A stretch of DNA of 64,000 nucleotides from Bacteroidaceae bacterium (GTDB lineage Bacteria; Bacteroidota; Bacteroidia; Bacteroidales; Bacteroidaceae). Below the pieces are notes generated by a model that worked only from the letters and a program-made list of their open reading frames with translations, did not search any database and was not told where the DNA came from. The stretch covers positions 1-64,000 of the forward strand of contig JAFYQQ010000004.1 of NCBI GenBank assembly GCA_017559845.1. Reading direction: 5' to 3'. Below are positions 1-64,000 of the stretch, piece after piece (position 1 is the first letter of the stretch; each line of letters opens with the position of its first letter). The position numbers and the translations under genes were made by a program.

Positions 1-1
1 G

Positions 2-232
2 CCTGTCATCGGGCATTGCAAGGACGACCATCGTTTGGGCAGAAACTTCTATAAGGGTCTTTTCGGAGACTCCATAAACGTCATGCTCGCAGCCGCCGCA
101 TTCAACTTCAAAAGAGTCTTGAGGATTCTTTTGCGCCTTATTTGCTGGTGGATACAATGGTCTAAATCCGCATTTGGAGGAGGTATTGCTGTATCACAAA
201 ATCTTGCGTGCGCGTATGTGAGAACTTTTTAA
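2..232 (+). CDS. IS5-type transposase, C-terminal fragment
   Basis: The reading frame is open from the window edge and ends at 232. It encodes the typical IS5-superfamily DDE transposase C-terminus: an IGHxKxDHRLGRN stretch followed by GDxINVMLAAAAFNFKR, which in the family follows the last catalytic acidic residue. The catalytic core lies outside the window, so it cannot be told whether the element is intact. The C-terminal tail is of normal length, with no frameshift seen here. The family assignment is firm; the exact IS name is not. Confidence 0.8.
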   Translation, partial: PVIGHCKDDHRLGRNFYKGLFGDSINVMLAAAAFNFKRVLRILLRLICWWIQWSKSAFGGGIAVSQNLACAYVRTF

Positions 233-243
233 GGGTTGACTAA

Positions 244-295
244 TTAGGCCATAAATAGTCCGTTACAATTTTGTATCGCGTTACTTATGGCCTAA
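244..295. repeat. 11-bp inverted repeat after the transposase
   Basis: TTAGGCCATAA (244-254) and TTATGGCCTAA (285-295) are perfect inverted copies separated by 30 bp, starting 12 bp after the transposase stop. They could be the terminal or sub-terminal structure of the IS or a transcription-blocking hairpin; the other IS end is not in the window. Confidence 0.5.
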
Positions 296-407
296 GTAGC
301 GTTTTTTTTGACGTTTTTTGGGGGTCGCATGGCATATTAGGGAATTTTTTTGTGGCGAACAAACGATAAAATGCCGTGTGGACCATGCATGCAATGAAAA
401 ATAAGCC

Positions 408-415
408 TATATTTG
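408..415 (+). promoter_or_regulatory. Bacteroidota -7 box TATATTTG
   Basis: It matches the TAnnTTTG consensus. Its position implies transcription from about 422, which excludes the ATGs at 376 and 394 as starts of the following gene and favours 442 or 475. Confidence 0.5.
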
Positions 416-441
416 CAGCAGAATGTTTAAAACAGCGCGAT

Positions 442-849
442 ATGAAGTGCGATAATACCAAAAGGAAGAGGAAAATGAATGTATTGGTAATCTTTGGAGG
501 AATTGCTTATCTGCTTGTCATTGTGGGTGTGGTCTTTATAGTCCTGTGTTCCATTCCTCGGAAGCTGCGCCTTGAGGGAAATACCCTGACGGTGGAATTT
601 ATTGTGGGGAAGAAGCGGATTGACGTTACCGATGCCAAGTTCCTGCCCGTCCCTGAGGAAGTACATAGCAACATGAAGCGCGTATGCGGGGCAAGCGTGG
701 GCAAGATACAATCGGGCAACTTCAAGCACCGCAAATCGGGCAACCGATACAAGTTATACCTTACGGGAAAGGGGGAGAAGACCTACTTTGAGGTTGCCGG
801 AACCCGATACCTTGTGGACGGCATCGTTCCACCTCCCTTGGCACAATGA
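442..849 (+). CDS. Membrane-anchored PH-like domain protein
   Basis: A short basic N-terminus (KRKRK) is followed by one strong membrane segment (about residues 14-38) and then a ~95-residue soluble domain. That domain begins LRLEGNTLTVEF and looks like a bacterial PH-type beta sandwich, with alternating beta strands and an I-D-V-T-D turn. Function is unknown. The start at 442 was chosen because a TATATTTG box lies at 408-415; ATG 475 is preceded by a purine-rich AGGAAGAGG and is an equally plausible start that would drop the basic tail. It is a single gene, convergent with the next one. Confidence 0.6.
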   Translation: MKCDNTKRKRKMNVLVIFGGIAYLLVIVGVVFIVLCSIPRKLRLEGNTLTVEFIVGKKRIDVTDAKFLPVPEEVHSNMKRVCGASVGKIQSGNFKHRKSGNRYKLYLTGKGEKTYFEVAGTRYLVDGIVPPPLAQ

Positions 850-861
850 TACAAAAACGTT

Positions 862-897
862 TTGAGCCGCCTGCCCAGTGATGGACAAGCGGCTCAA
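862..897. terminator. Bidirectional hairpin between convergent genes
   Basis: TTGAGCCGC (862-870) pairs perfectly with GCGGCTCAA (889-897). A T-rich tract follows on both strands (CTGTTTCTT on +, AACGTTTTTG on -). It fits a shared terminator for the genes ending at 849 and 923. Confidence 0.65.
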
Positions 898-922
898 CTG
901 TTTCTTCCGTCAACAGGGCCTG

Positions 923-1870
923 TTATACGAACTTGCTGCCCAGCAAGTATTCGGCACTGGTCTGCACGCGTTCAAATTGCTTGCCGCTGCGGGTGTCTTC
1001 AATCTCAACAAAGAAGGTTTCGTGGCCGTTGGCATAGAAATTCTTGAAAATCTGCTCGAAGTTCATCATGCCCGACTGTCCCAGGACAAGGCGATCCTTG
1101 ATGTGGAGCAGTTGTATGCGGTCGGCATACTTGTTTATCCATTCCACGGGATCTTGTCCGCCCATTACGGTCCAGTACACGTCCAATTCGATGAGAACCT
1201 TGTCGGGGTCGGTTTCGGTGATGAAGACTTCCTCAATTCTTCTTCCGTCACGCGCATTGCGGTTCATGTCGATGCCTTTTCCGCCTGCCACAACCTTTCC
1301 GAACTCGCGGTCGTGGTTGTGATAGCCAAATCGGATGCCCGCCTTCTTTGTTTCTTCGCCGGCGATGTTGAAAACCTCGGCAGCCATCTGCGCGTCCTCA
1401 AGACATGAAATGTTGGGCAGTCCGGGCTGTACCATGTAGGGCAGACCAAGGATGGCATGGTCGTCTGTGGCACGCTTCCAGAAGTCGCGCAGCTTTCCCA
1501 TGTTCTCACGGCTGTACTTTTCGCCGCGTCCCAGCACGTTGGGGTTCATGTGCGAGCTCTTGATGATGATTCCGGCGTCGTCGGCCATCTTCTTGTATTC
1601 GGCCATGGGAATTCCGGATATCTTACCGTTGTTGTACCCTGCAAGTTCAATGCATCCGTATCCCATTTCGCGCAGACGCACAAGTCCCTGCGCAACCTTG
1701 TCGCCCTGCAGTTCCGGGCCCAGTGAATACGTCTGCAGGCCTAGCATCTTACCCTTGGCCGACTTTTTTGCCTTCTTGCCCTTTCCTGCGGCAAACGTTG
1801 TTTCGGGCAACATCATTGCGCCCAACGAGAGCAGGGATACCTGCTTCAAAAATCCTCTTCTACTTGACAT
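923..1870 (-). CDS. Secreted sugar phosphate isomerase/epimerase-like TIM barrel
   Basis: The 315-residue protein starts with SRRGFLKQVSLLSLGAMML, a twin-arginine-like leader ending near AxA at about residue 28. It continues as a xylose-isomerase-like (AP endonuclease 2) TIM barrel, with a start GLQTYSLGPEL, a metal-ligand region SSHMNPN and YHNHDREF, ELDVYWTVMGGQDP, and a C-terminal EIEDTRSG. The length is normal for the family. Substrate is unknown; relatives isomerise or epimerise sugars and inositols in the periplasm. It is transcribed in the same direction as the ABC gene upstream (33-bp gap), so it may be the last gene of that operon. Confidence 0.85.
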   Translation of the reverse strand: MSSRRGFLKQVSLLSLGAMMLPETTFAAGKGKKAKKSAKGKMLGLQTYSLGPELQGDKVAQGLVRLREMGYGCIELAGYNNGKISGIPMAEYKKMADDAGIIIKSSHMNPNVLGRGEKYSRENMGKLRDFWKRATDDHAILGLPYMVQPGLPNISCLEDAQMAAEVFNIAGEETKKAGIRFGYHNHDREFGKVVAGGKGIDMNRNARDGRRIEEVFITETDPDKVLIELDVYWTVMGGQDPVEWINKYADRIQLLHIKDRLVLGQSGMMNFEQIFKNFYANGHETFFVEIEDTRSGKQFERVQTSAEYLLGSKFV

Positions 1871-1903
1871 GCTATTCGAATTTTATGGTTATAAATTGGG
1901 TTG

Positions 1904-3448
1904 TTATTTGTTTCTTACAAGTTGTTTGTGGTGCGTTATGCAGGGAGGCAGCTCTTCCTGGTAATGGGTTACCATGATGAGCGTCTTGTGCGGCCGTTGG
2001 CAGAAGGTGTTGATGATGTCCTTCACGCGTTTGCGGTTCTGTACGTCCAGTCCGTGCAGCGGTTCGTCCAGAATAAGCAGTTCGGGGTCCTTAACAAAGG
2101 CCCTCGCCAGCAGACAAAGGCGTTGTTCGCCACTGCTCAGCTTGAGGAAGGTGCGGTCTGCCAGATGGTCGATGCCAAAGACCTTCATCCACTCCATACA
2201 CGTCTGGCGTTGGGCTGCCGAGGGGCGGAAGTACAGCCCCACAGAGTCGCTCATGCCGCTTGCCACGATGTCCATGGCGGGAAGGTCCTTCTGATAGGCG
2301 CGGTGCATCTCGGGACTTACGTATCCGATGTGGTGTTTGATTTGCCAGATGCTTTCGCCCGTGCCTCTTTTGTGTCCAAAGAGTGATATGGGACATGCAT
2401 AGCCCTGCGGGTTGTCTGCACAGATGAGGCTCAGCAATGTGCTCTTGCCCGAGCCGTTCTGACCACTGAGGGCCCATCGTTCTCCCTCGTTTACCGTCCA
2501 GGATACGTTGTCCAGGATGGTATGCCGGCCATAGGCAATGCGTACGCCGTCCATGCGGAGGATTTCTCCGCCTCCGGCCGTATAGAAGGCTTCGTCGGCA
2601 AGATTCTTGGCGGGCAGGTTCAGCAACCAGTTTCTTGTCTCCTCGCTGATTCCGTCTGCCTCTTCCATGCCCTGTGCGGCCATGTATGCCGTGCGTTCCA
2701 CCTTGGGCAGCACGTTCAGGCCTTTCACCGGAATGACGTGCGTCACAAAATCGGGTATGTCGTCGTCCTTGCTCAGCACCACGATGATAAGGAGCTGCAT
2801 TTCCCGTGCAAGGGTCTGCAACAGGGTGCGCAACAGGTCGCGGGCCTCTGTGTCCAGTCCGATAAAGGGGTTGTCAAGGATAAGGGCACGCGGAACGGCC
2901 AGCAATGTGCGGGCCAACTGGAATTTGCGCAGTTCTCCGCTGCTGAGCGAGATGATGTACTTGTCCTTCATCTCGTCCAGGTGGAAAATCTGGGTCAGAT
3001 GCTGCTTGAGAAGGTCCTGTCGCTGGTGCAACTGGGCCATTGCAGCCTCGTCCAACTGGTATCCCAACGAGGCGCGGGCATTCTCATAGGCCTGGTCCAG
3101 CAATGCACCCACGGTGGGGGTACCTTCGTCAATGTCGTGCTGGTTCCAACGCTGTTGATAGTAATAGGTGCCGTCGCTTTCGCCGTACGAATCGCGAAAG
3201 CTGATATATTTCAGGTTTTCGCTCACAAGCCTTAACGGCGAGGGACTGAAATCGTATTGTGCCTCGTGAAGCGGCATCAACGGATAGTGTTGGGTGAGTA
3301 TCTCCACCAGGCGGCTCTTTCCTGCGGCGTTGTCACCCACTATGGCAATCTGTTCGCCGCTGCATATCGTCAGATTTATGGGTGCAGCCATTCGCCATTG
3401 CGGATTGCGCACCACACCTTGCTCAATTTTGATTATTTCTTGCATCAT
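1904..3448 (-). CDS. Double ABC ATPase, ModF-like
   Basis: This 514-residue soluble protein has two complete ABC modules. Walker A motifs are [10 protein letters not shown] (residues ~38-47) and [10 protein letters not shown] (~329). Signature motifs are [11 protein letters not shown] and [11 protein letters not shown], and Walker B motifs are LILDNPFIG and [10 protein letters not shown]. No membrane segment is present and no permease lies nearby. Layout and length match the ModF/PhrA-like group once linked to molybdate transport; the real role is not established. The ATG overlaps the ruvC stop as ATGA, so it is translationally coupled to ruvC. Confidence 0.8.
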
Positions 3449-4005
3449 CTACCGGAAATTCGTGAACTGTTCTTGTTTGCAAAATCCTTCCAACTGCTGT
3501 ATGCCTTTTGGGTCTGTGGACGGTCCATCTGCAGGTAATGGCAATAGGCTGCTGCCAGGGCGTCCGTTGCATCAAGCCATTTGCCCATATCTTCCTCCTG
3601 GATGTGGAGCATTCGGCGCAGCATGTCGGCTACTTGTTCCTTGCACGCGTTGCCGTTGCCGGTTATGGCCATCTTTATCTTCAGGGGCGCGTATTCTGTA
3701 ATGGGTACCTGGCGATGTATGGCTGCCGCCATGGCAACACCTTGGGCGCGGCCCAGCTTGAGCATACTCTGCACGTTCTTTCCGAAGAAAGGAGCCTCTA
3801 TGGCCATCTCGTCGGGAAGGTATTCGGCAATAATACCGTTTATGCGTTCGAAAATGCGTCCCAACTTAAGGTAATGGTCGCCATACTTGCGCAGGTCAAT
3901 CACACCAAGGGCCAGCATTTCGGGTTTCTTGTCCTTGACGCGCAGCACACCATATCCCATAATGTTTGTGCCGGGGTCAATGCCCAAGATTATCTTCTCG
4001 CTCAT
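3445..4005 (-). CDS. ruvC: Holliday junction resolvase RuvC
   Basis: RuvC cleaves Holliday junctions in the RuvABC complex. The 186-residue protein starts [19 protein letters not shown], with the first catalytic Asp in [17 protein letters not shown] carries the catalytic Glu and the C-terminal [12 protein letters not shown] carries the last acidic residues. A longer frame to 4014 would need TTG, so ATG 4005 is preferred. The C-terminus continues past the usual end with a basic tail. It sits 5 bp after DUF4286 and overlaps the ABC ATPase gene, an order found in many Bacteroidota. Confidence 0.95.
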
Positions 4006-4010
4006 GGGTT

Positions 4011-4322
4011 TCAATCCTCGGTAATGGTCTCCATTATGGTGCTGAAACCCACAACGCGTCCGTCAAACAACTGGTTCATCTCTTCATTGAGGCTTTTGCC
4101 CAATGAAACGAACCACTTGTGCAGTTCGGCCGTGTCCTTTACGTCAAATTGCAGGCTGAAACATTCCGACTGGTCGTCCTTGTGGGAAAGGATGCGCAGC
4201 AGTCTGGCGTTTGTAAGGCGTCCGTCCTGAAGGGTGCGGTTGATGAAGGACTCGTTAACCCATATCACAAAGTTGCGTGCATCGTCAATGGGTGTCGTAT
4301 AGGTTGTGTTGTAAACTATCAT
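4011..4322 (-). CDS. DUF4286 family protein
   Basis: This 103-residue protein begins MIVYNTTYT, the usual start of DUF4286, a small ferredoxin-like-fold family of unknown role next to ruvC in Bacteroidota. An in-frame ATG at 4373 would add 17 residues, but a minus-strand TACCTTTG box at 4349-4356 puts the transcript start near 4342, so 4322 is the start. It is the first gene of the DUF4286-ruvC-ABC operon. Confidence 0.85.
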
Positions 4323-4348
4323 TGTTGTTCTTGATGATTTAATAGGTA

Positions 4349-4356
4349 CAAAGGTA
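4349..4356 (-). promoter_or_regulatory. -7 box TACCTTTG for DUF4286-ruvC operon
   Basis: It matches TAnnTTTG on the minus strand, 26 bp before the DUF4286 ATG. It decides between two in-frame start codons. Confidence 0.55.
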
Positions 4357-4433
4357 GTGATTTTTTTCGCCATAATACCAATAATAAACCGTATTTTATC
4401 GTGCAGGATTACATCAGTATGAAAATAATAATG

Positions 4434-4441
4434 TATCTTTG
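4434..4441 (+). promoter_or_regulatory. -7 box TATCTTTG for DUF1573 gene
   Basis: It matches the Bacteroidota consensus exactly and lies 33 bp before the ATG at 4475. It is divergent from the DUF4286 promoter. Confidence 0.65.
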
Positions 4442-4474
4442 CCCTGTAAAATTGAATAAATGCTTAGGATAGAT

Positions 4475-4912
4475 ATGAGAAAGACAGTATGGTTGTGTCT
4501 GTTACTTTTGGGCGGTTTGACCCTTGTTGCACAGACGCAGAAGCAAAAGGTAAGCGTAAGTAAAGTAAAGGTTACCGGCACCACAAAGGCCGAGAACTAT
4601 GCCGAGATAAAATTCGATACGTTGCGCCACGATTTCGGCAAGTTCAGCAAGTTGGACCCCGTGGTAAAGTGTACTTTCTCGTTTGTCAATTCGGGCACGG
4701 CACCGCTGGTCATCCACCAGGCCTTTGCCAGCTGCGGCTGCACCGTTCCCACCTTTACAAAGACTCCCATCAAGCCGGGCGAACGCGGTAAGATTGACGT
4801 AACCTATAACGGAAAAGACCGTTTCCCCGGTCATTTCCAGAAGACCATTACCGTGCGCAGTAATGCCCTGAGTGAGATTGTACGACTCACCATTGAGGGT
4901 ACAATGGAATAG
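4475..4912 (+). CDS. DUF1573 secreted protein
   Basis: The 145-residue protein has a clear signal peptide (RKTVWLCLLLLGGLTLVAQ) and then a single immunoglobulin-like DUF1573 domain. Diagnostic segments are TLRHDFGKF, FVNSGTAPLVI, ASCGCTVP and KPGERGKIDVTY. The role is unknown; the domain is abundant in exported Bacteroidota proteins. The ATG at 4475 is preferred over 4460 because it directly begins a normal signal peptide. The next small membrane gene follows after 25 bp, probably in the same transcript. Confidence 0.9.
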   Translation: MRKTVWLCLLLLGGLTLVAQTQKQKVSVSKVKVTGTTKAENYAEIKFDTLRHDFGKFSKLDPVVKCTFSFVNSGTAPLVIHQAFASCGCTVPTFTKTPIKPGERGKIDVTYNGKDRFPGHFQKTITVRSNALSEIVRLTIEGTME

Positions 4913-4937
4913 GATTTCAACCTAATATTTTATATTT

Positions 4938-5234
4938 ATGGAAATATCTTATATTACATCTGCAATCCTTCTGTTGTTGGGAGCAGTTGTCCTCTGCGGT
5001 AAGGGGGATTTCCTGATTGCCGGTTACAACACGTCTTCAGAAGAGGAAAAAGCGAAGTATCATATCAAACGCCTTCGTGGACTGATTGGCGGAAACTGTG
5101 TGCTCGTTGCGGCACTTGCCCTTCTGCTGCGCCTAACGGAAATAGGAAAGGAAATTTTTGCGCCGGCCATTGTTGCTTCCTGTGTGCTTGTCATCGTTCT
5201 TGCAAATACCTGGGCAAAGAAAAAGAACAGATAA
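4938..5234 (+). CDS. DUF3784 small membrane protein
   Basis: The 98-residue protein has three predicted membrane segments (about residues 5-25, 50-66, 75-92). A cytoplasmic loop carries the DUF3784 signature: GKGDFLIAGYNTSSEEEKAKY. Function is unknown; an SdpI-like topology is likely. It lies 25 bp after the DUF1573 gene on the same strand. Confidence 0.85.
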   Translation: MEISYITSAILLLLGAVVLCGKGDFLIAGYNTSSEEEKAKYHIKRLRGLIGGNCVLVAALALLLRLTEIGKEIFAPAIVASCVLVIVLANTWAKKKNR

Positions 5235-5322
5235 AATTCGTTCTTATTTATTCTTTTCAACGGGCAGGAAGCGTAAATCCCTTTACAATATGCGTTTTGC
5301 AGGGAAAAACTTGAAACGTAAT

Positions 5323-5529
5323 ATGGAGAAATGGAATTTGGGGATAACGGTCTTGCTTGTTTGCCTTCTGTCTTCGTGTATGAACAGACCAGGCGGCTTG
5401 TTCAAGGAAAACTGCCAATACGACCGGTTATTGGCTCTTCCACCTCGTTTTTTGTCTTGGCTGACCTGTCGTTCAGATTTTCGCAGACCTTTCAATACTT
5501 TTCTTCGTTTTCCAGTTCCTCGTTGGTGA
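5323..5529 (+). CDS. Possible small lipoprotein or lipoprotein remnant
   Basis: The first 19 residues (EKWNLGITVLLVCLLSSC) make a good lipoprotein signal peptide with an LSSC lipobox. The remaining ~49 residues are rich in Arg, Phe and Leu, resemble no domain and run 38 bp into the convergent cydB 3' end. It may be a real small lipoprotein, or a truncated copy whose original 3' part has been lost. It fills most of the 5235-5491 gap; no promoter box was seen. Confidence 0.3.
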   Translation: MEKWNLGITVLLVCLLSSCMNRPGGLFKENCQYDRLLALPPRFLSWLTCRSDFRRPFNTFLRFPVPRW

Positions 5530-6634
5530 GGGATTTCTTGTCCATCTGGCGCCAGAAATAGGCGATGTAGGCCACCACCAGAGGAATGATGAGGGAAACC
5601 ACGGCCATGGTGCGCAGCGTGAACTCGCTGGAACAGCTGTTGGCGAGCGTGAGGGACGACTGGAGGTGGGCCTTGGAGGGGTAATAGGCGGTCTGGTTGA
5701 AGCCGGCAAGCATGAAGAGTGCCATTACGGCGAGTATGGTTCCCGGGGCGGCCAGCCAGATGCCTCGCCGGAACGCGGGGCGCAGAAGGTTTGACGCAAC
5801 GCCTGCCACCAGCAGCAATGCGCCCAGCAGGAAGATGGCGAGCACAGCCGGCATCTGCAACAGGTTGTGCAGATACTTGCCGCTCTGGATGCTTACCGTG
5901 CCTTGTGCGTCGGTGGCGAAGCCGTCCATTGTGAAGAGCTGGAACATGACACAGAGGAACGTGAGCAGGAACAGGGCGAAGCTGACGAGCAGGCTGCGGC
6001 GGAGCCGGGGCGCCAGTGGCTCGTGGGCGATGTTGTTTTGGAGATACAACGCGCCGAGGCAGACGGCAAGGCACATGACCATCAGTCCGAACGCTACGTT
6101 GAAGGGCTCGGCTACGGCTTCCAGTCCGTGCCAGGCGCTTGTCCAGCGGCTGATGACGGGGGCGGCGATGTTGCCCACGGCGTTCTTGTCAATGACAAAC
6201 TGCGAGCCGGTGAAGAAGGTGCCCACCGCGGTTCCAATGAGCAGCGGGGCCAGGCAGCCGTTCAGCGTGAGGAAGATGCGGAACGACGTCTTGCCGATGA
6301 GGTTGCCGGCCTTGTTCTGGAATTCGTAGGAAACGGCCTGGAAGATGAAGGTTACGAGGATGAGCACCCAAACCCAGTAGGCTCCGCCAAAGCTGGTGCT
6401 GTAGAACAGGGGGAACGAGGCGAAGAAGGCTCCGCCGAAGGTGACCAATGTGGTGAAGGTGAGTTCCCACTTGCGGCCGGTGGAGTTGACGATAAGCGTG
6501 CGCTCTTCCTCGCTCTTTCCGGCAAGGAAAATAAGGGCGTTGGCTCCCTGCACAAAGAGCAGGAAGACGAGGATTCCGCCCAGCAGGGCAATGAGGAACC
6601 ACCAGTATTGTTGCAGAAATTCGTATGTGATCAT
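5492..6634 (-). CDS. cydB: Cytochrome bd ubiquinol oxidase subunit II
   Basis: CydB is the second membrane subunit of the high-affinity quinol:O2 oxidoreductase. The 380-residue protein has about eight or nine membrane helices, an N-terminus YEFLQQYWWFLIALLGGILVF, and the family segments FQAVSYEFQNKAGN and GTAVGTFFTG. Length is normal. It overlaps the cydA stop by 4 bp (ATGA), so translation is coupled. The enzyme supports nanaerobic respiration in Bacteroidales. Confidence 0.95.
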   Translation of the reverse strand: MITYEFLQQYWWFLIALLGGILVFLLFVQGANALIFLAGKSEEERTLIVNSTGRKWELTFTTLVTFGGAFFASFPLFYSTSFGGAYWVWVLILVTFIFQAVSYEFQNKAGNLIGKTSFRIFLTLNGCLAPLLIGTAVGTFFTGSQFVIDKNAVGNIAAPVISRWTSAWHGLEAVAEPFNVAFGLMVMCLAVCLGALYLQNNIAHEPLAPRLRRSLLVSFALFLLTFLCVMFQLFTMDGFATDAQGTVSIQSGKYLHNLLQMPAVLAIFLLGALLLVAGVASNLLRPAFRRGIWLAAPGTILAVMALFMLAGFNQTAYYPSKAHLQSSLTLANSCSSEFTLRTMAVVSLIIPLVVAYIAYFWRQMDKKSLTNEELENEEKY

Positions 6635-8136
6635 GGCTGTGCTTGGTTAGGTGTGTTATCTGTTTCCGGACCCTTCTGGATGGCTTTCAGCAGGATGCGG
6701 ATTTCAATGAGCAGGAAGAGGGTGAAGATGGCGACAAAGATGAAGAAGGTGGTCTGCACGGCGGACACGCTGACGCTTGACACGGCGGCCCTTACGGGCA
6801 GCAAGCCCTCTATGGTCCAGGGCTGGCGTCCCACCTCGGCCACAATCCATCCGGCCTGTCCGGCCAGATAGACGAGCGGTGTGGAAAGCAGGGCTATGCG
6901 GAGCAGCCACTTCATCTCTGCCAGTCGTTTTTTGCGTTCGGCCCACAGGACGGCCACCATCAGCAGGAACAGATAGCCGCCCAGGCCCACCATGACGCGG
7001 AAGGCCCAGTAGAGCAGCTGCACGGGCGGCACAAGCTCGTTGCGGGATTGGATGTAGCCGTAGCCGAAGTGGGCGATGTTCTCCTGAAGCACCTTTCGGG
7101 CCTGCATGGCTGTGTGCGGGTCTTTGTCCTTGTTGGCGCGATAGGTTCTGAATGCCTCTATGGCCTTTTTGCCGCTTTCCATTTTTTTCTCTGCCGAGGG
7201 AAATGTCTCTCCCTCGGGAGTGGTGTATCCGTCAAGCATATTGTTGATGCCCGGCACATAGCCGTCAATGTTGTGCGTGGCAAGGATGGAAAGCATGCCG
7301 GGAATCTCCACTCCGGGCACAACGGAGAAGGGGGCGCGCGTGCCGCCGTCGGCAAGTCCCTCAATGGCGGCAAGCTTCATGGGCTGGTATTTGGCGGCAT
7401 GGACGCCCGAGCTGTCTCCGCTCAGCATGACGGCAAGGGTGCCGGCGATGCCTGTCAGGGCGGCAATGCGTATGCTGGCCAGCGCAAAGCGGGTGTGGCG
7501 TTTGCGGAGCAGGTACCAGCTGCTGACGCCGATGACAAAGATGGCTCCCGTCATCCAACCGCTGAAGACGGAGTGGAAGAACTTGGACGTGGCTACGGGA
7601 TTGAGCACCAGCGCCCAGAAGTCGGTCATCTCATGGCGGACGGTGTCGGGGTTGAAGGTCATTCCCACGGGATGCTGCATCCATGCGTTTGCCACAAGAA
7701 TCCAAAGGGCGGAGACGGATGCGCCGATGCCCGTGAGCCAGGTGGCGGCAAGATGGGTGCGCCTGCTCACCTTGTTCCAGCCGAAGAACATCACCGCAAA
7801 GAAGGTGGCCTCCATGAAGAACGCCAGTATGCCCTCAATGGCGAGCGGAGCGCCGAAGATGTCGCCCACGAACCAGGAATAGTTGCTCCAGTTGGTGCCG
7901 AACTCAAACTCCAGGATAATGCCTGTGGCAATGCCCACGGCGAAGTTTATGGCAAAAAGCTTCATCCAGAACTTGGCTGTCTGCCTCCAGAACGGGTCGC
8001 CCTTCTTCACATAGATGCTTTCCATGATGGCCATGATGACGGAAATTCCTAGGGTGAGCGGCACAAAAATCCAGTGGTAACACGCCGTGAGCGCGAATTG
8101 CAGTCGGGACCAGTCGGTTAATGCGGTGTCAATCAT
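6631..8136 (-). CDS. cydA: Cytochrome bd ubiquinol oxidase subunit I
   Basis: CydA carries hemes b558, b595 and d and the quinol site. The 501-residue protein has the N-terminal RLQFALTACYHWIFVPLTLG containing the heme-ligand His (residue 21), LEFEFGTNWSNYSWFVGDIFG, and near the C-terminus AEVGRQPWTIEGLLPV, the conserved GRQPW after the Q-loop. It forms one operon with DUF4492 (15 bp upstream) and cydB (overlapping). Confidence 0.96.
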   Translation of the reverse strand: MIDTALTDWSRLQFALTACYHWIFVPLTLGISVIMAIMESIYVKKGDPFWRQTAKFWMKLFAINFAVGIATGIILEFEFGTNWSNYSWFVGDIFGAPLAIEGILAFFMEATFFAVMFFGWNKVSRRTHLAATWLTGIGASVSALWILVANAWMQHPVGMTFNPDTVRHEMTDFWALVLNPVATSKFFHSVFSGWMTGAIFVIGVSSWYLLRKRHTRFALASIRIAALTGIAGTLAVMLSGDSSGVHAAKYQPMKLAAIEGLADGGTRAPFSVVPGVEIPGMLSILATHNIDGYVPGINNMLDGYTTPEGETFPSAEKKMESGKKAIEAFRTYRANKDKDPHTAMQARKVLQENIAHFGYGYIQSRNELVPPVQLLYWAFRVMVGLGGYLFLLMVAVLWAERKKRLAEMKWLLRIALLSTPLVYLAGQAGWIVAEVGRQPWTIEGLLPVRAAVSSVSVSAVQTTFFIFVAIFTLFLLIEIRILLKAIQKGPETDNTPNQAQP

Positions 8137-8151
8137 AATAGTCTTTCTTTG

Positions 8152-8358
8152 TTATGGGTTCATCAGTTCGTTGCCCACATGCTCAATCTTTTCCGCCTCG
8201 CTCTTGCCGCCCAGCACGGGCTGGAAGAAGAACAGGCGCAGGACAAGGAACAGGATGGCGGCCTTCAACAGGATGAGCCACCACAATTGCCTGCCCCAGG
8301 TCATGTTCCTGAATCCTTCGGCATAGAAATTGAATATGGAGACAAGGGTGTTTTTCAT
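8152..8358 (-). CDS. DUF4492 small membrane protein of the cyd operon
   Basis: The 68-residue protein has one strong membrane helix (about residues 25-47) flanked by FYAEGFRNMTWGRQLW and FFFQPVLGG, typical of DUF4492. The family is found directly upstream of cydA in Bacteroidota and may be an accessory subunit analogous to CydX, which is inference from context and size. It is probably the first gene of the operon. Confidence 0.85.
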   Translation of the reverse strand: MKNTLVSIFNFYAEGFRNMTWGRQLWWLILLKAAILFLVLRLFFFQPVLGGKSEAEKIEHVGNELMNP

Positions 8359-8385
8359 GTATCTCTTTTAAAAAAGTATGAGGGG

Positions 8386-9375
8386 TCAGATTTTCCCCAG
8401 GATGCGGTCCATTACCCAGTTTACGCTGGTGGCGCTCAGATTGTCTGCCGTGCAGGCCTCCTTTCCTTGCAGGTGCCGAACCACGCTTTCAATGAGCGGC
8501 ATCTGGACGTGCTTGGGGTTGTCAATGTGTATTTCCGTTCTGCCGTCCTTGTTGTGCAGGGCAATGGGTTCGTATGTGAATACGGAGAAGCATATCTGGC
8601 CTTTGTCGCCGATAAGCTCGATGCGGTCTGTGCGCGCGCTCTCGTCGCAGACAAAGCACCACGATCCGCTGCCGGGCAATCCGTCGTGGAACTGGAACGA
8701 GGCGCTGACGGAATCTTCCGTCTGATAAAGTCCGCCACGGTTGGCGCTGAAGCCCTTGGCGTGGACAATGGGGCCAAAGATGTCCTGCAGGAGGTCGATC
8801 TGGTGGGGGGCAAGGTCGTAGAAATATCCGCCGCCGGCAATGTCGCGCTGCACGCGCCAGGGCAGATTGGTGCTGTTATAGTCGAGGTCGCGCGGAGGCA
8901 CGGCAAAGCGTATCTGCACGTTCACCACCTGTCCGATGCCGCCTTCGTGGACGAGTTGTTTCACCTTCTGGAAGTAGGGCAGAAAGCGTCTGTAATAGGC
9001 AATGAAGCAGGGCACCCCAGTTTGCTCGCAGACGCGGTTGATGCGCTGACAGTCGATGTAACTGCTTGCCAGCGGCTTCTCCACATAGACGGGCTTGCCT
9101 GCCTTCATGGCCATGATGGCGTATGTGGCATGGGATGATGGGGGAGTGGCGATATAGACGGCATTCACCTCGGGGTCTTCAATGAGTTGTTGTGCGTCGG
9201 TGTACCATCGGCTGATGTGATGTCTGTGGGCGTATGAGCTTGCTTTCTCATGGCTTCGGCTCATTACGGCCACCACCTTGCTGCCCTCAATTTTGCTGAA
9301 TGCCGGTCCGCTTTTCTTTTCGGTAACTTCTCCGCAACCGATGAATCCCCAGCGTATTTCCTTTTCGTTTCCCAT
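8386..9375 (-). CDS. Gfo/Idh/MocA family oxidoreductase
   Basis: The 329-residue protein has an N-terminal Rossmann domain (RWGFIGCGEVTEKKSGPAF, residues ~6-24), the nucleotide/substrate segment AVYIATPPSSHATYA, the catalytic EKPLA motif (VYVEKPLASS), and a C-terminal alpha/beta domain with DLAPHQIDLL. It probably oxidises a sugar or inositol derivative with NAD(P); the substrate is unknown. ATG 9375 was chosen because the longer version starts with TTG. There is no signal peptide, so it is cytoplasmic. Confidence 0.9.
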   Translation of the reverse strand: MGNEKEIRWGFIGCGEVTEKKSGPAFSKIEGSKVVAVMSRSHEKASSYAHRHHISRWYTDAQQLIEDPEVNAVYIATPPSSHATYAIMAMKAGKPVYVEKPLASSYIDCQRINRVCEQTGVPCFIAYYRRFLPYFQKVKQLVHEGGIGQVVNVQIRFAVPPRDLDYNSTNLPWRVQRDIAGGGYFYDLAPHQIDLLQDIFGPIVHAKGFSANRGGLYQTEDSVSASFQFHDGLPGSGSWCFVCDESARTDRIELIGDKGQICFSVFTYEPIALHNKDGRTEIHIDNPKHVQMPLIESVVRHLQGKEACTADNLSATSVNWVMDRILGKI

Positions 9376-9404
9376 TTTGATGATAAATTTCAAGTATCTA
9401 CATG

Positions 9405-9412
9405 CAAAGATA
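9405..9412 (-). promoter_or_regulatory. -7 box TATCTTTG for the oxidoreductase
   Basis: Minus-strand TATCTTTG lies 30 bp before ATG 9375. It faces away from an identical plus-strand box 13 bp further on. Confidence 0.65.
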
Positions 9413-9425
9413 CATTAAAAAATCG

Positions 9426-9433
9426 TATCTTTG
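9426..9433 (+). promoter_or_regulatory. -7 box TATCTTTG for the membrane protein
   Basis: Plus-strand TATCTTTG lies 33 bp before ATG 9467 and forms a compact divergent promoter pair with 9405-9412. Confidence 0.65.
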
Positions 9434-9466
9434 CACTATATATAAAGCATAATTAAAGCAATCAAT

Positions 9467-10270
9467 ATGAAAATTATAAAGAATCAGCCTTTTGAGGTTT
9501 GTAAAGAGCGTTCGTATGTGAATTGTATTTCCCAGGGTCTGTCTCATGGCACGGAGAATGTGGGTTTTGTGTGGAAAAACCTTTGGCCGGTGTTTGTGCT
9601 GAACCTGTTTGTGAACTTTCCAGTAAGCCTCTTCCTATGGGTGGCAATTGCCGTTCTGATGCCCAAGTGGTCCGAAATGGGCTATGTGCCCAGAATGACA
9701 TGGAAGGACCAATGGCCCGTGGCGTGGAAGGCTTTCTGCCGTATGCTTCCTCTTTTGGGCGTTTCCATTTTTGTCGCTTCTCTCTGTTTTGCCGCCTTTT
9801 ATTTGATAGGCTTATCTGCAAGCCTGGTACACTGGGCAGTATTCGGAGGCGTGGCGTTGCTCATGTTTGTGTTCCTTATTCCGTTTGAATGGGTAAAGCT
9901 GCAGCTGCTCTACAGCGACAAAAGCGTGAGGAAATGTTTTGCCGAATACAAGGTAGGCTTGAGAAACTTTTCCAAGCTTTTCTCTTTTTACCTCCTTTTG
10001 GGCATGATGGTGCTGCTTGTGCTTGCCATTGCTTCTGTTCCCTTGGTGGTTCAGATGCTTGTGCTTCAGCAGGTGAATGTTGCCGAAGCTAACGGAGACA
10101 TTGCTCTTGTGCCTTGGTATTTCTGGCTGTTGTTCTTCCTGTCAAGTGTGATTGCAACGGCCGTAATGTTTTATGTGCAAGTTCTCTTTTCGCATGCCGA
10201 ATACCTGTTTTGGGGTTGTATTTCAGCAAGCGAAAAGAGCAGAGAATCAGTTGAAGAAATTCCAGCTTAG
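9467..10270 (+). CDS. Polytopic membrane protein of unknown function
   Basis: The 267-residue protein has six hydrophobic segments (about residues 40-65, 90-112, 117-140, 170-190, 195-215, 225-248). A short cytoplasmic N-terminus contains CKERSYVNCISQGL. No enzyme motif was recognised. The last 24 bp overlap the convergent porin gene. It is monocistronic with its own promoter. Confidence 0.75.
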   Translation: MKIIKNQPFEVCKERSYVNCISQGLSHGTENVGFVWKNLWPVFVLNLFVNFPVSLFLWVAIAVLMPKWSEMGYVPRMTWKDQWPVAWKAFCRMLPLLGVSIFVASLCFAAFYLIGLSASLVHWAVFGGVALLMFVFLIPFEWVKLQLLYSDKSVRKCFAEYKVGLRNFSKLFSFYLLLGMMVLLVLAIASVPLVVQMLVLQQVNVAEANGDIALVPWYFWLLFFLSSVIATAVMFYVQVLFSHAEYLFWGCISASEKSRESVEEIPA

Positions 10271-12487
10271 TCCGAAGCGGAACGTAAGCGGATTGATAGC
10301 ATAGTGGGGCGCCCAGAAGGCGTGCCCCGCATTTGCATTTACATGGTTTACACCCACGTAGATGCGGCAGTTCTTCAGGTGAAGATTGGCATATACGTTG
10401 ACAATGGGGTAGTTGCCAATCTTTACGCGTGAAAAGGAAGCGTCCTGTGTGGCAAACTGTCCGATGGCGGGAGAATAGTCGGGCGCATAGTAAGATGTGT
10501 AGTAGCGCATGTCGCCACCCAGCTGCACACGAAGAACCTTGGCTATGCGGAACAGCAGATAAAGATTGGTATATGCGTTAAGCTGCGGCAACGGAAGGAC
10601 AGACTGGTTGGACGACTTCTGGTAGGTGATCTCGTTGTCCCAGTGTAAGGGACCCAACTTGAAGTTCTGTTCCAACATGGCGCTGAACACTTGGACGTTG
10701 CCACCGTGCTGGCGCACGCAGACGTTTCGGCTATAGTCGTTGGGGTTTATGCTTGTGGAGTCTGTTCCCAAAAGGGTGTTCTCCATGGCAAAGTGGGTAT
10801 AGTTGGTCACATTTTCCACTCCCACGGTAAGCGCGGTCTTTGTGCGCGAGTAGGAAAGTCGGCCCTGGATGCGTGTGCGCAGTTCTCTGTCAAGGTTGGT
10901 GTTGTCCCACCAAGTGAACTGTGAATGGTAGTGGCGCATGTAGAATCCGGGCTTGCGGTGGTGTATGTTGCCTCGCAAATCCACTTGGATGGAGTCTTGT
11001 TTGCGTGTCTTGATGTTTAGTCTGGCATCGCCGTCCACCTTGAAGTCGCCGGCATATTCGCCAATGAGCCAGAACTCTCCGTTTACGTTGTAGTTTATCA
11101 GCTTGCCTTTTGTACGGGAAAGTACGCCGCCAACGCTGATGTCGTTCTCCTTCCACTTCTTCATGGCTGTGGAATCTGGTCCCGCCAATTCGGGCAGCGT
11201 GTATGAACGGAAGGTATGGCTGGCAAAGGCAGTCAGCCCCATTTGTGCCCACTTGCTGAATCCTTCGCATTGGGAAATGCCCAGCGTGTTGCGCACGCTC
11301 AGTCCCTTGGTCTCGTCACTGACGTCCAGAGGATTGCCATAGAAATGGTGGGTATAGAATTTTCGGGTATCGCTACGGCCGATGTATTCGTGTTCAAGTC
11401 TGCGCACATCAAGGGTGTGGATGAGGCTGGTCACGGGAACAAATTCCTGCGGTGTTGTCAGCGAGTTTTCCCAGTTCTTCAACAACGAATCCACTGCCGC
11501 CATGCGTGCAACGCTGTCATTTTGAAGGATGTTTCTGATGCTGTCGGACAAGTCCATAAGCAATTCCTTTTCACTTGGTGGCTTGGGTTTCAGTGAGTCG
11601 GGGACAGGGATGTCGCGTTTGAAGCCGAGGTGGTATCTGTTGGTCAGATAATAGGTCCGTTCATCGTTCCTGTTCCATGTGCTGGCCAGCATGACGGGGA
11701 TGTCAATAGAGGTGTAGTTGTTCTGGAAACTTTGCGGGTCTTCAATGTAATTGTCATTTTCTATACCACCGTTCTCTGCCATCTTCATGTGGTTTGCATT
11801 GAAATAGGCGTGCATGTTGTAGCGCTCACCGCGGTGATACCCGTATACGGTGGCTCCGAACATGCTGTTTTGCTGACTGTTGTAGTATCCACGTCCGTAG
11901 AGGTAGTCTAGTTTGAAACCAATGCCGGTAAGTTTGTTGATATTGGTGGCGAAATACGCTCTGACACGGTCTTCTCCTCTTTGGTTGCTGCCAAGCTTGT
12001 GGTAGGCCAGATTTGTGATGGGGCTTTTGGTATTGGTAAAACGGAAATCGGTAAGACTGTTGCGGAAATGGCTGAATGGTTGTACGAAAATGAAGTTGTC
12101 CGCTTCTTCACGGTTCATGAAGATACGGTTGATTCGGGGAGAACCAAGGTTTCCCAATATTGTGTATTGACCGGTATATCCGTCAGTCTGGTTGAAATTC
12201 TGGAAGTTGTGAACCACGGTGTCGTTGTTTTCCGCTTCAATGACGGTTCCCAATCTTTCATCTATTCTCCACTGGAACTGTCCGATGGGTATCTGCTTTC
12301 CCTTCTTGCGTGCAGTGGAGTCTCGTCCCCATGTGAGACGACCGTTTGAACCATTCTCATACTGTCCGCTCTGATTGTCAAAACTTCCACCCGTATTGTC
12401 GTCGGGATTGAGCCTCATGGGCATTTGGGCCTGAGCGCTGTTAATGCTTGCAATCAGAATCAGAATCAAAAGAATCAGCCTGGGCAT
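10247..12487 (-). CDS. Putative porin (Porin_10 family)
   Basis: The 746-residue protein has a signal peptide (LILLILILIASINSAQAQ) and a long beta-strand-rich body with many aromatic strand ends. Typical features are RINRIFMNREEADNFIFVQP, GIGFKLDYLYGRGYY and a C-terminal FGLSWNFFN ending in Asn after aromatics, as in outer-membrane barrels. This matches Bacteroidota Porin_10. The transported substrate is unknown. It lies 37 bp after the 2-oxoacid oxidoreductase gamma gene and may be read from that operon. Confidence 0.85.
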   Translation of the reverse strand: MPRLILLILILIASINSAQAQMPMRLNPDDNTGGSFDNQSGQYENGSNGRLTWGRDSTARKKGKQIPIGQFQWRIDERLGTVIEAENNDTVVHNFQNFNQTDGYTGQYTILGNLGSPRINRIFMNREEADNFIFVQPFSHFRNSLTDFRFTNTKSPITNLAYHKLGSNQRGEDRVRAYFATNINKLTGIGFKLDYLYGRGYYNSQQNSMFGATVYGYHRGERYNMHAYFNANHMKMAENGGIENDNYIEDPQSFQNNYTSIDIPVMLASTWNRNDERTYYLTNRYHLGFKRDIPVPDSLKPKPPSEKELLMDLSDSIRNILQNDSVARMAAVDSLLKNWENSLTTPQEFVPVTSLIHTLDVRRLEHEYIGRSDTRKFYTHHFYGNPLDVSDETKGLSVRNTLGISQCEGFSKWAQMGLTAFASHTFRSYTLPELAGPDSTAMKKWKENDISVGGVLSRTKGKLINYNVNGEFWLIGEYAGDFKVDGDARLNIKTRKQDSIQVDLRGNIHHRKPGFYMRHYHSQFTWWDNTNLDRELRTRIQGRLSYSRTKTALTVGVENVTNYTHFAMENTLLGTDSTSINPNDYSRNVCVRQHGGNVQVFSAMLEQNFKLGPLHWDNEITYQKSSNQSVLPLPQLNAYTNLYLLFRIAKVLRVQLGGDMRYYTSYYAPDYSPAIGQFATQDASFSRVKIGNYPIVNVYANLHLKNCRIYVGVNHVNANAGHAFWAPHYAINPLTFRFGLSWNFFN

Positions 12488-12524
12488 AATGGATGATGAT
12501 AATTGCTTTTCTGTTTATATATAT

Positions 12525-13076
12525 TTATAATGTGTGCAGGGGAGTGACAATTTCCATTCCCTTGCGCAACGCTTCCTCGTTCATTGGAATAAGGTGGTGG
12601 TGGCGTGTGGGCAAAGTGTCTCTAAGCGCTTGAAGTATGTTTTCCGTATTGACAATGGGAACCACCTTAAGCAGACCGCCGAGCACAATCATATTGAAAC
12701 TCTTGACGTTGTTCATGGTGGCAGCCATGTCCATGGCATCAATGCGGTACACGCTGATGTCCTTTCGTTTGGGTGGGGTGCAGATTCCATATCCGTCGTA
12801 GATGAGGATACCTCCTGGCTTGATTGTCTCTTCGAAACGCTCTAATGAGGGCTGGTTCAGGATTATGGCCACATCGAACTGGCTGATAATGGGCGATGAG
12901 ATTCGTTCATCACTGACAATGACGGTTACATTGGCGGTTCCTCCACGCTGTTCGGGACCATAGGCGGGAAACCAAGTTACCTCATGTCCTTCCATCAGTG
13001 CGCTGCAAGCAAAGATTTTGCCCATGGACAAGACTCCCTGTCCTCCGAATCCGGCTATGATAAATTCTTTTTTCAT
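12525..13076 (-). CDS. 2-oxoacid:ferredoxin oxidoreductase gamma subunit
   Basis: The gamma domain of the CoA-dependent 2-oxoacid:ferredoxin oxidoreductase helps close the active site and CoA pocket. The 183-residue protein starts KKEFIIAGFGGQGVLSMGK, the family hallmark, and contains GPEQRGGTANVTVIVSDE. ATG 13076 overlaps the beta stop by 4 bp, which supports it over a longer frame to 13175. It is the last enzyme gene of the operon. Confidence 0.92.
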   Translation of the reverse strand: MKKEFIIAGFGGQGVLSMGKIFACSALMEGHEVTWFPAYGPEQRGGTANVTVIVSDERISSPIISQFDVAIILNQPSLERFEETIKPGGILIYDGYGICTPPKRKDISVYRIDAMDMAATMNNVKSFNMIVLGGLLKVVPIVNTENILQALRDTLPTRHHHLIPMNEEALRKGMEIVTPLHTL

Positions 13077-13849
13077 TGTTTTTCGATTGTTGTGTCCTTG
13101 ATATCTCCCAATGGGTAATAGGGGAACATATTCTTCTCCATCCATTTGTTGGCCTCCACTGGTGTGAGTTTCCAACCGGCGCTACAAGTGCTAACAATCT
13201 CGACAAGTGATGTGCCCTTGCCAGACAGACTGTTCTCAAATGCCTTGCGGATGGCTTTTTTTGCGCGGTTGATGGCGGCTACGTTATGCACGCTCTGACG
13301 GGTGATATAGCAGGTCCCCTCCAGATTGGCTGCTAATTCCGTCATCTTCAAAGGGTATCCGTGAAGGTCGGCCTGACGTCCGTAAGGGCAGGTTGCAGTC
13401 TTCATGCCCATAAGTGTGGTGGGTGCCATTTGGCCGCCAGTCATACCATAGATGGCGTTGTTGATGAAGATGATGGCAATGTTCTCTCCACGGTTCATGG
13501 CGTGGATGCTCTCTGCCGTACCGATGCAGGCAAAGTCGCCGTCGCCTTGGTAGGTGAATACCAGATGGTCGGGCCAGAGACGCTTGACAGCGGTGGCACA
13601 GGCGGGTGCTCTTCCGTGTGCTGCCTCAATCCAGTCTATATCCAGATAATTATAGGCAAAGACCGCACATCCTACGGGGCAGATGCCGATGGTCTTGTCT
13701 GTCAGTTGCATCTCTTCAATGATTTCCGCTACAAGTTTGTGAACCATGCCGTGGCTGCAGCCCGGACAATAGTGCATGGGGCTGTCGTTCATCAGCGAAG
13801 GCTTCTTGTAAACGATATTTTGGGGGTCTATAATGTTTTCTTTAGTCAT
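13073..13849 (-). CDS. 2-oxoacid:ferredoxin oxidoreductase beta (TPP) subunit
   Basis: This is the thiamine-diphosphate-binding subunit. The 258-residue protein has YCPGCSHGMVHKLVAE at the N-terminus, the TPP/Mg segment GDGDFACIGTAESIHAMNRGENIAIIFINN, and GQMAPTT. The GRAPACATAVKRLWPD segment is typical of 2-ketoglutarate or branched-chain-type enzymes (Kor/Vor). The start is ATG 13849; the frame extends to 13858 only with a TTG. The C-terminus contains WMEKNMFPYYPLGD. Confidence 0.92.
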   Translation of the reverse strand: MTKENIIDPQNIVYKKPSLMNDSPMHYCPGCSHGMVHKLVAEIIEEMQLTDKTIGICPVGCAVFAYNYLDIDWIEAAHGRAPACATAVKRLWPDHLVFTYQGDGDFACIGTAESIHAMNRGENIAIIFINNAIYGMTGGQMAPTTLMGMKTATCPYGRQADLHGYPLKMTELAANLEGTCYITRQSVHNVAAINRAKKAIRKAFENSLSGKGTSLVEIVSTCSAGWKLTPVEANKWMEKNMFPYYPLGDIKDTTIEKQ

Positions 13850-13873
13850 TTTCTGCAAATGTTTTGTTATGGG

Positions 13874-14119
13874 CTACATTATTATGCGCATGAATATCTC
13901 AATCACCTTCAGTATCATGCCAGCGGCAATGACTACCATACCTAGGATGTGGTTCTCGGGCATGCAAAAATACAACACGCAACCGATTGCGGCAACAATC
14001 AGAAAGGCTATGTTCAGGAATTTCCTGACTCCCTCCGTGTTGAACTTGCGGTTCCGCTTGTTGCGGATTCGCATGATTTCTTCTTCTTGATTTCTGAGTT
14101 GATCTGAAACGCTGGTCAT
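13874..14119 (-). CDS. Small membrane protein inside the Kor/Vor operon
   Basis: The 81-residue protein has a charged N-terminal half (QEEEIMRIRNKRNRKFNTEG) and then two close membrane segments (about residues 36-52 and 58-76). It sits between the alpha (10 bp upstream) and beta (24 bp downstream) genes of a soluble enzyme, so it is surely co-transcribed. Family and function are unknown. It could tether the complex to the membrane, which is inference only. Confidence 0.7.
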   Translation of the reverse strand: MTSVSDQLRNQEEEIMRIRNKRNRKFNTEGVRKFLNIAFLIVAAIGCVLYFCMPENHILGMVVIAAGMILKVIEIFMRIIM

Positions 14120-14129
14120 ATCTGTGATA

Positions 14130-15224
14130 CTATTCTTGAACGAGTTGTTTTCTTATCACTTCGGCAATTTCTTCGGGTGTGGGAACCATTCCGCCCATTC
14201 TTCCGTAGTGTGATACCGGTGTCTTTCCTTCCACAGCAAGACGGATGTCCTGTACCATCTGTCCGGCATTGATTTCAGCGCAAAGAATGCCTTTTACCTG
14301 TCCGGCAAGTTCGGCAACGCGCTTGGTGGGGAAGGGCCATAATGTGATGGGACGTAACAGGCCAACCTTGATGCCTTCGCTACGGCAATCTTCAATGGCT
14401 TTTTGGGCAATGCGTGCCGCACTTCCGAAGGCAACCACCAGATATTCTGCATCCTCTGTCATGATTTCCTCATATCTGACTTCCTCTTCCTTGATGGTGG
14501 CGTATTTTTGCTGCAAATGGATATTGTGCCTTTCGTGCCTTTCCTGATCCAGGTCCAACGAGGTGAAGATGTTGTTCTTGCGCTTCATGTCGCGACCGGT
14601 AGCCGCCCAAGGGTAAAGGGTGGCAATCTCCTCGGCGGTCTTTCTGGCCTTGAAAGGAGGAAGCATCACCTTTTCCATCATTTGTCCAATGATGCCGTCG
14701 CTTAGGATGATGACGGGGGTGCGGTATTTGAACGCAAGGTCAAAAGCGGTTTCTACAAAATCTGCCATTTCCTGCACACTTGCGGGGGCAAGTACAATCA
14801 CCTCATAGTCTCCGTTTCCACCGCCTCTTGTGCTCTGGTTGTAGTCTGCCTGGCTGGGTTGGATTGTGCCAAGTCCGGGACCTCCGCGCTGGACGTTTAC
14901 GATTACGCCAGGAATTTCCGCGCCAGCCATATAGGTGATACCTTCTTGCATCAGCGCCACACCGGGACTACTTGACGAGGTCATCACTCTTTTACCTGTA
15001 GCTCCGCCGGCATAGACCATATTGATGCTTGCCAGTTCGCTTTCGGCCTGTAGTACAACCATTCCCGTGGTTTCCCATGGCTTCTCGTTACATAATGTCT
15101 CCAGCACTTCGCTTTGTGGAGTGATGGGATAACCGAAATAGCCGTCACATCCAATGCGGATTGCCGCCATTGCAATGGCTTCGTTTCCCTTGAGTAGTAT
15201 ATATTTGTTTTCTGTCGATGTCAT
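14130..15224 (-). CDS. vorB: 2-oxoacid:ferredoxin oxidoreductase alpha subunit (VorB/KorA type)
   Basis: This is the large pyrimidine-binding subunit. The 364-residue protein contains KGNEAIAMAAIRIGCDGYFGYPITPQ-type sequence at residues ~9-34, SELASINMVYAGGATGKRVMTSSSSPG, QRGGPGLGTIQPSQADY, and the C-terminal domain segment LLRPITLWPFP. This matches the 3-methyl-2-oxobutanoate/2-oxoglutarate ferredoxin oxidoreductase alpha chain. ATG 15224 begins 2 bp after the ferredoxin stop. Substrate class (branched-chain or 2-oxoglutarate) cannot be settled from sequence alone. Confidence 0.92.
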   Translation of the reverse strand: MTSTENKYILLKGNEAIAMAAIRIGCDGYFGYPITPQSEVLETLCNEKPWETTGMVVLQAESELASINMVYAGGATGKRVMTSSSSPGVALMQEGITYMAGAEIPGVIVNVQRGGPGLGTIQPSQADYNQSTRGGGNGDYEVIVLAPASVQEMADFVETAFDLAFKYRTPVIILSDGIIGQMMEKVMLPPFKARKTAEEIATLYPWAATGRDMKRKNNIFTSLDLDQERHERHNIHLQQKYATIKEEEVRYEEIMTEDAEYLVVAFGSAARIAQKAIEDCRSEGIKVGLLRPITLWPFPTKRVAELAGQVKGILCAEINAGQMVQDIRLAVEGKTPVSHYGRMGGMVPTPEEIAEVIRKQLVQE

Positions 15225-15226
15225 GT

Positions 15227-15466
15227 CTATTCTTCTTCTTTCCATTTTTTTCTATACACCGTAATGCATCCATCGGGGCATACGATTGCGCATGCGGTGC
15301 AACCGTTGCAAAGGTCTGAATCCTTTTGTGTGGCATAGGGGTAACCTTTCTTGTTTACGGCTTTTGTTGTCATTTCCACAATCTTTTTAGGGCAGGCTTC
15401 TACGCATAGGCCGCATCCCTTGCATCTTTCTGTGTCTACGACTATTGTACCTGATATTTTGCTCAT
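15227..15466 (-). CDS. 2[4Fe-4S] ferredoxin-type delta subunit
   Basis: The 79-residue protein has two CxxCxxCxxxC clusters, CKGCGLCVEACP and CNGCTACAIVCP, followed by DGCITVYRKKWKEEE. It carries electrons from the TPP subunit to ferredoxin. The start is ATG 15466 (SKISGTIVVDTERC); longer frames run into the preceding TPR gene. It is the first enzyme gene of the operon. Confidence 0.93.
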   Translation of the reverse strand: MSKISGTIVVDTERCKGCGLCVEACPKKIVEMTTKAVNKKGYPYATQKDSDLCNGCTACAIVCPDGCITVYRKKWKEEE

Positions 15467-15504
15467 ATATTCTTGTTTTCTTGTTTGGCTTATCAATATG
15501 TTGC

Positions 15505-15801
15505 CTATGGGTTCAATAACTCTTTGCATCTGTAGTTTAGGATATCCGTCAGCATGGCTTTGGCTTGTTTTGCGGGGCTATCGGGATTCAATTCTACAGC
15601 TTCGGCATAGTGTTCAAGTGCCATTTGCCAGTTACTTTGTCTGCGATAGGCATTTCCCATTAGGTAGTGCAGCGAATCGTCTTCGGGTGTCATGTCAAGC
15701 CTTTCCCGAATGGATTGTATGGCTTCCTCAACCTTTCCTTGGTTTAACAACCCAACCATTTCTTCTGCAAATGCAGTCTTGTCTGCGTTGCCGTTTTCCA
15801 T
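15505..15801 (-). CDS. TPR protein heading the oxidoreductase operon
   Basis: The 98-residue protein contains about two tetratricopeptide repeats (GKVEEAIQSIRERLDMTPEDDSLHYL and ALEHYAEAVELNPDSP, both sampled in part). There is no signal peptide. It lies 38 bp before the ferredoxin gene in the same direction. A role in protein-protein contact is likely, and an assembly role for the oxidoreductase is inferred only from position. Confidence 0.8.
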   Translation of the reverse strand: MENGNADKTAFAEEMVGLLNQGKVEEAIQSIRERLDMTPEDDSLHYLMGNAYRRQSNWQMALEHYAEAVELNPDSPAKQAKAMLTDILNYRCKELLNP

Positions 15802-15833
15802 TCAAACAATCTGTCGTTTAATAAATCATTAAT

Positions 15834-15879
15834 ACCCTGCATCCTATATTGCAATATTTGCGTAAACGGGTTGCAGGGT
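15834..15879. terminator. Hairpin between DUF4468 and TPR genes
   Basis: ACCCTGCA (15834-15841) pairs with TGCAGGGT (15872-15879) across a 30-nt loop. A T-tract follows only on the plus strand, so terminator activity for the minus-strand genes is uncertain. Confidence 0.35.
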
Positions 15880-15915
15880 GTTTTTCTTATTCGTCAGGTT
15901 TCAACGGATAATGGC

Positions 15916-16551
15916 TCATTCTATTACGTTGGAACGTTTTTTCTTTTCGGGTTCGGGTTTCGGCTCTGGCTTGTCTTCAAAGGCATCCATCGCTCCTTCA
16001 AAGATGGCTTCCATGCGGTCGATGGTCTTTTTACGGAACTTTCCGCTTCGGGGGTAGAGCTTTGTGCCGGCCTTGTTGATGGCTTCCTTGTCTGTAATCC
16101 ATTCCTCGGCTTTGTAGGTGATGCCGCCCGTACCATCTATGTCCTCGCTGTAATAGTAGGAAATCTGTGAGATGGTCATTTTAACTGCACCGTTTCCTGT
16201 GCTGATGTTAATTTGGTAACGGATGCGTGTACGGTCCAGATAGAGGGGCTTTTTCTTGAACAGCATGTATTCTTCAATACGTGCGCTGATGACGCCATCC
16301 GCCTTTCCATCGCTCACGATGCGTGTGCGCAGGTCGTCAATGGCGTTTGCTATAAGCTCGTTCTGTAGATAGCCCAACATGGTCTGGTAAATCTGTTCGT
16401 CGCTCTTGTCCTTGACCTTGAATGATTTTTCAAAGGTTACGATGCCGTTTACTTCGGGTACGGCTCCGGCAAGATATTTTTTGTCGTCATCGGCACTTGC
16501 CATGAATGTGGTGAAGATGCCTAAAAACAGGAATAGGATAATTTTTTTCAT
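15916..16551 (-). CDS. DUF4468 domain-containing exported protein
   Basis: The 211-residue protein has a signal peptide (KKIILFLFLGIFTTFMASA) and a DUF4468 domain (PEVNGIVTFEKSFKVKDKSDEQIYQ-type start, then IRYQINISTGNGAVKMTISQISYYY). The C-terminal tail is rich in Pro, Glu and Lys (KPEPKPEPEKKKR). The function of DUF4468 is unknown; it is a TBP-like periplasmic or envelope domain common in Bacteroidales. It is apparently monocistronic. Confidence 0.85.
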   Translation of the reverse strand: MKKIILFLFLGIFTTFMASADDDKKYLAGAVPEVNGIVTFEKSFKVKDKSDEQIYQTMLGYLQNELIANAIDDLRTRIVSDGKADGVISARIEEYMLFKKKPLYLDRTRIRYQINISTGNGAVKMTISQISYYYSEDIDGTGGITYKAEEWITDKEAINKAGTKLYPRSGKFRKKTIDRMEAIFEGAMDAFEDKPEPKPEPEKKKRSNVIE

Positions 16552-16662
16552 TCTTTTTCTTGTATGATTATTGTTTTACACTACAAACTTACACATTTTT
16601 TTTGGATTATCGGTTCTTTCTGCCCGTTTTTTTATCCGAAAATTTCCTTTTCTGCGGATTTC

Positions 16663-17886
16663 CTATTCGTAACGGATGGCTTCAATGGGATCCATGCGTG
16701 CGGCTTTTCGCGCAGGGACATAGCCGAAGAAGATGCCGATAAAGGCGCATACGCAGAAGCTTACGCCTACGCTCCACAAAGGAACGCTACTGGGGAACAT
16801 GAAGACATTCTTTGCCAGCCAACTACCACCGTAGCCCAGGCCAATACCCAACAGAGCGCCGGTCAGGCTGATCATAATACTTTCAATGAGGAACTGGCTC
16901 ATGATGTCTATGCCTCTTGCGCCTACACTCATTCTCAATCCGATTTCCTTGGTGCGTTCCGTCACACTCACCAGCATGATGTTCATGATGCCGATGCCTG
17001 CCACAAGCAAGGAGAATGCGGCAGCCACAACCAAGATTACGGTAATGGTGTCCATGGTGCTTCCCATCGTCTCCATCATCTCCTGTTGCGAACGGATTGT
17101 GAAGTTGTCTTCGGCCTCGTCCTTGATCTTATGATTTCTTCTGAGGATGGCAGACAACTCGTCAATGGCCTTTTCGCTTAGTTCCTCGCTTAATGCGCTC
17201 ACAATGATGCTGTTGAAATAGGTCTGAGCTGCAATACGCTTCATGACGGTGGAGTAAGGGGCAATGATGACATTGTCCTGGTCCATACCCCAGTTGTTGT
17301 ATCCTTTTGATTTGAGGATGCCCACAATGCGGAAAGGAATGCTCTTGAAACGGATGGTCTTGCCCACGGCGTCATAATCCTTGCTTCCGAAAAGCTCTTC
17401 TACAACCGTGGTTCCCACTACGCACACCTTGGTGCTCTTCTTGATGTCTTCCTCGGTAAAGCAGTCACCGTCCTTCAGTTGCCACAACTTGATGTCGAGG
17501 TATTCCGAACTTCCACCGTAAATGGTGGTGTTGGTGTTGTTGGCGCCGTATATGGCCTGTCCTCCGCTGCTTACTTCTGGGCTTACCTTGGTTACCAGGG
17601 AGGCTTCGTTCATGATGCTTTCATAGTCGGCCATTTTCAGTGTCTGCATGGCGCTTGGGTCCTGGCGCACACCGCCTCTCATACTGGCTCCGGGGCGTAT
17701 GGTCAGTAGGTTGGTTCCCATTTTGCTTAACTCGGCACGCACACTCTCTTTGGAGCCTTGTCCGATGGCCATCATGATAATGACCGCTGCCACGCCGATA
17801 ATGATACCCAGCATGCTTAGGAAAGAGCGGAACTTATTGCTCAGAATGGCAGTGAAAGCCACTTTTAATAAATTTATTATACTCAC
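16663..17886 (-). CDS. macB: MacB-type ABC transporter permease
   Basis: The 407-residue protein has the MacB layout: an N-terminal helix (residues ~15-40, FRSFLSMLGIIIGVAAVIIMM), a ~220-residue periplasmic MacB_PCD domain and three C-terminal FtsX helices with NIMLVSVTERTKEIGLRMSVGA. The start codon appears to be GTG at 17886, the first codon of SIINLLKVAF. It works with the separate ATPase and MacA upstream and the TolC-family channel, so the operon order is tolC-macA-ATPase-permease. Confidence 0.9.
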   Translation of the reverse strand: MSIINLLKVAFTAILSNKFRSFLSMLGIIIGVAAVIIMMAIGQGSKESVRAELSKMGTNLLTIRPGASMRGGVRQDPSAMQTLKMADYESIMNEASLVTKVSPEVSSGGQAIYGANNTNTTIYGGSSEYLDIKLWQLKDGDCFTEEDIKKSTKVCVVGTTVVEELFGSKDYDAVGKTIRFKSIPFRIVGILKSKGYNNWGMDQDNVIIAPYSTVMKRIAAQTYFNSIIVSALSEELSEKAIDELSAILRRNHKIKDEAEDNFTIRSQQEMMETMGSTMDTITVILVVAAAFSLLVAGIGIMNIMLVSVTERTKEIGLRMSVGARGIDIMSQFLIESIMISLTGALLGIGLGYGGSWLAKNVFMFPSSVPLWSVGVSFCVCAFIGIFFGYVPARKAARMDPIEAIRYE

Positions 17887-17934
17887 TTTGTTGCTGATTT
17901 CTTAGGTTTTACAATCGGGAAAGTGTTATGTCGG

Positions 17935-18699
17935 TCAGTCGTCCTGCTGCTTGGGCAGTGCAGCCAGTGCGGCTGCGGCATCCATGACGTTGGTGTTCTG
18001 TACATCTTCCCTTATCTTGCCGTCGCGTAGTACGATGTTTCTGCTGCTGTATTGTGCAATTTCGGGATTGTGTGTAACAAAGATGATGGTTCTGCCTTGT
18101 TTGTGCAGTTCTTGGAAGAGGCACAGAATCTCGAACGATGTGCGGGTGTCCAGGTTACCGGTGGCTTCGTCGGCCAATACCACAGCTGGATTGTTCACCA
18201 GTGCGCGTGCAATCGCCACGCGCTGCATTTGGCCTCCGGACATCTGGTTGCTTTTGTGGTCTAGCCTGTCGCCCAGTCCTACGGCTTTCAAGGCATTGAT
18301 GGCAGCTTCCCTTCGTTCCTTTGCAGAATAATTCTTGTTGTACATAAGGGGCAGTTCCACGTTCTCTACAGCCGTGGTTTTGGCCAAAAGATTGTAGTTC
18401 TGGAAGATGAAGCCAATCTTGCGGTTGCGCAGTACGGCTCTCTCGCTTCGGCGCATCTTGCGTACTGGCGTTCCGTCCAAAATATATTCTCCGCTTGTGG
18501 GGGTGTCCAGGCATCCGAGTTGGTTAAGCAGTGTGCTCTTTCCGGATCCGGAGGTTCCCATGATGGTGACGAATTCTCCTTCGTGAATCTTGAAACTGAC
18601 TCCGCGCAATGCCTTGACCACCTCGCTGCCCACGCGAAATTCCCTTCTCACGTTCTGCAGTTCAATGACAACCTTGGCGTCTTTCTTGGTCTCTTGCAT
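17935..18699 (-). CDS. MacB-type ABC transporter ATP-binding protein
   Basis: The 254-residue protein has Walker A GTSGSGKST, Q-loop FQNYNLLAKTT, signature SGGQMQRVAIARALV, Walker B VVLADEATGNLDT and H-loop FVTHNPE. It belongs to the LolD/MacB ATPase group. A ~25-residue C-terminal extension rich in Ala and ending KQQDD is unusual. It lies 13 bp after macA, and the permease follows after 48 bp. Confidence 0.92.
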   Translation of the reverse strand: MQETKKDAKVVIELQNVRREFRVGSEVVKALRGVSFKIHEGEFVTIMGTSGSGKSTLLNQLGCLDTPTSGEYILDGTPVRKMRRSERAVLRNRKIGFIFQNYNLLAKTTAVENVELPLMYNKNYSAKERREAAINALKAVGLGDRLDHKSNQMSGGQMQRVAIARALVNNPAVVLADEATGNLDTRTSFEILCLFQELHKQGRTIIFVTHNPEIAQYSSRNIVLRDGKIREDVQNTNVMDAAAALAALPKQQDD

Positions 18700-18712
18700 G
18701 GTTCCCTGCTTT

Positions 18713-19876
18713 TTATTTCTTCTTTTGGTTCCTATTTTTGGGCTGTGGCATGAAGGGGTTGGCGTTCATTTGCTTCATTTCTCCTTCAGGCATTACAACC
18801 TGGATTTCGGTAATGATCTCGGTTCCGGGTGACAGCCCTTCAAGTACTTGTGTCAGTGTGCCGTTGGTCATGCCGGTCTTCACGGGCATAGCTTTTAGTA
18901 CAGCGCCTTCCTTCACCCATACCTTGCTCTTTCCCTCAGCATTTTGTATGGTTTCTCCGTCAGAAAGCATGGCTTCGTTGGGGGTAAAGCGCAATGCCTT
19001 GTTGGGGATGGTAAGGATGTCTTTCATCTCTAGTGTAAAGATGTTTACGTTGGCTGTGAGTCCGGGCTTCAGTTTCAAGTCTTCGTTGGGAGCGCTGATG
19101 ACCACTTCATAAGTTACTACATTGCTCTCTGCTGCGGCTTCCTGGCGTACCTGGCTTACGAATCCTTGGAAGGTCTCTTCCGGGAAAGCGTCTACGGTGA
19201 ATGTAACGCGTTGTCCTTCTTTAACCTCGCCTATGTCGGCCTCGTCCACGTTTGCGATTACGCGCATGTCCGTCAAGTCCTTGGCGATGGTGAAGAGGGT
19301 GGGGGTGTTGAAACTACTGGCTACGGTCTGTCCCTCTTCCACAGCCTTGCTCAGTACCACTCCGTCAATAGGGCTGGTGATAGTGGCATATCCCAGGTTG
19401 GTCTGTGCTTTCTTCACGTTTTCCTTGTGGTTGGTAAGGGTCTGCTGTGCCTTGATGAATGATAGTCTGGCCTGTTCGTATTCGTTGGCGCTGATGAGTC
19501 CCTTCTCATGCAAGGTCTTGTAGCGCTCGTGGTTGGCTTTCTGATAGTCCAGTTCGCTCTGTGCGCTGTTCAGGCTGGCTTTGGCACTGCTCAGTTCGCT
19601 CATCAGGTTGGTGCGGTCCAGTTCTGCAATCACGTCTCCGGCCTTCACCACGCTGTTGTAGTCCACATATAGCTTGCTTACGATACCGCTTACCTGTGTA
19701 CCCACGGTTACGCTGGTTACCGGTTCAATGGTACCTGTAGCCGTAACGCTGGTGGTGATGTCTTGTACCACCGCTTCAGCGGTCCTGTATGTAAATTCGC
19801 TCTTTTTCTCGCATCCGCTCCACATGGCAGTTGCCAATAGCAGCGTTGTCAGCGTCATTATGTTGTTCTTTTTCAT
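18713..19876 (-). CDS. macA: MacA-like periplasmic adaptor lipoprotein
   Basis: The 387-residue membrane fusion protein has a lipobox WSGC (Cys22), a biotinyl-lipoyl half-motif VGTQVSGIVSKLYVDYNSVVKAGD, a long coiled-coil hairpin (residues ~95-165), the second lipoyl half TSPIDGVVLSKAVEEGQTV and a beta-barrel domain. The C-terminal tail is rich in Met, Pro, Asn and Lys (NPFMPQPKNRNQKKK). It bridges the ABC permease and the TolC-type channel. Confidence 0.92.
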   Translation of the reverse strand: MKKNNIMTLTTLLLATAMWSGCEKKSEFTYRTAEAVVQDITTSVTATGTIEPVTSVTVGTQVSGIVSKLYVDYNSVVKAGDVIAELDRTNLMSELSSAKASLNSAQSELDYQKANHERYKTLHEKGLISANEYEQARLSFIKAQQTLTNHKENVKKAQTNLGYATITSPIDGVVLSKAVEEGQTVASSFNTPTLFTIAKDLTDMRVIANVDEADIGEVKEGQRVTFTVDAFPEETFQGFVSQVRQEAAAESNVVTYEVVISAPNEDLKLKPGLTANVNIFTLEMKDILTIPNKALRFTPNEAMLSDGETIQNAEGKSKVWVKEGAVLKAMPVKTGMTNGTLTQVLEGLSPGTEIITEIQVVMPEGEMKQMNANPFMPQPKNRNQKKK

Positions 19877-19928
19877 TGTTTGTGATATTGAATGATATGA
19901 TAGTGTTTACTGTTGTTTGTCGGTCTTG

Positions 19929-21266
19929 TTACAGTTTGATGGGTTCGCCTGTGTAGAACTTCAGCAGTTGGATGTTGAGTAGCGTCAAATACTTGCTCTG
20001 CAACAGGTCCTGTTCTGCCTTGATCAAGTTGTCGCGTCCCTGCAATACGTCCACCACGTTTTTCAGTCCGTTCTGAAATTGTTCGTTCAACAGTTCAAAA
20101 CTGGCCTGTTGGCTTTTCACGCGGTCCTTGGCTGCCAGATAGTTCTGTTGGTTGTTGTTGGCGTTCAGCCAGTATTGCTCAATGGTGCTGCTCAGCGTGT
20201 TCTTCTTGTCCTGGAGATCCAGCTGGCTGCTTGCCTTTTTCAACTTGGCTTGTTTTACATTGCTCTGGTTACGGCGGTTGTCAAACACGGGTACGCTTAC
20301 CGTTACGCCGGCGCTCATGTTCAGGTTGGTCTTCATCTGCGCCTTTGTACTCTTCTGGCTGGCGCTGTAGTGGCTGTCGCCTAGGCTTGCGCTCATGCTT
20401 ACTGTGGGTAGGTAGCCGCGCTTGGCAATGTCCAGATTCAGGTTGGCTGCCTCGATGCCCAGTTCCGCGCTTTTGATTTCCGGCCTGGTCATCAGTGCCT
20501 TGTCATAGGCTTCCTTCGCGTCGGGTATCATGCCTGTTACGCTCTCGTCGTCGGGTATTTCCGCTGCCACGTTGAAGTTCTGGTCTATGCCCAGTTCCAA
20601 CAGGGCCTTGAGCTGGCGCTTGTAGTTGGCAATCTGTGTCTTGCTGTTCACCACGTCATACTTGGCGCTGCTCAATTGTGATTCCAGCTGCAGGGCGTCG
20701 GCTTTGGCCATCAGTCCCTGCTCCACCATCTCCAGTCCGCGCTTGTACTGGCTTTCGGCGGTCTCCTGCATCTTCTCGTTCACCTTGATGGCTTCCTGGG
20801 TGTACAGAATCTGCACATAGAGTTGTGCTATCTGTTCCTGAATGCTCATCTCGCTCTGGGTGGTGTTCAGTTCGGCAATCTCGTTCTGGAGCTTCTGTGC
20901 CTCAATGTTCTTCTGGTTGATGCCTCCGTTCCAGATGGTCCACGAGGCGTTTACGCCATAGGAACCCTGATACGTCACCTTGCTGCTGGTGTTTGTTACC
21001 TGGCCGTTCTGCACAAGGGCCGTGTTCTCTTCAAAGGGTCTGTAGCCCATGCTTTGGCTTGTGTTCACACGCAGGCTCGGCAACAACTGGCCTTTGTTGA
21101 GCCACAGGTTCACCTCGCCTTCCTTTTCGCTGATCTGATTCTTTTGGATCTGTATGTTGTGGGTTAGGGCATGGTCAATGCAGTCTTGCAGGCTCCATGT
21201 CTTCTGCGCCTGGGCATGTCCAAAACATACAGGGCTAAAAAAGAGCAATAAAAGTGCTTTCTTCAT
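19929..21266 (-). CDS. TolC family outer membrane channel (MacAB operon)
   Basis: The 445-residue outer membrane efflux protein has a signal peptide (KKALLLLFFSPVCFGHAQAQ), then TWSLQDCIDHALTHNIQIQKNQ and the two-fold repeated coiled-coil/barrel pattern of TolC. It ends YLTLLNIQLLKFYTGEPIKL. ATG 21266 directly begins the signal peptide. It is the first gene of the efflux operon; macA follows after 52 bp. Confidence 0.92.
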   Translation of the reverse strand: MKKALLLLFFSPVCFGHAQAQKTWSLQDCIDHALTHNIQIQKNQISEKEGEVNLWLNKGQLLPSLRVNTSQSMGYRPFEENTALVQNGQVTNTSSKVTYQGSYGVNASWTIWNGGINQKNIEAQKLQNEIAELNTTQSEMSIQEQIAQLYVQILYTQEAIKVNEKMQETAESQYKRGLEMVEQGLMAKADALQLESQLSSAKYDVVNSKTQIANYKRQLKALLELGIDQNFNVAAEIPDDESVTGMIPDAKEAYDKALMTRPEIKSAELGIEAANLNLDIAKRGYLPTVSMSASLGDSHYSASQKSTKAQMKTNLNMSAGVTVSVPVFDNRRNQSNVKQAKLKKASSQLDLQDKKNTLSSTIEQYWLNANNNQQNYLAAKDRVKSQQASFELLNEQFQNGLKNVVDVLQGRDNLIKAEQDLLQSKYLTLLNIQLLKFYTGEPIKL

Positions 21267-21414
21267 TATATCCGTTTTTGTTTGTAATTCTAAAATCACA
21301 CAAAATTACATAATAATCTACACATGCGCAAACAAAGACCTCAATTTTGTGGCGTTTAAGGCCTAAAAAGTCAATAATGTCCTTTTTGGATTTTCTGAGG
21401 TGTTTTTTTTTATG

Positions 21415-21422
21415 TATCTTTG
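21415..21422 (+). promoter_or_regulatory. -7 box TATCTTTG for riboflavin synthase
   Basis: It is an exact consensus box 33 bp before ATG 21456. No FMN riboswitch-like sequence was noticed in the short leader. Confidence 0.65.
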
Positions 21423-21455
21423 CGCTGTTTAACATTAAAAGACAGCATCAGAATT

Positions 21456-22058
21456 ATGTTTTCCGGAATAGTAGAGGACAAGGCACGTGTAACGGCCATT
21501 GAGCATGATCAGGACAATGTACACTTCACCCTTACCTGCTCCTTTGTGGACGAATTGTCCATTGACCAGAGTGTGGCGCACAACGGAGTGTGCTTAACCG
21601 TAGTGAGAATTGAGGACAACACCTATACCGTAACCGCCATGCGCGAGACGCTCGAATGCACAAATCTCGGTCTGCTTCAAGTGGGTGATGAGGTGAACCT
21701 GGAGCGTTCCATGCTCATGAACGGACGTCTGGATGGACACATCGTGCAGGGACATGTTGATCGCACAGCTGTTTGCACCGATGTGCAGGATCAGGAGGGA
21801 AGCTTCCAGTTTACCTTCCGTTATGAGGTTGAACCCACAGATGTGGCGCATGGCTATTTCACTGTGGACAAGGGAAGCGTAACCGTCAATGGTGTAAGCC
21901 TAACTGTATGCCGCCCCACGGCGGACACTTTCCAGGTGTGCATCATTCCCTACACCTTTGAGCATACCAACTTCAAGCACATCAAGGTGGGAATGGTTGT
22001 GAACATCGAGTTTGACATCATCGGAAAATACATAGCACGCATGCAGAATCTATCTTGA
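21456..22058 (+). CDS. ribE: Riboflavin synthase alpha chain
   Basis: It converts two 6,7-dimethyl-8-ribityllumazine molecules to riboflavin. The 200-residue protein begins MFSGIVEDKARV, the family's normal N-terminus, and shows the internal duplication of two lumazine-binding barrels: SVAHNGVCLTV and GSVTVNGVSLTV each start the substrate site, with LMNGRLDGHIVQGHVD between. The real start is ATG 21456. It is monocistronic with its own promoter and terminator. Confidence 0.95.
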   Translation: MFSGIVEDKARVTAIEHDQDNVHFTLTCSFVDELSIDQSVAHNGVCLTVVRIEDNTYTVTAMRETLECTNLGLLQVGDEVNLERSMLMNGRLDGHIVQGHVDRTAVCTDVQDQEGSFQFTFRYEVEPTDVAHGYFTVDKGSVTVNGVSLTVCRPTADTFQVCIIPYTFEHTNFKHIKVGMVVNIEFDIIGKYIARMQNLS

Positions 22059-22086
22059 CGGCTTTTTCTGTGTGTGCGGTTTATTT

Positions 22087-22114
22087 AGGGCAGGCTTTTG
22101 TGTCTGCCTTTTTT
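22087..22114 (+). terminator. Intrinsic terminator after ribE
   Basis: AGGGCAG (22087-22093) pairs with CTGCCTT (22104-22110) with one G-T wobble, followed by a T-run to 22114. The remaining 22115-22421 holds no convincing gene or repeat. Confidence 0.7.
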
Positions 22115-22421
22115 GTGTCGTGTTGTCGGTTGTTCTTTTACTTTGGTTGTCGGTTTTTCGCCTATTTTGTAAAATTTTATTGGAATAGCCTGATTCGGTG
22201 ATGATTGCCGTATTTTTTTGTGTGGCGAAGGAAAAAATTCTGCTACGCCATGCCATAATTTTTCTCATGCCATGCGTTTGGAGGGTGGTAAAGATTTTTG
22301 AAGTTTGCTATGCGATTTCAAACACAACCAACGGCTATTCAAGACGAAGGGCCGTGAACTACAAATGAGTTGGAATAGTGTTTGCAGTCCACAGCCCAGT
22401 GATTGGAACCGAAAGGTTTTG

Positions 22422-23336
22422 TTATTCAAATATTTCCATCATGGGACGGCCAATCCATACTTGGGGCTGTTCCAGACCGAAAATGCGTGCAATGGTGGAT
22501 GCGCAGTCATATTGCATCATGCTGTCTTCAATCTTAACACCTTTCTTGATGCCCTTTCCGGCAATGATGAAGGGAGTTTCCATTTCGGTAAGTGACTTGC
22601 CGCCGTGTCCCTTGTTGATGCCGCCATGGTCGGATGTAACAATGAAGATGGTGTTCTCGTAGATGCCGGCTTCCTTGGTTGCTTCAATGATTTCTCCAAT
22701 GTATGTGTCCAGTTCCTTCAGGTTGGCATAATATTCGGGAGTGTCATGGCCAATGGCGTGGCCAACATGGTCGGGGTTGTCATAAATGATGGCCGCAAGC
22801 GTGGGTTTCTTGTCCTTAATGTAGGCGCAGGCCATGTTTTTCAGCTCGTCGGTGTAGTTTTTTCCCTCGGGAGTCTGCGCATAATGGCTTGTGGAGAGGG
22901 TGTCCACGAGGTATTTGATGCCGTCCCACTCGTAAATGCAACCGATTTCTGTCTCCGGACGGGCTTTTCTGAGCACTTGGAAGATGGTGGGGAAGATGTC
23001 GTTGTCGCCCTTCACACGGGAGGGAATCTCGGGTGTCTTGGAACCCCACTCGGTGTATCCGTGAAGTTCGGGACAAGCACCCATAAACATACTGGCCCAG
23101 TTTACAGCACTTGACGAGGGCAGTACGGTGCGTTTTTCCAGGGTATAACAACCTTGTTCCATCAAGGCCTTTACGTTGGGCATTTCTGCTTTTTCCACAC
23201 TGTACGAGCCCCATCCGTCCAGGCCGATAAGGATGACGTGCTCGGCGACTGGCTTGTCTTTTCCGTTGGCAATGAATACTCCGATGGCAGTTACCAGGCA
23301 AATGGCCAGTGTTCCTAAGATCAGGTTCTTTTTCAT
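22422..23336 (-). CDS. Alkaline phosphatase superfamily phosphodiesterase/pyrophosphatase
   Basis: The 304-residue protein has an N-terminal signal anchor (LILGTLAICLVTAIGVFIA) and a type I phosphodiesterase/nucleotide pyrophosphatase domain. Metal-binding GLDGWGSYSV is followed by the nucleophile region VLPSSSAVNWASMFMG, the ligand segment YDNPDHVGHAIGHD and TSDHGGINKGHGG. The substrate is a phosphodiester or pyrophosphate of unknown identity, hydrolysed in the periplasm. ATG 23336 was chosen because longer frames start with TTG. Confidence 0.9.
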   Translation of the reverse strand: MKKNLILGTLAICLVTAIGVFIANGKDKPVAEHVILIGLDGWGSYSVEKAEMPNVKALMEQGCYTLEKRTVLPSSSAVNWASMFMGACPELHGYTEWGSKTPEIPSRVKGDNDIFPTIFQVLRKARPETEIGCIYEWDGIKYLVDTLSTSHYAQTPEGKNYTDELKNMACAYIKDKKPTLAAIIYDNPDHVGHAIGHDTPEYYANLKELDTYIGEIIEATKEAGIYENTIFIVTSDHGGINKGHGGKSLTEMETPFIIAGKGIKKGVKIEDSMMQYDCASTIARIFGLEQPQVWIGRPMMEIFE

Positions 23337-23500
23337 GTTTTGCAAATTTTAGATGTTATTATTGTGTTATTTCTTTTTCCTTGGTGTGCAATTAGTACAA
23401 AAGTAAGAAAACTTTTAATTGTAATAGCCAATTTTGTGCAATATTTTCATTTGTCTTTGGAATTTGCGCAGAAAGACAGACAAAATTCTTGGAAAAGTTG

Positions 23501-23508
23501 TATATTTG
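23501..23508 (+). promoter_or_regulatory. -7 box TATATTTG for threonine aldolase
   Basis: It matches TAnnTTTG and lies 37 bp before ATG 23546. Confidence 0.6.
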
Positions 23509-23545
23509 CATCGTTTGTTAACTAAATGAGTACATAATATTTTTC

Positions 23546-24583
23546 ATGAAAATACAATTTCAGTGTGACTATAACGAGGGTTGTGCTCCCGAGATTTTAA
23601 GTGCGCTTGCCCGCACGAACATGGAACAGAATGTAGGTTATGGCGAAGACCCGCATTGCGAGAACGCCCGTCGTCTCATTCGTGAAGCGTGCAAGGCTCC
23701 GCAGGCCGACGTGCATTTTCTTGTAGGCGGTACGCAGGTCAATGCCACGGTCATTAGTAGCATTTTGCGACCCTATCAGGGTGTTGTTGCGGCCGAAACG
23801 GGGCATATAGCCGTACACGAGACGGGTGCCATTGAGCATGGTGGACACAAGGTGATTGCCCTGCCGGCCAAAGATGGCAAGATTACGGCCGCGCAGATAC
23901 GTCATTGTGTGGCTGAACATTATGCCGAAGACGGCCCGGAGCATACTGTACAGCCTGGCATGGTCTACATTAGTTACTCCACGGAGTTTGGCACTTTGTA
24001 TAGCCTGAAGGAAATGGAGGAAATTCATGATGTGTGCGTGGAATTCGGACTGCCCTTGTTCGTTGACGGTGCGCGTCTGGGCTATGGCCTGGCTTCTCCG
24101 GCATCAGACGTTACGCTGCCCATGCTGGCACGTTTGGCAGATGTATTCTACCTTGGCGGCACCAAACAAGGAGCGCTCTTTGGCGAGGCGGTGGTGTTTG
24201 CCAATCCTTTATTGGCAAAGGATTTCCGCTATTGTATAAAGCAGGGTGGGGGAATGCTTGCCAAGGGCAGATTACTTGGCATCCAGTTTGAAACGCTGAT
24301 GCAGGACGACCTCTATATGCGTTTGGCTCGCCATGCAGTGAATGAGGCTTCACGCATCCGCGAGGTACTGTTGACGAAGGGATATTCCGAGGCGGTTGCC
24401 AGTCCCACCAACCAATTGTTCTTTACACTCCCGGACACGGACCTGGCAAAGCTTTCGGCCGATTTCCTTTTCTCCGTTTGGGGAAAGCCCGACCAGGAAC
24501 ATACAACCATCCGCATCTGTACAAGCTGGGGCACCTTGCCCGAGAATACGGACAAGCTGATTGATGCGCTGAAGGGGATTTAG
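23546..24583 (+). CDS. Threonine aldolase family PLP enzyme
   Basis: The 345-residue fold-type I PLP enzyme belongs to the beta-eliminating lyase/threonine aldolase family. The cofactor-binding Lys is K207 in YLGGTKQGALFGEA. The Asp that contacts the pyridine ring is in LFVDGARLGYGL. GYGEDPHCENARRLI and HIAVHETGAIEHGGHK are also family segments. It likely cleaves L-threonine or L-allo-threonine to glycine and acetaldehyde. It is cytoplasmic and monocistronic. Confidence 0.9.
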   Translation: MKIQFQCDYNEGCAPEILSALARTNMEQNVGYGEDPHCENARRLIREACKAPQADVHFLVGGTQVNATVISSILRPYQGVVAAETGHIAVHETGAIEHGGHKVIALPAKDGKITAAQIRHCVAEHYAEDGPEHTVQPGMVYISYSTEFGTLYSLKEMEEIHDVCVEFGLPLFVDGARLGYGLASPASDVTLPMLARLADVFYLGGTKQGALFGEAVVFANPLLAKDFRYCIKQGGGMLAKGRLLGIQFETLMQDDLYMRLARHAVNEASRIREVLLTKGYSEAVASPTNQLFFTLPDTDLAKLSADFLFSVWGKPDQEHTTIRICTSWGTLPENTDKLIDALKGI

Positions 24584-24591
24584 TTTTATTT

Positions 24592-24636
24592 TCTAGCGGT
24601 TCTAGAAGTTCTAGTTATTCTAGGCTTTCTAGGACC
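24592..24636. repeat. Five tandem 9-bp TCTAGnnnT units
   Basis: The units start at 24592, 24601, 24610, 24619 and 24628. Each begins TCTAG, and the first four end in T with three free bases between. They fill almost all of the gap between two convergent genes (stops at 24583 and 24639). CTAG is usually scarce in bacterial DNA, so five in 45 bp is not chance. Confidence 0.85.
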
Positions 24637-24638
24637 AA

Positions 24639-25946
24639 TTACCGGGTCTTGCGCTGGTATTCCGCTATGCGCTTCTGATAATCTGCACAGGCCGATGTAA
24701 GCGCGGCATGGCTTTGTGTGTGAAGCGTCACGGCATCCAGCAGTTCCGTCATGTCCATCGTTCCGGCATTGTATTGGTCTCGGCTTAGACGCAGATTCTC
24801 GTTGGCTTGTTCCACACTTTGGCGGGCAATCTCAATTTGGGCGTATGCTTCTTCCAGAGCGTTCCATGAAGTGATGATTTCTATGGCCAGCTTGTTTTTG
24901 GTGTCGCGCAGCTTGTTGCGGCTTTGTTCCAACGCCAGTTTGGCCTTTCGTATCTTGTGGTTTCCGCTCCACCAACTGCTGATAGGGACGGAAACGGTTG
25001 CCAGTCCTACCAGATTGCCTTGGTTGTCTTCCATCATGTTATAGTAGAGCCCGGCAGCCCCCACGGCTACTGTAGGCAGATTCTTTCCCCTTTCCATCTT
25101 AATTTGCAAGGCGTTGAGGTCTACCACTTTTTTCGTCATTTCTATCTCTTCTCGGTTGCCAAGAGCCTGGTCGGTTTGGACAAAGAAGGTCTCGGGCTTA
25201 GGCGGTGTGAGTATATTTTGTGCCTCAATGTCGAAGGTCAGCATGTCCGCTCCGCAAAGCTGTGCAAGGAGCAGACGAACCACCTCAATTCCGTTGTCTA
25301 ATTTAAGGCGCTGGCTGGCGGTCTCTTGTTTTTTCAGTTCCACTCTGAGCAAGTCGTTTCTTGTAGTTACTCCGGCATCCACAAATTTTTTGGTGAGGCC
25401 GTATACCTCGTTTAGTTGCTTTTCTGCCGCCTCGAGTGTGGCAATGTTTCCACGGAGTGCCACCAACTGCCAGTAGTAGTCGTGTACGTTCTGTATTACG
25501 TCCTTTTCCGTCATCTCAAATTCCAGATGCCTTACTTCGCGCTGCAGCTCGGCCATCTTGTTGGCATTGATTACTTGTCCTCCCATGTAGAGGGGCTGCA
25601 GAGCTGTAAGGGTGGCTACAACGCCTTTTTTTATCATGGAGAGAGGCATGGCTCCCATCTGTGGTACTTCCATTTGACCGCGCATAAGGTCCTTTGCTCC
25701 CACGAATCCGGCTCCCATGGCATTGATTTGCGGGAATATCTGTGTGAAGGCATACTTGCGGTCTTCGTCGGCCACTTCCACTTCCAGTCGTGCGTTCTTC
25801 ACCTCGGTATTGTTCTTTAGTGCCATCTCAATGCACTTGTCCAGTGCGAATTGCTGTTTTTGTGCCGCAACGGGCAAGGTGCAGAATGCGACAAGGCACC
25901 ATGCGGTCATACCTTTTATTGTCATATTGAATTGTGCCCTTTTCAT
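24639..25946 (-). CDS. TolC family outer membrane channel (RND operon)
   Basis: The 435-residue outer membrane efflux protein has a signal sequence (MTIKGMTAWCLVAFCTLPVAAQ) and the TolC duplication (FALDKCIEMALKNNTEVKNARLEVE, sampled in part; DQYNAGTMDMTELLDAVTLH near the end). The ATG overlaps the RND permease stop by 4 bp, which fixes the start at 25946. It completes the pump with the permease and adaptor encoded upstream. Confidence 0.92.
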   Translation of the reverse strand: MKRAQFNMTIKGMTAWCLVAFCTLPVAAQKQQFALDKCIEMALKNNTEVKNARLEVEVADEDRKYAFTQIFPQINAMGAGFVGAKDLMRGQMEVPQMGAMPLSMIKKGVVATLTALQPLYMGGQVINANKMAELQREVRHLEFEMTEKDVIQNVHDYYWQLVALRGNIATLEAAEKQLNEVYGLTKKFVDAGVTTRNDLLRVELKKQETASQRLKLDNGIEVVRLLLAQLCGADMLTFDIEAQNILTPPKPETFFVQTDQALGNREEIEMTKKVVDLNALQIKMERGKNLPTVAVGAAGLYYNMMEDNQGNLVGLATVSVPISSWWSGNHKIRKAKLALEQSRNKLRDTKNKLAIEIITSWNALEEAYAQIEIARQSVEQANENLRLSRDQYNAGTMDMTELLDAVTLHTQSHAALTSACADYQKRIAEYQRKTR

Positions 25947-28900
25947 TGTTGTTCAGTGTTGGTAAGTAGGGTTTTCTTGTCTCTGCCCTGGTTCAGCTTC
26001 CAGTAGACCACGGGCAGTACGTTTACGATGAGAATGAGGGTGCCGATGCCACCGGCAAAGATGGTGATGCCCACGGGCATCCAGAACGAGCTTCCGGCAA
26101 TAATCATTGGAATCACACCTACAGCCGTGGTGGCTGTGGTGAGAAAAATAGGCACCATTCTGCGGCGTCCGGCATCATAGGCGGCATCTCGGGCGCTCAT
26201 ACCCTCGGCCATTTTGTCATCAGCATGCTCGAAGATAAGAATCTCGTTGCGCATGATGATGCCCATCAGTGTGATGAAACCGAAAAGACTGGTCAGTCCC
26301 AGTGTGCGGTCAGCAATGGCAAGGCCTATCATGGCACCGGGGACGCTCAGCGAAATGGCTGCCATGCAGACGAAGGTAATGCCGAAACGCTTGAAGTTGA
26401 ACAGAATAAAGAAGAAGATGATGACCAACGCCAATCCAATACCCATCATGATGTCGGGTACAATCTCGTCATTCTTTTCAATTTCACCACCCACTTCGGC
26501 CATAACGTCTTGGGGCAGGTCCATTTGCTCAATCATTTTGCCGATGCGGGCCTGTAGTGGTGCGGCCAGTACGTTACGCTTGCCTTCGGCCGTTACGCTG
26601 ATGCAGCGCTCGTCGTTGCGGTGGACAATATTGGTCTGTGTCCAGGCAGGCTTCACCTCGGCCACTTGTCTGAGGGGAACACTTCGACCGGTGGCTGTGG
26701 TCAGATAAATGTCCTTTGCGTTGCTGTAAGTGATGTTTTCGCTTTGTACGTCCTTCAGGATTACGGGCACTTCATAGTCGTCTTCCCAAATGCTTCCCAC
26801 CTGCATGCTGCCAGTTTGGAGTGTGGTCTGGAGTTGTGCCGAAGTACGGTTTATGCCCAATTGTGCGCAGGCCACTGGATCCAACGCAATGTCTACGATG
26901 GGATGCGGACGGTCAAAGTCAGTATGAACCCATTCCAGTTCAGGGATCTGTCTCAGCTTGGCCATCAGTTTTTCAGCGGCGGCGTGGATACTGTCCAGAT
27001 TGTTGCCGTAGAAACGATATTCGTAAGTGGGCACATTGAGAAAGTCCATCTGCTTGAATCGGCAATAAGCCTGGGGCCAATGGTTGCTGTATTTGGGGGC
27101 GTATTCGTTCAGTACGTCAAAAGTGCTCTGTATGTCAGGGGTGTTCACGATGAGCTGTGCGAAGTTTCGTCCTCCCATCTGCGGGGCATAGCTAATTTGG
27201 AAGCGGGGCGATGAGCAGCCAATGAAAGAGGTTACGCTCTGTACGCGCTTATCCTTCTCCAGAATGTGTCGTAGGCTGTCCGCCACGGCGCGGGTACGTT
27301 CAAGCCCTTCACCTTGGGGAAGGAATATCTCCACGGCAAACTGGTTGCGGTCGGCATAGGGGAACTGTCGCATCTTCAAGGTCGGGAAGATGAGGCTTGT
27401 GGCCGCCACAATCACTAAGGCAATGACCATTGTAAGCCATGGATGGCGGAAGGTCCACTTCAGACTGTGTTCGTAGGTAATCTGAACCCAGTCTGTAATA
27501 TCCTTCTTGTCGGCTTTCTTTGTGGGTGCCTTTCTGATGATGGCAGCGTTGAGAATGGGAATCACCACCACGGCCACTGCCAGTGAAACCATCAGATTGA
27601 TGGTGATGGTTACAGGGAACTGTCCGATAACGTCACCTGCCTCTCCTGTCATGGTTATCACCAACGGATAGAATATGGCACAAATACAGATAGTGGCAAG
27701 CATCATGGGCCAGAAGTATTGCTTTACACTCTTTATGGCGGCCTCTCTGCGTCCCATGCCCATGCCGAGATATTCCAAATAGCCGTCAATCACCACGATG
27801 CTGTTGTCCACAATCATGCCCAGTACCACAATGAGGCACGCCAGTGTGATTGTGTTCAATGGAATGTCCATGGCATACATGATGCCTACGGAAATGAATG
27901 TGCTAAGCGGAATGGTGATGGCTGCGACAATGGCGCTTCTAAGGGGGAAGAGAATCATCATCACCAATACGATGATGGCCATGGAGATGACAAGGTCGCG
28001 CAGGAAGTCATATACCGATTGGCTCACCACTTGCGGCAGGTCTGTAATGCGGCGCATTTGCACGTCTTCTGGGATATAGTCTGCACGGAACTGATTCAGC
28101 ACTTTGTCCACTTCCTTTCCATAGGCCACAATGTTGTTTCCGGGGCTCATTTCCAAAGAGAGCAGCACGCAACGGTTTCCGTTGTTTTCTATGTACTTCT
28201 CGCTGGTGTCATATTCCCGCCGTATTTCGGCCACGTCGCACAAACGGACATTTTTGTTTCCATCGCTGTATATAATCTGTTGTGCCAGTTCCTGTTCGCT
28301 CCTTTCTGTTGGGGCGACGTGCAGGGTGATGTGCTGTTGCTTTCCTGTGAGGCTTCCGCTCATGGTCGTAAGTCCTTGTCCGCCCAATGCCTGCATGATG
28401 GCGGCCTGACCGATACCATAGGCAGCCAGTCTTTCGCGGTCTACATAGAGGGTGATTTGTTCCTTCACCTCGCCGTATTGTCTCACATTGCTCACGCTGG
28501 GCACTCGGCGCAGACGGTCTGCCAGTTCGTCGCTGTATTGTTGCAGTTCACGATAGCTGCGCTGTTGGCTCTCAACGGTGATGAGCAGGGCACAGGCATC
28601 GCCGAAGTCTTCATTGACCATTAACGCCAATACACCTCCGGGCAGGCTGCTCTTGAACGTGTTGAGTCCGTGTTTGATCTTACTCCAAACCTCGTCTTTT
28701 TTGTTGATGTTGTCGTGCATCTGCACCATCATCATACACATTCCGTTGCTGCTTGTGGTGGTGGTTTTCTGGCGGTTCACTTCCTTATATGTGAACATGT
28801 ATCGTTCCAGTGGTCGTGCCACTTGTGCTTCAATTTCCTCGCTTGTGGCTCCGGGCATCACGGCAATAACCACGCCCTGTCTCACCACAAAAGGCGGAAA

Positions 28901-29026
28901 TTCGTCCTTGGGCATCACGTACAGTCCGTACACTCCGAATGCCAGTAGCAGTACGGTTAGCAATGTGGCAATGCGGTAATTGTTAACGGACCAAGCAGCC
29001 CATCCAGTTAGTTTATTCGATTTCAT
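25943..29026 (-). CDS. RND efflux permease (AcrB/HAE1-like)
   Basis: The 1027-residue protein shows the RND duplication: a first helix at NYRIATLLTVLLLAFGVYGLYV, two large periplasmic loops, and two blocks of helices. The second block holds FGFITLMGIIMRNEILIFEH. The GxxxGxxxxxE helix 4 region (TLACLIVVLGMIVDNSIVVIDG) carries the Asp of the proton relay. It is likely a multidrug or small-molecule exporter; the segments are closer to HAE1 than to metal-type CusA. It overlaps the TolC gene by 4 bp. Confidence 0.92.
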   Translation of the reverse strand: MKSNKLTGWAAWSVNNYRIATLLTVLLLAFGVYGLYVMPKDEFPPFVVRQGVVIAVMPGATSEEIEAQVARPLERYMFTYKEVNRQKTTTTSSNGMCMMMVQMHDNINKKDEVWSKIKHGLNTFKSSLPGGVLALMVNEDFGDACALLITVESQQRSYRELQQYSDELADRLRRVPSVSNVRQYGEVKEQITLYVDRERLAAYGIGQAAIMQALGGQGLTTMSGSLTGKQQHITLHVAPTERSEQELAQQIIYSDGNKNVRLCDVAEIRREYDTSEKYIENNGNRCVLLSLEMSPGNNIVAYGKEVDKVLNQFRADYIPEDVQMRRITDLPQVVSQSVYDFLRDLVISMAIIVLVMMILFPLRSAIVAAITIPLSTFISVGIMYAMDIPLNTITLACLIVVLGMIVDNSIVVIDGYLEYLGMGMGRREAAIKSVKQYFWPMMLATICICAIFYPLVITMTGEAGDVIGQFPVTITINLMVSLAVAVVVIPILNAAIIRKAPTKKADKKDITDWVQITYEHSLKWTFRHPWLTMVIALVIVAATSLIFPTLKMRQFPYADRNQFAVEIFLPQGEGLERTRAVADSLRHILEKDKRVQSVTSFIGCSSPRFQISYAPQMGGRNFAQLIVNTPDIQSTFDVLNEYAPKYSNHWPQAYCRFKQMDFLNVPTYEYRFYGNNLDSIHAAAEKLMAKLRQIPELEWVHTDFDRPHPIVDIALDPVACAQLGINRTSAQLQTTLQTGSMQVGSIWEDDYEVPVILKDVQSENITYSNAKDIYLTTATGRSVPLRQVAEVKPAWTQTNIVHRNDERCISVTAEGKRNVLAAPLQARIGKMIEQMDLPQDVMAEVGGEIEKNDEIVPDIMMGIGLALVIIFFFILFNFKRFGITFVCMAAISLSVPGAMIGLAIADRTLGLTSLFGFITLMGIIMRNEILIFEHADDKMAEGMSARDAAYDAGRRRMVPIFLTTATTAVGVIPMIIAGSSFWMPVGITIFAGGIGTLILIVNVLPVVYWKLNQGRDKKTLLTNTEQQ

Positions 29027-29051
29027 TTTCTTTGCGTTTCTGGGTAGTGAT

Positions 29052-29102
29052 AACTTGTTATGCAGGTTGTTACAGAATGTACAGAATTTTCCTTAACAAG
29101 TT
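29052..29102. repeat. Inverted repeat between adaptor and permease genes
   Basis: AACTTGTTA (29052-29060) and TAACAAGTT (29094-29102) are perfect inverted copies 33 bp apart. They lie in the 107-bp gap inside the RND operon. They could be an operator or an intercistronic hairpin; no T-run follows. Confidence 0.45.
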
Positions 29103-29133
29103 GTTTAATCTATATTGGATATTCTGTTGGTAT

Positions 29134-30147
29134 TCAGAATTTAATTGGTGTGCCTTCTCCAACCTTCTGATAGCCTTCTACAATTACATTATCGCCCTCT
29201 TGCAGTCCGCTCTCAATGGCAATTCTGTTACCACTTGTCTCGCCAACGGTGATGGGCTTGCGCTGTGCTTTTCCGTCCTTTTCCACCCAGACGAAAAGTG
29301 TCTTGTCTGTGGTTTGCTGAATGGCCTTTACGGGTAAGGTGATTTTTCTTGTCTCTGCATTGTCCTTCATGGCCACCTTGGCCACCATTCCAGGAAGCAG
29401 CTTGTGTCCGGGGTTTTCTAAAGCGATACGGATGTCGTAAGTGTGCGAAACGGCATCGGCACTCACGCCCTTTTCTATGGTGCCTCCCTCAAAAGTCTCT
29501 CCGGGAAGGGCGTCGGGCATGATGAGTGTGGCTGTCTCCGGAGTGATGGTTGCGATTTCCTTTTCAGGGATGCTCACTCTTACCTTAACGCGGTCAATGG
29601 ATAGGATGTGCAGTACGGGTTGGGAGGGCAGAACCGTCTCGCCCACGTTCATTATTTTACTGCCCACCACACCATTGCAAGGAGCATACAGAGAGCAGTC
29701 CTCCACGTTCTTCAAGCACATGTCATAACTTGCCTTGGCTTGTTGCAACTTGCTTTCAATCTCCACCCATTTCATATCAGGCAGCGAATTGCTCTCGTGC
29801 AGCGTCTTCATTCGTGCATGAGCATCGCTAGCCTGGTCCAGTGTGGATTTTGCTGCTGCCAGGGCGTTTCGTGCCTGTGTGTCATCAATGGTGGCAAGCA
29901 GTTGTCCTTTCCTTACGCTTTGTCCTTCGCGGGCATGAAGGGTTTTCAAAATGGCCATGCCTGTGAAGCTTACCAACGTGCTCTGTTCCTCTTCTACCAC
30001 GCCTACATAGGGAGTGGCTGAGTTCAGTTCACCAAATGCCGCCTTTTCAATCTTCACGGTTATCGTTTCCTCTTGCTGTTTAGGCTCGCTCTTTTGGCAG
30101 GCGCATAGGGCAAACGCTATAATGGTCATCGGGATAAGTCTTTTCAT
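29134..30147 (-). CDS. RND efflux periplasmic adaptor lipoprotein
   Basis: The 337-residue membrane fusion protein has a lipobox LCAC (Cys17), a lipoyl half-motif VSFTGMAILKTLHAREGQSVRKGQ, a short coiled coil (residues ~100-150), YAPCNGVVGSKIMNVGETV and a C-terminal barrel with LPVKAIQQTTDKTLFVWV. It is the first gene of the adaptor-permease-TolC operon, with a promoter box at 30218-30225. Confidence 0.92.
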   Translation of the reverse strand: MKRLIPMTIIAFALCACQKSEPKQQEETITVKIEKAAFGELNSATPYVGVVEEEQSTLVSFTGMAILKTLHAREGQSVRKGQLLATIDDTQARNALAAAKSTLDQASDAHARMKTLHESNSLPDMKWVEIESKLQQAKASYDMCLKNVEDCSLYAPCNGVVGSKIMNVGETVLPSQPVLHILSIDRVKVRVSIPEKEIATITPETATLIMPDALPGETFEGGTIEKGVSADAVSHTYDIRIALENPGHKLLPGMVAKVAMKDNAETRKITLPVKAIQQTTDKTLFVWVEKDGKAQRKPITVGETSGNRIAIESGLQEGDNVIVEGYQKVGEGTPIKF

Positions 30148-30217
30148 TGTTGCAAATGTATTTATTCGTTAGATGTATGATATTTCCTGTTTTGCGGGCT
30201 TCGCCCAGTTTTGGCTT

Positions 30218-30225
30218 GCAAAGTT
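30218..30225 (-). promoter_or_regulatory. -7 box TAACTTTG for the RND operon
   Basis: A minus-strand TAnnTTTG match lies 70 bp before the adaptor ATG. A second weaker match (TACATTTG, 30153-30160) is too close to the ATG to be useful. Confidence 0.5.
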
Positions 30226-30432
30226 ACGTATCTTCTTCATCATTTCATGAAATATAAGTAATAATTGTTGTTCATTTTAACCAATTTAACCGTCCGTGCC
30301 ACCAATTTCACTGAAGTTAAACTTTGAAGCTAGTGAAATACACAAATTGGTACCATACGGCTATGGTAGTTGACAAATCAATGCGACATTGTTTACAAAT
30401 GAACCTAATAAATACAATTCTGCATATTTGAA

Positions 30433-30531
30433 TGTGCAAAAAAATACAAAAACTGCACAATTCAATATGCAGTATTTGTTAATAATTGCTATTTTGTTGT
30501 GCAGTTTGCTGTTTTTGTGTATTTTTGCACA
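30433..30531. repeat. Long imperfect inverted repeat before the ATPase gene
   Basis: The left arm 30433-30460 starts TGTGCAAAAAAATAC and ends AACTGCACAA. The right arm 30497-30531 starts TTGTGCAGTTT and ends TATTTTTGCACA. The arms match except for a short insertion in the right arm. The right arm contains the -7 box of the ATPase gene, so a protein binding here would control transcription. Confidence 0.6.
30520..30527 (+). promoter_or_regulatory. Promoter TTG-N20-TATTTTTG of the ATPase gene
   Basis: The -7 box TATTTTTG lies 20 bp downstream of a TTG at 30497-30499, matching Bacteroidota spacing, and 25 bp before the ATG. Confidence 0.6.
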
Positions 30532-30552
30532 CAAAATATATAAATATAAAGA

Positions 30553-31731
30553 ATGGAGAACTTATTTGCAACATCCCGAGAACTCGTTATTAGGGTTGAT
30601 ACAAACTATATCCGTGATATGCATCAGGAAATAGACTGGAACAGTCGTCTGATTGCAATACTTGGTTCGCGTGGTACAGGTAAAACAACGATGATGCTAC
30701 AGCATATACGTTTGTTTGCCAATACTCCACAGACGCTGTATGTGACAGCAGATGATTTTTACTTCACTACCCATCGTTTGGAAGAATTGGCCCATCAGTT
30801 TATGCTTCAGGGTGGCAAGCATCTTTATATTGATGAGATTCACAAGTACAAGGGATGGTCAACAGAGATTAAGAACATCTATGATAAAATGCCCGATTTG
30901 CAGGTTGTGTATAGCGGATCCTCTATTTTAGATTTGGAAAAGGGAGGTGCGGACTTGAGCCGTAGAAAGTTGGAATATGTCTTGCCCGGATTAAGTTTCC
31001 GTGAGTACCTTAATATTTCACAAGGATGGAATTTACCTCGTTATACATTGGAGGAGATTGTGGCAGGGAAAGTCGATTTCCCCTACTCAACAGACCGTCC
31101 ATTGCCCTTGTTCTCGAACTATTTGCGAGAAGGGTATTATCCGTTTTTTCGCGAAGGTAATTATTCAATGCGTTTGAATGGCATCATCAAACAGATTGTA
31201 GAAGACGACATTCCCAAATTTGCAGAAATAGAAGTGGCATCGGCACAGAAATTGAAGAAACTTCTCTATGTGTTGGCACAAAGCGTTCCTTTCAAACCCA
31301 ATTATTCCAAACTGGAGCGCGATTTGGAAATCTCAAGAAACACCTTGCCACAATATATGCTGTATCTTGAAAAGGCTGGTCTTATCGGTGTGTTGCGAGA
31401 GAAGGCTGTAGGCATAAAGTTATTGGAAAAGATTGAAAAAATCTATTTGAACAATTCCAATGAAGCATACGTCTTGTCTGAAAGTACGCCAGACGTTGGC
31501 ACAATTCGTGAGACCATTTTCTTTGCCTGGTTGCGTGTTGGACATTTTGTGTCTTCGTCTCCGGTTTCAGATTTTGAGGTGGATGGATTGACCTTTGAGG
31601 TAGGTGGAAAGAATAAAGGGAAAAAACAATTGTCCCCTCTTCTCGCAGACAAAGGCTTTGTAGTCAAAGATAATGTAGAGTACGCCTATCAAAACAATAT
31701 TCCATTGTGGATGTTCGGGTTTGTGTATTGA
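30553..31731 (+). CDS. AAA-type ATPase with DUF4143 domain
   Basis: The 392-residue protein has Walker A GSRGTGKT (residues 38-45), a sensor-like segment VTADDFYF, Walker B HLYIDEIH (90-97) and VVYSGSSILDLEKG. A winged-helix segment (YSKLERDLEISRNTLPQYMLYLEKAGLI) and the C-terminal DUF4143 nuclease-like part (FEVGGKNKGKKQLSPLLADKGFVVKD) follow. These ATPases are numerous and horizontally spread in Bacteroidota; function is unknown. It is monocistronic, AT-richer than its neighbours and flanked by strong inverted repeats, which suggests acquisition. Confidence 0.88.
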   Translation: MENLFATSRELVIRVDTNYIRDMHQEIDWNSRLIAILGSRGTGKTTMMLQHIRLFANTPQTLYVTADDFYFTTHRLEELAHQFMLQGGKHLYIDEIHKYKGWSTEIKNIYDKMPDLQVVYSGSSILDLEKGGADLSRRKLEYVLPGLSFREYLNISQGWNLPRYTLEEIVAGKVDFPYSTDRPLPLFSNYLREGYYPFFREGNYSMRLNGIIKQIVEDDIPKFAEIEVASAQKLKKLLYVLAQSVPFKPNYSKLERDLEISRNTLPQYMLYLEKAGLIGVLREKAVGIKLLEKIEKIYLNNSNEAYVLSESTPDVGTIRETIFFAWLRVGHFVSSSPVSDFEVDGLTFEVGGKNKGKKQLSPLLADKGFVVKDNVEYAYQNNIPLWMFGFVY

Positions 31732-31749
31732 TAGTTTGTCTACAACCTT

Positions 31750-31783
31750 ATTAGGGTGTGCCTGTTATTTGGCACACCCTAAT
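31750..31783. terminator. Perfect 13-bp hairpin between convergent genes
   Basis: ATTAGGGTGTGCC (31750-31762) pairs perfectly with GGCACACCCTAAT (31771-31783) around an 8-nt loop. Neither strand has a T-run after it, so it may stop transcription only weakly or protect the 3' ends. Confidence 0.55.
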
Positions 31784-31808
31784 GTGAAGTGAAGCAACTA
31801 CTAATCCT

Positions 31809-32966
31809 TTAATCTTTCCCGTTCCACTCCCAATATACACAGCTTAGATTACGATCGCTATCAAATGTATTATTGGTGCGCGTACAATAACTACCGAACC
31901 AATTCCAATGTTTGCAATTACTGCATTGCTCACATCCTGTAAATTCTGTCGCTGATGAAGAACCAGAGTCGGAAGATGAGGAAACATAAGTGGAACCGTG
32001 TGATGTCCCCTTGTCAAGACTCAGAACAAAATAAGCGATTGTACCACCGATTAAAATTACACAAGCTATAACCAGTAATGGACAAACAAATACCACAATA
32101 GCCGTAGAACCAATCAAATAAACGACCATAGCAATTAACGTACCAATAATTCCTCCGCTTTCCCATACATTGAAAGCTATGATGATAAGTTGTATTGCTT
32201 GGGCAGCCAATAAAATTAGAAAGGAGGTCTTGATGTATTCTTCCTTGAAGAAGTAGCAGAAGACAATGGCAGCCAGACCAATTATCCACGAAAAGGCCCC
32301 CCATTTCATGTGAATGTCAGAATTAAAGGCGAATTGAATATCGTCCATGGTTTTCAGGAAACCGACCATCAGATTCATAAGCGCATAAAGGAAGAATATG
32401 AAATTCATAACAGCAAACCCCCATCCGCCAACTTGGCTGGGCATGATGAACCATAGAGCGTGTTGTCCTGTTTTCCAAACATAATAAATGATGAGAAGGC
32501 TGCATGCCATTTGCAAGATGCCGGAGACAATGGCTCCAATACCTTCCAGGTTAGAAGTGCCCCAAAAGTCATCGTAGGCATCCAAATGTCGGATGAACTT
32601 GCAGAATATCCAGACAGCCAGAATGAACCCACCCACAAGGTAAGCCATCCATTTGTAGCTTTCATCACCCCAGTTGAGTCCAGGAGACCAAATAGATGCT
32701 GACTTACCAGAAGACTGCACTTGTGGTTGGATCAGGTACTTGCTGTTCACAAAGCCCTTTTCTCCATTTATTTCCACTTCCGCCCAACCGTTGTCCAGTA
32801 TTATTGCCTCTACATAAGTCTTATTCTGCAGTTTCCCTATTACACGACTCTCTGTGGAAGGATGGCTTCTGACATTCAGTTCCGAACTTACATTCACCTG
32901 ATAGTTTCCTGCTAATAGCTTGACGGTCAGGAATAATAGTGTTAAATATACCATTGCCCTTTTCAT
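31809..32966 (-). CDS. SH3-domain multi-membrane protein with Cys-rich tail
   Basis: The 385-residue protein has a signal peptide (VYLTLLFLTVKLLAG), then an SH3b domain (VNVSSELNVRSHPSTESRVIGKLQNK to KGFVNSKYL, sampled in part; residues ~22-80). About seven membrane helices follow (residues ~110-330), then a Ser-rich linker and a C-terminal block with six Cys (CEQCSNCKHWNWFGSYC, LSCVYW) that looks like a metal-binding knuckle. The family is not recognised. It overlaps the 56-residue gene upstream by 4 bp and is related in layout to the 613-residue protein further upstream. An envelope-stress or wall-sensing role is speculation. Confidence 0.7.
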   Translation of the reverse strand: MKRAMVYLTLLFLTVKLLAGNYQVNVSSELNVRSHPSTESRVIGKLQNKTYVEAIILDNGWAEVEINGEKGFVNSKYLIQPQVQSSGKSASIWSPGLNWGDESYKWMAYLVGGFILAVWIFCKFIRHLDAYDDFWGTSNLEGIGAIVSGILQMACSLLIIYYVWKTGQHALWFIMPSQVGGWGFAVMNFIFFLYALMNLMVGFLKTMDDIQFAFNSDIHMKWGAFSWIIGLAAIVFCYFFKEEYIKTSFLILLAAQAIQLIIIAFNVWESGGIIGTLIAMVVYLIGSTAIVVFVCPLLVIACVILIGGTIAYFVLSLDKGTSHGSTYVSSSSDSGSSSATEFTGCEQCSNCKHWNWFGSYCTRTNNTFDSDRNLSCVYWEWNGKD

Positions 32967-33133
32967 ATCCAGTCATTATAATATTTGAACGGCATAAAAA
33001 AACGTATTACAAATACAATTACTTTTATGGAAAACTTGAACAAGAACCAAAATACCGTACCCCAAAACAAGATGGTGATAATCAGTGTTGCCAGCATGTG
33101 CTCCTGGCTAAACTCTCTAAGCCATTCTACCAT
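32963..33133 (-). CDS. 56-residue single-pass membrane protein
   Basis: Starting at ATG 33133 the frame encodes VEWLREFSQEHMLATLIITI and continues with one or two hydrophobic stretches to FFMPFKYYNDWI, ending with a TGA that overlaps the next ATG (ATGA). The 4-bp coupling and an N-terminal amphipathic plus membrane helix make it a credible gene rather than chance. Function is unknown. It is likely a small partner of the SH3 membrane protein. Confidence 0.6.
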   Translation of the reverse strand: MVEWLREFSQEHMLATLIITILFWGTVFWFLFKFSIKVIVFVIRFFMPFKYYNDWI

Positions 33134-33208
33134 ATACATTCATTTATTAAAGTTTGAAAGATGTGCCATATTGAGCCTTTAACAACTCAATATGGCTTGT
33201 TGAATAAT

Positions 33209-35050
33209 TCATTTCGGCTGCACGGGATACCTCTTTAAGCCCTTGACTTCTGGAAAGTAATAATATGCGGTCATAACTTTTGATTTATAATCTTCTGCCG
33301 ATATTAATCGCTCAATCTCCTCATCAGTTAATTTGCGGACATCAAGAAGAGAGACATTTAAATACTCATGCGGGAATGATTTACTTTTGTTGAAAGTAAG
33401 GATGTTTCTCTTTTTTCTGGATTCTGTATCAGGATTAATTTCAATAGGTTTACCATCTTCTATATAATCCATCTTATAAGATGTTGTAAATACCACAAGG
33501 GAGTTGTTTTTCAATTCTCCCATTAGCAAATATGCATCGTCCATTTCTAAATTGGAATCATCGTTGATCAGACATAGGTCTTTCAGTTTACCTGAGGTAA
33601 TGAAATTCTTGACTGAGCCAGGTAATTTTTCTTCCAGTATTTTAGTTGTAATGGGTTTTGGTACAATTTCTTTCACACTGGCCTTTTCGATGTAGGCTAT
33701 GGCTGGATCTCCGCAGTAACTTGTCCATCCTCTTTCCAATTGTACAAAAACTTTATACCATCCGTCTGTTTCTTCTAGAACTGGAAGTATATCTTGTGTT
33801 CCGAATTTCCATTCCATTACAGTCCAGTCTTTGTTTGATTTTCTGTCAGACCAACAATATTCGGATAAAGCTGTTTCTGATGCCAATTGTTCGTCTGCCA
33901 TACACAAGACAAGGCTTTTCTTGCTTGGCTCTTTGTATGCTTTTACACCATCTGTAGTGGGCACAACAAATTTCTTCCATTGAGGTGAGGGGAGATTCAA
34001 TGGACTATTGCCACCGCCAGAGAAATACAACAATGAACAGCCTATGAGAACAAGCAATATTGCTCCTCCAACAAGCATTTTTGACTTTCTATGTTTTGAG
34101 GTTCCCTTTGTCGTGTCCTCAGATTTACATTCTATAGTTTCTTGTACAGACGTTTTTTGGAGATCGAAATCATTGGCCTGACTGGTCTCTTGTTCCTTTG
34201 TCTCACTATCCAAATGAGACTCTTCAGTTCCGGATTGTAGAGGTTCGTTTTGCTGCGTTTCTTGCTGAACCTCAGTTTCTACAAGATTACCACATTTCAC
34301 CTTAATCCATCCTATAATATTGGCAAAGAAGATATGTAAAATCGTTAATGCAATAATAAAGCCCCATACAATACCGACAAGCGCAAATCCGGCATAAGTG
34401 CTGTAAAGCGATTGTTCAAGATCTTTCAGACCACCCGAGGATGCGATGTTTGAAATGCTTGAACCGCCAACAAGCGCCAATGTTATAATAGTTCCCAATG
34501 GTATCCATGTGTGCAGTGCAAGGTTAGAATCTGCAACGTTTTTTAGGTGGTTAAAGCCTTTTGATGCTCCGCGGGAATAATGTCCGCTATTACTTAGTTT
34601 GCCGAAAGCGTTTTTCTGCTTACAGAATGCGATTACCGATAGCAACCAACAGATGAAGTATCCCAATAGATTGATAACTGGAAGGAAATGAAGCGCCCAG
34701 GAAACGAATGCTCCAACAAGTAGCAAAATAAATGCTGTGCGCACTTTCTTCCATGAAGCACTATCTTCTGGGAGTAGACCTTTCAACTTAGAAGTACCCC
34801 ATATAAAGGCTCCGTATGAAATGAACAGGATGATTTTGGCAATAGAACCCCAACTCATGAAATTGATTATTTCCACAGGGACTTCTCCTTCATCGAAGAG
34901 GTTCAAAATTTGGCTCACAAAACTCATTATGGCTTCTATAACATCCAGCACACTTGAAATAACATTTCCAAATATGAAGACAAACACACACCACATCAGC
35001 ACGGATGTATAGGTCTTCCATCGCTTTTGTTTTTCTGTAAATGATACCAT
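33209..35050 (-). CDS. Large membrane protein with acidic linker and SH3-like domain
   Basis: The 613-residue protein has about six membrane helices in the first 270 residues and an acidic Gln/Glu/Ser/Thr-rich linker (~275-330). A further helix (SKMLVGGAILLVLIGCSLLYF) follows, then a soluble C-terminal part with an SH3-like segment (VVPTTDGVKAYKEPSKKSLVL to GWYKVFVQLERGWTS, sampled in part; ~365-455) and a charged tail. The family is not recognised. It precedes the 56-residue and 385-residue genes on the same strand (75-bp gap). Confidence 0.7.
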   Translation of the reverse strand: MVSFTEKQKRWKTYTSVLMWCVFVFIFGNVISSVLDVIEAIMSFVSQILNLFDEGEVPVEIINFMSWGSIAKIILFISYGAFIWGTSKLKGLLPEDSASWKKVRTAFILLLVGAFVSWALHFLPVINLLGYFICWLLSVIAFCKQKNAFGKLSNSGHYSRGASKGFNHLKNVADSNLALHTWIPLGTIITLALVGGSSISNIASSGGLKDLEQSLYSTYAGFALVGIVWGFIIALTILHIFFANIIGWIKVKCGNLVETEVQQETQQNEPLQSGTEESHLDSETKEQETSQANDFDLQKTSVQETIECKSEDTTKGTSKHRKSKMLVGGAILLVLIGCSLLYFSGGGNSPLNLPSPQWKKFVVPTTDGVKAYKEPSKKSLVLCMADEQLASETALSEYCWSDRKSNKDWTVMEWKFGTQDILPVLEETDGWYKVFVQLERGWTSYCGDPAIAYIEKASVKEIVPKPITTKILEEKLPGSVKNFITSGKLKDLCLINDDSNLEMDDAYLLMGELKNNSLVVFTTSYKMDYIEDGKPIEINPDTESRKKRNILTFNKSKSFPHEYLNVSLLDVRKLTDEEIERLISAEDYKSKVMTAYYYFPEVKGLKRYPVQPK

Positions 35051-35108
35051 AAATTCTAATTTTTAATTTGTAATATATAAAATGAACGCTAATATTGCTT
35101 TTATATTA

Positions 35109-35708
35109 TTACAACGGCACATAAGACCCATATTCTTGAGTGTTATCCACAGGAATATTTACGAAATCCAGGGTGTTAGATGTGAATGCTGTGTTGGTGG
35201 GGGAGTTCAGCGACACGCCACAAGTGATAGATACCGTGGTGGCATTGATGTCGAAATTTTTGATGGTGAAACTGCCCTTGATAGTCTGATTGGGCTTGAA
35301 TATCACGTTGCGTCCCCATCCGTAAATGGAGAATGTGCCACCGTTGATGAATGAAAGTATGTTTGCGTTGCCTTCGCTGATGGCGCATTTGTAAGCATTG
35401 CCCAAGTCATCGTGACCTGCCACTTCGGGCATTACAAATACCGTATTGACATCCTGGTTAAATCCTGTGTTTGTAAGGTTGTACTCAATCTGTACCGTTG
35501 TACCTTTCCGTACAACGCTTAACAGGCGGAATTTCATTCTATGGTCAAACATCTGGATGTAGGATTGGGGGTACTTCTTCCAGTAACGGTAAGTTGTCTG
35601 TTCGTCTTTGTCCTCAAGCCATTCTTCCAATTCGTCGCATGAGGTGAACGTGAACATGCTTGCCATAAGTGTGGCAAACAAAAAGGCATACTTGCTAAAC
35701 TTTTTCAT
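35109..35708 (-). CDS. Lipoprotein at the end of the fimbrillin operon
   Basis: The 199-residue protein has a lipoprotein signal (SKYAFLFATLMASMFTFTSC, lipobox FTSC). An acidic stretch DELEEWLEDKDEQ follows and then a beta-rich domain (KFRLLSVVRKGTTVQIEYNLTNTG) of immunoglobulin type. No family was recognised. It follows the second fimbrillin by 27 bp and is probably co-exported or co-assembled with it. Confidence 0.75.
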   Translation of the reverse strand: MKKFSKYAFLFATLMASMFTFTSCDELEEWLEDKDEQTTYRYWKKYPQSYIQMFDHRMKFRLLSVVRKGTTVQIEYNLTNTGFNQDVNTVFVMPEVAGHDDLGNAYKCAISEGNANILSFINGGTFSIYGWGRNVIFKPNQTIKGSFTIKNFDINATTVSITCGVSLNSPTNTAFTSNTLDFVNIPVDNTQEYGSYVPL

Positions 35709-35735
35709 TTTTATTTGTTTTGTTAGTTGTTTATG

Positions 35736-37184
35736 TTATTTCAACAGACGTGATTTTACGTTATAAAGTCTTTTGTCTGCGGGAACCCATTCGCCCGCTC
35801 TTGTCTCTTCTGCCGGCCAAGATGTATAGTAGGAAATTTCGTCTCCATCCTTGAATACTCGGAATACACCTTCTTCCATCAGTACGCCCTCGGGATCATC
35901 GCCCTTTTCCACCATTACAAAGGCATATTGCAGATTCTTCAGGCCTTCTTCGGTCTTGGTTCCAGACAGCAGAAGTGCGGTTCTGTTGTAAATGCCGGAA
36001 CTGGTTCCTTCGGTGTTGAAAAGGATGCTGAAGTTGTTTCCTTCGCCCACGATAATTGCACCTTCACCAATGGAATATGATTCACCGTCTGTTGTGAGTT
36101 CTTCCATGTCAATGGTATTGGCTTTCATGTCTTGGCTTGACAAGTTGATGTATTCACCCATCCATTGCAACTGAGAAAGGTCACCATCATAATCTTCCAT
36201 ATATATGGCCACCAAGGGGTCAAGCAGATAGCAGCCTTCCACATTGGGAGGATTTACACCATCGTAAATGGGAATATAGGGTTCCATCTTCTGGCGAATT
36301 TCGTCTGGGATAACGCTTTCAATGCGTTCGTCTTCCTGCCCCCAAGGAAGGATGTTGCCGGTAAAGCTGACAATCTCGTCCTTGTTGATGGTCAGGTTGA
36401 ACACCTGTTGCTTGCCCGAGGCCAGGTAAATATCGGAAGTAGCCTTCAATGTGTGTTCCTTTCCGTTAAGTGTTACGGTAAGGAAAGGACTTCCTGCTTC
36501 TATCGTCTGGGGGACGATGATGGCCTTGTAGCTGTTGGTGCCGTTGTCTGCAAAATATACCGTGTTACGGCTCTCGTATGCGGTAAAGGTGTTGGCATTG
36601 AGGTCAACATCGCAACCGATATTCACATTGTTCAGTTTCACTGAGGGAGTGCCAGTACCCAATGCTTCGCCTTGCAAGTTCACGACTACATGTGAAAGGC
36701 GGTGGCTGAACACCAAGTTTACATCCTTATCTGTTGTTACGTCCGAAACGGCTGTACAAAGGTCAGACATTGTATATTGTCCTCCTGCGCCCTGTGCTGT
36801 TTTAACAATGAAACGGAAAGTAGGTACAGAGTTTATAGCGTTAGGATACATAGCAAAATAGCGTACACCAAATTCCGTTGGACGAACAATGCCGTTCTGT
36901 TCGTTGACAAACTTGTTGCCTCGATAAGTGTATTTCACGTAATTGGCATAATTACCCGATGACTTCAATACAGTTCCATTGCCTTCATCCTTTACAGCAT
37001 ATACGATAATCTGGTCGTTTTCTTCAAAACTCGTTTCCGTTGCACGGGAAAGGGTTTTCATAGAAGCGGTAAATGATACACTCTCCTGCTTTTGTTCAGG
37101 ACGTACTTCTTCGCCATTGCTGCTGCATGAAGCAACAAGGACTGCGCTTGCCATGGCAAGCATTAATTTTCTGTAAGATAACAT
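35736..37184 (-). CDS. Fimbrillin family lipoprotein (Mfa-like), copy 1
   Basis: The 482-residue protein has a lipobox VASC (Cys20) and an N-terminal Mfa_like_1/fimbrillin region (residues ~35-285), including VSFTASMKTLSRATETSFEENDQI-type sequence, LVFSHRLSHVVVNLQGE and the closing SFTGNILPWG. The C-terminal ~195 residues are unrelated to the neighbour and rich in Asp and Glu. It is likely a surface or tip-associated fimbrial component. It lies 34 bp after the other fimbrillin on the same strand. Confidence 0.85.
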   Translation of the reverse strand: MLSYRKLMLAMASAVLVASCSSNGEEVRPEQKQESVSFTASMKTLSRATETSFEENDQIIVYAVKDEGNGTVLKSSGNYANYVKYTYRGNKFVNEQNGIVRPTEFGVRYFAMYPNAINSVPTFRFIVKTAQGAGGQYTMSDLCTAVSDVTTDKDVNLVFSHRLSHVVVNLQGEALGTGTPSVKLNNVNIGCDVDLNANTFTAYESRNTVYFADNGTNSYKAIIVPQTIEAGSPFLTVTLNGKEHTLKATSDIYLASGKQQVFNLTINKDEIVSFTGNILPWGQEDERIESVIPDEIRQKMEPYIPIYDGVNPPNVEGCYLLDPLVAIYMEDYDGDLSQLQWMGEYINLSSQDMKANTIDMEELTTDGESYSIGEGAIIVGEGNNFSILFNTEGTSSGIYNRTALLLSGTKTEEGLKNLQYAFVMVEKGDDPEGVLMEEGVFRVFKDGDEISYYTSWPAEETRAGEWVPADKRLYNVKSRLLK

Positions 37185-37218
37185 AACTTTGATATTTGAT
37201 GTTAATTATAAATTCCCT

Positions 37219-39054
37219 TTATCTATAGTCTTTGCCAATAGCATTACTTTCTGAGCCAGCAACACCATTTACGGTGCCTTCATTAATGTTGTTGTTGTAT
37301 GTGCCTACAAAGCCTTCAAATATACGTCCAACAATTCCACCGCAACGTTCACCTCCAGATACCGCTCCCTTATTTACACAATCAATGACAATATCATCGT
37401 TGTTCATAAATAGGGCGATTCCACCTGTGTCTGCATCCCAACTCTTTCCCCCCACAATTTCACCTTCATTTACACATTTGGCGATAATATAGGCAACTCC
37501 GATTCCTGCACATTCTCCGCTGGCACGTGTTACCTGAATCTTACCATAATTTCTACATTCTTTAATAACTCCATCCGTATTCCCGTCTCGGCCAATACCA
37601 GTTGCCCAAGTGCCACCTTTTATCTCGCCGTAGTTTACGCAATTCAATATTTCAGTCCCTCTACATAGTTGTCCACAAATTCCACTATTTTGACCGTCTC
37701 CTGATATATTTCCCTTATTTTTACATCTTTCAATATGCCCACCATAACTAATTCCACAAATACCTCCGACTCCATAAGAGCCTATTTCGTGTGTTTCAAT
37801 TATTATTTCTGATGAACAATTTAGAATCTTACAATAATCCCCAACCCCTGTTATAGCTCCAACGGCGTATGTCTCTTTGTTGCTTATTTTAATACTTCCT
37901 TCTATTAAATGAAGATTTTTAATGGTTCCATATGTTTTGGATACCAATCCCACACCATCATTTTGTATGTTGTGTTTTAATATAGTAAGCCCTTTCAACG
38001 AATGATCTTGGCCATTGAAGATTTCATTAGAATTAATAGTAGAAATAGGTTCCCAATTTTCAATAGAACTCATATCAATATCCGCATAAATATTGATTTC
38101 TCCTTTTTCATTTTTCCATCGAGAAACATCTTCGCCTGCATTGCGGGCATCACGGAAAGTAATAAGGTCTTCTAATGAATATATTCCAACTTTTTGTGTT
38201 TCTTGCTCGTTCTCTCCCCAAGGAAGAATCTCGCCGGTAAAGCTTACAATCTCGTCTTTCTCAATGGTAAGATTGAATACTTGTTGTTTGCCGGAAGTAA
38301 GGCGGATGTCCGATGAGGCTTTCAGCGTATGTTCTTTTCCGTTCAGACTTACTGTGAGGAATGCACTTCCGTCCTCAATGGTCTGGGGTGCGATGATTGC
38401 CTTGTAGCTGTTGGTTCCGTTGTCTGCGCAATATACTGTGTTGCGGCTCTCGTATGCTGTAAATGTGTTGGCGTTGAGGTCTGCATCACATCCCGTATTT
38501 ACATTGTTTAATCTTAAGGTAGCCGTACCAGTGCCAAGCAATTCGCCTTGCAGATTTACCACTACATGGGAGAGGCGGTGGCTGAATACCAAATCCACCT
38601 CTTTGTTTGATGTGATGTCCGACACTGCAGTGCAAAGGTCGGAAAGTGTATATTGCCCCGAAGCATTCTGGTTGGTTTTCACATTGAACTTGAAGGTTGG
38701 ACCGCACGGGGTTGTATACGGATATATGGCATAATAACGAAGCCCTGAGTCTGTGGGGCGTACAATACCTTGTGCATTAATGAACTTTCCGTTATTGTAT
38801 GTATAGCGTACGTTATCAGCGTAATTTCCAGATGGCTGCAGAATAGAGACCGTATTGGTTTGGGCGTTGACAGCATAGACGCCAATTTTGTCTCCCTCTT
38901 CAAAAGTGGTTTCTGTGGCACGCGATACCGTTTTCATGGATGCAGTAAAGTCAACAGTCTCGCCGACTTGCGGCATAATCTCACTATCCTTGTTGCTGCA
39001 GGAAGTTGCAAGGATAAAACTTGCCAAGGCAAGCATCAGTTTTTTGGATTCCAT
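37219..39054 (-). CDS. Fimbrillin family lipoprotein with GLUG-like repeats, copy 2
   Basis: The 611-residue protein has a lipobox ATSC and the same N-terminal fimbrillin domain as its neighbour up to SFTGEILPWG. From about residue 320 it carries six to seven ~40-residue repeats of the type GGICGxxxGGxIxxCxNxGxI, as in GLUG repeats of surface adhesins. ATG 39054 directly starts the signal peptide (ESKKLMLALASFILATSC). It is the first gene of the three-gene surface operon and lies 46 bp after the terminator of the structured leader at 39100-39524. Confidence 0.85.
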   Translation of the reverse strand: MESKKLMLALASFILATSCSNKDSEIMPQVGETVDFTASMKTVSRATETTFEEGDKIGVYAVNAQTNTVSILQPSGNYADNVRYTYNNGKFINAQGIVRPTDSGLRYYAIYPYTTPCGPTFKFNVKTNQNASGQYTLSDLCTAVSDITSNKEVDLVFSHRLSHVVVNLQGELLGTGTATLRLNNVNTGCDADLNANTFTAYESRNTVYCADNGTNSYKAIIAPQTIEDGSAFLTVSLNGKEHTLKASSDIRLTSGKQQVFNLTIEKDEIVSFTGEILPWGENEQETQKVGIYSLEDLITFRDARNAGEDVSRWKNEKGEINIYADIDMSSIENWEPISTINSNEIFNGQDHSLKGLTILKHNIQNDGVGLVSKTYGTIKNLHLIEGSIKISNKETYAVGAITGVGDYCKILNCSSEIIIETHEIGSYGVGGICGISYGGHIERCKNKGNISGDGQNSGICGQLCRGTEILNCVNYGEIKGGTWATGIGRDGNTDGVIKECRNYGKIQVTRASGECAGIGVAYIIAKCVNEGEIVGGKSWDADTGGIALFMNNDDIVIDCVNKGAVSGGERCGGIVGRIFEGFVGTYNNNINEGTVNGVAGSESNAIGKDYR

Positions 39055-39099
39055 TATTTTTCTTTTTTGTGTCATTATACGACCAGTGTTCTTTGACAC

Positions 39100-39134
39100 A
39101 AAAAAGACGTGGAATCGTTGTTGTCCATTCCACG
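39100..39134 (-). terminator. Terminator of leader A, with an alternative pairing
   Basis: On the minus strand CGTGGAAT and ATTCCACG form a perfect 8-bp stem, then TC and six T. CCACGTC of the same stem can instead pair with the conserved GGCGTGG about 80 nt upstream (39185-39191), so two exclusive folds are possible. Confidence 0.6.
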
Positions 39135-39524
39135 GATTGAGGCTCTTGCACTGCCCTTCTAAGTAGAACGGACAACGTCAGAGCCCACGCCGATATGATT
39201 ATCAATACCATAAATTGACTGCATTTACCTTGCTTCAAGAATGAAACAATGATATACAGACAATTATGGCTGTGATATAATCACACCCGGGACATCTACG
39301 TTGCCTTGCGCTCTGACTTAGAATGAGATGTTTGCAAGATTTCAATCCGTCAAAGACAAGACGTGGTAAACGCCTTAATTATGTCTGGCCTCCCTTTCCC
39401 ACCCAGTCCACCAGAGAAAGATTGATGTGTATCTTGCCATTCTCTGTTCGGCGTGGGTAACTTTGTCTTTCCCTAATAAAGAACGCGTCTTTTAACGGGA
39501 ATTATGGACAAAAGTCAGGAAGTC
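39100..39524 (-). ncRNA. Structured leader or small RNA, copy A
   Basis: The ~425-nt minus-strand transcript is predicted from a TAATTTTG box (39531-39538) to a terminator (39100-39134). It is homologous to copy B (46866-47182). Shared blocks are GGCGTTTAyCA, a CTTxGTyTTTGAC/GTCAxAGxxCAAG stem, TCkyGCAAAC, TAGATGTCC, and the 3' domain GGCGTGGGCTCTG. The shared reading frame found in copy B is broken by TAG here, so conservation is at RNA level. The fimbrillin operon starts 46 bp after its end. Confidence 0.6.
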
Positions 39525-39530
39525 CGAATG

Positions 39531-39538
39531 CAAAATTA
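39531..39538 (-). promoter_or_regulatory. -7 box TAATTTTG of leader A
   Basis: An identical TAATTTTGC precedes copy B at 47189-47196. Confidence 0.55.
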
Positions 39539-39749
39539 AGAGATTTTTATGAGTTTCCAAAACAAAGCGTCAAAAAATGTTAACGGATGTGCTCAAAACT
39601 CATCGTTTATGTATTTGTGTCCTGTTTTGTCATTTTACTAATATTGTAAAATATTTTTATTTTTCATTCTTGTATTTAAAAGGGCGGGTTATGACGAAAA
39701 AATGGTGAGAATTCCACAAAATCTGAATAACCCCCTAAATAAGGGTTTC

Positions 39750-39837
39750 CAGTTGGGAAAAATTTTTTTTCTAGTTGGAAACATTTTTTTTCCCAACTGG
39801 GCGCATTTTTCTGCCCAACTGAAGAAATTATACTTAT
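39750..39837. repeat. 22-bp tandem repeats, locus 1 (about four units)
   Basis: Units start at 39750, 39772, 39794 and 39816, exactly 22 bp apart. Each begins with yArTTGG or CAACTG, followed by an A-run and a T-run. The last unit is degenerate. The same family with the same period occurs at 63129-63238. The rest of the 39539-39988 gap shows only AT-rich DNA and an AACCC/GGGTT hairpin at 39729-39749. Confidence 0.8.
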
Positions 39838-39964
39838 AGTGTATGCGGACCTCTTTTTCCGATAAGCTTGTTTTGTAAAAGATATTTACTATAGTTTCGG
39901 TCCTATTCATGATGAATTCTTAAAACCTCCGATTAGTGGCTACAATGAAAAATAATGTACTAGG

Positions 39965-39996
39965 TTTGTCCGCCTCGGCATTTTTTTATAATTTTG
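39965..39996 (+). promoter_or_regulatory. Promoter TTTG-N20-TAATTTTG
   Basis: TTTG (39965-39968) and TAATTTTG (39989-39996) have the spacing expected for the Bacteroidota primary sigma factor, 54 bp before the peptidase ATG. Confidence 0.65.
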
Positions 39997-40050
39997 TGGG
40001 CAGAATAAAAAAGTTAGAAAAACATAAATCCACAATATTTCAAAACAGGA

Positions 40051-41385
40051 ATGAAAAGATGTCTTTTGACTATAGTCTGCTTGACTGCTCTTGCCGCGAA
40101 GATTCCGGCAATGGCAGAAACCGCGGCAGATGATATATTTGTTGATGATTTTAGCAGCAAATCGCGTTCGCAGAAGGAGTGGACTATTGGAACATGTCCC
40201 AAAACCGCGTCAGTGCAGTATGTGAAGGATGGAAAGGGCGGAAACCGTTGCGTGAAGATAACGAGCAGTGAGAAAGATGCAGTGAGAATTACGCATCATC
40301 TCACCGGCCTCGACCCCAATACATTTTACCGAATCACCGCTAAGGTAAAGACGCAGGATGTGGAAGAGGGCAGAGGCGCAGTGCTTTATCTGGATGTGCT
40401 TGACAAGGATTCCGACCAACCCTGGAACGCCTCGAAATTTCTCTATGGCACAAACGACTGGCAAGAGGTCTACATGGATTTTGTGAGCGATGAGAATGGC
40501 GAGACCTATGTCAGTTGCGGACTTGGTTTCCCCGGTGGAACCTATAATGGAGGCAAGGCAAAGGGAACGGTATGGTATGATGATGTGCGCATTGCACCTA
40601 CTCCCCAAAACACACTCTATATCCGTGAAAGCAAGCACATGATATTGGCCATTGATTCTAAGCATGTCAGTGTGGAAGACAAGACTGTGGAGCAGTGGTT
40701 GCAGGCGTTGGACAAGGCTTATGAAGCATACGAGGAACTGTTGGGGACCGTTCCTTATGGTGGTGCAAAGATACGAATTCTCACCACGCCAGGTATGGAA
40801 GAGGGTTATTGGGCCTTGGCCGGCAATCCTATCCTGTGGAACGACAATGCCGATGTGAATGGACTGCTTGAGAAGTTCAAAAACCATAAGGATTGGGGTT
40901 TCGGAATTCTGCACGAGATTGGCCATACCTTTTCTGCCCGAACGGCAGTAGGAAAGGGATTTGGTGCATGGAATTGGAATGATGAGATCTTTGCCAACTT
41001 CCGTATGTCCTATGCATTGGACAAGTGGGAGGCCGTCATCTCGCAGAACACTTTCTATATGGGCGACAACATCGCCTATTACAAGCGGGCATACAAGAAA
41101 AGTCTGGCGAAGGGCGATATGGAATCGGGTGACGCACAGCACTACATGCTCATGCGCATTGCTGAGGTGTACGGTTGGGATGTGTACAAGAAAGCTTTCC
41201 AACGCCTGTACAAAACGCCCGACAAAGAACTGGGCAAGTTGGATACCGACTATGACAAGTTTGTATGCCTGATGAAATATCTCTCACAGGCTGCCGGTGA
41301 AATTATGGGTCGTCCAGTGGATGTGATGCAGACCTGCTACACGCCCAATGAACTGGAGATGATAAAGAAGGCGCTGACAAAATGA
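40051..41385 (+). CDS. Secreted M60-like zinc metallopeptidase with N-terminal CBM-like domain
   Basis: The 444-residue protein has a signal peptide (residues 1-22), then a beta-sandwich resembling carbohydrate-binding modules (residues ~28-185, ending VWYDDVRIAP). The catalytic part has HEIGH at 288-292 and NDEIFANF, whose Glu312 is the likely third zinc ligand, as in gluzincin M60/enhancin-like peptidases that act on mucin-type glycoproteins. It is followed 42 bp later by a glycosidase and then an esterase, which suggests joint attack on a decorated glycoprotein or glycan. Confidence 0.75.
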   Translation: MKRCLLTIVCLTALAAKIPAMAETAADDIFVDDFSSKSRSQKEWTIGTCPKTASVQYVKDGKGGNRCVKITSSEKDAVRITHHLTGLDPNTFYRITAKVKTQDVEEGRGAVLYLDVLDKDSDQPWNASKFLYGTNDWQEVYMDFVSDENGETYVSCGLGFPGGTYNGGKAKGTVWYDDVRIAPTPQNTLYIRESKHMILAIDSKHVSVEDKTVEQWLQALDKAYEAYEELLGTVPYGGAKIRILTTPGMEEGYWALAGNPILWNDNADVNGLLEKFKNHKDWGFGILHEIGHTFSARTAVGKGFGAWNWNDEIFANFRMSYALDKWEAVISQNTFYMGDNIAYYKRAYKKSLAKGDMESGDAQHYMLMRIAEVYGWDVYKKAFQRLYKTPDKELGKLDTDYDKFVCLMKYLSQAAGEIMGRPVDVMQTCYTPNELEMIKKALTK

Positions 41386-41427
41386 TTAGAAATGTAAATA
41401 ACTAACTAATAATAATCACACAAAGGA

Positions 41428-43470
41428 ATGAAAAAAATCAAACTGATTGTGCTGTTGCTGCTGGCGGCAGTGGCAGTGAAGGCTCAGAAACAGTGCTGGA
41501 CCATCAATCCCGAGACAAACGCCATTGAGATGATTCTTTCGGATCAGACCATCCCTTATTCCGACCACATTGAAATGAGCGGTGAGATGGTTTCGTTTGT
41601 AACCCGTTGGAACATTGACGAGATGAAGAACTTCTCGCAGGAGCGTTCGCTGGTTTTCCCCATGCTGCGCACCATCCCCAACAACACTCATGCCAGTCTG
41701 ATGTACCGCATGCAGACCGACATCGTTTCTCTGCTCGGTGTGAACGGACTTGCTCCCGTGCAGTTGGGCGTGAAGAAGGTGTCCATCAACGGTGCTTTGC
41801 AGGTGGTGAGCCAGTATGGCATAGGCGTGGTGAATACCGGAGCCGCACGCAAACGTGCTCCCTCGCCAGTGGTGGAGATTACCTACACCGGCTTCCCCAG
41901 CACCACACTGCCTATGATGTGCGAGACATACGAGGTGAAGAACATTGCCTCTCGTCCGCTCACCGTGGCTGTGCCCGAATTTGTGCAGAAGGCCAAGACC
42001 GATCCTGCCAAGGGTGTGGATGGCGCCTATATTATCCAGGCTGAAATCTATGGCAACGGCACTTATGTCATTGAGCCCGGAAAGAGCATTACTTTCGGTG
42101 CCGCATTCCAGGCCTATCGCGAGAAGAATGAGAAGGCCATTACCCCCGATGTGAAGGCGGAATACGCCAAGCGTATGGCTTACGTGAAGAACAGCATTGA
42201 CGGTTCGCTGGTGCTGGAGACCCCCGAAAAGGTAATCGACACCGAGTTCCGCTTTGCCAAGATTCGTGCTTCAGAGAGTATCTATCGTACTAAGGGCGGT
42301 CTGATGCACGGTCCCGGCGGCGAGTCATATTATGCCGCTATCTGGGCCAACGACCAGTCTGAATACGTGAATCCGCTGTTTCCCTTCATGGGCTACCAGA
42401 TCGGTAACGAATCTTCTTTGAATTGTTACAAGCACTTCGCGCGTTTCATGAACGACCAGTACAAGCTGTTGCCCAGCTCCATCATTGCCGAGGGTCTTGA
42501 CACCTGGGGCGGTGCGGGCGACCGCGGCGACGCTGCCATGAACGCCCACGGTGCTACCCGTTATGTGCTGGCACGCGGAAGCATTGAGGAGGCAAAGGAA
42601 CTGTGGCCCTTCATCAAATGGTGTCTGGAATATACCCGCCGCCAGTTGAACGATGCCGGTGTGCCCCGTTCGGACAGAGACGAGCTGGAAGGACGCTTCC
42701 CAGCTGGAGAGGCAAACTTGTGTACCGCCACGCTGTACTATGACGGACTCGTTTCCGCCGCTTATCTGGCTCCCCTGGTTGGCGAACCCAAGTCTGTGGC
42801 AAACACTTACCGCAAGCAGGCCGAGGAATTGTACAAGGCCATCAACAAATACTTCTCTGCCAACGTGAGCGGCTTTGAGACCTACCGCTACTACGACGGC
42901 AACACCGTGCTTCGCTCATGGATCTGCATGCCCTTGTGCTTCGGCTTCAAGGAACGTGCCGAGGGAACGCTTGCCGCCCTGTATTCGCCCAAACTGCTCA
43001 CAGTGGACGGACTGCTCACCGCAGAGGGCGATGTAACCTTCTGGGACCGTTCCACACTCTATGCCCTGCGCGGAGCCTATGTGGCCGGTGCTGCCGACCA
43101 GGCCACCAAGCAGTTGCTCGACTATTCTAACCGCCGTCTTCTGGGCACTCATGTGCCTTATCCCATTGAGGCTTGGCCCGAAGGTTCTCAACGTCATCTT
43201 TCTGCTGAAAGCGGACTCTACTGCCGTATCATCACCGAAGGTCTGTTCGGCATCCGTCCCACCGGTTTCAATTCGTTCAACCTTACCATCCAGCTTCCCA
43301 CCGCATGGAACGAGATGGCACTGCGTCATGTAAAGGCATTCGGGGGCGACTTTGACATTGAGGTGAAGCGCAAGTCTGAAACCCAGGCCGAGGTGTTCAT
43401 CAAGAATGCTGGCAAGACCAAGAAGTACACCGTCAAGATTGGTCAGGAACTGAAGAACGTGAAAATCTGA
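41428..43470 (+). CDS. Secreted six-hairpin (alpha/alpha)6 glycosidase-like protein
   Basis: The 680-residue protein has a signal peptide (KKIKLIVLLLLAAVAVKAQ), an N-terminal beta domain (~20-270) and a helical toroid (~275-610) of the six-hairpin glycosidase fold with DTWGGAGDRGDAAMNAHGATRYV, DELEGRFPAGEANL and YPIEAWPEGSQRHLSAESGLY. A short C-terminal beta domain follows. The arrangement resembles GH78/GH95/GH127-like enzymes, but the exact CAZy family was not identified. Acidic residues in DTWGG, DRDELEG and EAWPEG are candidate catalysts. Confidence 0.7.
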   Translation: MKKIKLIVLLLLAAVAVKAQKQCWTINPETNAIEMILSDQTIPYSDHIEMSGEMVSFVTRWNIDEMKNFSQERSLVFPMLRTIPNNTHASLMYRMQTDIVSLLGVNGLAPVQLGVKKVSINGALQVVSQYGIGVVNTGAARKRAPSPVVEITYTGFPSTTLPMMCETYEVKNIASRPLTVAVPEFVQKAKTDPAKGVDGAYIIQAEIYGNGTYVIEPGKSITFGAAFQAYREKNEKAITPDVKAEYAKRMAYVKNSIDGSLVLETPEKVIDTEFRFAKIRASESIYRTKGGLMHGPGGESYYAAIWANDQSEYVNPLFPFMGYQIGNESSLNCYKHFARFMNDQYKLLPSSIIAEGLDTWGGAGDRGDAAMNAHGATRYVLARGSIEEAKELWPFIKWCLEYTRRQLNDAGVPRSDRDELEGRFPAGEANLCTATLYYDGLVSAAYLAPLVGEPKSVANTYRKQAEELYKAINKYFSANVSGFETYRYYDGNTVLRSWICMPLCFGFKERAEGTLAALYSPKLLTVDGLLTAEGDVTFWDRSTLYALRGAYVAGAADQATKQLLDYSNRRLLGTHVPYPIEAWPEGSQRHLSAESGLYCRIITEGLFGIRPTGFNSFNLTIQLPTAWNEMALRHVKAFGGDFDIEVKRKSETQAEVFIKNAGKTKKYTVKIGQELKNVKI

Positions 43471-43503
43471 TAATATAATACATAATATATAGTATATAAT
43501 ATG

Positions 43504-43549
43504 GTCTCCTGCTTCTTCCCACACCGTGGACAGGCAGGAGACTTGTTTT
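43504..43549 (+). terminator. Hairpin with T-tract between glycosidase and esterase
   Basis: GTCTCCTGC (43504-43512) pairs perfectly with GCAGGAGAC (43534-43542), followed by TTGTTTT. It would uncouple the esterase from the upstream genes or attenuate read-through. Confidence 0.6.
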
Positions 43550-43562
43550 AAAACAAAAGACA

Positions 43563-45047
43563 ATGATGAAAGACATGAAGAAAAGAACCTCTCTCCTGGT
43601 GGCGCTGCTTGCCTGTGTGCTTGCTCCTGCCGTGGCAAAGGTGGAACTTCCCTCCGTCATCGGCAATCACATGGTGCTGCAGCGCAATGCCGACGTGAAC
43701 TTGTGGGGAAAGGCAACTCCTGGAAAGAAGGTAACCATAAAGGCCTCATGGAGCAAGAAGAAGTTCATCGCAAGGGTTGATGCAGACGGAAAGTGGGCCA
43801 CCACCATCCCCACAACGGATGCAGGCGGACCCTATACGCTGACGTTTGACGACGGTGAGAAGACCGAACTGACCGACATCTTGCTGGGCGAGGTGTGGGT
43901 GTGCGGAGGCCAGAGCAACATGGAAATGCCCGTGGGCGGATTTATGTATCAGCCCGTGGATGGTGCTGCAGAACACATCCGAGAGGCGGCGCAATATCCC
44001 GGCATTCGCATGTTCACCGTGCCACGTTGCATCTCGGAAACGCCCAAGGAAGACTGCGACACCGTTTGGCGCGAGTCCTCTCCGCTCACCGTGCGTACCT
44101 TCAGTGCAGCGGCCTATTTCTTCGGCAAGGAACTGCACAGGATGCTGGGTGTGCCCGTGGGACTGATTACCAGCAACTGGGGCGGAACGGTCATTGAGGC
44201 CTGGATGAGCCGCGAGGCGCTTGATGCCATCCCCAGACGCAATGCCGAAGTGGAGAAGACCCGCAGCGGAGCCAATGCCTCCACCGTGCTTTACAACGGA
44301 ATGATAAAGCCCATCTGCAACTTTACGGCCAAGGGCTTCATCTGGTACCAGGGATGTTCAAACCGCGGCAACTGGTACGACTATGCCGAATTGCAGAAGG
44401 CGCACATCCGCCAGTGGCGCAAGGATTGGGGAAACGAAAGCATGCCCTTCTATTTCACCCAGATTGCGCCCTATTGCTATGAGGGGCACAAGCTGCGCGG
44501 CACGGCCGTGCTTGTGGACCAGCAGTGGAAGGCGGCCGACGAGACCGAACATTGCGACATCGTCTGTACCACGGACATTGGAAACTATTCCTACATCCAC
44601 GCTCCGGCGAAGGACAAGGTGGGGCAGAGGCTTGCCTATCTGGCGCTGACGTACGACTATGGCATTGAGGGACTTCCCGTGCGCACGCCGCGCTTCAAGT
44701 CGTTCGAGAAGAAGGAGAACAAGCTGGTGCTGAGTTTCTCCAACATGAGTGTGCCCAACAACTTCACCGTCTCTGACCCCACACAACAGGATTGCTTTGA
44801 TGCCCGCGAAAGGGCCAAGGGATTCGAGGTGGCAGGTCCCGACCGCAAGTTCTATCCCGCACAGGCCAACCACATGTGGTGCAAGAACCAGATTGAGGTG
44901 TGGTCCGACTCGGTGGCCAACCCTGTGGCGGTGCGTTATGCCTATCAAAATTATTCTCCTGATGCCAACGTGCGTACCATGCTCGGCCTGCCGCTGCCTT
45001 CGTTCCGCAGTGACAACTGGCCCCTGGATGACATCGGCATACGATGA
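43563..45047 (+). CDS. Sialate O-acetylesterase (SGNH hydrolase family)
   Basis: The 494-residue protein has a signal peptide (residues ~6-26) and a beta domain (LPSVIGNHMVLQRNADVNLWGKA, sampled in part). The SGNH hydrolase core follows, with GGQSNMEMPVGG (nucleophile Ser118), GLITSNWGGTVIEAWMS and KGFIWYQGCSNR. The family removes O-acetyl groups from sialic acid or plant polysaccharides such as xylan. Three ATGs occur in the first 13 bp; the first was taken. It shares the secreted-enzyme cluster. Confidence 0.88.
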   Translation: MMKDMKKRTSLLVALLACVLAPAVAKVELPSVIGNHMVLQRNADVNLWGKATPGKKVTIKASWSKKKFIARVDADGKWATTIPTTDAGGPYTLTFDDGEKTELTDILLGEVWVCGGQSNMEMPVGGFMYQPVDGAAEHIREAAQYPGIRMFTVPRCISETPKEDCDTVWRESSPLTVRTFSAAAYFFGKELHRMLGVPVGLITSNWGGTVIEAWMSREALDAIPRRNAEVEKTRSGANASTVLYNGMIKPICNFTAKGFIWYQGCSNRGNWYDYAELQKAHIRQWRKDWGNESMPFYFTQIAPYCYEGHKLRGTAVLVDQQWKAADETEHCDIVCTTDIGNYSYIHAPAKDKVGQRLAYLALTYDYGIEGLPVRTPRFKSFEKKENKLVLSFSNMSVPNNFTVSDPTQQDCFDARERAKGFEVAGPDRKFYPAQANHMWCKNQIEVWSDSVANPVAVRYAYQNYSPDANVRTMLGLPLPSFRSDNWPLDDIGIR

Positions 45048-45121
45048 TGGCCGTGAGTGGTGAACAATGAGAGGTGAGCTTTGAGTAGCGAGTTTTGAGC
45101 TTCTTCTGAACTTACGTTCTT

Positions 45122-45286
45122 CTATATAACAGTCCAAAGTAGACGGTCATGCTGAACTCGTTTCAGCATCTCACTGCGAGCCTTTATTTACCCCCTTCCC
45201 TCGGTGAGATCCTGAAACAAGTTCAGGATGACTTTGGGAGGTTCTTGTTATTTCTACACTCATTTTGGAGCAGCCAATTCAATAAT
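45122..45286. mobile_element. MITE-like insertion in the first REP-type repeat
   Basis: Comparison of the two direct copies shows GTTCTT directly followed by TTGTCAAAAAC in copy 2 (45617-45631), but separated by ~165 bp in copy 1. The extra DNA contains the 29-bp inverted repeat at 45146-45232. No transposase is encoded. Confidence 0.5.
45146..45232. repeat. GTCATnCTGAAC palindromic element, copy 1
   Basis: The left arm 45146-45174 and right arm 45204-45232 are inverted copies matching at 26 of 29 positions, both ending in GTCAT. A more degenerate relative lies at 47615-47713. It is a small non-coding interspersed repeat. Confidence 0.75.
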
Positions 45287-45578
45287 TTTGTCAAAAACAC
45301 TCATAACTCATCGCTCAATGCTCAAAGGCGTCTGTAAAGACGCGAAGCCCGAAGGGCGAATAGCCGCGGGTTTTTAAACCCGTGGAAAAAAAGAGAAGAA
45401 TAAAAATGGCGTCTGGAAGACGCGGAACGGCAACGAAGGGTAACGTTGGGTGTTGAACGAATATCGATTGATAAACCCACGTTGCCGTTCCCCGTCTTTG
45501 CAGACGCCTTTATTGTGTGTCCGTAAGCTACCGAGGGCTTAAAAGCCCCCGGCTATTCATATTCCCGTTTTCCAGACG
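45287..45578. repeat. Palindrome-rich ~290-bp element, copy 1
   Basis: It contains at least five hairpins: GCGTCTGTAAAGACGC, CGCGGGTTTTTAAACCCGTG, GCGTCTGGAAGACGC, an outer GGAACGGCAACG/CGTTGCCGTTCC stem, and CCGAGGGCTTAAAAGCCCCCGG-type. There is no gene. It is a direct repeat of 45621-45920 with ~90% identity by eye. Confidence 0.8.
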
Positions 45579-45620
45579 TTTTTGAGTAGTGAGTTTTGAG
45601 CTTCTTCTGAACTTATGTTC

Positions 45621-45920
45621 TTTTGTCAAAAACACTCATAACTCATCGCTGGATGCTCAAAGCTAAAAGGCGTCTGTGAAGACGCGAAGCTCGAAGGGCG
45701 AATAGCCGCGGGTTCTTGAACCCGTGGAAAAAAAGAGAAGAATAAAAATGGCGTCTGGAAGACGCGGAACGGCAACGAAGAGTAACGTTGAGCGTTGAAC
45801 GAATATCGATTGATAAACCCATGTTGCCGATTCGCGTCTTTGCAGACGCCTTTATTGTGCGTCCGCAAGATACCGAGGGCTTGAAAGCCCCCGGCTATTC
45901 ATATTCCCGTCTTCCAGACG
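45621..45920. repeat. Palindrome-rich ~290-bp element, copy 2
   Basis: It has the same order of hairpins as copy 1. Several base changes fall in loops or change both sides of a stem, for example CGCGGGTTTTTAAACCCG versus CGCGGGTTCTTGAACCCG. The stretch GAGTAGTGAGTTTTGAGC just before it is also repeated at 45082. Confidence 0.8.
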
Positions 45921-45965
45921 TCTTACGTTCACAATTTATCGCTCAAAGCGTCTGAAAAGAGGCCT

Positions 45966-46293
45966 GATGCACTGATGTAACGCGCTACAAATGCCATAAG
46001 TAGGCCGATACACTGATGTAACGCGCTACAAATGCCATAAGTAGGCCGATGCACGAATGTAACAAGCTACTGTAGCTGTTTGTAGCGTGATACACGAATG
46101 TAAAGCGTTACTGTAGCTGTTTGTAGCCCGATACACGAATGTAAAGCGCTACTGTAGCTGTTTGTAGCATGATACACGAATGTAACGTGCTACTGTAGCT
46201 GTTTGTAGCGTAATACACGGATGTAACGGGTTACTGTAGCTGTTTGTAGCATGATACACGCGTGTAACACGCTATTGTAGCTGTTTGTAGCGT
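45966..46293. repeat. 41-bp tandem array, eight units
   Basis: Units start every 41 bp from 45966 to 46253. Units 3-8 share GATACACGnnTGTAA, GCTAC and TGTAGCTGTTTGTAGC; units 1-2 carry a different middle (CAAATGCCATAAGTAGGCC). The variable positions are the two or three bases beside the GCTAC/GTAGC palindrome halves. The units abut with no unique spacers. Confidence 0.9.
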
Positions 46294-46298
46294 GAAAC

Positions 46299-46330
46299 AA
46301 AAAACGGGAGGAATTGTTTTTTCCTCCCGT
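46299..46330 (-). terminator. Strong minus-strand intrinsic terminator
   Basis: ACGGGAGGAA (46304-46313) pairs perfectly with TTCCTCCCGT (46321-46330); on the minus strand six T follow at once. It ends either the HTH gene transcript or the short transcript predicted at 46300-46481. Confidence 0.8.
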
Positions 46331-46481
46331 CGGATGGGTCAGCCTGGGTACATTCTTAATTACATCTCTTCAATTTTATTTCCCAGAAAAACGCATCCTT
46401 ATGTGCCGATGTACGGCAAAATGCATCACTGCATCCTTTAATTTTTTGTACAAATATAGTCTGTTTATACCTTTCTCATTT
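46300..46481 (-). ncRNA. Candidate ~180-nt small transcript
   Basis: A minus-strand TAACTTTG box (46488-46495) and the terminator at 46299-46330 bracket ~180 nt with no long frame. The longest candidate peptide starts MHFAVHRHIRMRF and has 16 residues. It could be a small RNA or a small-protein mRNA. Confidence 0.35.
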
Positions 46482-46487
46482 TCGGTG

Positions 46488-46495
46488 CAAAGTTA
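46488..46495 (-). promoter_or_regulatory. -7 box TAACTTTG
   Basis: A minus-strand consensus match lies just after the HTH gene. An opposing TATCTTTG lies at 46501-46508 on the plus strand with no gene after it. Confidence 0.4.
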
Positions 46496-46564
46496 CACAT
46501 TATCTTTGTAATGGATTGAAAAGGACTGATGCCTGAGCAGCCACACTTCTGTGGCGGTTTGTTC

Positions 46565-46795
46565 CTATAAAATATTCTTGTAATGTTCAAAGAAGTCATA
46601 CTGCAATATTTGTGAGACTCTTACCAGTAACTCAGTGTCTATTGTAGACCGCTTGAACAGTTTGTAAACATTGGAGCGGTCGCAGCACAATTTTCGTGCA
46701 AACCAACTGACGGTTCGTTCCTGTCTTTCAAGTTCTTCCTTTATCAGACTGCCAATGTGCAGCTTGTTGTTCGACTGTTGATATAGCTCGTCCAT
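46565..46795 (-). CDS. Small XRE-like helix-turn-helix regulator
   Basis: The 76-residue protein is mostly one HTH domain: HIGSLIKEELERQERTVSWF, then ARKLCCDRSNVYKLFKRSTI (recognition helix region) and DTELLVRVSQILQYDFFEHY. It is cytoplasmic and DNA-binding by homology; targets are unknown. It stands alone, 70 bp after the U-tract of structured leader B, between the 41-bp array and inverted palindrome-rich elements. Confidence 0.8.
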   Translation of the reverse strand: MDELYQQSNNKLHIGSLIKEELERQERTVSWFARKLCCDRSNVYKLFKRSTIDTELLVRVSQILQYDFFEHYKNIL

Positions 46796-46865
46796 TACGA
46801 AAACTGACTATGCACTTGCAGCATCCCCAACAAGTTTTATTATGATTCGGTTTCTTGATTTGCAC

Positions 46866-47182
46866 AAAAAAAGCGCGGGTGCTGTATCTGTTACTCGTCT
46901 CGCTGCTCAAGGCGTCTCGCATTGCCCCTATTGTTTGACGAGCAACACGCAGAGCCCACGCCGTGATGTATATAGTTGCCCTCCATGTTGATGAAACAAA
47001 CAAAGAGGGTGCGTATAGACACACCATGCGGACATCTACCCGTTGCTTTGTCTTTGACAATAGATTCAGAGTTTGCGAGACTTTGAGCAGTCAAAGAACA
47101 AAGCGTTGATAAACGCCTTTTCTGTATATGCGCCCCCACCCATCCACTCTGCACTTTCCAATGCTGGTGATTGTGAAGAAGG
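46866..47182 (-). ncRNA. Structured leader or small RNA, copy B
   Basis: The ~317-nt minus-strand transcript runs from a TAATTTTG box to a seven-T tract at 46866-46872. It is homologous to copy A. The stem CTTTGTTCTTTGAC/GTCAAAGACAAAG is almost perfect here and covaries with copy A. GCGTGGG (46955-46961) pairs with CCCGCGC (46873-46879) directly before the T-tract, where copy A uses GGCGTGG with CCACGTC. The HTH gene follows after 70 bp. Confidence 0.6.
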
Positions 47183-47188
47183 CGGGTG

Positions 47189-47196
47189 CAAAATTA
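47189..47196 (-). promoter_or_regulatory. -7 box TAATTTTG of leader B
   Basis: It is identical in sequence to the box before leader A and in the same orientation. Confidence 0.55.
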
Positions 47197-47334
47197 CACA
47201 TTTATCTTCAAATAGATGAGTTTTAGAGGGTAAAATCTTCTTGTCGGTCTAAAATATGGCAAAAGGGTTCTATAAACAAGTTCTTCTATATAACAAAAAG
47301 AAGAGGGTCCAAAGCAGATGGTTATGTTGATGGA

Positions 47335-47577
47335 CGTCTGAAAGACGTGAACATAAATAGCCGGGGGCTTTTAAGCCCTCGGTCCCTCACGTCCGCCCAA
47401 TAAGGCGTCTGTAAAGACGCGAATCGGCAACGTGAATTTATTAAGCGATATTCGTGAAACGTTAAAGACCGTTGCCGGTTCCCGTCTTTCAGACGGCATT
47501 ACGGGGCTGTTATTTGAATCCACGGGTTCAAGAACCCGCGGCTATTCGCCCTTACGGGCATCGCGTCTTCCAGACGC
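47335..47577. repeat. Palindrome-rich element, inverted copy 3
   Basis: It has the same hairpins as copies 1 and 2 but in reverse order and orientation: CGTCTGAAAGACG, GCCGGGGGCTTTTAAGCCC, GCGTCTGTAAAGACGC, GGCAACG/CGTTGCC, CCACGGGTTCAAGAACCCGC. It is shorter and more diverged than the other two. Confidence 0.75.
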
Positions 47578-47614
47578 TTTTGAGTAGTGAGCTGTGAGTG
47601 ATGAGTAGTCATCC

Positions 47615-47713
47615 GTCATCCTGAACTCGTTTAACTTCGCTCAATTTGCTCACGCTCGGCATAGCCAAACAAGCTTAGCTCTGCTCTCGCTTAACCGCAA
47701 ATTTCAGCATGAC
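47615..47713. repeat. GTCATCCTGAAC element, degenerate copy 2
   Basis: It begins GTCATCCTGAACTCGTTT and ends TTTCAGCATGAC, the ends of the 45146-45232 element, with an unrelated TCGCT-rich middle. The rest of 47197-47806 is a mosaic of pieces also found at 45060-45290, without genes. Confidence 0.6.
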
Positions 47714-47806
47714 GTTTGGAGTCATTTGTTATTTATACTCTCATTTTGGGGAAGCCTATTCAATACTTATGCTCATTTGTCTAAAAACAAACATAAGAAC
47801 CTTGAA

Positions 47807-50800
47807 TCAAAGCTTTTCTTTCTTTGACGTGGTCTTTTTGCTCTTCCGCTTTCTGAAGAGGTCTCTCCATCGGTTGAAGTCCTTCTTGAACTGGATGCCG
47901 ATGCCTTGCGTGGTGAGCGAGGATTGAATGAAGTAGCGGTCGTTGGTCTCGTTGTACGCCTTCAGAGAAATGGTGCCTGTGGGCGTGAGCAGATATTGCA
48001 CGTCAAAGTCGCCGATGAAGTTGTTGTTCGAGTAGACGCTCTCGCGATAGCCGAAGTTGCCATTGAAGAGCAGGCGGTTGTTGAGGAAGCGTCCGCTGAG
48101 CATGCCTTCCACGTCCAGTTCCTCCCAGCCCGTCTCTCCCGTGCGAAGGTTGGCGCCGAAGGACCAGTTACTGTTGCCCACCACATTGCTCATCATCTGG
48201 TTGAACTGGCTGCTAAGGGTGCTGCTGATGAGCGAGTTCATGGCGGTGCTGCTCTGGTTGGCGCCTTGCATGTACTGTGCGTTGTAGTTGTAGAAGCGTC
48301 CGATACCCAGCAGATAGATGGCCTGCATGTTCTTTTCTTCCTCGGTGCTCACCATGCTGCGTACCATCTGCTTTTCGTCCTCGTTGGCGTTGGGCAGGTC
48401 AAAGTCGAAGGATACCACCGGGGCAGAGGGGCGTCCGGTAATGTTCATCACGCAGTCCACTCGCGTATTGCTCAGTCCCAGACTGGTGGCACTCAGGTCG
48501 TCCAGCGATACGTTGGGCACTGTGTAGACAGCCTTCAGGTCCAGTGCGGCCTGATACGCATCGCCGCCGAAGGTGATTCTGCCGTTCTCCTTGAAGACGA
48601 AGTCCTTGCGGATGAAGTCCTGGAGCGATAGCTTGTAGACACCGTGGTTTACATGGAAGATACCGTACATGTTGAACTTTCCCTTGTTGTAATAGTCGGC
48701 CTTGATGCGTCCGTTTCCGTTCAGCGTGATGTAGTCGCCCGACTTGGGATCCATGATCAGGCGCATGCTTGCCTCGGGTGTGATGTTGAGGTCGAAGTTG
48801 AGTTTTATGTCACTTTCCTCATCGTCTTCCTCTTCTGCTTTTGCTGTGGTCGTTTCCTTGTCAGAACTGTTTTTAGTTGCGGTGCTGTCCTTCTTGGAAA
48901 CATAGGTGATGAAGCCGGCTTCGGTCAGCGTCTCGGGTGAGGTTACGTTATAGACAAACTGTGTGCCGGAGAGTGGTGTGCCGTTGATGTCCACCGATAT
49001 CGAACCGGGTTGTCCGGAGAGTTTCACATTTCCGTCGGCAAATACGGTACCGTAGAAAATTTCGTCGCCGAATTCACGGAAGTCATATCCCAGCAAATTA
49101 TATGCCTGTATGTCGAAATTGTACCGTAGGTTTTTCAAGTGGTCGTGCATCAGGTGGCCATTAATGGTGGCACGGTGTTCAGCGCTTCCCGGCTGACCCA
49201 GATTGTCATAGGCGGTGGCGTTGCGAATCAAGATGTTGTTGGGGCGCAGGATGACGCTGTCGCCATAGACGCGGTATTGTGTGCCGAGCATTTTCACGCC
49301 TAGGCTTGCCTCGTTCACCAGCACATCGCCCTCAAGGTTGATTTGCTTGAAGGGACCGAATATGCGTACCCATCCGCTTGCCCTTCCTTGCAGGTTGTCA
49401 AAGATGTCTTCTGTAAACTTGTTCATGAAGTACAGGTTGACACGCTTGGTGTCCACGCGAAGATCAATGCCGCCTTTCTGCCCCCTTCCAGGGGTGATGG
49501 TTCCCTGTACGAAGGTGTTGTGTTGCGCTTCGGGTTCCTGAATGTGTGCGTTCAGATAAATGCTGTTGCCGTAGTCGCCCCAGTTGCCGTGTACGTCCAT
49601 GCTGCCCATGTGTCCTTTGTTGAAGGTGAAGTCGTTCACTGTCAGATAAGCATCTGCCACAGGCTTACTCATCACTTGCTTTGCATAGATATGGCCTGTG
49701 GCGTTACCCGCAAACTCCACGGCGTTGAAATTTATCATTTGGAAAATGTATTCCAGGTTAATCTTGCTTAGCTGGACGGTGAGCGAATCTGTGCTTTCCT
49801 TTGATGCCCTGCCGTTGATGTTGAGATATCTGTCGGCTTGGCTCAGACGGAAATTGATGACATCCACCACTCCGTTGTGGTATTCAACTATAGAGGGGTG
49901 GAGGGTCCATGTGGTGTCGCTTACAACAATGTTTGATGCGTCAAACTTGGTGTGCAGAGCCAATTTGCCGTCTCGTCCGGTAAAGAAAATAAATGTAGGG
50001 TTAATCTGTCCACTTTGTTTGGGCAGTTTGCCGTTGTCCCAGTTCAGAATGGTGCGTATCTTGTCATATCCCATGTAGGTGTTTACGCCCAGGTCAACGG
50101 GGTGGCCTTTCATCATTCTTTGCAGTTTCAGCGATGATTGCAGCATGGCCGATGAACTCTGCATTTCCAGACTGATGTTTTTCAACTGCTCTTTGCCATA
50201 GTGTACTTGCGGAATGTCCGCATTGAGTTGTATTTGGTCATAGGCTCCGTTCATTCTGCCGTGGATGTGTGCGGTTTCGGGTATGCTAAGTGCCATGCCG
50301 GTCAGTCTGCGTACCAGCGTGGTGTCCTGCACTTCCATGTTGAACGTAATCTGGTCTGTGAGTGTGGCGGAAGGACTGCGGAAAATCTTTGGCAGATAGT
50401 TTGAGGCAATCTGCTGGAACACGAGTCCCAGATTTTTCCATTTGAACTGTCCTTTTATTGTGGCGCCCAGTACAGGACTCTCTATGCTGATGGCTTTCCC
50501 GTTTTCGTCGGGGGTGATGTCTACCTGTAAATTGCCGGCATCGCATACCCCCAGACTGTCAGAAGTAAGTTTTACACCGTTGATGCTGATGTTGCCTTGC
50601 ACATTGTCAATGTCTGTTCCGCTCAGTTCCGCCTCTATGTTTGCGTCAATTTGCTCGCCCTTGAAACCTTTCGTCAGATTCATGGCGTGTAGGTTGATTC
50701 CTTCTGCCTTTACGTTGCAATACAGGCGTTTGTTGTATTCTCCAAGGTGGAGTAGGGACTGGACAGCCAATTGGGCATTGGGGTCGTTATGATAAAGTTG

Positions 50801-52207
50801 CAAGCCGTATTCGTTTCTTGCACAATGTCCCGAGAAGGTTATGTTTTGATAGGGGTATTCCTTTAATATTAGCTCGTGGATGCTTCCGTTTATGATGAGG
50901 TCGGGCCGTTTGTCTTCAGCCTTTATCTTTCCTTTCGCGTTTACGGTCATGGACAGATGCTGAAGTTCCTTTTCCGCATTTCCTGCCAATAGTTTGCCTA
51001 TATGTAAATTCTCTATTCCCACCTTTGCGTCCACATCATTTCCCTCGATGAGTTTTCCTGCCACAAACACTTTTCCAAGAGCGGTGGATAAGTTCATTTC
51101 CGTGGTCAGTGTCTGTTGGGTATAACGGACGTTTCCTTGTGCTTCCACTTGTTCGAGGCGGGTCAGAATGGGACTGATTTCACGTGCCTGTCCTTCAAGA
51201 TTCTTTGTGATGAATTGTTGTATTTGGGGACTGCAAACAAGGGACTGAATTTCGGCTTTTGCTGTAATATTATTGTTGTAGTCCACATCTCCGTCAAGTT
51301 CCAAACTTACGTTTTGTTGTGCGTCATTCAATTTAAGGTTGTTGATTTCTAATATTCCGTCTTTTGACTGAAATTCAGTGGTTAATGATATTTTGCTATT
51401 CCAATGCTTTAACTTTGAAACAAATGCGGAAATGTCTTTCGGACAAACATTCAGATCAAGCGTTCCGTCGTATTTGACGCGCTTGAACCATTCCTTCATT
51501 CCGCCCTTCTCTGGCAACGAATCATAATTTGCCGTAAGCAGTGGAAGGGACAGTTCTGTGTCGGGCAATTTCATGCTGAAATCTTTCAGTTCCGCCTTTG
51601 TGGAACCGCCAAGAATCTTGAATCCAACATCGGAGAGTGTGAAGCCACTTTCCTCGCTCATGCTGAAGCGTCTCAGCTCGGCATTTATGCTGTCGGGAGT
51701 CAGGTGTCTTACACTTGCGTTGAACCCAAGGTCATTGATGTGAAGATGGTGTGGGGTGAACTTGCCCGGAGTATACGGCTTGTCCATTTGGTCGAACCGT
51801 ATATTTGCACGGCGTACCAGCAGACGTCCTATTTTCAGGTCTATGGGATTGCTTGTGGTGGTGTCCTTGCTTTTGAATGCGTCCAGCACAAACTGGAAAT
51901 TGGCTGCCTCTTCTGCATTTTGTTTGTATAAGGTGGCTTTTGTGCCGAACAGTTGCGCATTGTCAATTCTGATCTTGTTTTCAAGCAAGGGCAGAATTTC
52001 CACTTTTGCAGCCAGGCGTGCCACGTCAAGCATTAGCGTGTCCTGTTTGTCATACAACTTTATGCCGTCTATGATGACGCGGTTGAATATGCCTAACTTT
52101 ACACGCTGGATATCTACCTTTGTATCCAACTTTTCAGCCAGAAACCCTGAAATCGTCGCGGCGGCCCATTGCTGCATGTGTGGAATGTTGCTGAAGGCAA
52201 GCAACAT
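47807..52207 (-). CDS. tamB: Translocation and assembly module protein TamB
   Basis: This AsmA/DUF490 protein of 1466 residues from the first ATG is a periplasm-spanning beta-groove that helps build outer-membrane proteins or move lipids between membranes. The C-terminal TamB domain (~1000-1460) shows SISVDINGTPLSGTQFVYNV-type repeats, KGKFNMYGIFHVNHGVYKLSLQD, TVPNVSLDDLSATSLGLSNT and VEGMLSGRFLNNRLLFNGNFGYRES. It ends with a basic tail (RKRKSKKTTSKKEKL). The usual N-terminal membrane anchor is missing from this frame but is encoded just upstream (see 52208-52267). It is monocistronic and divergent from nqrA. Confidence 0.9.
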   Translation of the reverse strand: MLLAFSNIPHMQQWAAATISGFLAEKLDTKVDIQRVKLGIFNRVIIDGIKLYDKQDTLMLDVARLAAKVEILPLLENKIRIDNAQLFGTKATLYKQNAEEAANFQFVLDAFKSKDTTTSNPIDLKIGRLLVRRANIRFDQMDKPYTPGKFTPHHLHINDLGFNASVRHLTPDSINAELRRFSMSEESGFTLSDVGFKILGGSTKAELKDFSMKLPDTELSLPLLTANYDSLPEKGGMKEWFKRVKYDGTLDLNVCPKDISAFVSKLKHWNSKISLTTEFQSKDGILEINNLKLNDAQQNVSLELDGDVDYNNNITAKAEIQSLVCSPQIQQFITKNLEGQAREISPILTRLEQVEAQGNVRYTQQTLTTEMNLSTALGKVFVAGKLIEGNDVDAKVGIENLHIGKLLAGNAEKELQHLSMTVNAKGKIKAEDKRPDLIINGSIHELILKEYPYQNITFSGHCARNEYGLQLYHNDPNAQLAVQSLLHLGEYNKRLYCNVKAEGINLHAMNLTKGFKGEQIDANIEAELSGTDIDNVQGNISINGVKLTSDSLGVCDAGNLQVDITPDENGKAISIESPVLGATIKGQFKWKNLGLVFQQIASNYLPKIFRSPSATLTDQITFNMEVQDTTLVRRLTGMALSIPETAHIHGRMNGAYDQIQLNADIPQVHYGKEQLKNISLEMQSSSAMLQSSLKLQRMMKGHPVDLGVNTYMGYDKIRTILNWDNGKLPKQSGQINPTFIFFTGRDGKLALHTKFDASNIVVSDTTWTLHPSIVEYHNGVVDVINFRLSQADRYLNINGRASKESTDSLTVQLSKINLEYIFQMINFNAVEFAGNATGHIYAKQVMSKPVADAYLTVNDFTFNKGHMGSMDVHGNWGDYGNSIYLNAHIQEPEAQHNTFVQGTITPGRGQKGGIDLRVDTKRVNLYFMNKFTEDIFDNLQGRASGWVRIFGPFKQINLEGDVLVNEASLGVKMLGTQYRVYGDSVILRPNNILIRNATAYDNLGQPGSAEHRATINGHLMHDHLKNLRYNFDIQAYNLLGYDFREFGDEIFYGTVFADGNVKLSGQPGSISVDINGTPLSGTQFVYNVTSPETLTEAGFITYVSKKDSTATKNSSDKETTTAKAEEEDDEESDIKLNFDLNITPEASMRLIMDPKSGDYITLNGNGRIKADYYNKGKFNMYGIFHVNHGVYKLSLQDFIRKDFVFKENGRITFGGDAYQAALDLKAVYTVPNVSLDDLSATSLGLSNTRVDCVMNITGRPSAPVVSFDFDLPNANEDEKQMVRSMVSTEEEKNMQAIYLLGIGRFYNYNAQYMQGANQSSTAMNSLISSTLSSQFNQMMSNVVGNSNWSFGANLRTGETGWEELDVEGMLSGRFLNNRLLFNGNFGYRESVYSNNNFIGDFDVQYLLTPTGTISLKAYNETNDRYFIQSSLTTQGIGIQFKKDFNRWRDLFRKRKSKKTTSKKEKL

Positions 52208-52267
52208 CAGATAGAGTCCGATGAAGATGCCCGACAGCCATTGTAATATAAACTTTAATGTCTTTAT
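52208..52267 (-). other. In-frame tamB anchor upstream of the first ATG
   Basis: The 20 codons before ATG 52207 read I-K-T-L-K-F-I-L-Q-W-L-S-G-I-F-I-G-L-Y-L, a textbook signal anchor continuing into MLLAFSNIP. The codon at the expected start (52265-52267) is ATA followed by AAG; upstream the frame reaches TAA at 52286-52288 with no ATG, GTG or TTG. Either AUA starts translation, or a base is wrong, or the gene has lost its anchor. Confidence 0.65.
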
Positions 52268-52303
52268 AAGCGTTCTGTGTTATGTGTGTCAAGAAATCGA
52301 CTC

Positions 52304-52311
52304 CAAAATTA
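52304..52311 (-). promoter_or_regulatory. -7 box TAATTTTG for tamB
   Basis: It predicts a transcript start near 52297, 30 nt before the ATA codon, which fits translation beginning upstream of ATG 52207. Confidence 0.55.
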
Positions 52312-52354
52312 CAATCTTTTTTTCAAAAATAATCACTTTTAAACATTTTTTATG

Positions 52355-52362
52355 TAATTTTG
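52355..52362 (+). promoter_or_regulatory. -7 box TAATTTTG for the nqr operon
   Basis: It lies 39 bp before the nqrA ATG and is divergent from the tamB box 43 bp away. Confidence 0.6.
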
Positions 52363-52401
52363 CAGAACTTATAGTATAACTATAGTTTATTAATTCAATA
52401 T

Positions 52402-53733
52402 ATGTCAAAATTAATCAAATTGCGTAAAGGCTTAGACGTAAACCTTAAGGGCAAGGCTGCTTTGGAGACTGTCAGCGTGAAATGTCCGGGAGAGTATGCG
52501 CTCGTACCCGATGATTTCACCGGCATGAAACCCAGAGTGGTAGTCAGCGAGGGTGATACCGTCTTGGCCGGGGATGCTTTGTTTGTAGACAAGAAGCATC
52601 CAGAGGTGAAGTTTGTTTCTCCTGTTAGCGGTACGGTTACTTTGGTAGAGCGTGGCGACCGTCGCAAGTTGTTGAGCGTTCGCGTAAAGAGCGACGGCAA
52701 GCAGCAATCGCGAGAGTTTGATGTCAAGGGCGACACAAAGGCTGTACTGATGGAGAGTGGTTTGTTTGCTTTCTTCCGCCAGCGTCCTTATGATGTGGTG
52801 GCTAATCCAGAAGACAAGCCAAAGGCTATCTTTGTGAGTGCCTTCAACAGTATGCCCCTCAGCCAGGACTTCAGTTATGTGGTAAAGGGACAGGAAGAAG
52901 AGTTCAAGGCAGGTATCAAGGCGCTTTCTGCCATTGCCAAGGTGAACCTGGGCATCAATGTGGCGCAGTCCAAGACCTTCCTTAACGATGTTCCCAACTG
53001 CGAGGTTACCGTATTTGACGGTCCTGCTCCTGCCGGTAACGTAGGTGTGCAGATCAACCATGTAGACCCCATCAACAAGGGTGAGGTGGTATGGACAATC
53101 GGTGCAGAAGAAGTGATCTTTGTTGGTCGTCTGATGAAGACCGGACGTGTGGACTTGACCCGTACCATTGCCGTGGCTGGTTCTGAAGTGAAGAAACCCG
53201 CTTATGCCACCATCAAGGTGGGTCAGAAGTTGGATACTTTGCTTCAAGGTCAGATTTCAGACGAGTCTTCTCTCCGTATCATCAACGGAAACGTGATGAC
53301 CGGTATCAAGACCTCGAAGGATGGCTATCTGGCCGCCCACGCGACAGAAGTGAATGTAATACCCGAGGGAGATCATGCCGATGAGTTCATGGGATGGATC
53401 ATGCCTCGCTTCAATACGTTCAGTACTCACCGCAGTTACCTCAGCTGGTTGTTCGGAAAGAAGAAGGAATATGTATTTGATGCCCGTGTCAAGGGAGGCG
53501 AACGCCACATGATCATGAGCGGCGAGTATGATAAGGTATTCCCCATGGATATCTTTGCCGGTTATCTGATCAAAGCAATCATTACCGGTGATATTGACCG
53601 TCAGGAGGCTCTTGGCATTTACGAGGTTGCTCCCGAAGACTTTGCCATTGCAGAGTTTGTGGATAGTAGCAAGCTTGAACTGCAGCGTATCGTTCGTGAA
53701 GGACTTGATATCCTCAGAAAGGAGAATGCGTAA
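52402..53733 (+). CDS. nqrA: Na+-translocating NADH:quinone reductase subunit A
   Basis: This is the cytoplasmic subunit of the Nqr complex, implicated in quinone binding. The 443-residue protein starts with a lipoyl-like fold (LIKLRKGLDVNLKGKAALET, then VSEGDTVLAGDALF), as in the family, and contains GPAPAGNVGVQINHVDPIN and MIMSGEYDKVFPMDI. Length is normal. It is the first gene of nqrABCDEF, with nqrB 28 bp downstream. Confidence 0.96.
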   Translation: MSKLIKLRKGLDVNLKGKAALETVSVKCPGEYALVPDDFTGMKPRVVVSEGDTVLAGDALFVDKKHPEVKFVSPVSGTVTLVERGDRRKLLSVRVKSDGKQQSREFDVKGDTKAVLMESGLFAFFRQRPYDVVANPEDKPKAIFVSAFNSMPLSQDFSYVVKGQEEEFKAGIKALSAIAKVNLGINVAQSKTFLNDVPNCEVTVFDGPAPAGNVGVQINHVDPINKGEVVWTIGAEEVIFVGRLMKTGRVDLTRTIAVAGSEVKKPAYATIKVGQKLDTLLQGQISDESSLRIINGNVMTGIKTSKDGYLAAHATEVNVIPEGDHADEFMGWIMPRFNTFSTHRSYLSWLFGKKKEYVFDARVKGGERHMIMSGEYDKVFPMDIFAGYLIKAIITGDIDRQEALGIYEVAPEDFAIAEFVDSSKLELQRIVREGLDILRKENA

Positions 53734-53761
53734 CTCTAATATATAATAATGTATATTTATA

Positions 53762-54931
53762 ATGAAAGCGTTAAGAAAATTATTTGATAACATTAAGCCT
53801 TTGGTTGAAGAAGGCGGCAAATTTCATGCTTTCCGCAGCTTTGTGGATGGTTTTGAAACTTTTGCCTTTGTACCCAACCAAACGAGCCGACAGGGTTGCG
53901 TCAATATTCACGATGCCATCGACAGCAAGCGTATTATGAGCTTTGTGGTGATTTCCTTGCTGCCCGCCCTGTTCTTCGGTATGTATAATGTGGGCTATCA
54001 GAACTATGCTGCCGCTGGCACATTGGCTGATTCCACATTCTGGGATTTGTTTATTTTTGGCTTTTTGGCTGTTCTTCCCAAGATTCTTGTCAGCTACATC
54101 GTAGGTCTTGGCATCGAGTTCGTAGTGGCTCAGTGGAAGAACGAAGAGATTCAGGAAGGATTCCTTGTGAGCGGTATCTTGATTCCTATGATTATTCCTG
54201 TCAATACACCTCTGTGGGCGCTTGCTTTGGCTGTTGCCTTCAGCGTGATTATTGCTAAGGAGATTTTCGGCGGTACAGGTATGAACATCTTCAATCCCGC
54301 TCTGATTACCCGTGCGTTCCTGTTCTTTAGCTATCCCTCTGTAATGACTGGTGACGACAATGTTTGGGTGGCACAGGAGTCAATCTTTGGCTTCGGTAAC
54401 AATCTGCCCGATACATTCTCTGCCGCTACTCCTCTTGGTGAGGCTTCGGTGGGTAATGCAATACCTTGCGAAACCATCTGCAATGCCATTACTGGCCTTA
54501 TTCCCGGTTCAATCGGTGAGACCAGCGTAATCGCCATTGCCCTGGGTGCTTTGCTGCTTCTGTTTACTGGTGTGGCCAGCTGGAAGACTATGTTGAGCGT
54601 GTTCGTTGGTGGCGGTCTGATGGGCTGGCTGCTCGAAGGCGTTGGTGGCAACCAGTTGGAATGGTGGCACCATTTCGTGCTGGGCGGTTTTGCTTTCGGT
54701 GCCGTGTTTATGGCAACAGACCCCGTAACTAGTGCCCGCACAGAGTGTGGTAAGTATTTCTACGGTTTCCTCATCGGTGTTGTTGCAGTCATGGTTCGCG
54801 TTTTGAACCCCGGTTATCCCGAAGGTATGATGCTTGCCATCCTGCTCATGAATCTGTTTGCACCGCTTATTGATTACTTCGTAGTACAGCGTAATATCAC
54901 TATGCGCGCAAAACGTGCAATTAAAAAATAA
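53762..54931 (+). CDS. nqrB: Na+-translocating NADH:quinone reductase subunit B
   Basis: The 389-residue membrane subunit binds riboflavin and a covalent FMN and forms part of the sodium channel. The probable FMN-threonine is T223 in TFSAATPLGEASVGN. About ten helices are present. NIFNPALITRAFLFFSYP and GGFAFGAVFMATDPVTSA are typical. It is separated from nqrC by 5 bp. Confidence 0.96.
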   Translation: MKALRKLFDNIKPLVEEGGKFHAFRSFVDGFETFAFVPNQTSRQGCVNIHDAIDSKRIMSFVVISLLPALFFGMYNVGYQNYAAAGTLADSTFWDLFIFGFLAVLPKILVSYIVGLGIEFVVAQWKNEEIQEGFLVSGILIPMIIPVNTPLWALALAVAFSVIIAKEIFGGTGMNIFNPALITRAFLFFSYPSVMTGDDNVWVAQESIFGFGNNLPDTFSAATPLGEASVGNAIPCETICNAITGLIPGSIGETSVIAIALGALLLLFTGVASWKTMLSVFVGGGLMGWLLEGVGGNQLEWWHHFVLGGFAFGAVFMATDPVTSARTECGKYFYGFLIGVVAVMVRVLNPGYPEGMMLAILLMNLFAPLIDYFVVQRNITMRAKRAIKK

Positions 54932-54936
54932 GGACT

Positions 54937-56019
54937 ATGGCTACAAGAAAATTTAAATGTAAGGTTTGTGGCTATGTCCACACAGGGGACAGCGCTCCCG
55001 AAAAATGCCCGGTTTGCCAGGTATCCAGTTCTGAGTTTGAAGAGATTGTAGAGCCATCTCAGGCAGCTCCCAAGAAGAAGGGTATTGACACCAACAGCAA
55101 TGTCTACACCATTGTGTACGCATCTGTTATGGTTATCATTGTTGCGTTCATGCTGGCATTTGTGTCAAGCTCACTCAAGCCCATGCAGGATGCCAATGTG
55201 GAGAACGACACCAAGGGTCAGATTCTGACTTCTCTGAATCTGGATATCGATGGCATGGATGTGTCTTCCGTATTCGCCGAGAAGGTTCAGGATATGATTT
55301 GGAACGGAACAGAACTTGTTCCTTATGAAGGTAAGTTCAACAGCACTTATGGTTCTCTTATCAAAGAAGGTGAGCTTCATGTCTTTGTGGCTTCAACAGA
55401 TGAAGGAACAAAGTATGTTATCCCTGTAACCGGTCGCGGTTTGTGGGGTGGTCTGTGGGGCTATGTCGCTCTTAACGAAGACAAGCAGACCATTTACGGT
55501 ACTTATTTCTATCATGAAAGCGAAACTGCAGGTCTTGGTTCTCGTATTGCTGAACGTGCTTTCCAGAATCTTTTCAGCAACAAGCCTTTGTTTGAAAATG
55601 GCAACAATTCAGAGATTGCTCTTTCTGTGGTAAAGAGCGGTTCTGCACAGTCTGAGTATGAAGTGAACGGTATCACCGGTGCCACTCTTACCAGCAATGG
55701 TGTTGATGCTATGATTAAGAACGGCTTGGGCGCTTATATCACTTTTATTTCTGCGGGTAATGCACAGAATGCAGCTGCTTGCGATAAGGCTTGTGAAGGC
55801 AAGAAGTGCGAAAAGGCTGAAAAGTGCGCCGACTGTACCAAGGATTGCAAGGACGGTAAGAAGTGCGCCGACTGTACCAAGGATTGCAAGGACGGTAAGA
55901 AGTGCGCCGATTGCACCAAGGAATGCAAGGACGGCAAGAAGTGTGCCGACTGTACCAAGGAATGCAAGGACAAGAAGGCTGCTTGCCCCAAGTCAAAAGA
56001 GTGTAAGAACAAGAAGTAG
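54937..56019 (+). CDS. nqrC: NqrC with rubredoxin-like N-terminus and Cys-rich C-terminal tail
   Basis: The central part is ordinary NqrC: one membrane helix (~57-78), the periplasmic FMN domain with GRGLWGGLWGYVAL and ETAGLGSRI, and the covalent FMN threonine T250 in GITGATLTSNGV. Two additions are unusual. Residues 1-38 form a short rubredoxin-type Fe site (CKVCGY, C8/C11; CPVC, C24/C27), on the cytoplasmic side if NqrC topology is normal. Residues 282-356 hold 17 Cys and many Lys, including four 13-residue repeats KCADCTK(D/E)CKDGK (296-347), which would be periplasmic. The 360-residue length exceeds the usual 210-260. The frame is continuous and operon spacing is normal. Confidence 0.95.
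   Translation: MATRKFKCKVCGYVHTGDSAPEKCPVCQVSSSEFEEIVEPSQAAPKKKGIDTNSNVYTIVYASVMVIIVAFMLAFVSSSLKPMQDANVENDTKGQILTSLNLDIDGMDVSSVFAEKVQDMIWNGTELVPYEGKFNSTYGSLIKEGELHVFVASTDEGTKYVIPVTGRGLWGGLWGYVALNEDKQTIYGTYFYHESETAGLGSRIAERAFQNLFSNKPLFENGNNSEIALSVVKSGSAQSEYEVNGITGATLTSNGVDAMIKNGLGAYITFISAGNAQNAAACDKACEGKKCEKAEKCADCTKDCKDGKKCADCTKDCKDGKKCADCTKECKDGKKCADCTKECKDKKAACPKSKECKNKK
55822..55977 (+). repeat. Four 39-bp in-frame repeats in nqrC
   Basis: Units start at 55822, 55861, 55900 and 55939. The first two differ by no base by eye; the later ones differ mainly at synonymous sites and one Asp/Glu change. Copy number could vary by slippage without breaking the frame. Confidence 0.9.
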
Positions 56020-56046
56020 AACAAATTAAATGTAAGGAAATAGATT

Positions 56047-56682
56047 ATGAGTAAATTGTTTTCTGAGGCGAATAAAGCCGCATTCTCTAATCCGCTGAAC
56101 CTGGACAACCCGGTTACCGTACAGGTGTTGGGTATTTGTTCTGCTTTGGCTGTCACCAGTCAGTTGGAGCCCGCCATTGTGATGGGTCTTTCTGTAACGG
56201 TGATTACGGCTTTCTCTAACGTAATTATATCACTTTTGCGCAAGACAATTCCCAACCGTATCCGTATCATCGTACAGTTGGTGGTTGTGGCTGCTCTGGT
56301 AACCATCGTAAGCCAGATGCTCAAGGCTTTTGCATACGATGTCAGCGTTCAGCTTAGCGTGTATGTGGGTCTTATCATCACCAACTGTATCCTTATGGGT
56401 CGCCTCGAGGCTTTTGCCATGCAGAACGCCCCCTGGCCCTCATTCCTCGACGGTATTGGTAACGGTCTGGGTTATGCCATCATTCTGGTTATAGTAGGCT
56501 TCGTTCGCGAGCTCTTCGGTTTCGGAACCCTGTTCGGCATCAATATCATTCCTCAGAGCTGGTATGTATCCAACGGAGGCTGGTATATGGACAATGGTAT
56601 GATGGTTATGCCTGCCATGAGTTTGATTATTGTTGGTTGTGTCATCTGGGCGCATCGCTCAATAAATAAGGAGGCTAAGTAA
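56047..56682 (+). CDS. nqrD: Na+-translocating NADH:quinone reductase subunit D
   Basis: The 211-residue membrane subunit has six helices. C31 (LGICSALAV) and C114 ([14 protein letters not shown]) are the conserved Cys that share the intramembrane [2Fe-2S] cluster with NqrE. It is separated from nqrE by 1 bp. Confidence 0.96.
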
Positions 56683-56683
56683 T

Positions 56684-57310
56684 ATGGAACACATGATTAG
56701 TTTGTTTGTCCGCTCCATCTTTGTGGACAATATGATTTTCGCATTCTTCCTGGGTATGTGCTCATATCTGGCTGTGTCCAAGAATGTGAAGACCGCTTTC
56801 GGATTGGGTATTGCCGTTACCTTCGTTTTGTTGGTGACTGTTCCCGTTGACTATTTGTTGCAGACCAAGTTGTTGGGTCCCGACTGTCTTGTTGAAGGCG
56901 TAGACCTCAGCTTCCTGGCCTTTATCCTTTTCATTGCCGTTATTGCCGGTATTGTTCAGTTGGTGGAGATGATTGTGGAGCGTTTCAGCCCCTCGCTGTA
57001 TGCGTCTCTGGGTATCTTCTTGCCCTTGATTGCTGTAAACTGCGCCATCATGGGTGCCAGCTTGTTCATGCAGCAGCGCATTTCCATGGAGCCTACCAAT
57101 GCCCAGTTTATCGGTGGTGTGGGCGATTCAATCGCATACGCTCTTGGTAGCGGTATCGGTTGGCTGTTGGCCATTGTAGGTCTGGCTGCCATCCGCGAGA
57201 AGATGGCCTATACCGATGTGCCCAAGCCTCTCCAGGGTCTTGGCATCACATTCATCACCGTAGGTCTTATGGCAATGGCATTCATGTGCTTCAGTGGTTT
57301 GAATATTTAA
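56684..57310 (+). CDS. nqrE: Na+-translocating NADH:quinone reductase subunit E
   Basis: The 208-residue membrane subunit is homologous to NqrD in inverted topology. C26 (FLGMCSYLA) and C120 ([12 protein letters not shown]) are the cluster ligands. Length and motifs are normal. Confidence 0.96.
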
Positions 57311-57315
57311 TACAT

Positions 57316-57321
57316 AGGAGG
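57316..57321 (+). promoter_or_regulatory. Consensus Shine-Dalgarno before nqrF
   Basis: AGGAGG lies 8 bp before ATG 57330. Such a perfect site is uncommon in this window, where most starts have only A-rich leaders. Confidence 0.5.
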
Positions 57322-57329
57322 ATTAGACA

Positions 57330-58604
57330 ATGGATATGAATTTGATTATTGCCAGCATTGCAGTATTCTTGGTAATCATCCTTGTATTGGTTATCATACT
57401 GCTTGTTGCAAAGAAGTATTTGTCACCCAGTGGCAATGTGAACATTACAATTAACGGAAAGCAGACTGTTTCTGTACCCCAGGGCGGCTCTTTGCTCAGC
57501 ACCTTGAGCCAGGAGGGCATCTTCCTTCCCAGCGCTTGTGGTGGTAAGGGCTCTTGCGGTCAGTGTAAGCTTCAGGTTCCCGAAGGCGGTGGCGAGATTC
57601 TCGACAGCGAAAAGGGACAGTTTACCCGCAAGCAGATCAAGGAAAACTGGCGTCTTGGATGTCAGTGCAAGATCAAGAGCGACATGAAGATTCAAGTTGA
57701 TGATTCTGTAATGGGCGTTAAGGAATGGGAATGCGAGGTTATCGGTAACCGCAACGTGGCTACCTTCATCAAGGAGTACAAGGTGAAGCTGCCCGCAGGC
57801 GAGCACATGGACTTCGAGCCCGGTTCTTATGCACAGATCAAGATTCCTACATTCGAGATTGATTACGATAAGGACATCGACAAGAGCCTCATTGGCGACC
57901 TCTACCTTCCCGCTTGGGAGAAGTTTGGTCTGTTCGGCTTGAAGTGTGTGAATACCACTCCCACCATCCGTGCTTACTCAATGGCCAACTATCCCGACGA
58001 GGGCGACATCATCACTTTGACCGTACGTATCGCCACTCCTCCCTTCAAGCCCAAGGAGCAGGGTCCTGGCTTCATGGATGTCAATCCCGGTATCGCTTCA
58101 AGTTACATCTTCAGCCTGAAGCCCGGTGACAAGGTTACCATGAGCGGTCCTTACGGAGAGTTCCGTCCAATCTACGACTCTAAGCGTGAGATGATTTGGG
58201 TAGGTGGTGGTGCCGGTATGGCTCCCTTGCGTGCGCAGATTATGCACATGCTCAAGACACGTCAGTGCCGCGACCGCGAGATGCACTACTTCTATGGTGC
58301 CCGTGCCATCGACGAAGTGTTCTTCCTGGAAGACTTCCTCGCTCTGGAGAAGGAATTCCCCAATTTCCATTTCCACTTGGCTTTGGACCGTCCCGACCCC
58401 AAGGCAGACAGCCTGGGCATAAAGTACACTCCTGGATTCATCGCACCCGTTATGGGCGATACCTATCTGAAGCAGCATGATGCTCCCGAAGATATCGAAT
58501 ACTACCTGTGCGGTCCTCCAATGATGGCCAAGACTGTGCTCGACTTGCTGTATAGCTTGGGCGTGGAAAGTGACATGATTCACTTCGACGACTTCGGCGG
58601 ATAA
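57330..58604 (+). CDS. nqrF: Na+-translocating NADH:quinone reductase subunit F
   Basis: This is the NADH-oxidising entry subunit. The 424-residue protein has an N-terminal helix (7-27) and a plant-type [2Fe-2S] domain with C70, C76, C79 and C111 (ACGGKGSCGQCK; LGCQC). The FAD site is RAYSMANYP, the NADH site WVGGGAGMAPLR, and the C-terminus YLCGPPMMAKTV to HFDDFGG. It is the last gene of the operon, followed by a terminator. Confidence 0.97.
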   Translation: MDMNLIIASIAVFLVIILVLVIILLVAKKYLSPSGNVNITINGKQTVSVPQGGSLLSTLSQEGIFLPSACGGKGSCGQCKLQVPEGGGEILDSEKGQFTRKQIKENWRLGCQCKIKSDMKIQVDDSVMGVKEWECEVIGNRNVATFIKEYKVKLPAGEHMDFEPGSYAQIKIPTFEIDYDKDIDKSLIGDLYLPAWEKFGLFGLKCVNTTPTIRAYSMANYPDEGDIITLTVRIATPPFKPKEQGPGFMDVNPGIASSYIFSLKPGDKVTMSGPYGEFRPIYDSKREMIWVGGGAGMAPLRAQIMHMLKTRQCRDREMHYFYGARAIDEVFFLEDFLALEKEFPNFHFHLALDRPDPKADSLGIKYTPGFIAPVMGDTYLKQHDAPEDIEYYLCGPPMMAKTVLDLLYSLGVESDMIHFDDFGG

Positions 58605-58635
58605 CACTTGACCGTTTAAGTTGTAACTAATATTT

Positions 58636-58670
58636 AAGAGGCACATTTCTTTGTGGGTGTGCCTCTTTTT
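58636..58670 (+). terminator. Intrinsic terminator of the nqr operon
   Basis: AAGAGGCACA (58636-58645) pairs perfectly with TGTGCCTCTT (58658-58667), followed by TTT. It directly precedes the next promoter. Confidence 0.8.
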
Positions 58671-58673
58671 CTA

Positions 58674-58681
58674 TACCTTTG
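58674..58681 (+). promoter_or_regulatory. -7 box TACCTTTG for the GH28-like gene
   Basis: A consensus match lies 22 bp before ATG 58703. Confidence 0.55.
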
Positions 58682-58702
58682 CATTAAAAATATAGTACGA
58701 CC

Positions 58703-60172
58703 ATGAAAACTCGTTTCTTTTTTCTCCAGCTCTTGCTGCTGTCCCTGTTCCCTGTTTTACTCCATGCCCAGAAGTGGACCTCTGTTGACGACTCCACATT
58801 GGTGGAACACGAGCGCATCAGACGTTCCGACTACAAAGTGTACATCTCCACCGACAGGCACCGACAGGACTGGAAAGAAATCAAAGTATACGGTGCGTTG
58901 GTTTCAAACATTGAGCACCGTGATAAAAACAGTGAGGATACTTTAGGCACGGAACGCACTTTGATGGGGTTTGCCATGTTTCAGCATACTTTTAAAAAGC
59001 CGGTTCATGTACGCGTACATAGACAAGGAACAGCCTTCGGACATGCTGAAATCCGCCCTTCGCATTTTAAAATTCCTTATGAGCGAATAAATTCCCGTAC
59101 GATAGAGTTTACAATTAAATCACCAGACCAGAGAGTTTCTGTAGAATTTGACAATGATCGTGATCACAATCTTTTCATCATTCCGGATCGTCCGTTTCCT
59201 GCAAACGATTGCCACACAACTGGTCACTTCAAATATTATGGTCCCGGAGAACATGAAGCCGGTTTTATACGCCTTAAAAGTAATGACACTCTTTTCGTTG
59301 ATGCCGGTGCGGTGGTTTATGGACAGATAGAGGCGTTTAATGCCAATAACATAACCATCATGGGGCATGGCATAATTTGTGGCAGTAAGACCATTCATGA
59401 TTTCATAAGCCGCAAGTCCATGATTTATATGCATCATTGCAGCAATGTACATGTAGAAGGTGTCATGTTCCGCGGTTCTCCGTCGTGGACCTTGAATTTT
59501 AGTCTCTGTGATTCTGTTTTACTTGACAATATCAAACAGATATGCTGGGCACGCAACTCCGATGGAATAGATTTGCTCAATAGTACCCATGTGGTCATCC
59601 GCAACAGTTTCTTGCGCAATTATGATGACAATATATCGCTCAAGAACTTCCCTGTAAAAGACAACCCCAAAGCCTCGCTCCACCATGTTCTTATGGAAAA
59701 CTGCATCTTGTGGGCCGATTGCGGACACAACTTGCTTGTAGGGCCAGAATCAATTCCTGGAGGCTATATGAGCGACATCACCTTCAGCAACATTCAAATT
59801 CTTGAGGGGCGCGAATCTGCTTATCCTTGGCGAGGAACTTTGGCTGTGATGATCTCGGATGAGGGTGCGTTCCGCAATGTCCTTTTTGAGGATATCATGC
59901 TTGACGGCATCCGTGGCGGTCAACTTCTCTCTGTGGACTATTGTACTTATGTTTCAACAGGGCGTGAAGCCGCTGGCATCACATTCCGCAACATAAACAG
60001 TTATAATTGCAGGCACGATTTCATTAGCGAGATACGCGGATTGGATGCCAATCATAAAGTGGAAGGTATACATCTGGATAATATCCGTGTGAACGGAATC
60101 CGTTTGACCAAAGAAAATCTTTCAGACTATCTCAATGTGAATTCCTTTGTTGAAGGGTTCTCATTGCGCTGA
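58703..60172 (+). CDS. Secreted GH28/GH49-like beta-helix glycosidase
   Basis: The 489-residue protein has a signal peptide (FFFLQLLLLSLFPVLLHAQ), an N-terminal beta-sandwich (~25-190) like that of dextranase-type GH49 enzymes, and a right-handed beta helix (~195-470). Polygalacturonase-like active-site strands are ARNSDGIDLLNSTHVVIRNS and NYDDNISLK (expected Asp pair), with DCGHNLLVGPE. The substrate could be pectin, dextran or another uronide; not settled. It is monocistronic. Confidence 0.75.
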   Translation: MKTRFFFLQLLLLSLFPVLLHAQKWTSVDDSTLVEHERIRRSDYKVYISTDRHRQDWKEIKVYGALVSNIEHRDKNSEDTLGTERTLMGFAMFQHTFKKPVHVRVHRQGTAFGHAEIRPSHFKIPYERINSRTIEFTIKSPDQRVSVEFDNDRDHNLFIIPDRPFPANDCHTTGHFKYYGPGEHEAGFIRLKSNDTLFVDAGAVVYGQIEAFNANNITIMGHGIICGSKTIHDFISRKSMIYMHHCSNVHVEGVMFRGSPSWTLNFSLCDSVLLDNIKQICWARNSDGIDLLNSTHVVIRNSFLRNYDDNISLKNFPVKDNPKASLHHVLMENCILWADCGHNLLVGPESIPGGYMSDITFSNIQILEGRESAYPWRGTLAVMISDEGAFRNVLFEDIMLDGIRGGQLLSVDYCTYVSTGREAAGITFRNINSYNCRHDFISEIRGLDANHKVEGIHLDNIRVNGIRLTKENLSDYLNVNSFVEGFSLR

Positions 60173-60203
60173 ATGTCCACGTTTCTTTAAAAGTATAATA
60201 GAA

Positions 60204-60243
60204 TACGGACCGCTATGCCCAGAATGGAGCAATACGGTCCGTA
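60204..60243. terminator. Perfect 9-bp hairpin between convergent genes
   Basis: TACGGACCG (60204-60212) pairs with CGGTCCGTA (60235-60243) across a 22-nt loop. There is no T-run on either strand. Confidence 0.45.
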
Positions 60244-60294
60244 AGTGTATCCAATGCTTTGAATCGGCTTATCCAATAAAATCAAAACAGAGTC

Positions 60295-60999
60295 TTAGTC
60301 CTCAATGTAATATTCTATGGTAGAGACCACCCTGATGCGTTTGATGTACGGTGTGTTGCTGTCCCGATTGTCAATGCTGAACTGCCCTTGGCTTGCGCTC
60401 CTTATTTTTCCGAGTTTGCTTTCAGAGTCCTTGGCAAACTTTTCAGCGGTGGCGCGTGCGTTCTTGGTGGATTCCTCTATCATGTCGGGCTTAATCTTGT
60501 TCAGTCCTGTAAACTCGTATTTCACGATGTTTGTTCCGTACTCTTCAGTAACAAGGGCAATGCCCATTTTCATCAGTTCGCTTTGACTCTGCATAATCTT
60601 GCGTATCAGTTCCACTTGGCTGCTGGTAACGGTTATTACGCTTGTGGCCTTGTAGCGGTAGAGTACGTTGTTCTGGTCATAGCTGTCTGCTTGCCGGTCA
60701 GATACCTGTATGGCACTTTCGCATATTTCCTTTTCTGATATGCCTTTTTCCTTTAGAAAGTCAATCACCTTGCGGTTCTTGGTGGCAAGTCGGTCATACA
60801 TCTCTGCCGGATCGTTGCCCAATTCCTTATATACCAGTGGCCATATTACCTTGTCGGCAGGAACTTCACGCTCCGACAATCCCTTTACGGTCACAATCCG
60901 GTCGCTTTGAAATGCCGAGGTCAGTCCGTCGGCAATGCAGGCACCCATTATTATGAGTCCAATGCACAGGATAAGTGCTTCTTTGTTGTAGCTTTTCAT
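60295..60999 (-). CDS. SIMPL domain (DUF541) membrane-anchored protein
   Basis: The 234-residue protein has an N-terminal anchor (ALILCIGLIIMGACIADGL) and a SIMPL/DUF541 domain beginning VTVKGLSEREVPADKVIWPL. It contains RYKATSVITVTSSQVELI and ATAEKFAKDSESKLGKIRSA. SIMPL proteins form oligomeric rings in the periplasm; function is unclear. It lies 20 bp after the GH16 gene in the same operon. Confidence 0.88.
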   Translation of the reverse strand: MKSYNKEALILCIGLIIMGACIADGLTSAFQSDRIVTVKGLSEREVPADKVIWPLVYKELGNDPAEMYDRLATKNRKVIDFLKEKGISEKEICESAIQVSDRQADSYDQNNVLYRYKATSVITVTSSQVELIRKIMQSQSELMKMGIALVTEEYGTNIVKYEFTGLNKIKPDMIEESTKNARATAEKFAKDSESKLGKIRSASQGQFSIDNRDSNTPYIKRIRVVSTIEYYIED

Positions 61000-61019
61000 A
61001 ATCAGTCTTGCTTGTTTCG

Positions 61020-62219
61020 TTAGTGTTGGGTAAATACACGCACATAATCCACATACATGTTGGAACGGTTGCCGTATCTTTCCAGGTCAATTTGCCATCC
61101 GCTGGCGCCACCTATGGCGTAATTGATCAAGAACACGTGCTTGTTCTCAAACGACATGGCGTTTGTGGCTATGCTGTGAACGGGCAGTCCGTCTCGGTAA
61201 TATACGGTGCTGTCCTTGTCCACATATACACCGTATGTATGGAAGTCCTGGCTCCATGATGTGTCATCCTTGTCTGTCTTTATCAACTTGTCGTCTCCCG
61301 GAAGCTGTTTCCCGTTCTCATCCTTCTGCTCCCAATAATGGGTAGTGGTAAAGTACCCCGTGTTGTTGGGGTTCTTTTCCCCCCATCCGCCATAGGCTTC
61401 TATAATATCCAGCTCATCGCCCGGACCGCGATGAATATTGGTAATGGTCCAGAAGGCCGGCCATGTGCCAGGGGCAGATTGTGCCATAAAGCGGCATTCC
61501 ATGTAGAAGGGTGGGGTGACCCAATAACCTTTTCCGTCCATGTCCACTGGGGCAAGCAGTCCTGTGCTTCCTCTTGTTCCGGGCTTTTTGCGGGCCTGTA
61601 TAACCAGGTAGCCGTCGCGTAACACAAAAGGCCCATCTGTATCATCACTCGGGTCACAGAATGGCCATCCGCTGAAGTCGCCGAAGGTGGGCTTGTGTGC
61701 GTTCCATCTTGCGCCTCTTCCGTCTTTACTGATGGACAGTCCGCGGTCAAAGTCGTCATAGAAGTCAAGTTTCATTCCTTTTGCCACAGCCGGACAATCC
61801 TTCGGCATTCCTTTCTCTGTCTTGGCCGTTTTGGTTGCCGCGTTCCAGAGTTGCAGTTCGTAGATGTCACATTCCTTTTTCGCATTGTCCGCTATGATTT
61901 GTATGTTGATGGGACCTGCCGGAAGTTTCTTGGGATTGAGCGTTACACGTCCTCTCCCTTCGCTATCCAGATTCACCCCTTCGGGCGTAAGAATGTGTTT
62001 TCCGCAACGCACCAGTATACGGCTCATGCCCTTTGCCTGAAAGCTGAGAGGTGTGGCTGTCGTAAGGTCAGCGTGTATTCTCGGAGCTTCCACCTTGATA
62101 CATTGCACCCATTTTCCTATCTCCGGATGGTCGGGAAGGTCTTTCAAGTCGGTAATGTCGTAGGCAGATGCCGATAAAGCGAATAACGTCAGTGCATATG
62201 TGAAAATTCTTCTTTTCAT
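61020..62219 (-). CDS. Secreted glycoside hydrolase family 16 enzyme
   Basis: The 399-residue protein has a signal peptide (RRIFTYALTLFALSASA), an N-terminal beta module (~20-130) and a GH16 jelly roll (~150-397). The catalytic motif ELDIIE is at residues 269-274 (nucleophile Glu269, acid/base Glu274), preceded by APGTWPAFWTI. The spacing is the ExDxxE form seen in agarases, carrageenases, porphyranases and some beta-glucanases; substrate undecided. Promoter box at 62243-62250. Confidence 0.88.
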   Translation of the reverse strand: MKRRIFTYALTLFALSASAYDITDLKDLPDHPEIGKWVQCIKVEAPRIHADLTTATPLSFQAKGMSRILVRCGKHILTPEGVNLDSEGRGRVTLNPKKLPAGPINIQIIADNAKKECDIYELQLWNAATKTAKTEKGMPKDCPAVAKGMKLDFYDDFDRGLSISKDGRGARWNAHKPTFGDFSGWPFCDPSDDTDGPFVLRDGYLVIQARKKPGTRGSTGLLAPVDMDGKGYWVTPPFYMECRFMAQSAPGTWPAFWTITNIHRGPGDELDIIEAYGGWGEKNPNNTGYFTTTHYWEQKDENGKQLPGDDKLIKTDKDDTSWSQDFHTYGVYVDKDSTVYYRDGLPVHSIATNAMSFENKHVFLINYAIGGASGWQIDLERYGNRSNMYVDYVRVFTQH

Positions 62220-62242
62220 CGTATTTTAGTATTAAATCACTG

Positions 62243-62250
62243 CAAAAATA
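62243..62250 (-). promoter_or_regulatory. -7 box TATTTTTG for the GH16-SIMPL operon
   Basis: A minus-strand consensus match lies 23 bp before the GH16 ATG. Confidence 0.5.
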
Positions 62251-62289
62251 ACTTTTTTTCGTAATATTACATAATTTCTTTTGGGAAAG

Positions 62290-62321
62290 TTTGCGAGTGT
62301 CAAAAAAAGTGTGTACTTTTG
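62290..62321 (+). promoter_or_regulatory. Promoter TTTG-N20-TACTTTTG for tRNA-Ser
   Basis: TTTG (62290-62293) and TACTTTTG (62314-62321) are spaced by 20 bp, about 40 bp before the tRNA. Confidence 0.6.
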
Positions 62322-62359
62322 CATCGCTTTTCAGAGGAAGAGCCCTCGCGACGAGGTTT

Positions 62360-62444
62360 GGAGAGATGGTAGAGTGGTCGATTACACCGGTCTTGAAAAC
62401 CGGCGTGCTGAGAGGCACCGGGGGTTCGAATCCCTCTCTCTCCG
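62360..62444 (+). tRNA. tRNA-Ser (anticodon UGA)
   Basis: It has a 7-bp acceptor stem GGAGAGA/TCTCTCC, anticodon loop CTTGAAA within CCGGT/ACCGG (anticodon TGA), a long variable arm (GTGCTGAGAGGCAC) typical of class II tRNAs, and a T loop TTCGAAT. CCA is not encoded. Confidence 0.95.
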
Positions 62445-62508
62445 CTCACAGAAAGTATAAATCAAGTGCAAACGAGATTTATACTTTTTTCTTTTTAATA
62501 CGTTACTA

Positions 62509-62991
62509 ATGATAAAAAAAGCCACCATTGAAGATTTGGATACAATTCTGCTTTTGATTGACGAAGGCAGAAAAAAGATGATTGCCGAAGGGAATGTAAA
62601 CCAGTGGAGCGGCGGCCGTCCTTCAAGGGAAATGTTCATAAAGGATATCACCGAAGGCGTAAGTCATTTGGTGGTGCTCAATGGCACGCCCGTGGCCACC
62701 TTTGCGCTGATTGAAGGTCCCGACCCCACCTATGCCCGCATCTATGACGGCGAATGGCAGAACGCCAAACCTTATTTTGTTATTCATCGTGTGGCATCCA
62801 TGGCTGGTGTGCATGGCATAATGCGTGCCGTGCTCGACTATGCTTTTACTCTTACCGACACTATACGCATTGATACGCATGAGGATAATCGTACAATGCG
62901 TGCCTTGTTGGAAAAATACGGCTTTGTTTATTGCGGTGTTATTTTTCTCGAAAATGGAGATTCGCGACTGGCGTTTCAGAAGTCTCTTTGA
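62509..62991 (+). CDS. GNAT family N-acetyltransferase
   Basis: The 160-residue protein starts IKKATIEDLDTILLLIDEGR, a standard GNAT N-terminus. The substrate/acetyl-CoA region VIHRVASMAGVHGIMRAVLDYA follows, then RIDTHEDNRTMRALLEKYGFVYCGVI, the usual final strand-helix. The usual QxxGxG/A loop is degenerate (AGVHG). The acceptor is unknown. It lies 64 bp after tRNA-Ser and may be read from the tRNA promoter. Confidence 0.88.
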   Translation: MIKKATIEDLDTILLLIDEGRKKMIAEGNVNQWSGGRPSREMFIKDITEGVSHLVVLNGTPVATFALIEGPDPTYARIYDGEWQNAKPYFVIHRVASMAGVHGIMRAVLDYAFTLTDTIRIDTHEDNRTMRALLEKYGFVYCGVIFLENGDSRLAFQKSL

Positions 62992-63128
62992 TTTTTGGCG
63001 GTTAGTAGCGAACTGAGAGCCATGTTTTTTAGAATTGTCTTTATTTTGTGGTGAAAGTGCCTCTCGTTTTTCTTTTCATCATAGCCGCCAATGAAAATCT
63101 TTTACAAAAGGGGGGACTTTGAGAAATT

Positions 63129-63238
63129 CAGTTAGAAAGTTGGAAACGCCCAGTTAGGAAAATATTTTTTCGCAACTGGAAAAATATATTTTCTCTGTTG
63201 GAAAATTATTTTTTTGCAGTTGGGCAATTTTTGGCGGC
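63129..63238. repeat. 22-bp tandem repeats, locus 2 (five units)
   Basis: Units start at 63129, 63151, 63173, 63195 and 63217, each 22 bp, with consensus CArTTGGrAAAAwTwTTTTTyk. The third is CAACTGG. The same family and period occur at 39750-39837. The rest of the 62992-63504 gap shows no gene. Confidence 0.85.
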
Positions 63239-63504
63239 TTTTAAGGTTTGTTTTTGAACTACTTTGGCTGATTTTTGTTCATTTTGGCATTATGTAAGGT
63301 TTGGTAGGCAAAAGTAAAAAAGTTTGACATTGGGTGATGAGTCGTGAGCGAAACACGTTGTGCGTTTCTTCTTTACGGATTCTCACGAACAGGAATAACT
63401 TATCCAATAAATCAAATACAGATGCCGATGAGAAGAATTTGCTGTATATCTGCTTTTTGCATTTGTTTTTGCCCTTAAAATTAGTGAGATTGTCTTTTTA
63501 TGTC

Positions 63505-63512
63505 TATATTTG
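63505..63512 (+). promoter_or_regulatory. -7 box TATATTTG for the acyltransferase
   Basis: A consensus match lies 34 bp before ATG 63546. Confidence 0.55.
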
Positions 63513-63545
63513 CAACATATATCCTATAATACCTTATTGATATTT

Positions 63546-64000
63546 ATGTCTGAAAACCAAAATCGAATTGTTTCGTCGGCTTCTTTTGCCGATTCAAAAC
63601 CCCACTATGAGTTGTTGGACGGTCTGCGCGGAGCGGCTGCACTGATGGTGGTGTGGTATCATGTGTTCGAAGGATTTGCCTTCGCAGAAGGTAGTGCCAT
63701 CGATGTCTTCAATCATGGTCATCTGGCCGTGGATTTCTTCTTCATGCTTTCCGGTTTTGTCATCAGTTATGTCTATGACGACCGCTGGACGGCTCCGGGA
63801 GAGAAGCGGCTGACGCTGGGCAACTTCTTCAAACGCCGCCTCATCCGCCTGCATCCCATGCTGGTGATGGGTATGTTTATCGGCTTCATCACCTTTTTGA
63901 TTGGTGGCGGTGTGAAGTGGGACGGCACGGAGACGCCCCTGCCTTGGGTGTTCCTCTGTCTGCTGCTTTCTTTTCTCTTCATCCCAGCCTATTCGGGCGC
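63546..64000 (+). CDS. Acyltransferase family 3 membrane protein, 5' part
   Basis: The frame starts at ATG 63546 and stays open to the window end (151 codons). After a polar N-terminus it reads YELLDGLRGAAALMVVWYHV, with the family's LDGLRGxAAxxVxxxH motif, then HLAVDFFFMLSGFVISYVY and FFKRRLIRLHPML. It is an O-acyltransferase that modifies sugars or peptidoglycan-linked polymers in the membrane; the substrate is unknown. The C-terminal helices lie outside the window. Confidence 0.9.
   Translation, partial: MSENQNRIVSSASFADSKPHYELLDGLRGAAALMVVWYHVFEGFAFAEGSAIDVFNHGHLAVDFFFMLSGFVISYVYDDRWTAPGEKRLTLGNFFKRRLIRLHPMLVMGMFIGFITFLIGGGVKWDGTETPLPWVFLCLLLSFLFIPAYSG

Follow-up and report, generated by a model that had tools for sequence, protein, structure and literature searches.

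A clade-specific leader RNA family of Bacteroidales with the layout of a transcription-attenuating switch

A structured leader upstream of a fimbrillin-like operon in a Bacteroidaceae genome belongs to a real, clade-specific leader RNA family, new as far as Rfam 15 and searchable papers show, whose action in cis is inferred from its layout. The succession of promoter, leader, terminator and gene, together with the sharing of nucleotides between the terminator and an antiterminator helix (beta), is shown by comparative data. The leader is best interpreted as a cis-acting, transcription-attenuating ON switch, a reading to which we give a probability of about 0.6 in the absence of transcript or ligand data. 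It is inferred that termination occurs in cells, that the ON state is the one containing a long-range kissing helix, and that the choice depends on a signal. An initial annotation had likened the layout to that of an attenuator or a riboswitch-like switch, and comparative evidence supports this, although transcription, termination and ligand sensing are untested. It had overlooked the kissing (loop-loop) helix, which seems to operate the switch, the 12 or more copies in the genome and the diversity of the downstream genes.

The leader and its genomic setting

The window is the whole stretch of DNA analysed, the first 64,000 nucleotides of contig JAFYQQ010000004.1. Two copies of the leader, A and B, are described from it as follows.

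39531..39561, minus strand: promoter of copy A, TTTG (39561-39558), N19, TAATTTTG (39538-39531), from sequence
39100..39524, minus strand: leader RNA of copy A, about 425 nt with an intrinsic terminator at its end (fold z, family model R1)
39379..39524, minus strand: variable 5' domain of copy A (long form)
39127..39134, minus strand: terminator 5' arm CGUGGAAU (covariation with 39115-39108)
39101..39115, minus strand: terminator 3' arm AUUCCACG and U-tract (sequence and covariation)
37219..39054, minus strand: operon gene 1, fimbrillin-like lipoprotein (Mfa_like_1, PF13149, E 3e-42)
35736..37184, minus strand: operon gene 2, fimbrillin-like protein (PF13149, E 4.7e-39)
46865..47196, minus strand: leader of copy B (TAATTTTG at 47196-47189; R1 E 4.0e-17; fold z -6.20)
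46565..46795, minus strand: gene after copy B, a 76-aa HTH-like protein (HTH_3 E 0.0097, under the curated cut-off)

Bacteroidetes promoters have the consensus TTTG-N19..21-TAnnTTTG. The minus-strand elements ahead of copy A, spaced by 19 nt, match this consensus, and a transcription start near 39524 is inferred from the sequence. Sites of the TAnnTTTG type precede nearly all copies, and in short-form copies they mostly lie 56-69 nt ahead of the GGCGUU core. The copy A RNA folds at -157.8 kcal/mol versus -108.0 kcal/mol for dinucleotide shuffles (z -8.63); the z of copy B was likewise obtained against dinucleotide shuffles, for 46865-47186. The copy A terminator, made up of the hairpin CGUGGAAU/AUUCCACG with UCUUUUUU behind it, has its end near 39101, separated by 46 nt from the fimbrillin start codon (39054). 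The proposal in the initial annotation of a promoter, an RNA of ~425 nt and a terminator 46 bp before a surface-protein operon thus held, by sequence and by the Pfam assignment of the fimbrillin-like genes. The homology that it had claimed between 39100-39538 and 46866-47196 held as well: A and B both score highly with R1, a covariance model that represents the 3' domain and is based on 26 copies (alignment A1) drawn from this genome and from BLAST hits. The 3' domain of copy A has an E-value of 2.4e-20. Both copies are among the 26 model-building sequences, and copy B was recovered independently by BLAST with copy D (E 4e-9).

BLAST with copy A reveals more copies on several other contigs of the same genome, in which R1 finds 12 strong copies (E<1e-9) and two weak ones. 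The weak matches (C7:3848-3937 and C4:16337-16428, E about 4e-5) are possibly degenerate copies or ordinary terminators. Copies A, E and F have the long form of the 5' domain; many other copies have a short one of ~60 nt. A conserved additional domain on the 5' side (GGACUYYC...UUGUCCAUAAUUCC...) is present in A (39379-39524), E (L025:2556-2700) and F (L026:2558-2700) and absent from short-form copies; it could be a second receptor module.

Several further features were observed around the two window copies. A 14-bp inverted repeat, CUUUUUUGUGUCA/UGACACAAAAAAG (39060-39108), links the copy A U-tract to an A-rich stretch before the fimbrillin start codon. It gave a spurious miRNA match in a relaxed Rfam scan, and might mask the ribosome-binding region in read-through mRNA. 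Upstream of copy B, on the same strand, lies a TamB gene (47810-52207; PF04357, E 1.1e-56). HTH-like proteins of 68-76 aa recur downstream of the leader, at 46565-46795 and at loci L126 and L193 (Parabacteroides distasonis).

Paired regions and their comparative support

The elements of the RNA are given below for copy A, in 5' to 3' order.

39448..39457, minus strand: P1 5' strand CCCACGCCGA (complementarity to UCGGCGUGGG)
39349..39360, minus strand: 5' strand of the middle hairpin (mu), CUUGUCUUUGAC (duplex versus strand-swapped controls)
39333..39339, minus strand: kissing strand K1, UCUUGCA, in the mu loop (pairs with K3; covariation)
39305..39317, minus strand: 3' strand of mu, GUCAGAGCGCAAG (duplex versus strand-swapped controls)
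39290..39304, minus strand: conserved joining segment GCAACGUAGAUGUCC (conserved alignment columns)
39184..39193, minus strand: P1 3' strand UCGGCGUGGG, with the terminator 3' arm as alternative partner (alpha) (GGCGUGG invariant; RNAalifold)
39165..39176, minus strand: beta 5' strand GUUGUCCGUUCU, antiterminator (covariation with 39131-39120)
39144..39150, minus strand: kissing strand K3, UGCAAGA, alternatively in a local hairpin, H1 (covariation)
39120..39131, minus strand: beta 3' strand GGAAUGGACAAC, which shares its first 5 nt with the terminator 5' arm (covariation)

K1 and K3 form a long-range helix between the mu loop and the beta loop, with 7-9 contiguous pairs in nearly all of 91 copies (strand-swap z 14.7). 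The helix exists in more than a dozen versions, mostly perfectly complementary and some 1-2 pairs longer on both strands. For example, UCUUGCA/UGCAAGA of copy A is replaced elsewhere by UCUCGCA/UGCGAGA, CUUCGCA/UGCGAAG, UCUGGCA/UGCCAGA, CCUGAGA/UCUCAGG, CGUAGGA/UCCUACG or UCCUAGGAA/UUCCUAGGA. In alignment A3, both sides have changed in 97 cells, compared with 32 in shuffled and at most 19 in slid controls. The mu duplex is itself stronger than strand-swapped controls (z 8.2, 88 copies). The paired arms quoted in the initial annotation, CUUGUCUUUGAC/GUCAGAGCGCAAG in copy A and CUUUGUUCUUUGAC/GUCAAAGACAAAG in copy B, are both present in the sequence.

Beta, which pairs GUUGCUCGUUC with GAACGRGYAAC, shows 23 double-change cells versus 8 in shuffled alignments, and the terminator 17 versus 5.6; in each case none of 500 shuffles scored as high. 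In 84 of the 91 copies these helices have 2-6 nt in common, and the three strands change together. Two partners, the terminator 3' arm and the antiterminator strand, covary with the same columns (74 and 75 of A1), which indicates alternative folds. With a mutually exclusive terminator and antiterminator, both conserved, the leader satisfies one criterion for an attenuating cis-regulatory RNA. Moreover, the frequent G-U pairs favour an RNA over a DNA element. The initial annotation had proposed covariation across many copies as a check; this was carried out and strong covariation was found. The pairings are not due to chance, since they recur in about 100 further copies.

The way in which the copies were collected affects some of these results. 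Presence of TCGGCGTGGG and GTTGCTCGTT was a condition for including the 120 pattern-derived loci, so that the invariance of these elements is partly imposed, and that of GGCGUGG in the alignments is partly enforced by the search pattern. Beta was judged on A1 for this reason. K1, K3 and the terminator lie outside the search pattern. Related copies inflate the shuffle tests; the count of distinct complementary versions is independent of that effect.

P1 rests on a different kind of evidence. A 5' element, YYCACGCCGA, is complementary to UCGGCGUGGG over 10-13 bp in about 41 of 74 copies. At least 8 pairs are possible in 48/74 copies versus 23% of shuffles, and a CAYGCC-type element occurs in 36 of the 74 5' domains (3.6 expected). 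P1 is undetectable in about one third of copies, and its support is complementarity rather than covariation because its 3' strand scarcely varies. The initial annotation had proposed that CCACGUC pairs either with a local hairpin arm or with GGCGUGG, and both pairings are possible. It had also proposed that ACCCACGCC, placed at 39448-39456, could compete for GGCGUGG. This element is real but lies at 39458-39450, two bases away, and the competing complementarity is longer than claimed (CCCACGCCGA/UCGGCGUGGG, 10 bp). With the 5' part omitted, RNAalifold prefers alpha, the pairing of UCGGCGUGGG with the terminator 3' arm. Mu, K1-K3, beta and the terminator are thus comparatively supported, and P1 by complementarity only. 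A riboswitch further calls for a conserved receptor domain with supported structure; mu, K1-K3 and the joining segments provide it, with the same reservation for P1.

Distribution and downstream genes

The family is confined to Bacteroidales in the searches made, and occurs in gut and rumen members of the order, ahead of hundreds of mutually unrelated genes with surface, regulatory and defence-like functions. With R1 at E<=1e-6, 50 of the 61 genomes sampled from the same genus are positive; at E<=1e-3 it is detected in 79 of 294 genomes across the order (about a quarter, weak hits included), with no more than 12 copies per genome; the best E-value is under about 1e-7 in ~40 of the 79. Among 296 genomes across the phylum, a search which doubles as a negative control, R1 at E<=1e-6 found none beyond the source genome. 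The E-values are rough owing to a short calibration, and some of the weak order-wide hits (E 1e-3 to 1e-6) could be ordinary terminators. Named genomes, most of them metagenome assemblies, were scanned with an exact pattern, which returned at least 120 loci, nearly all labelled as Bacteroidales, including Prevotella, Segatella copri, Xylanibacter caecicola, Paraprevotella xylaniphila, Phocaeicola oris, Parabacteroides distasonis, Muribaculaceae and others. A phage element was considered and rejected, the exact pattern being found in only 3 viral contigs compared with at least 120 genome loci.

A match to a known family, such as Bacteroidales-1, had been named in the initial annotation as what would remove novelty. 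Twelve copies (A, B and ten diverse ones) were therefore scanned with the Rfam 15 covariance models, Bacteroidales-1 included, and none matched at the gathering threshold, only tRNAs passing it. At relaxed E-values A and B gave short, chance-like matches far below threshold (eukaryotic miRNA and snoRNA models, among others). No matching description was found in the searchable literature on structured-RNA discovery and Bacteroidales transcriptomes; paywalled papers or supplements might contain one.

The leader lies between a promoter and a same-strand coding sequence, a location which satisfies the criterion for a cis-regulatory element. In 59 of 74 copies, versus 1 of 74 in shuffled DNA, an ORF of at least 100 aa on the same strand begins no more than 150 nt past the terminator, and the gene-layout controls gave 2 convergent gene ends and 8 divergent starts. 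The median distance from terminator to start codon is 73 nt. The genes themselves are very diverse, which argues that the leader is not a fimbrillin-specific device: 92 downstream proteins, in censuses based on individual loci, fall into 76 Pfam families, including BspA-type LRR (9), NusG (5), OMP barrels, PEGA, BACON and LytTR. In the source genome the downstream genes include those for fimbrillin-like proteins, DUF975, an HKD+Snf2 helicase similar to a candidate defence protein in PADLOC, and a NusG paralog with FHA and protein-kinase genes behind it. Such a mixture disfavours a metabolite of a single pathway and favours a signal of general reach.

Two loci sets deserve mention in their own right. 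Copy F (contig C50 of the source genome, L026:2558-5877) is followed by the only NusG paralog of the genome and by FHA-domain and Ser/Thr kinase genes. Several genes behind the leader have products similar to defence proteins in PADLOC, namely an HKD+Snf2 helicase, AbiH and a dynamin-like LeoA (L064:1693-3105, L114:2326-3225 and L145:4337-6055).

A switch model and its alternatives

Constrained minimum-energy folding of the 3' domain of 91 copies provides a thermodynamic argument for a switch. Without constraint, beta plus alpha forms in 59/91 copies and the terminator plus H1 in 28/91. With the P1 strand occupied, the terminator plus H1 forms in 82/91, and when K3 is occupied in addition, beta without the terminator forms in 79/91. 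In a properly folded leader, K1-K3 pairing would therefore turn stop into go. The test takes no account of kinetics or pseudoknot energy, and H1 is necessarily lost once K3 is blocked.

In the proposed mechanism, once the polymerase has passed the promoter, CCCACGCCGA and the later UCGGCGUGGG would close a receptor domain through P1, enclosing mu with K1 in its loop. By default the next segment would fold into the local hairpin H1, then the terminator would form and transcription would stop about 50-100 nt before the gene. If the receptor domain is active, that is, bound to an unidentified and widely available signal or factor, K1 would kiss K3. This contact would open H1 and release GUUGYYYGUUC, which would then pair with the terminator 5' arm (beta). 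With UCGGCGUGGG occupied by P1 and the terminator 5' arm by beta, the terminator 3' arm would be left without a partner, resulting in read-through into the gene.

One objection to this model is that alpha abuts the U-tract and could itself terminate, so that it is uncertain which of the alternatives stop the polymerase. The same RNA could work with the opposite sign, the fold with K1-K3 and P1 being a ligand-bound OFF state, or alpha plus beta the true terminator, and the signal turning genes off. Alpha plus beta is indeed the consensus fold of the isolated 3' domain and adjoins the U-tract, and sequence alone does not reveal with certainty in which direction a switch works. However, in 79/91 copies the terminator 3' arm has no partner when the kissing state forms together with P1, and this arm covaries with the 5' arm, whereas alpha is untestable because its other strand is invariant. 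The opposite sign thus appears unlikely. Less easily set aside is a switch governed by another cellular factor (an RNA-binding protein, Rho/NusA or a small RNA) without direct ligand binding, which overlaps the favoured model and remains possible. The breadth of the downstream set, with 76 Pfam families among 92 genes and no metabolic theme that would suggest a metabolite, speaks for it, as do several long, nearly invariant leader segments. Against it, no candidate factor has been identified, and ligand-binding RNAs are the ones that typically have so elaborate a receptor domain, pseudoknot included. Present data do not distinguish between a ligand and such a factor.

Three other explanations carry much less weight. 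LoaP requires a leader hairpin and an intrinsic terminator (PMC12691694), and the leader could similarly be recognized by a specialised NusG paralog of the LoaP/UpxY type for protein-dependent antitermination. The source genome has only one such paralog, located 5 nt after copy F, and in 5 of 92 cases the gene following the leader encodes a NusG domain. However, genomes with 8-12 leaders (G180, G255, G077, G091 and G285), and others besides, have a single NusG-domain gene, the housekeeping NusG. A paralog as universal partner is accordingly rejected; its absence from leader-rich genomes makes it more likely a target than a general partner, and the explanation as a whole is very unlikely. It is also very improbable that the RNA is a trans-acting small RNA of about 330-430 nt that lies before genes only by coincidence. 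Its own promoter and terminator and its large, stable fold would be consistent with this, but almost every copy lies at a tight distance (median as above) from a same-strand gene, these genes are mutually unrelated and as many as 12 copies occur per genome. Ribosome-mediated attenuation through a leader peptide is practically ruled out. An AUG lies within the conserved GUAGAUG segment in 71% of copies, but it is not universal and the frame that follows it has neither conserved length nor conserved sequence. No conserved upstream ORF was found in the leaders, whose ORFs are no longer than in shuffled sequence; the leader-peptide attenuator, for which a conserved ORF was the criterion, is rejected.

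Returning to the ON-switch reading, the leader resembles terminating riboswitches in its 5' position, its exclusive terminator and antiterminator with common nucleotides, its P1-closed receptor and a P1 3' strand with an alternative partner. It differs from them in having no identified ligand, no Rfam match and no common metabolic theme among its genes, and in an antiterminator apparently released by a long-range loop-loop contact. It shares with the T-box riboswitch (RF00230) ON-type antitermination, a long leader, long-range RNA contacts and many copies per genome, but there is no RF00230 match, the genes are not related to amino acids and the family is restricted to Bacteroidales in the searches made. 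Like LoaP and UpxY leaders, it combines a structured leader and an intrinsic terminator before accessory operons, and in the source genome it precedes a NusG paralog gene; unlike them, it occurs in many leader-rich genomes without a NusG paralog, and its structure greatly exceeds the small dfn hairpin in size (PMC12691694). Bacteroidales-1 (RF01693), Bacteroides-1 (RF01694) and Bacteroid-trp (RF01692) are structured RNA families of Bacteroidales/Bacteroidetes (PMC2864571), none of which matches any of the 12 copies scanned. Riboswitches for c-di-GMP (GEMM) also occur in many copies per genome before surface, adhesion and regulatory genes. The leader matches them in neither sequence nor structure, and there is no evidence for c-di-GMP as its ligand.

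A bolder reading, which we consider rather less likely to be right than wrong, is that of an undescribed, order-wide class of signal-sensing ON switch whose antiterminator is under loop-loop control and through which a single shared signal would coordinate as many as a dozen operons per genome, of surface, regulatory and defence-like function. The mechanism is open to direct testing, since K1-K3 pairing can be disrupted and re-established while promoter, terminator and gene are left intact. Both the human gut and the rumen are dominated by Bacteroidales, few of whose regulatory RNAs are known. If the model is true, a single leader family placed before fimbrillins, BspA-type surface proteins, LytTR and HTH regulators, a NusG paralog and defence-like operons would represent a global regulon read through RNA, and would offer a simple, reporter-based route to the signal.
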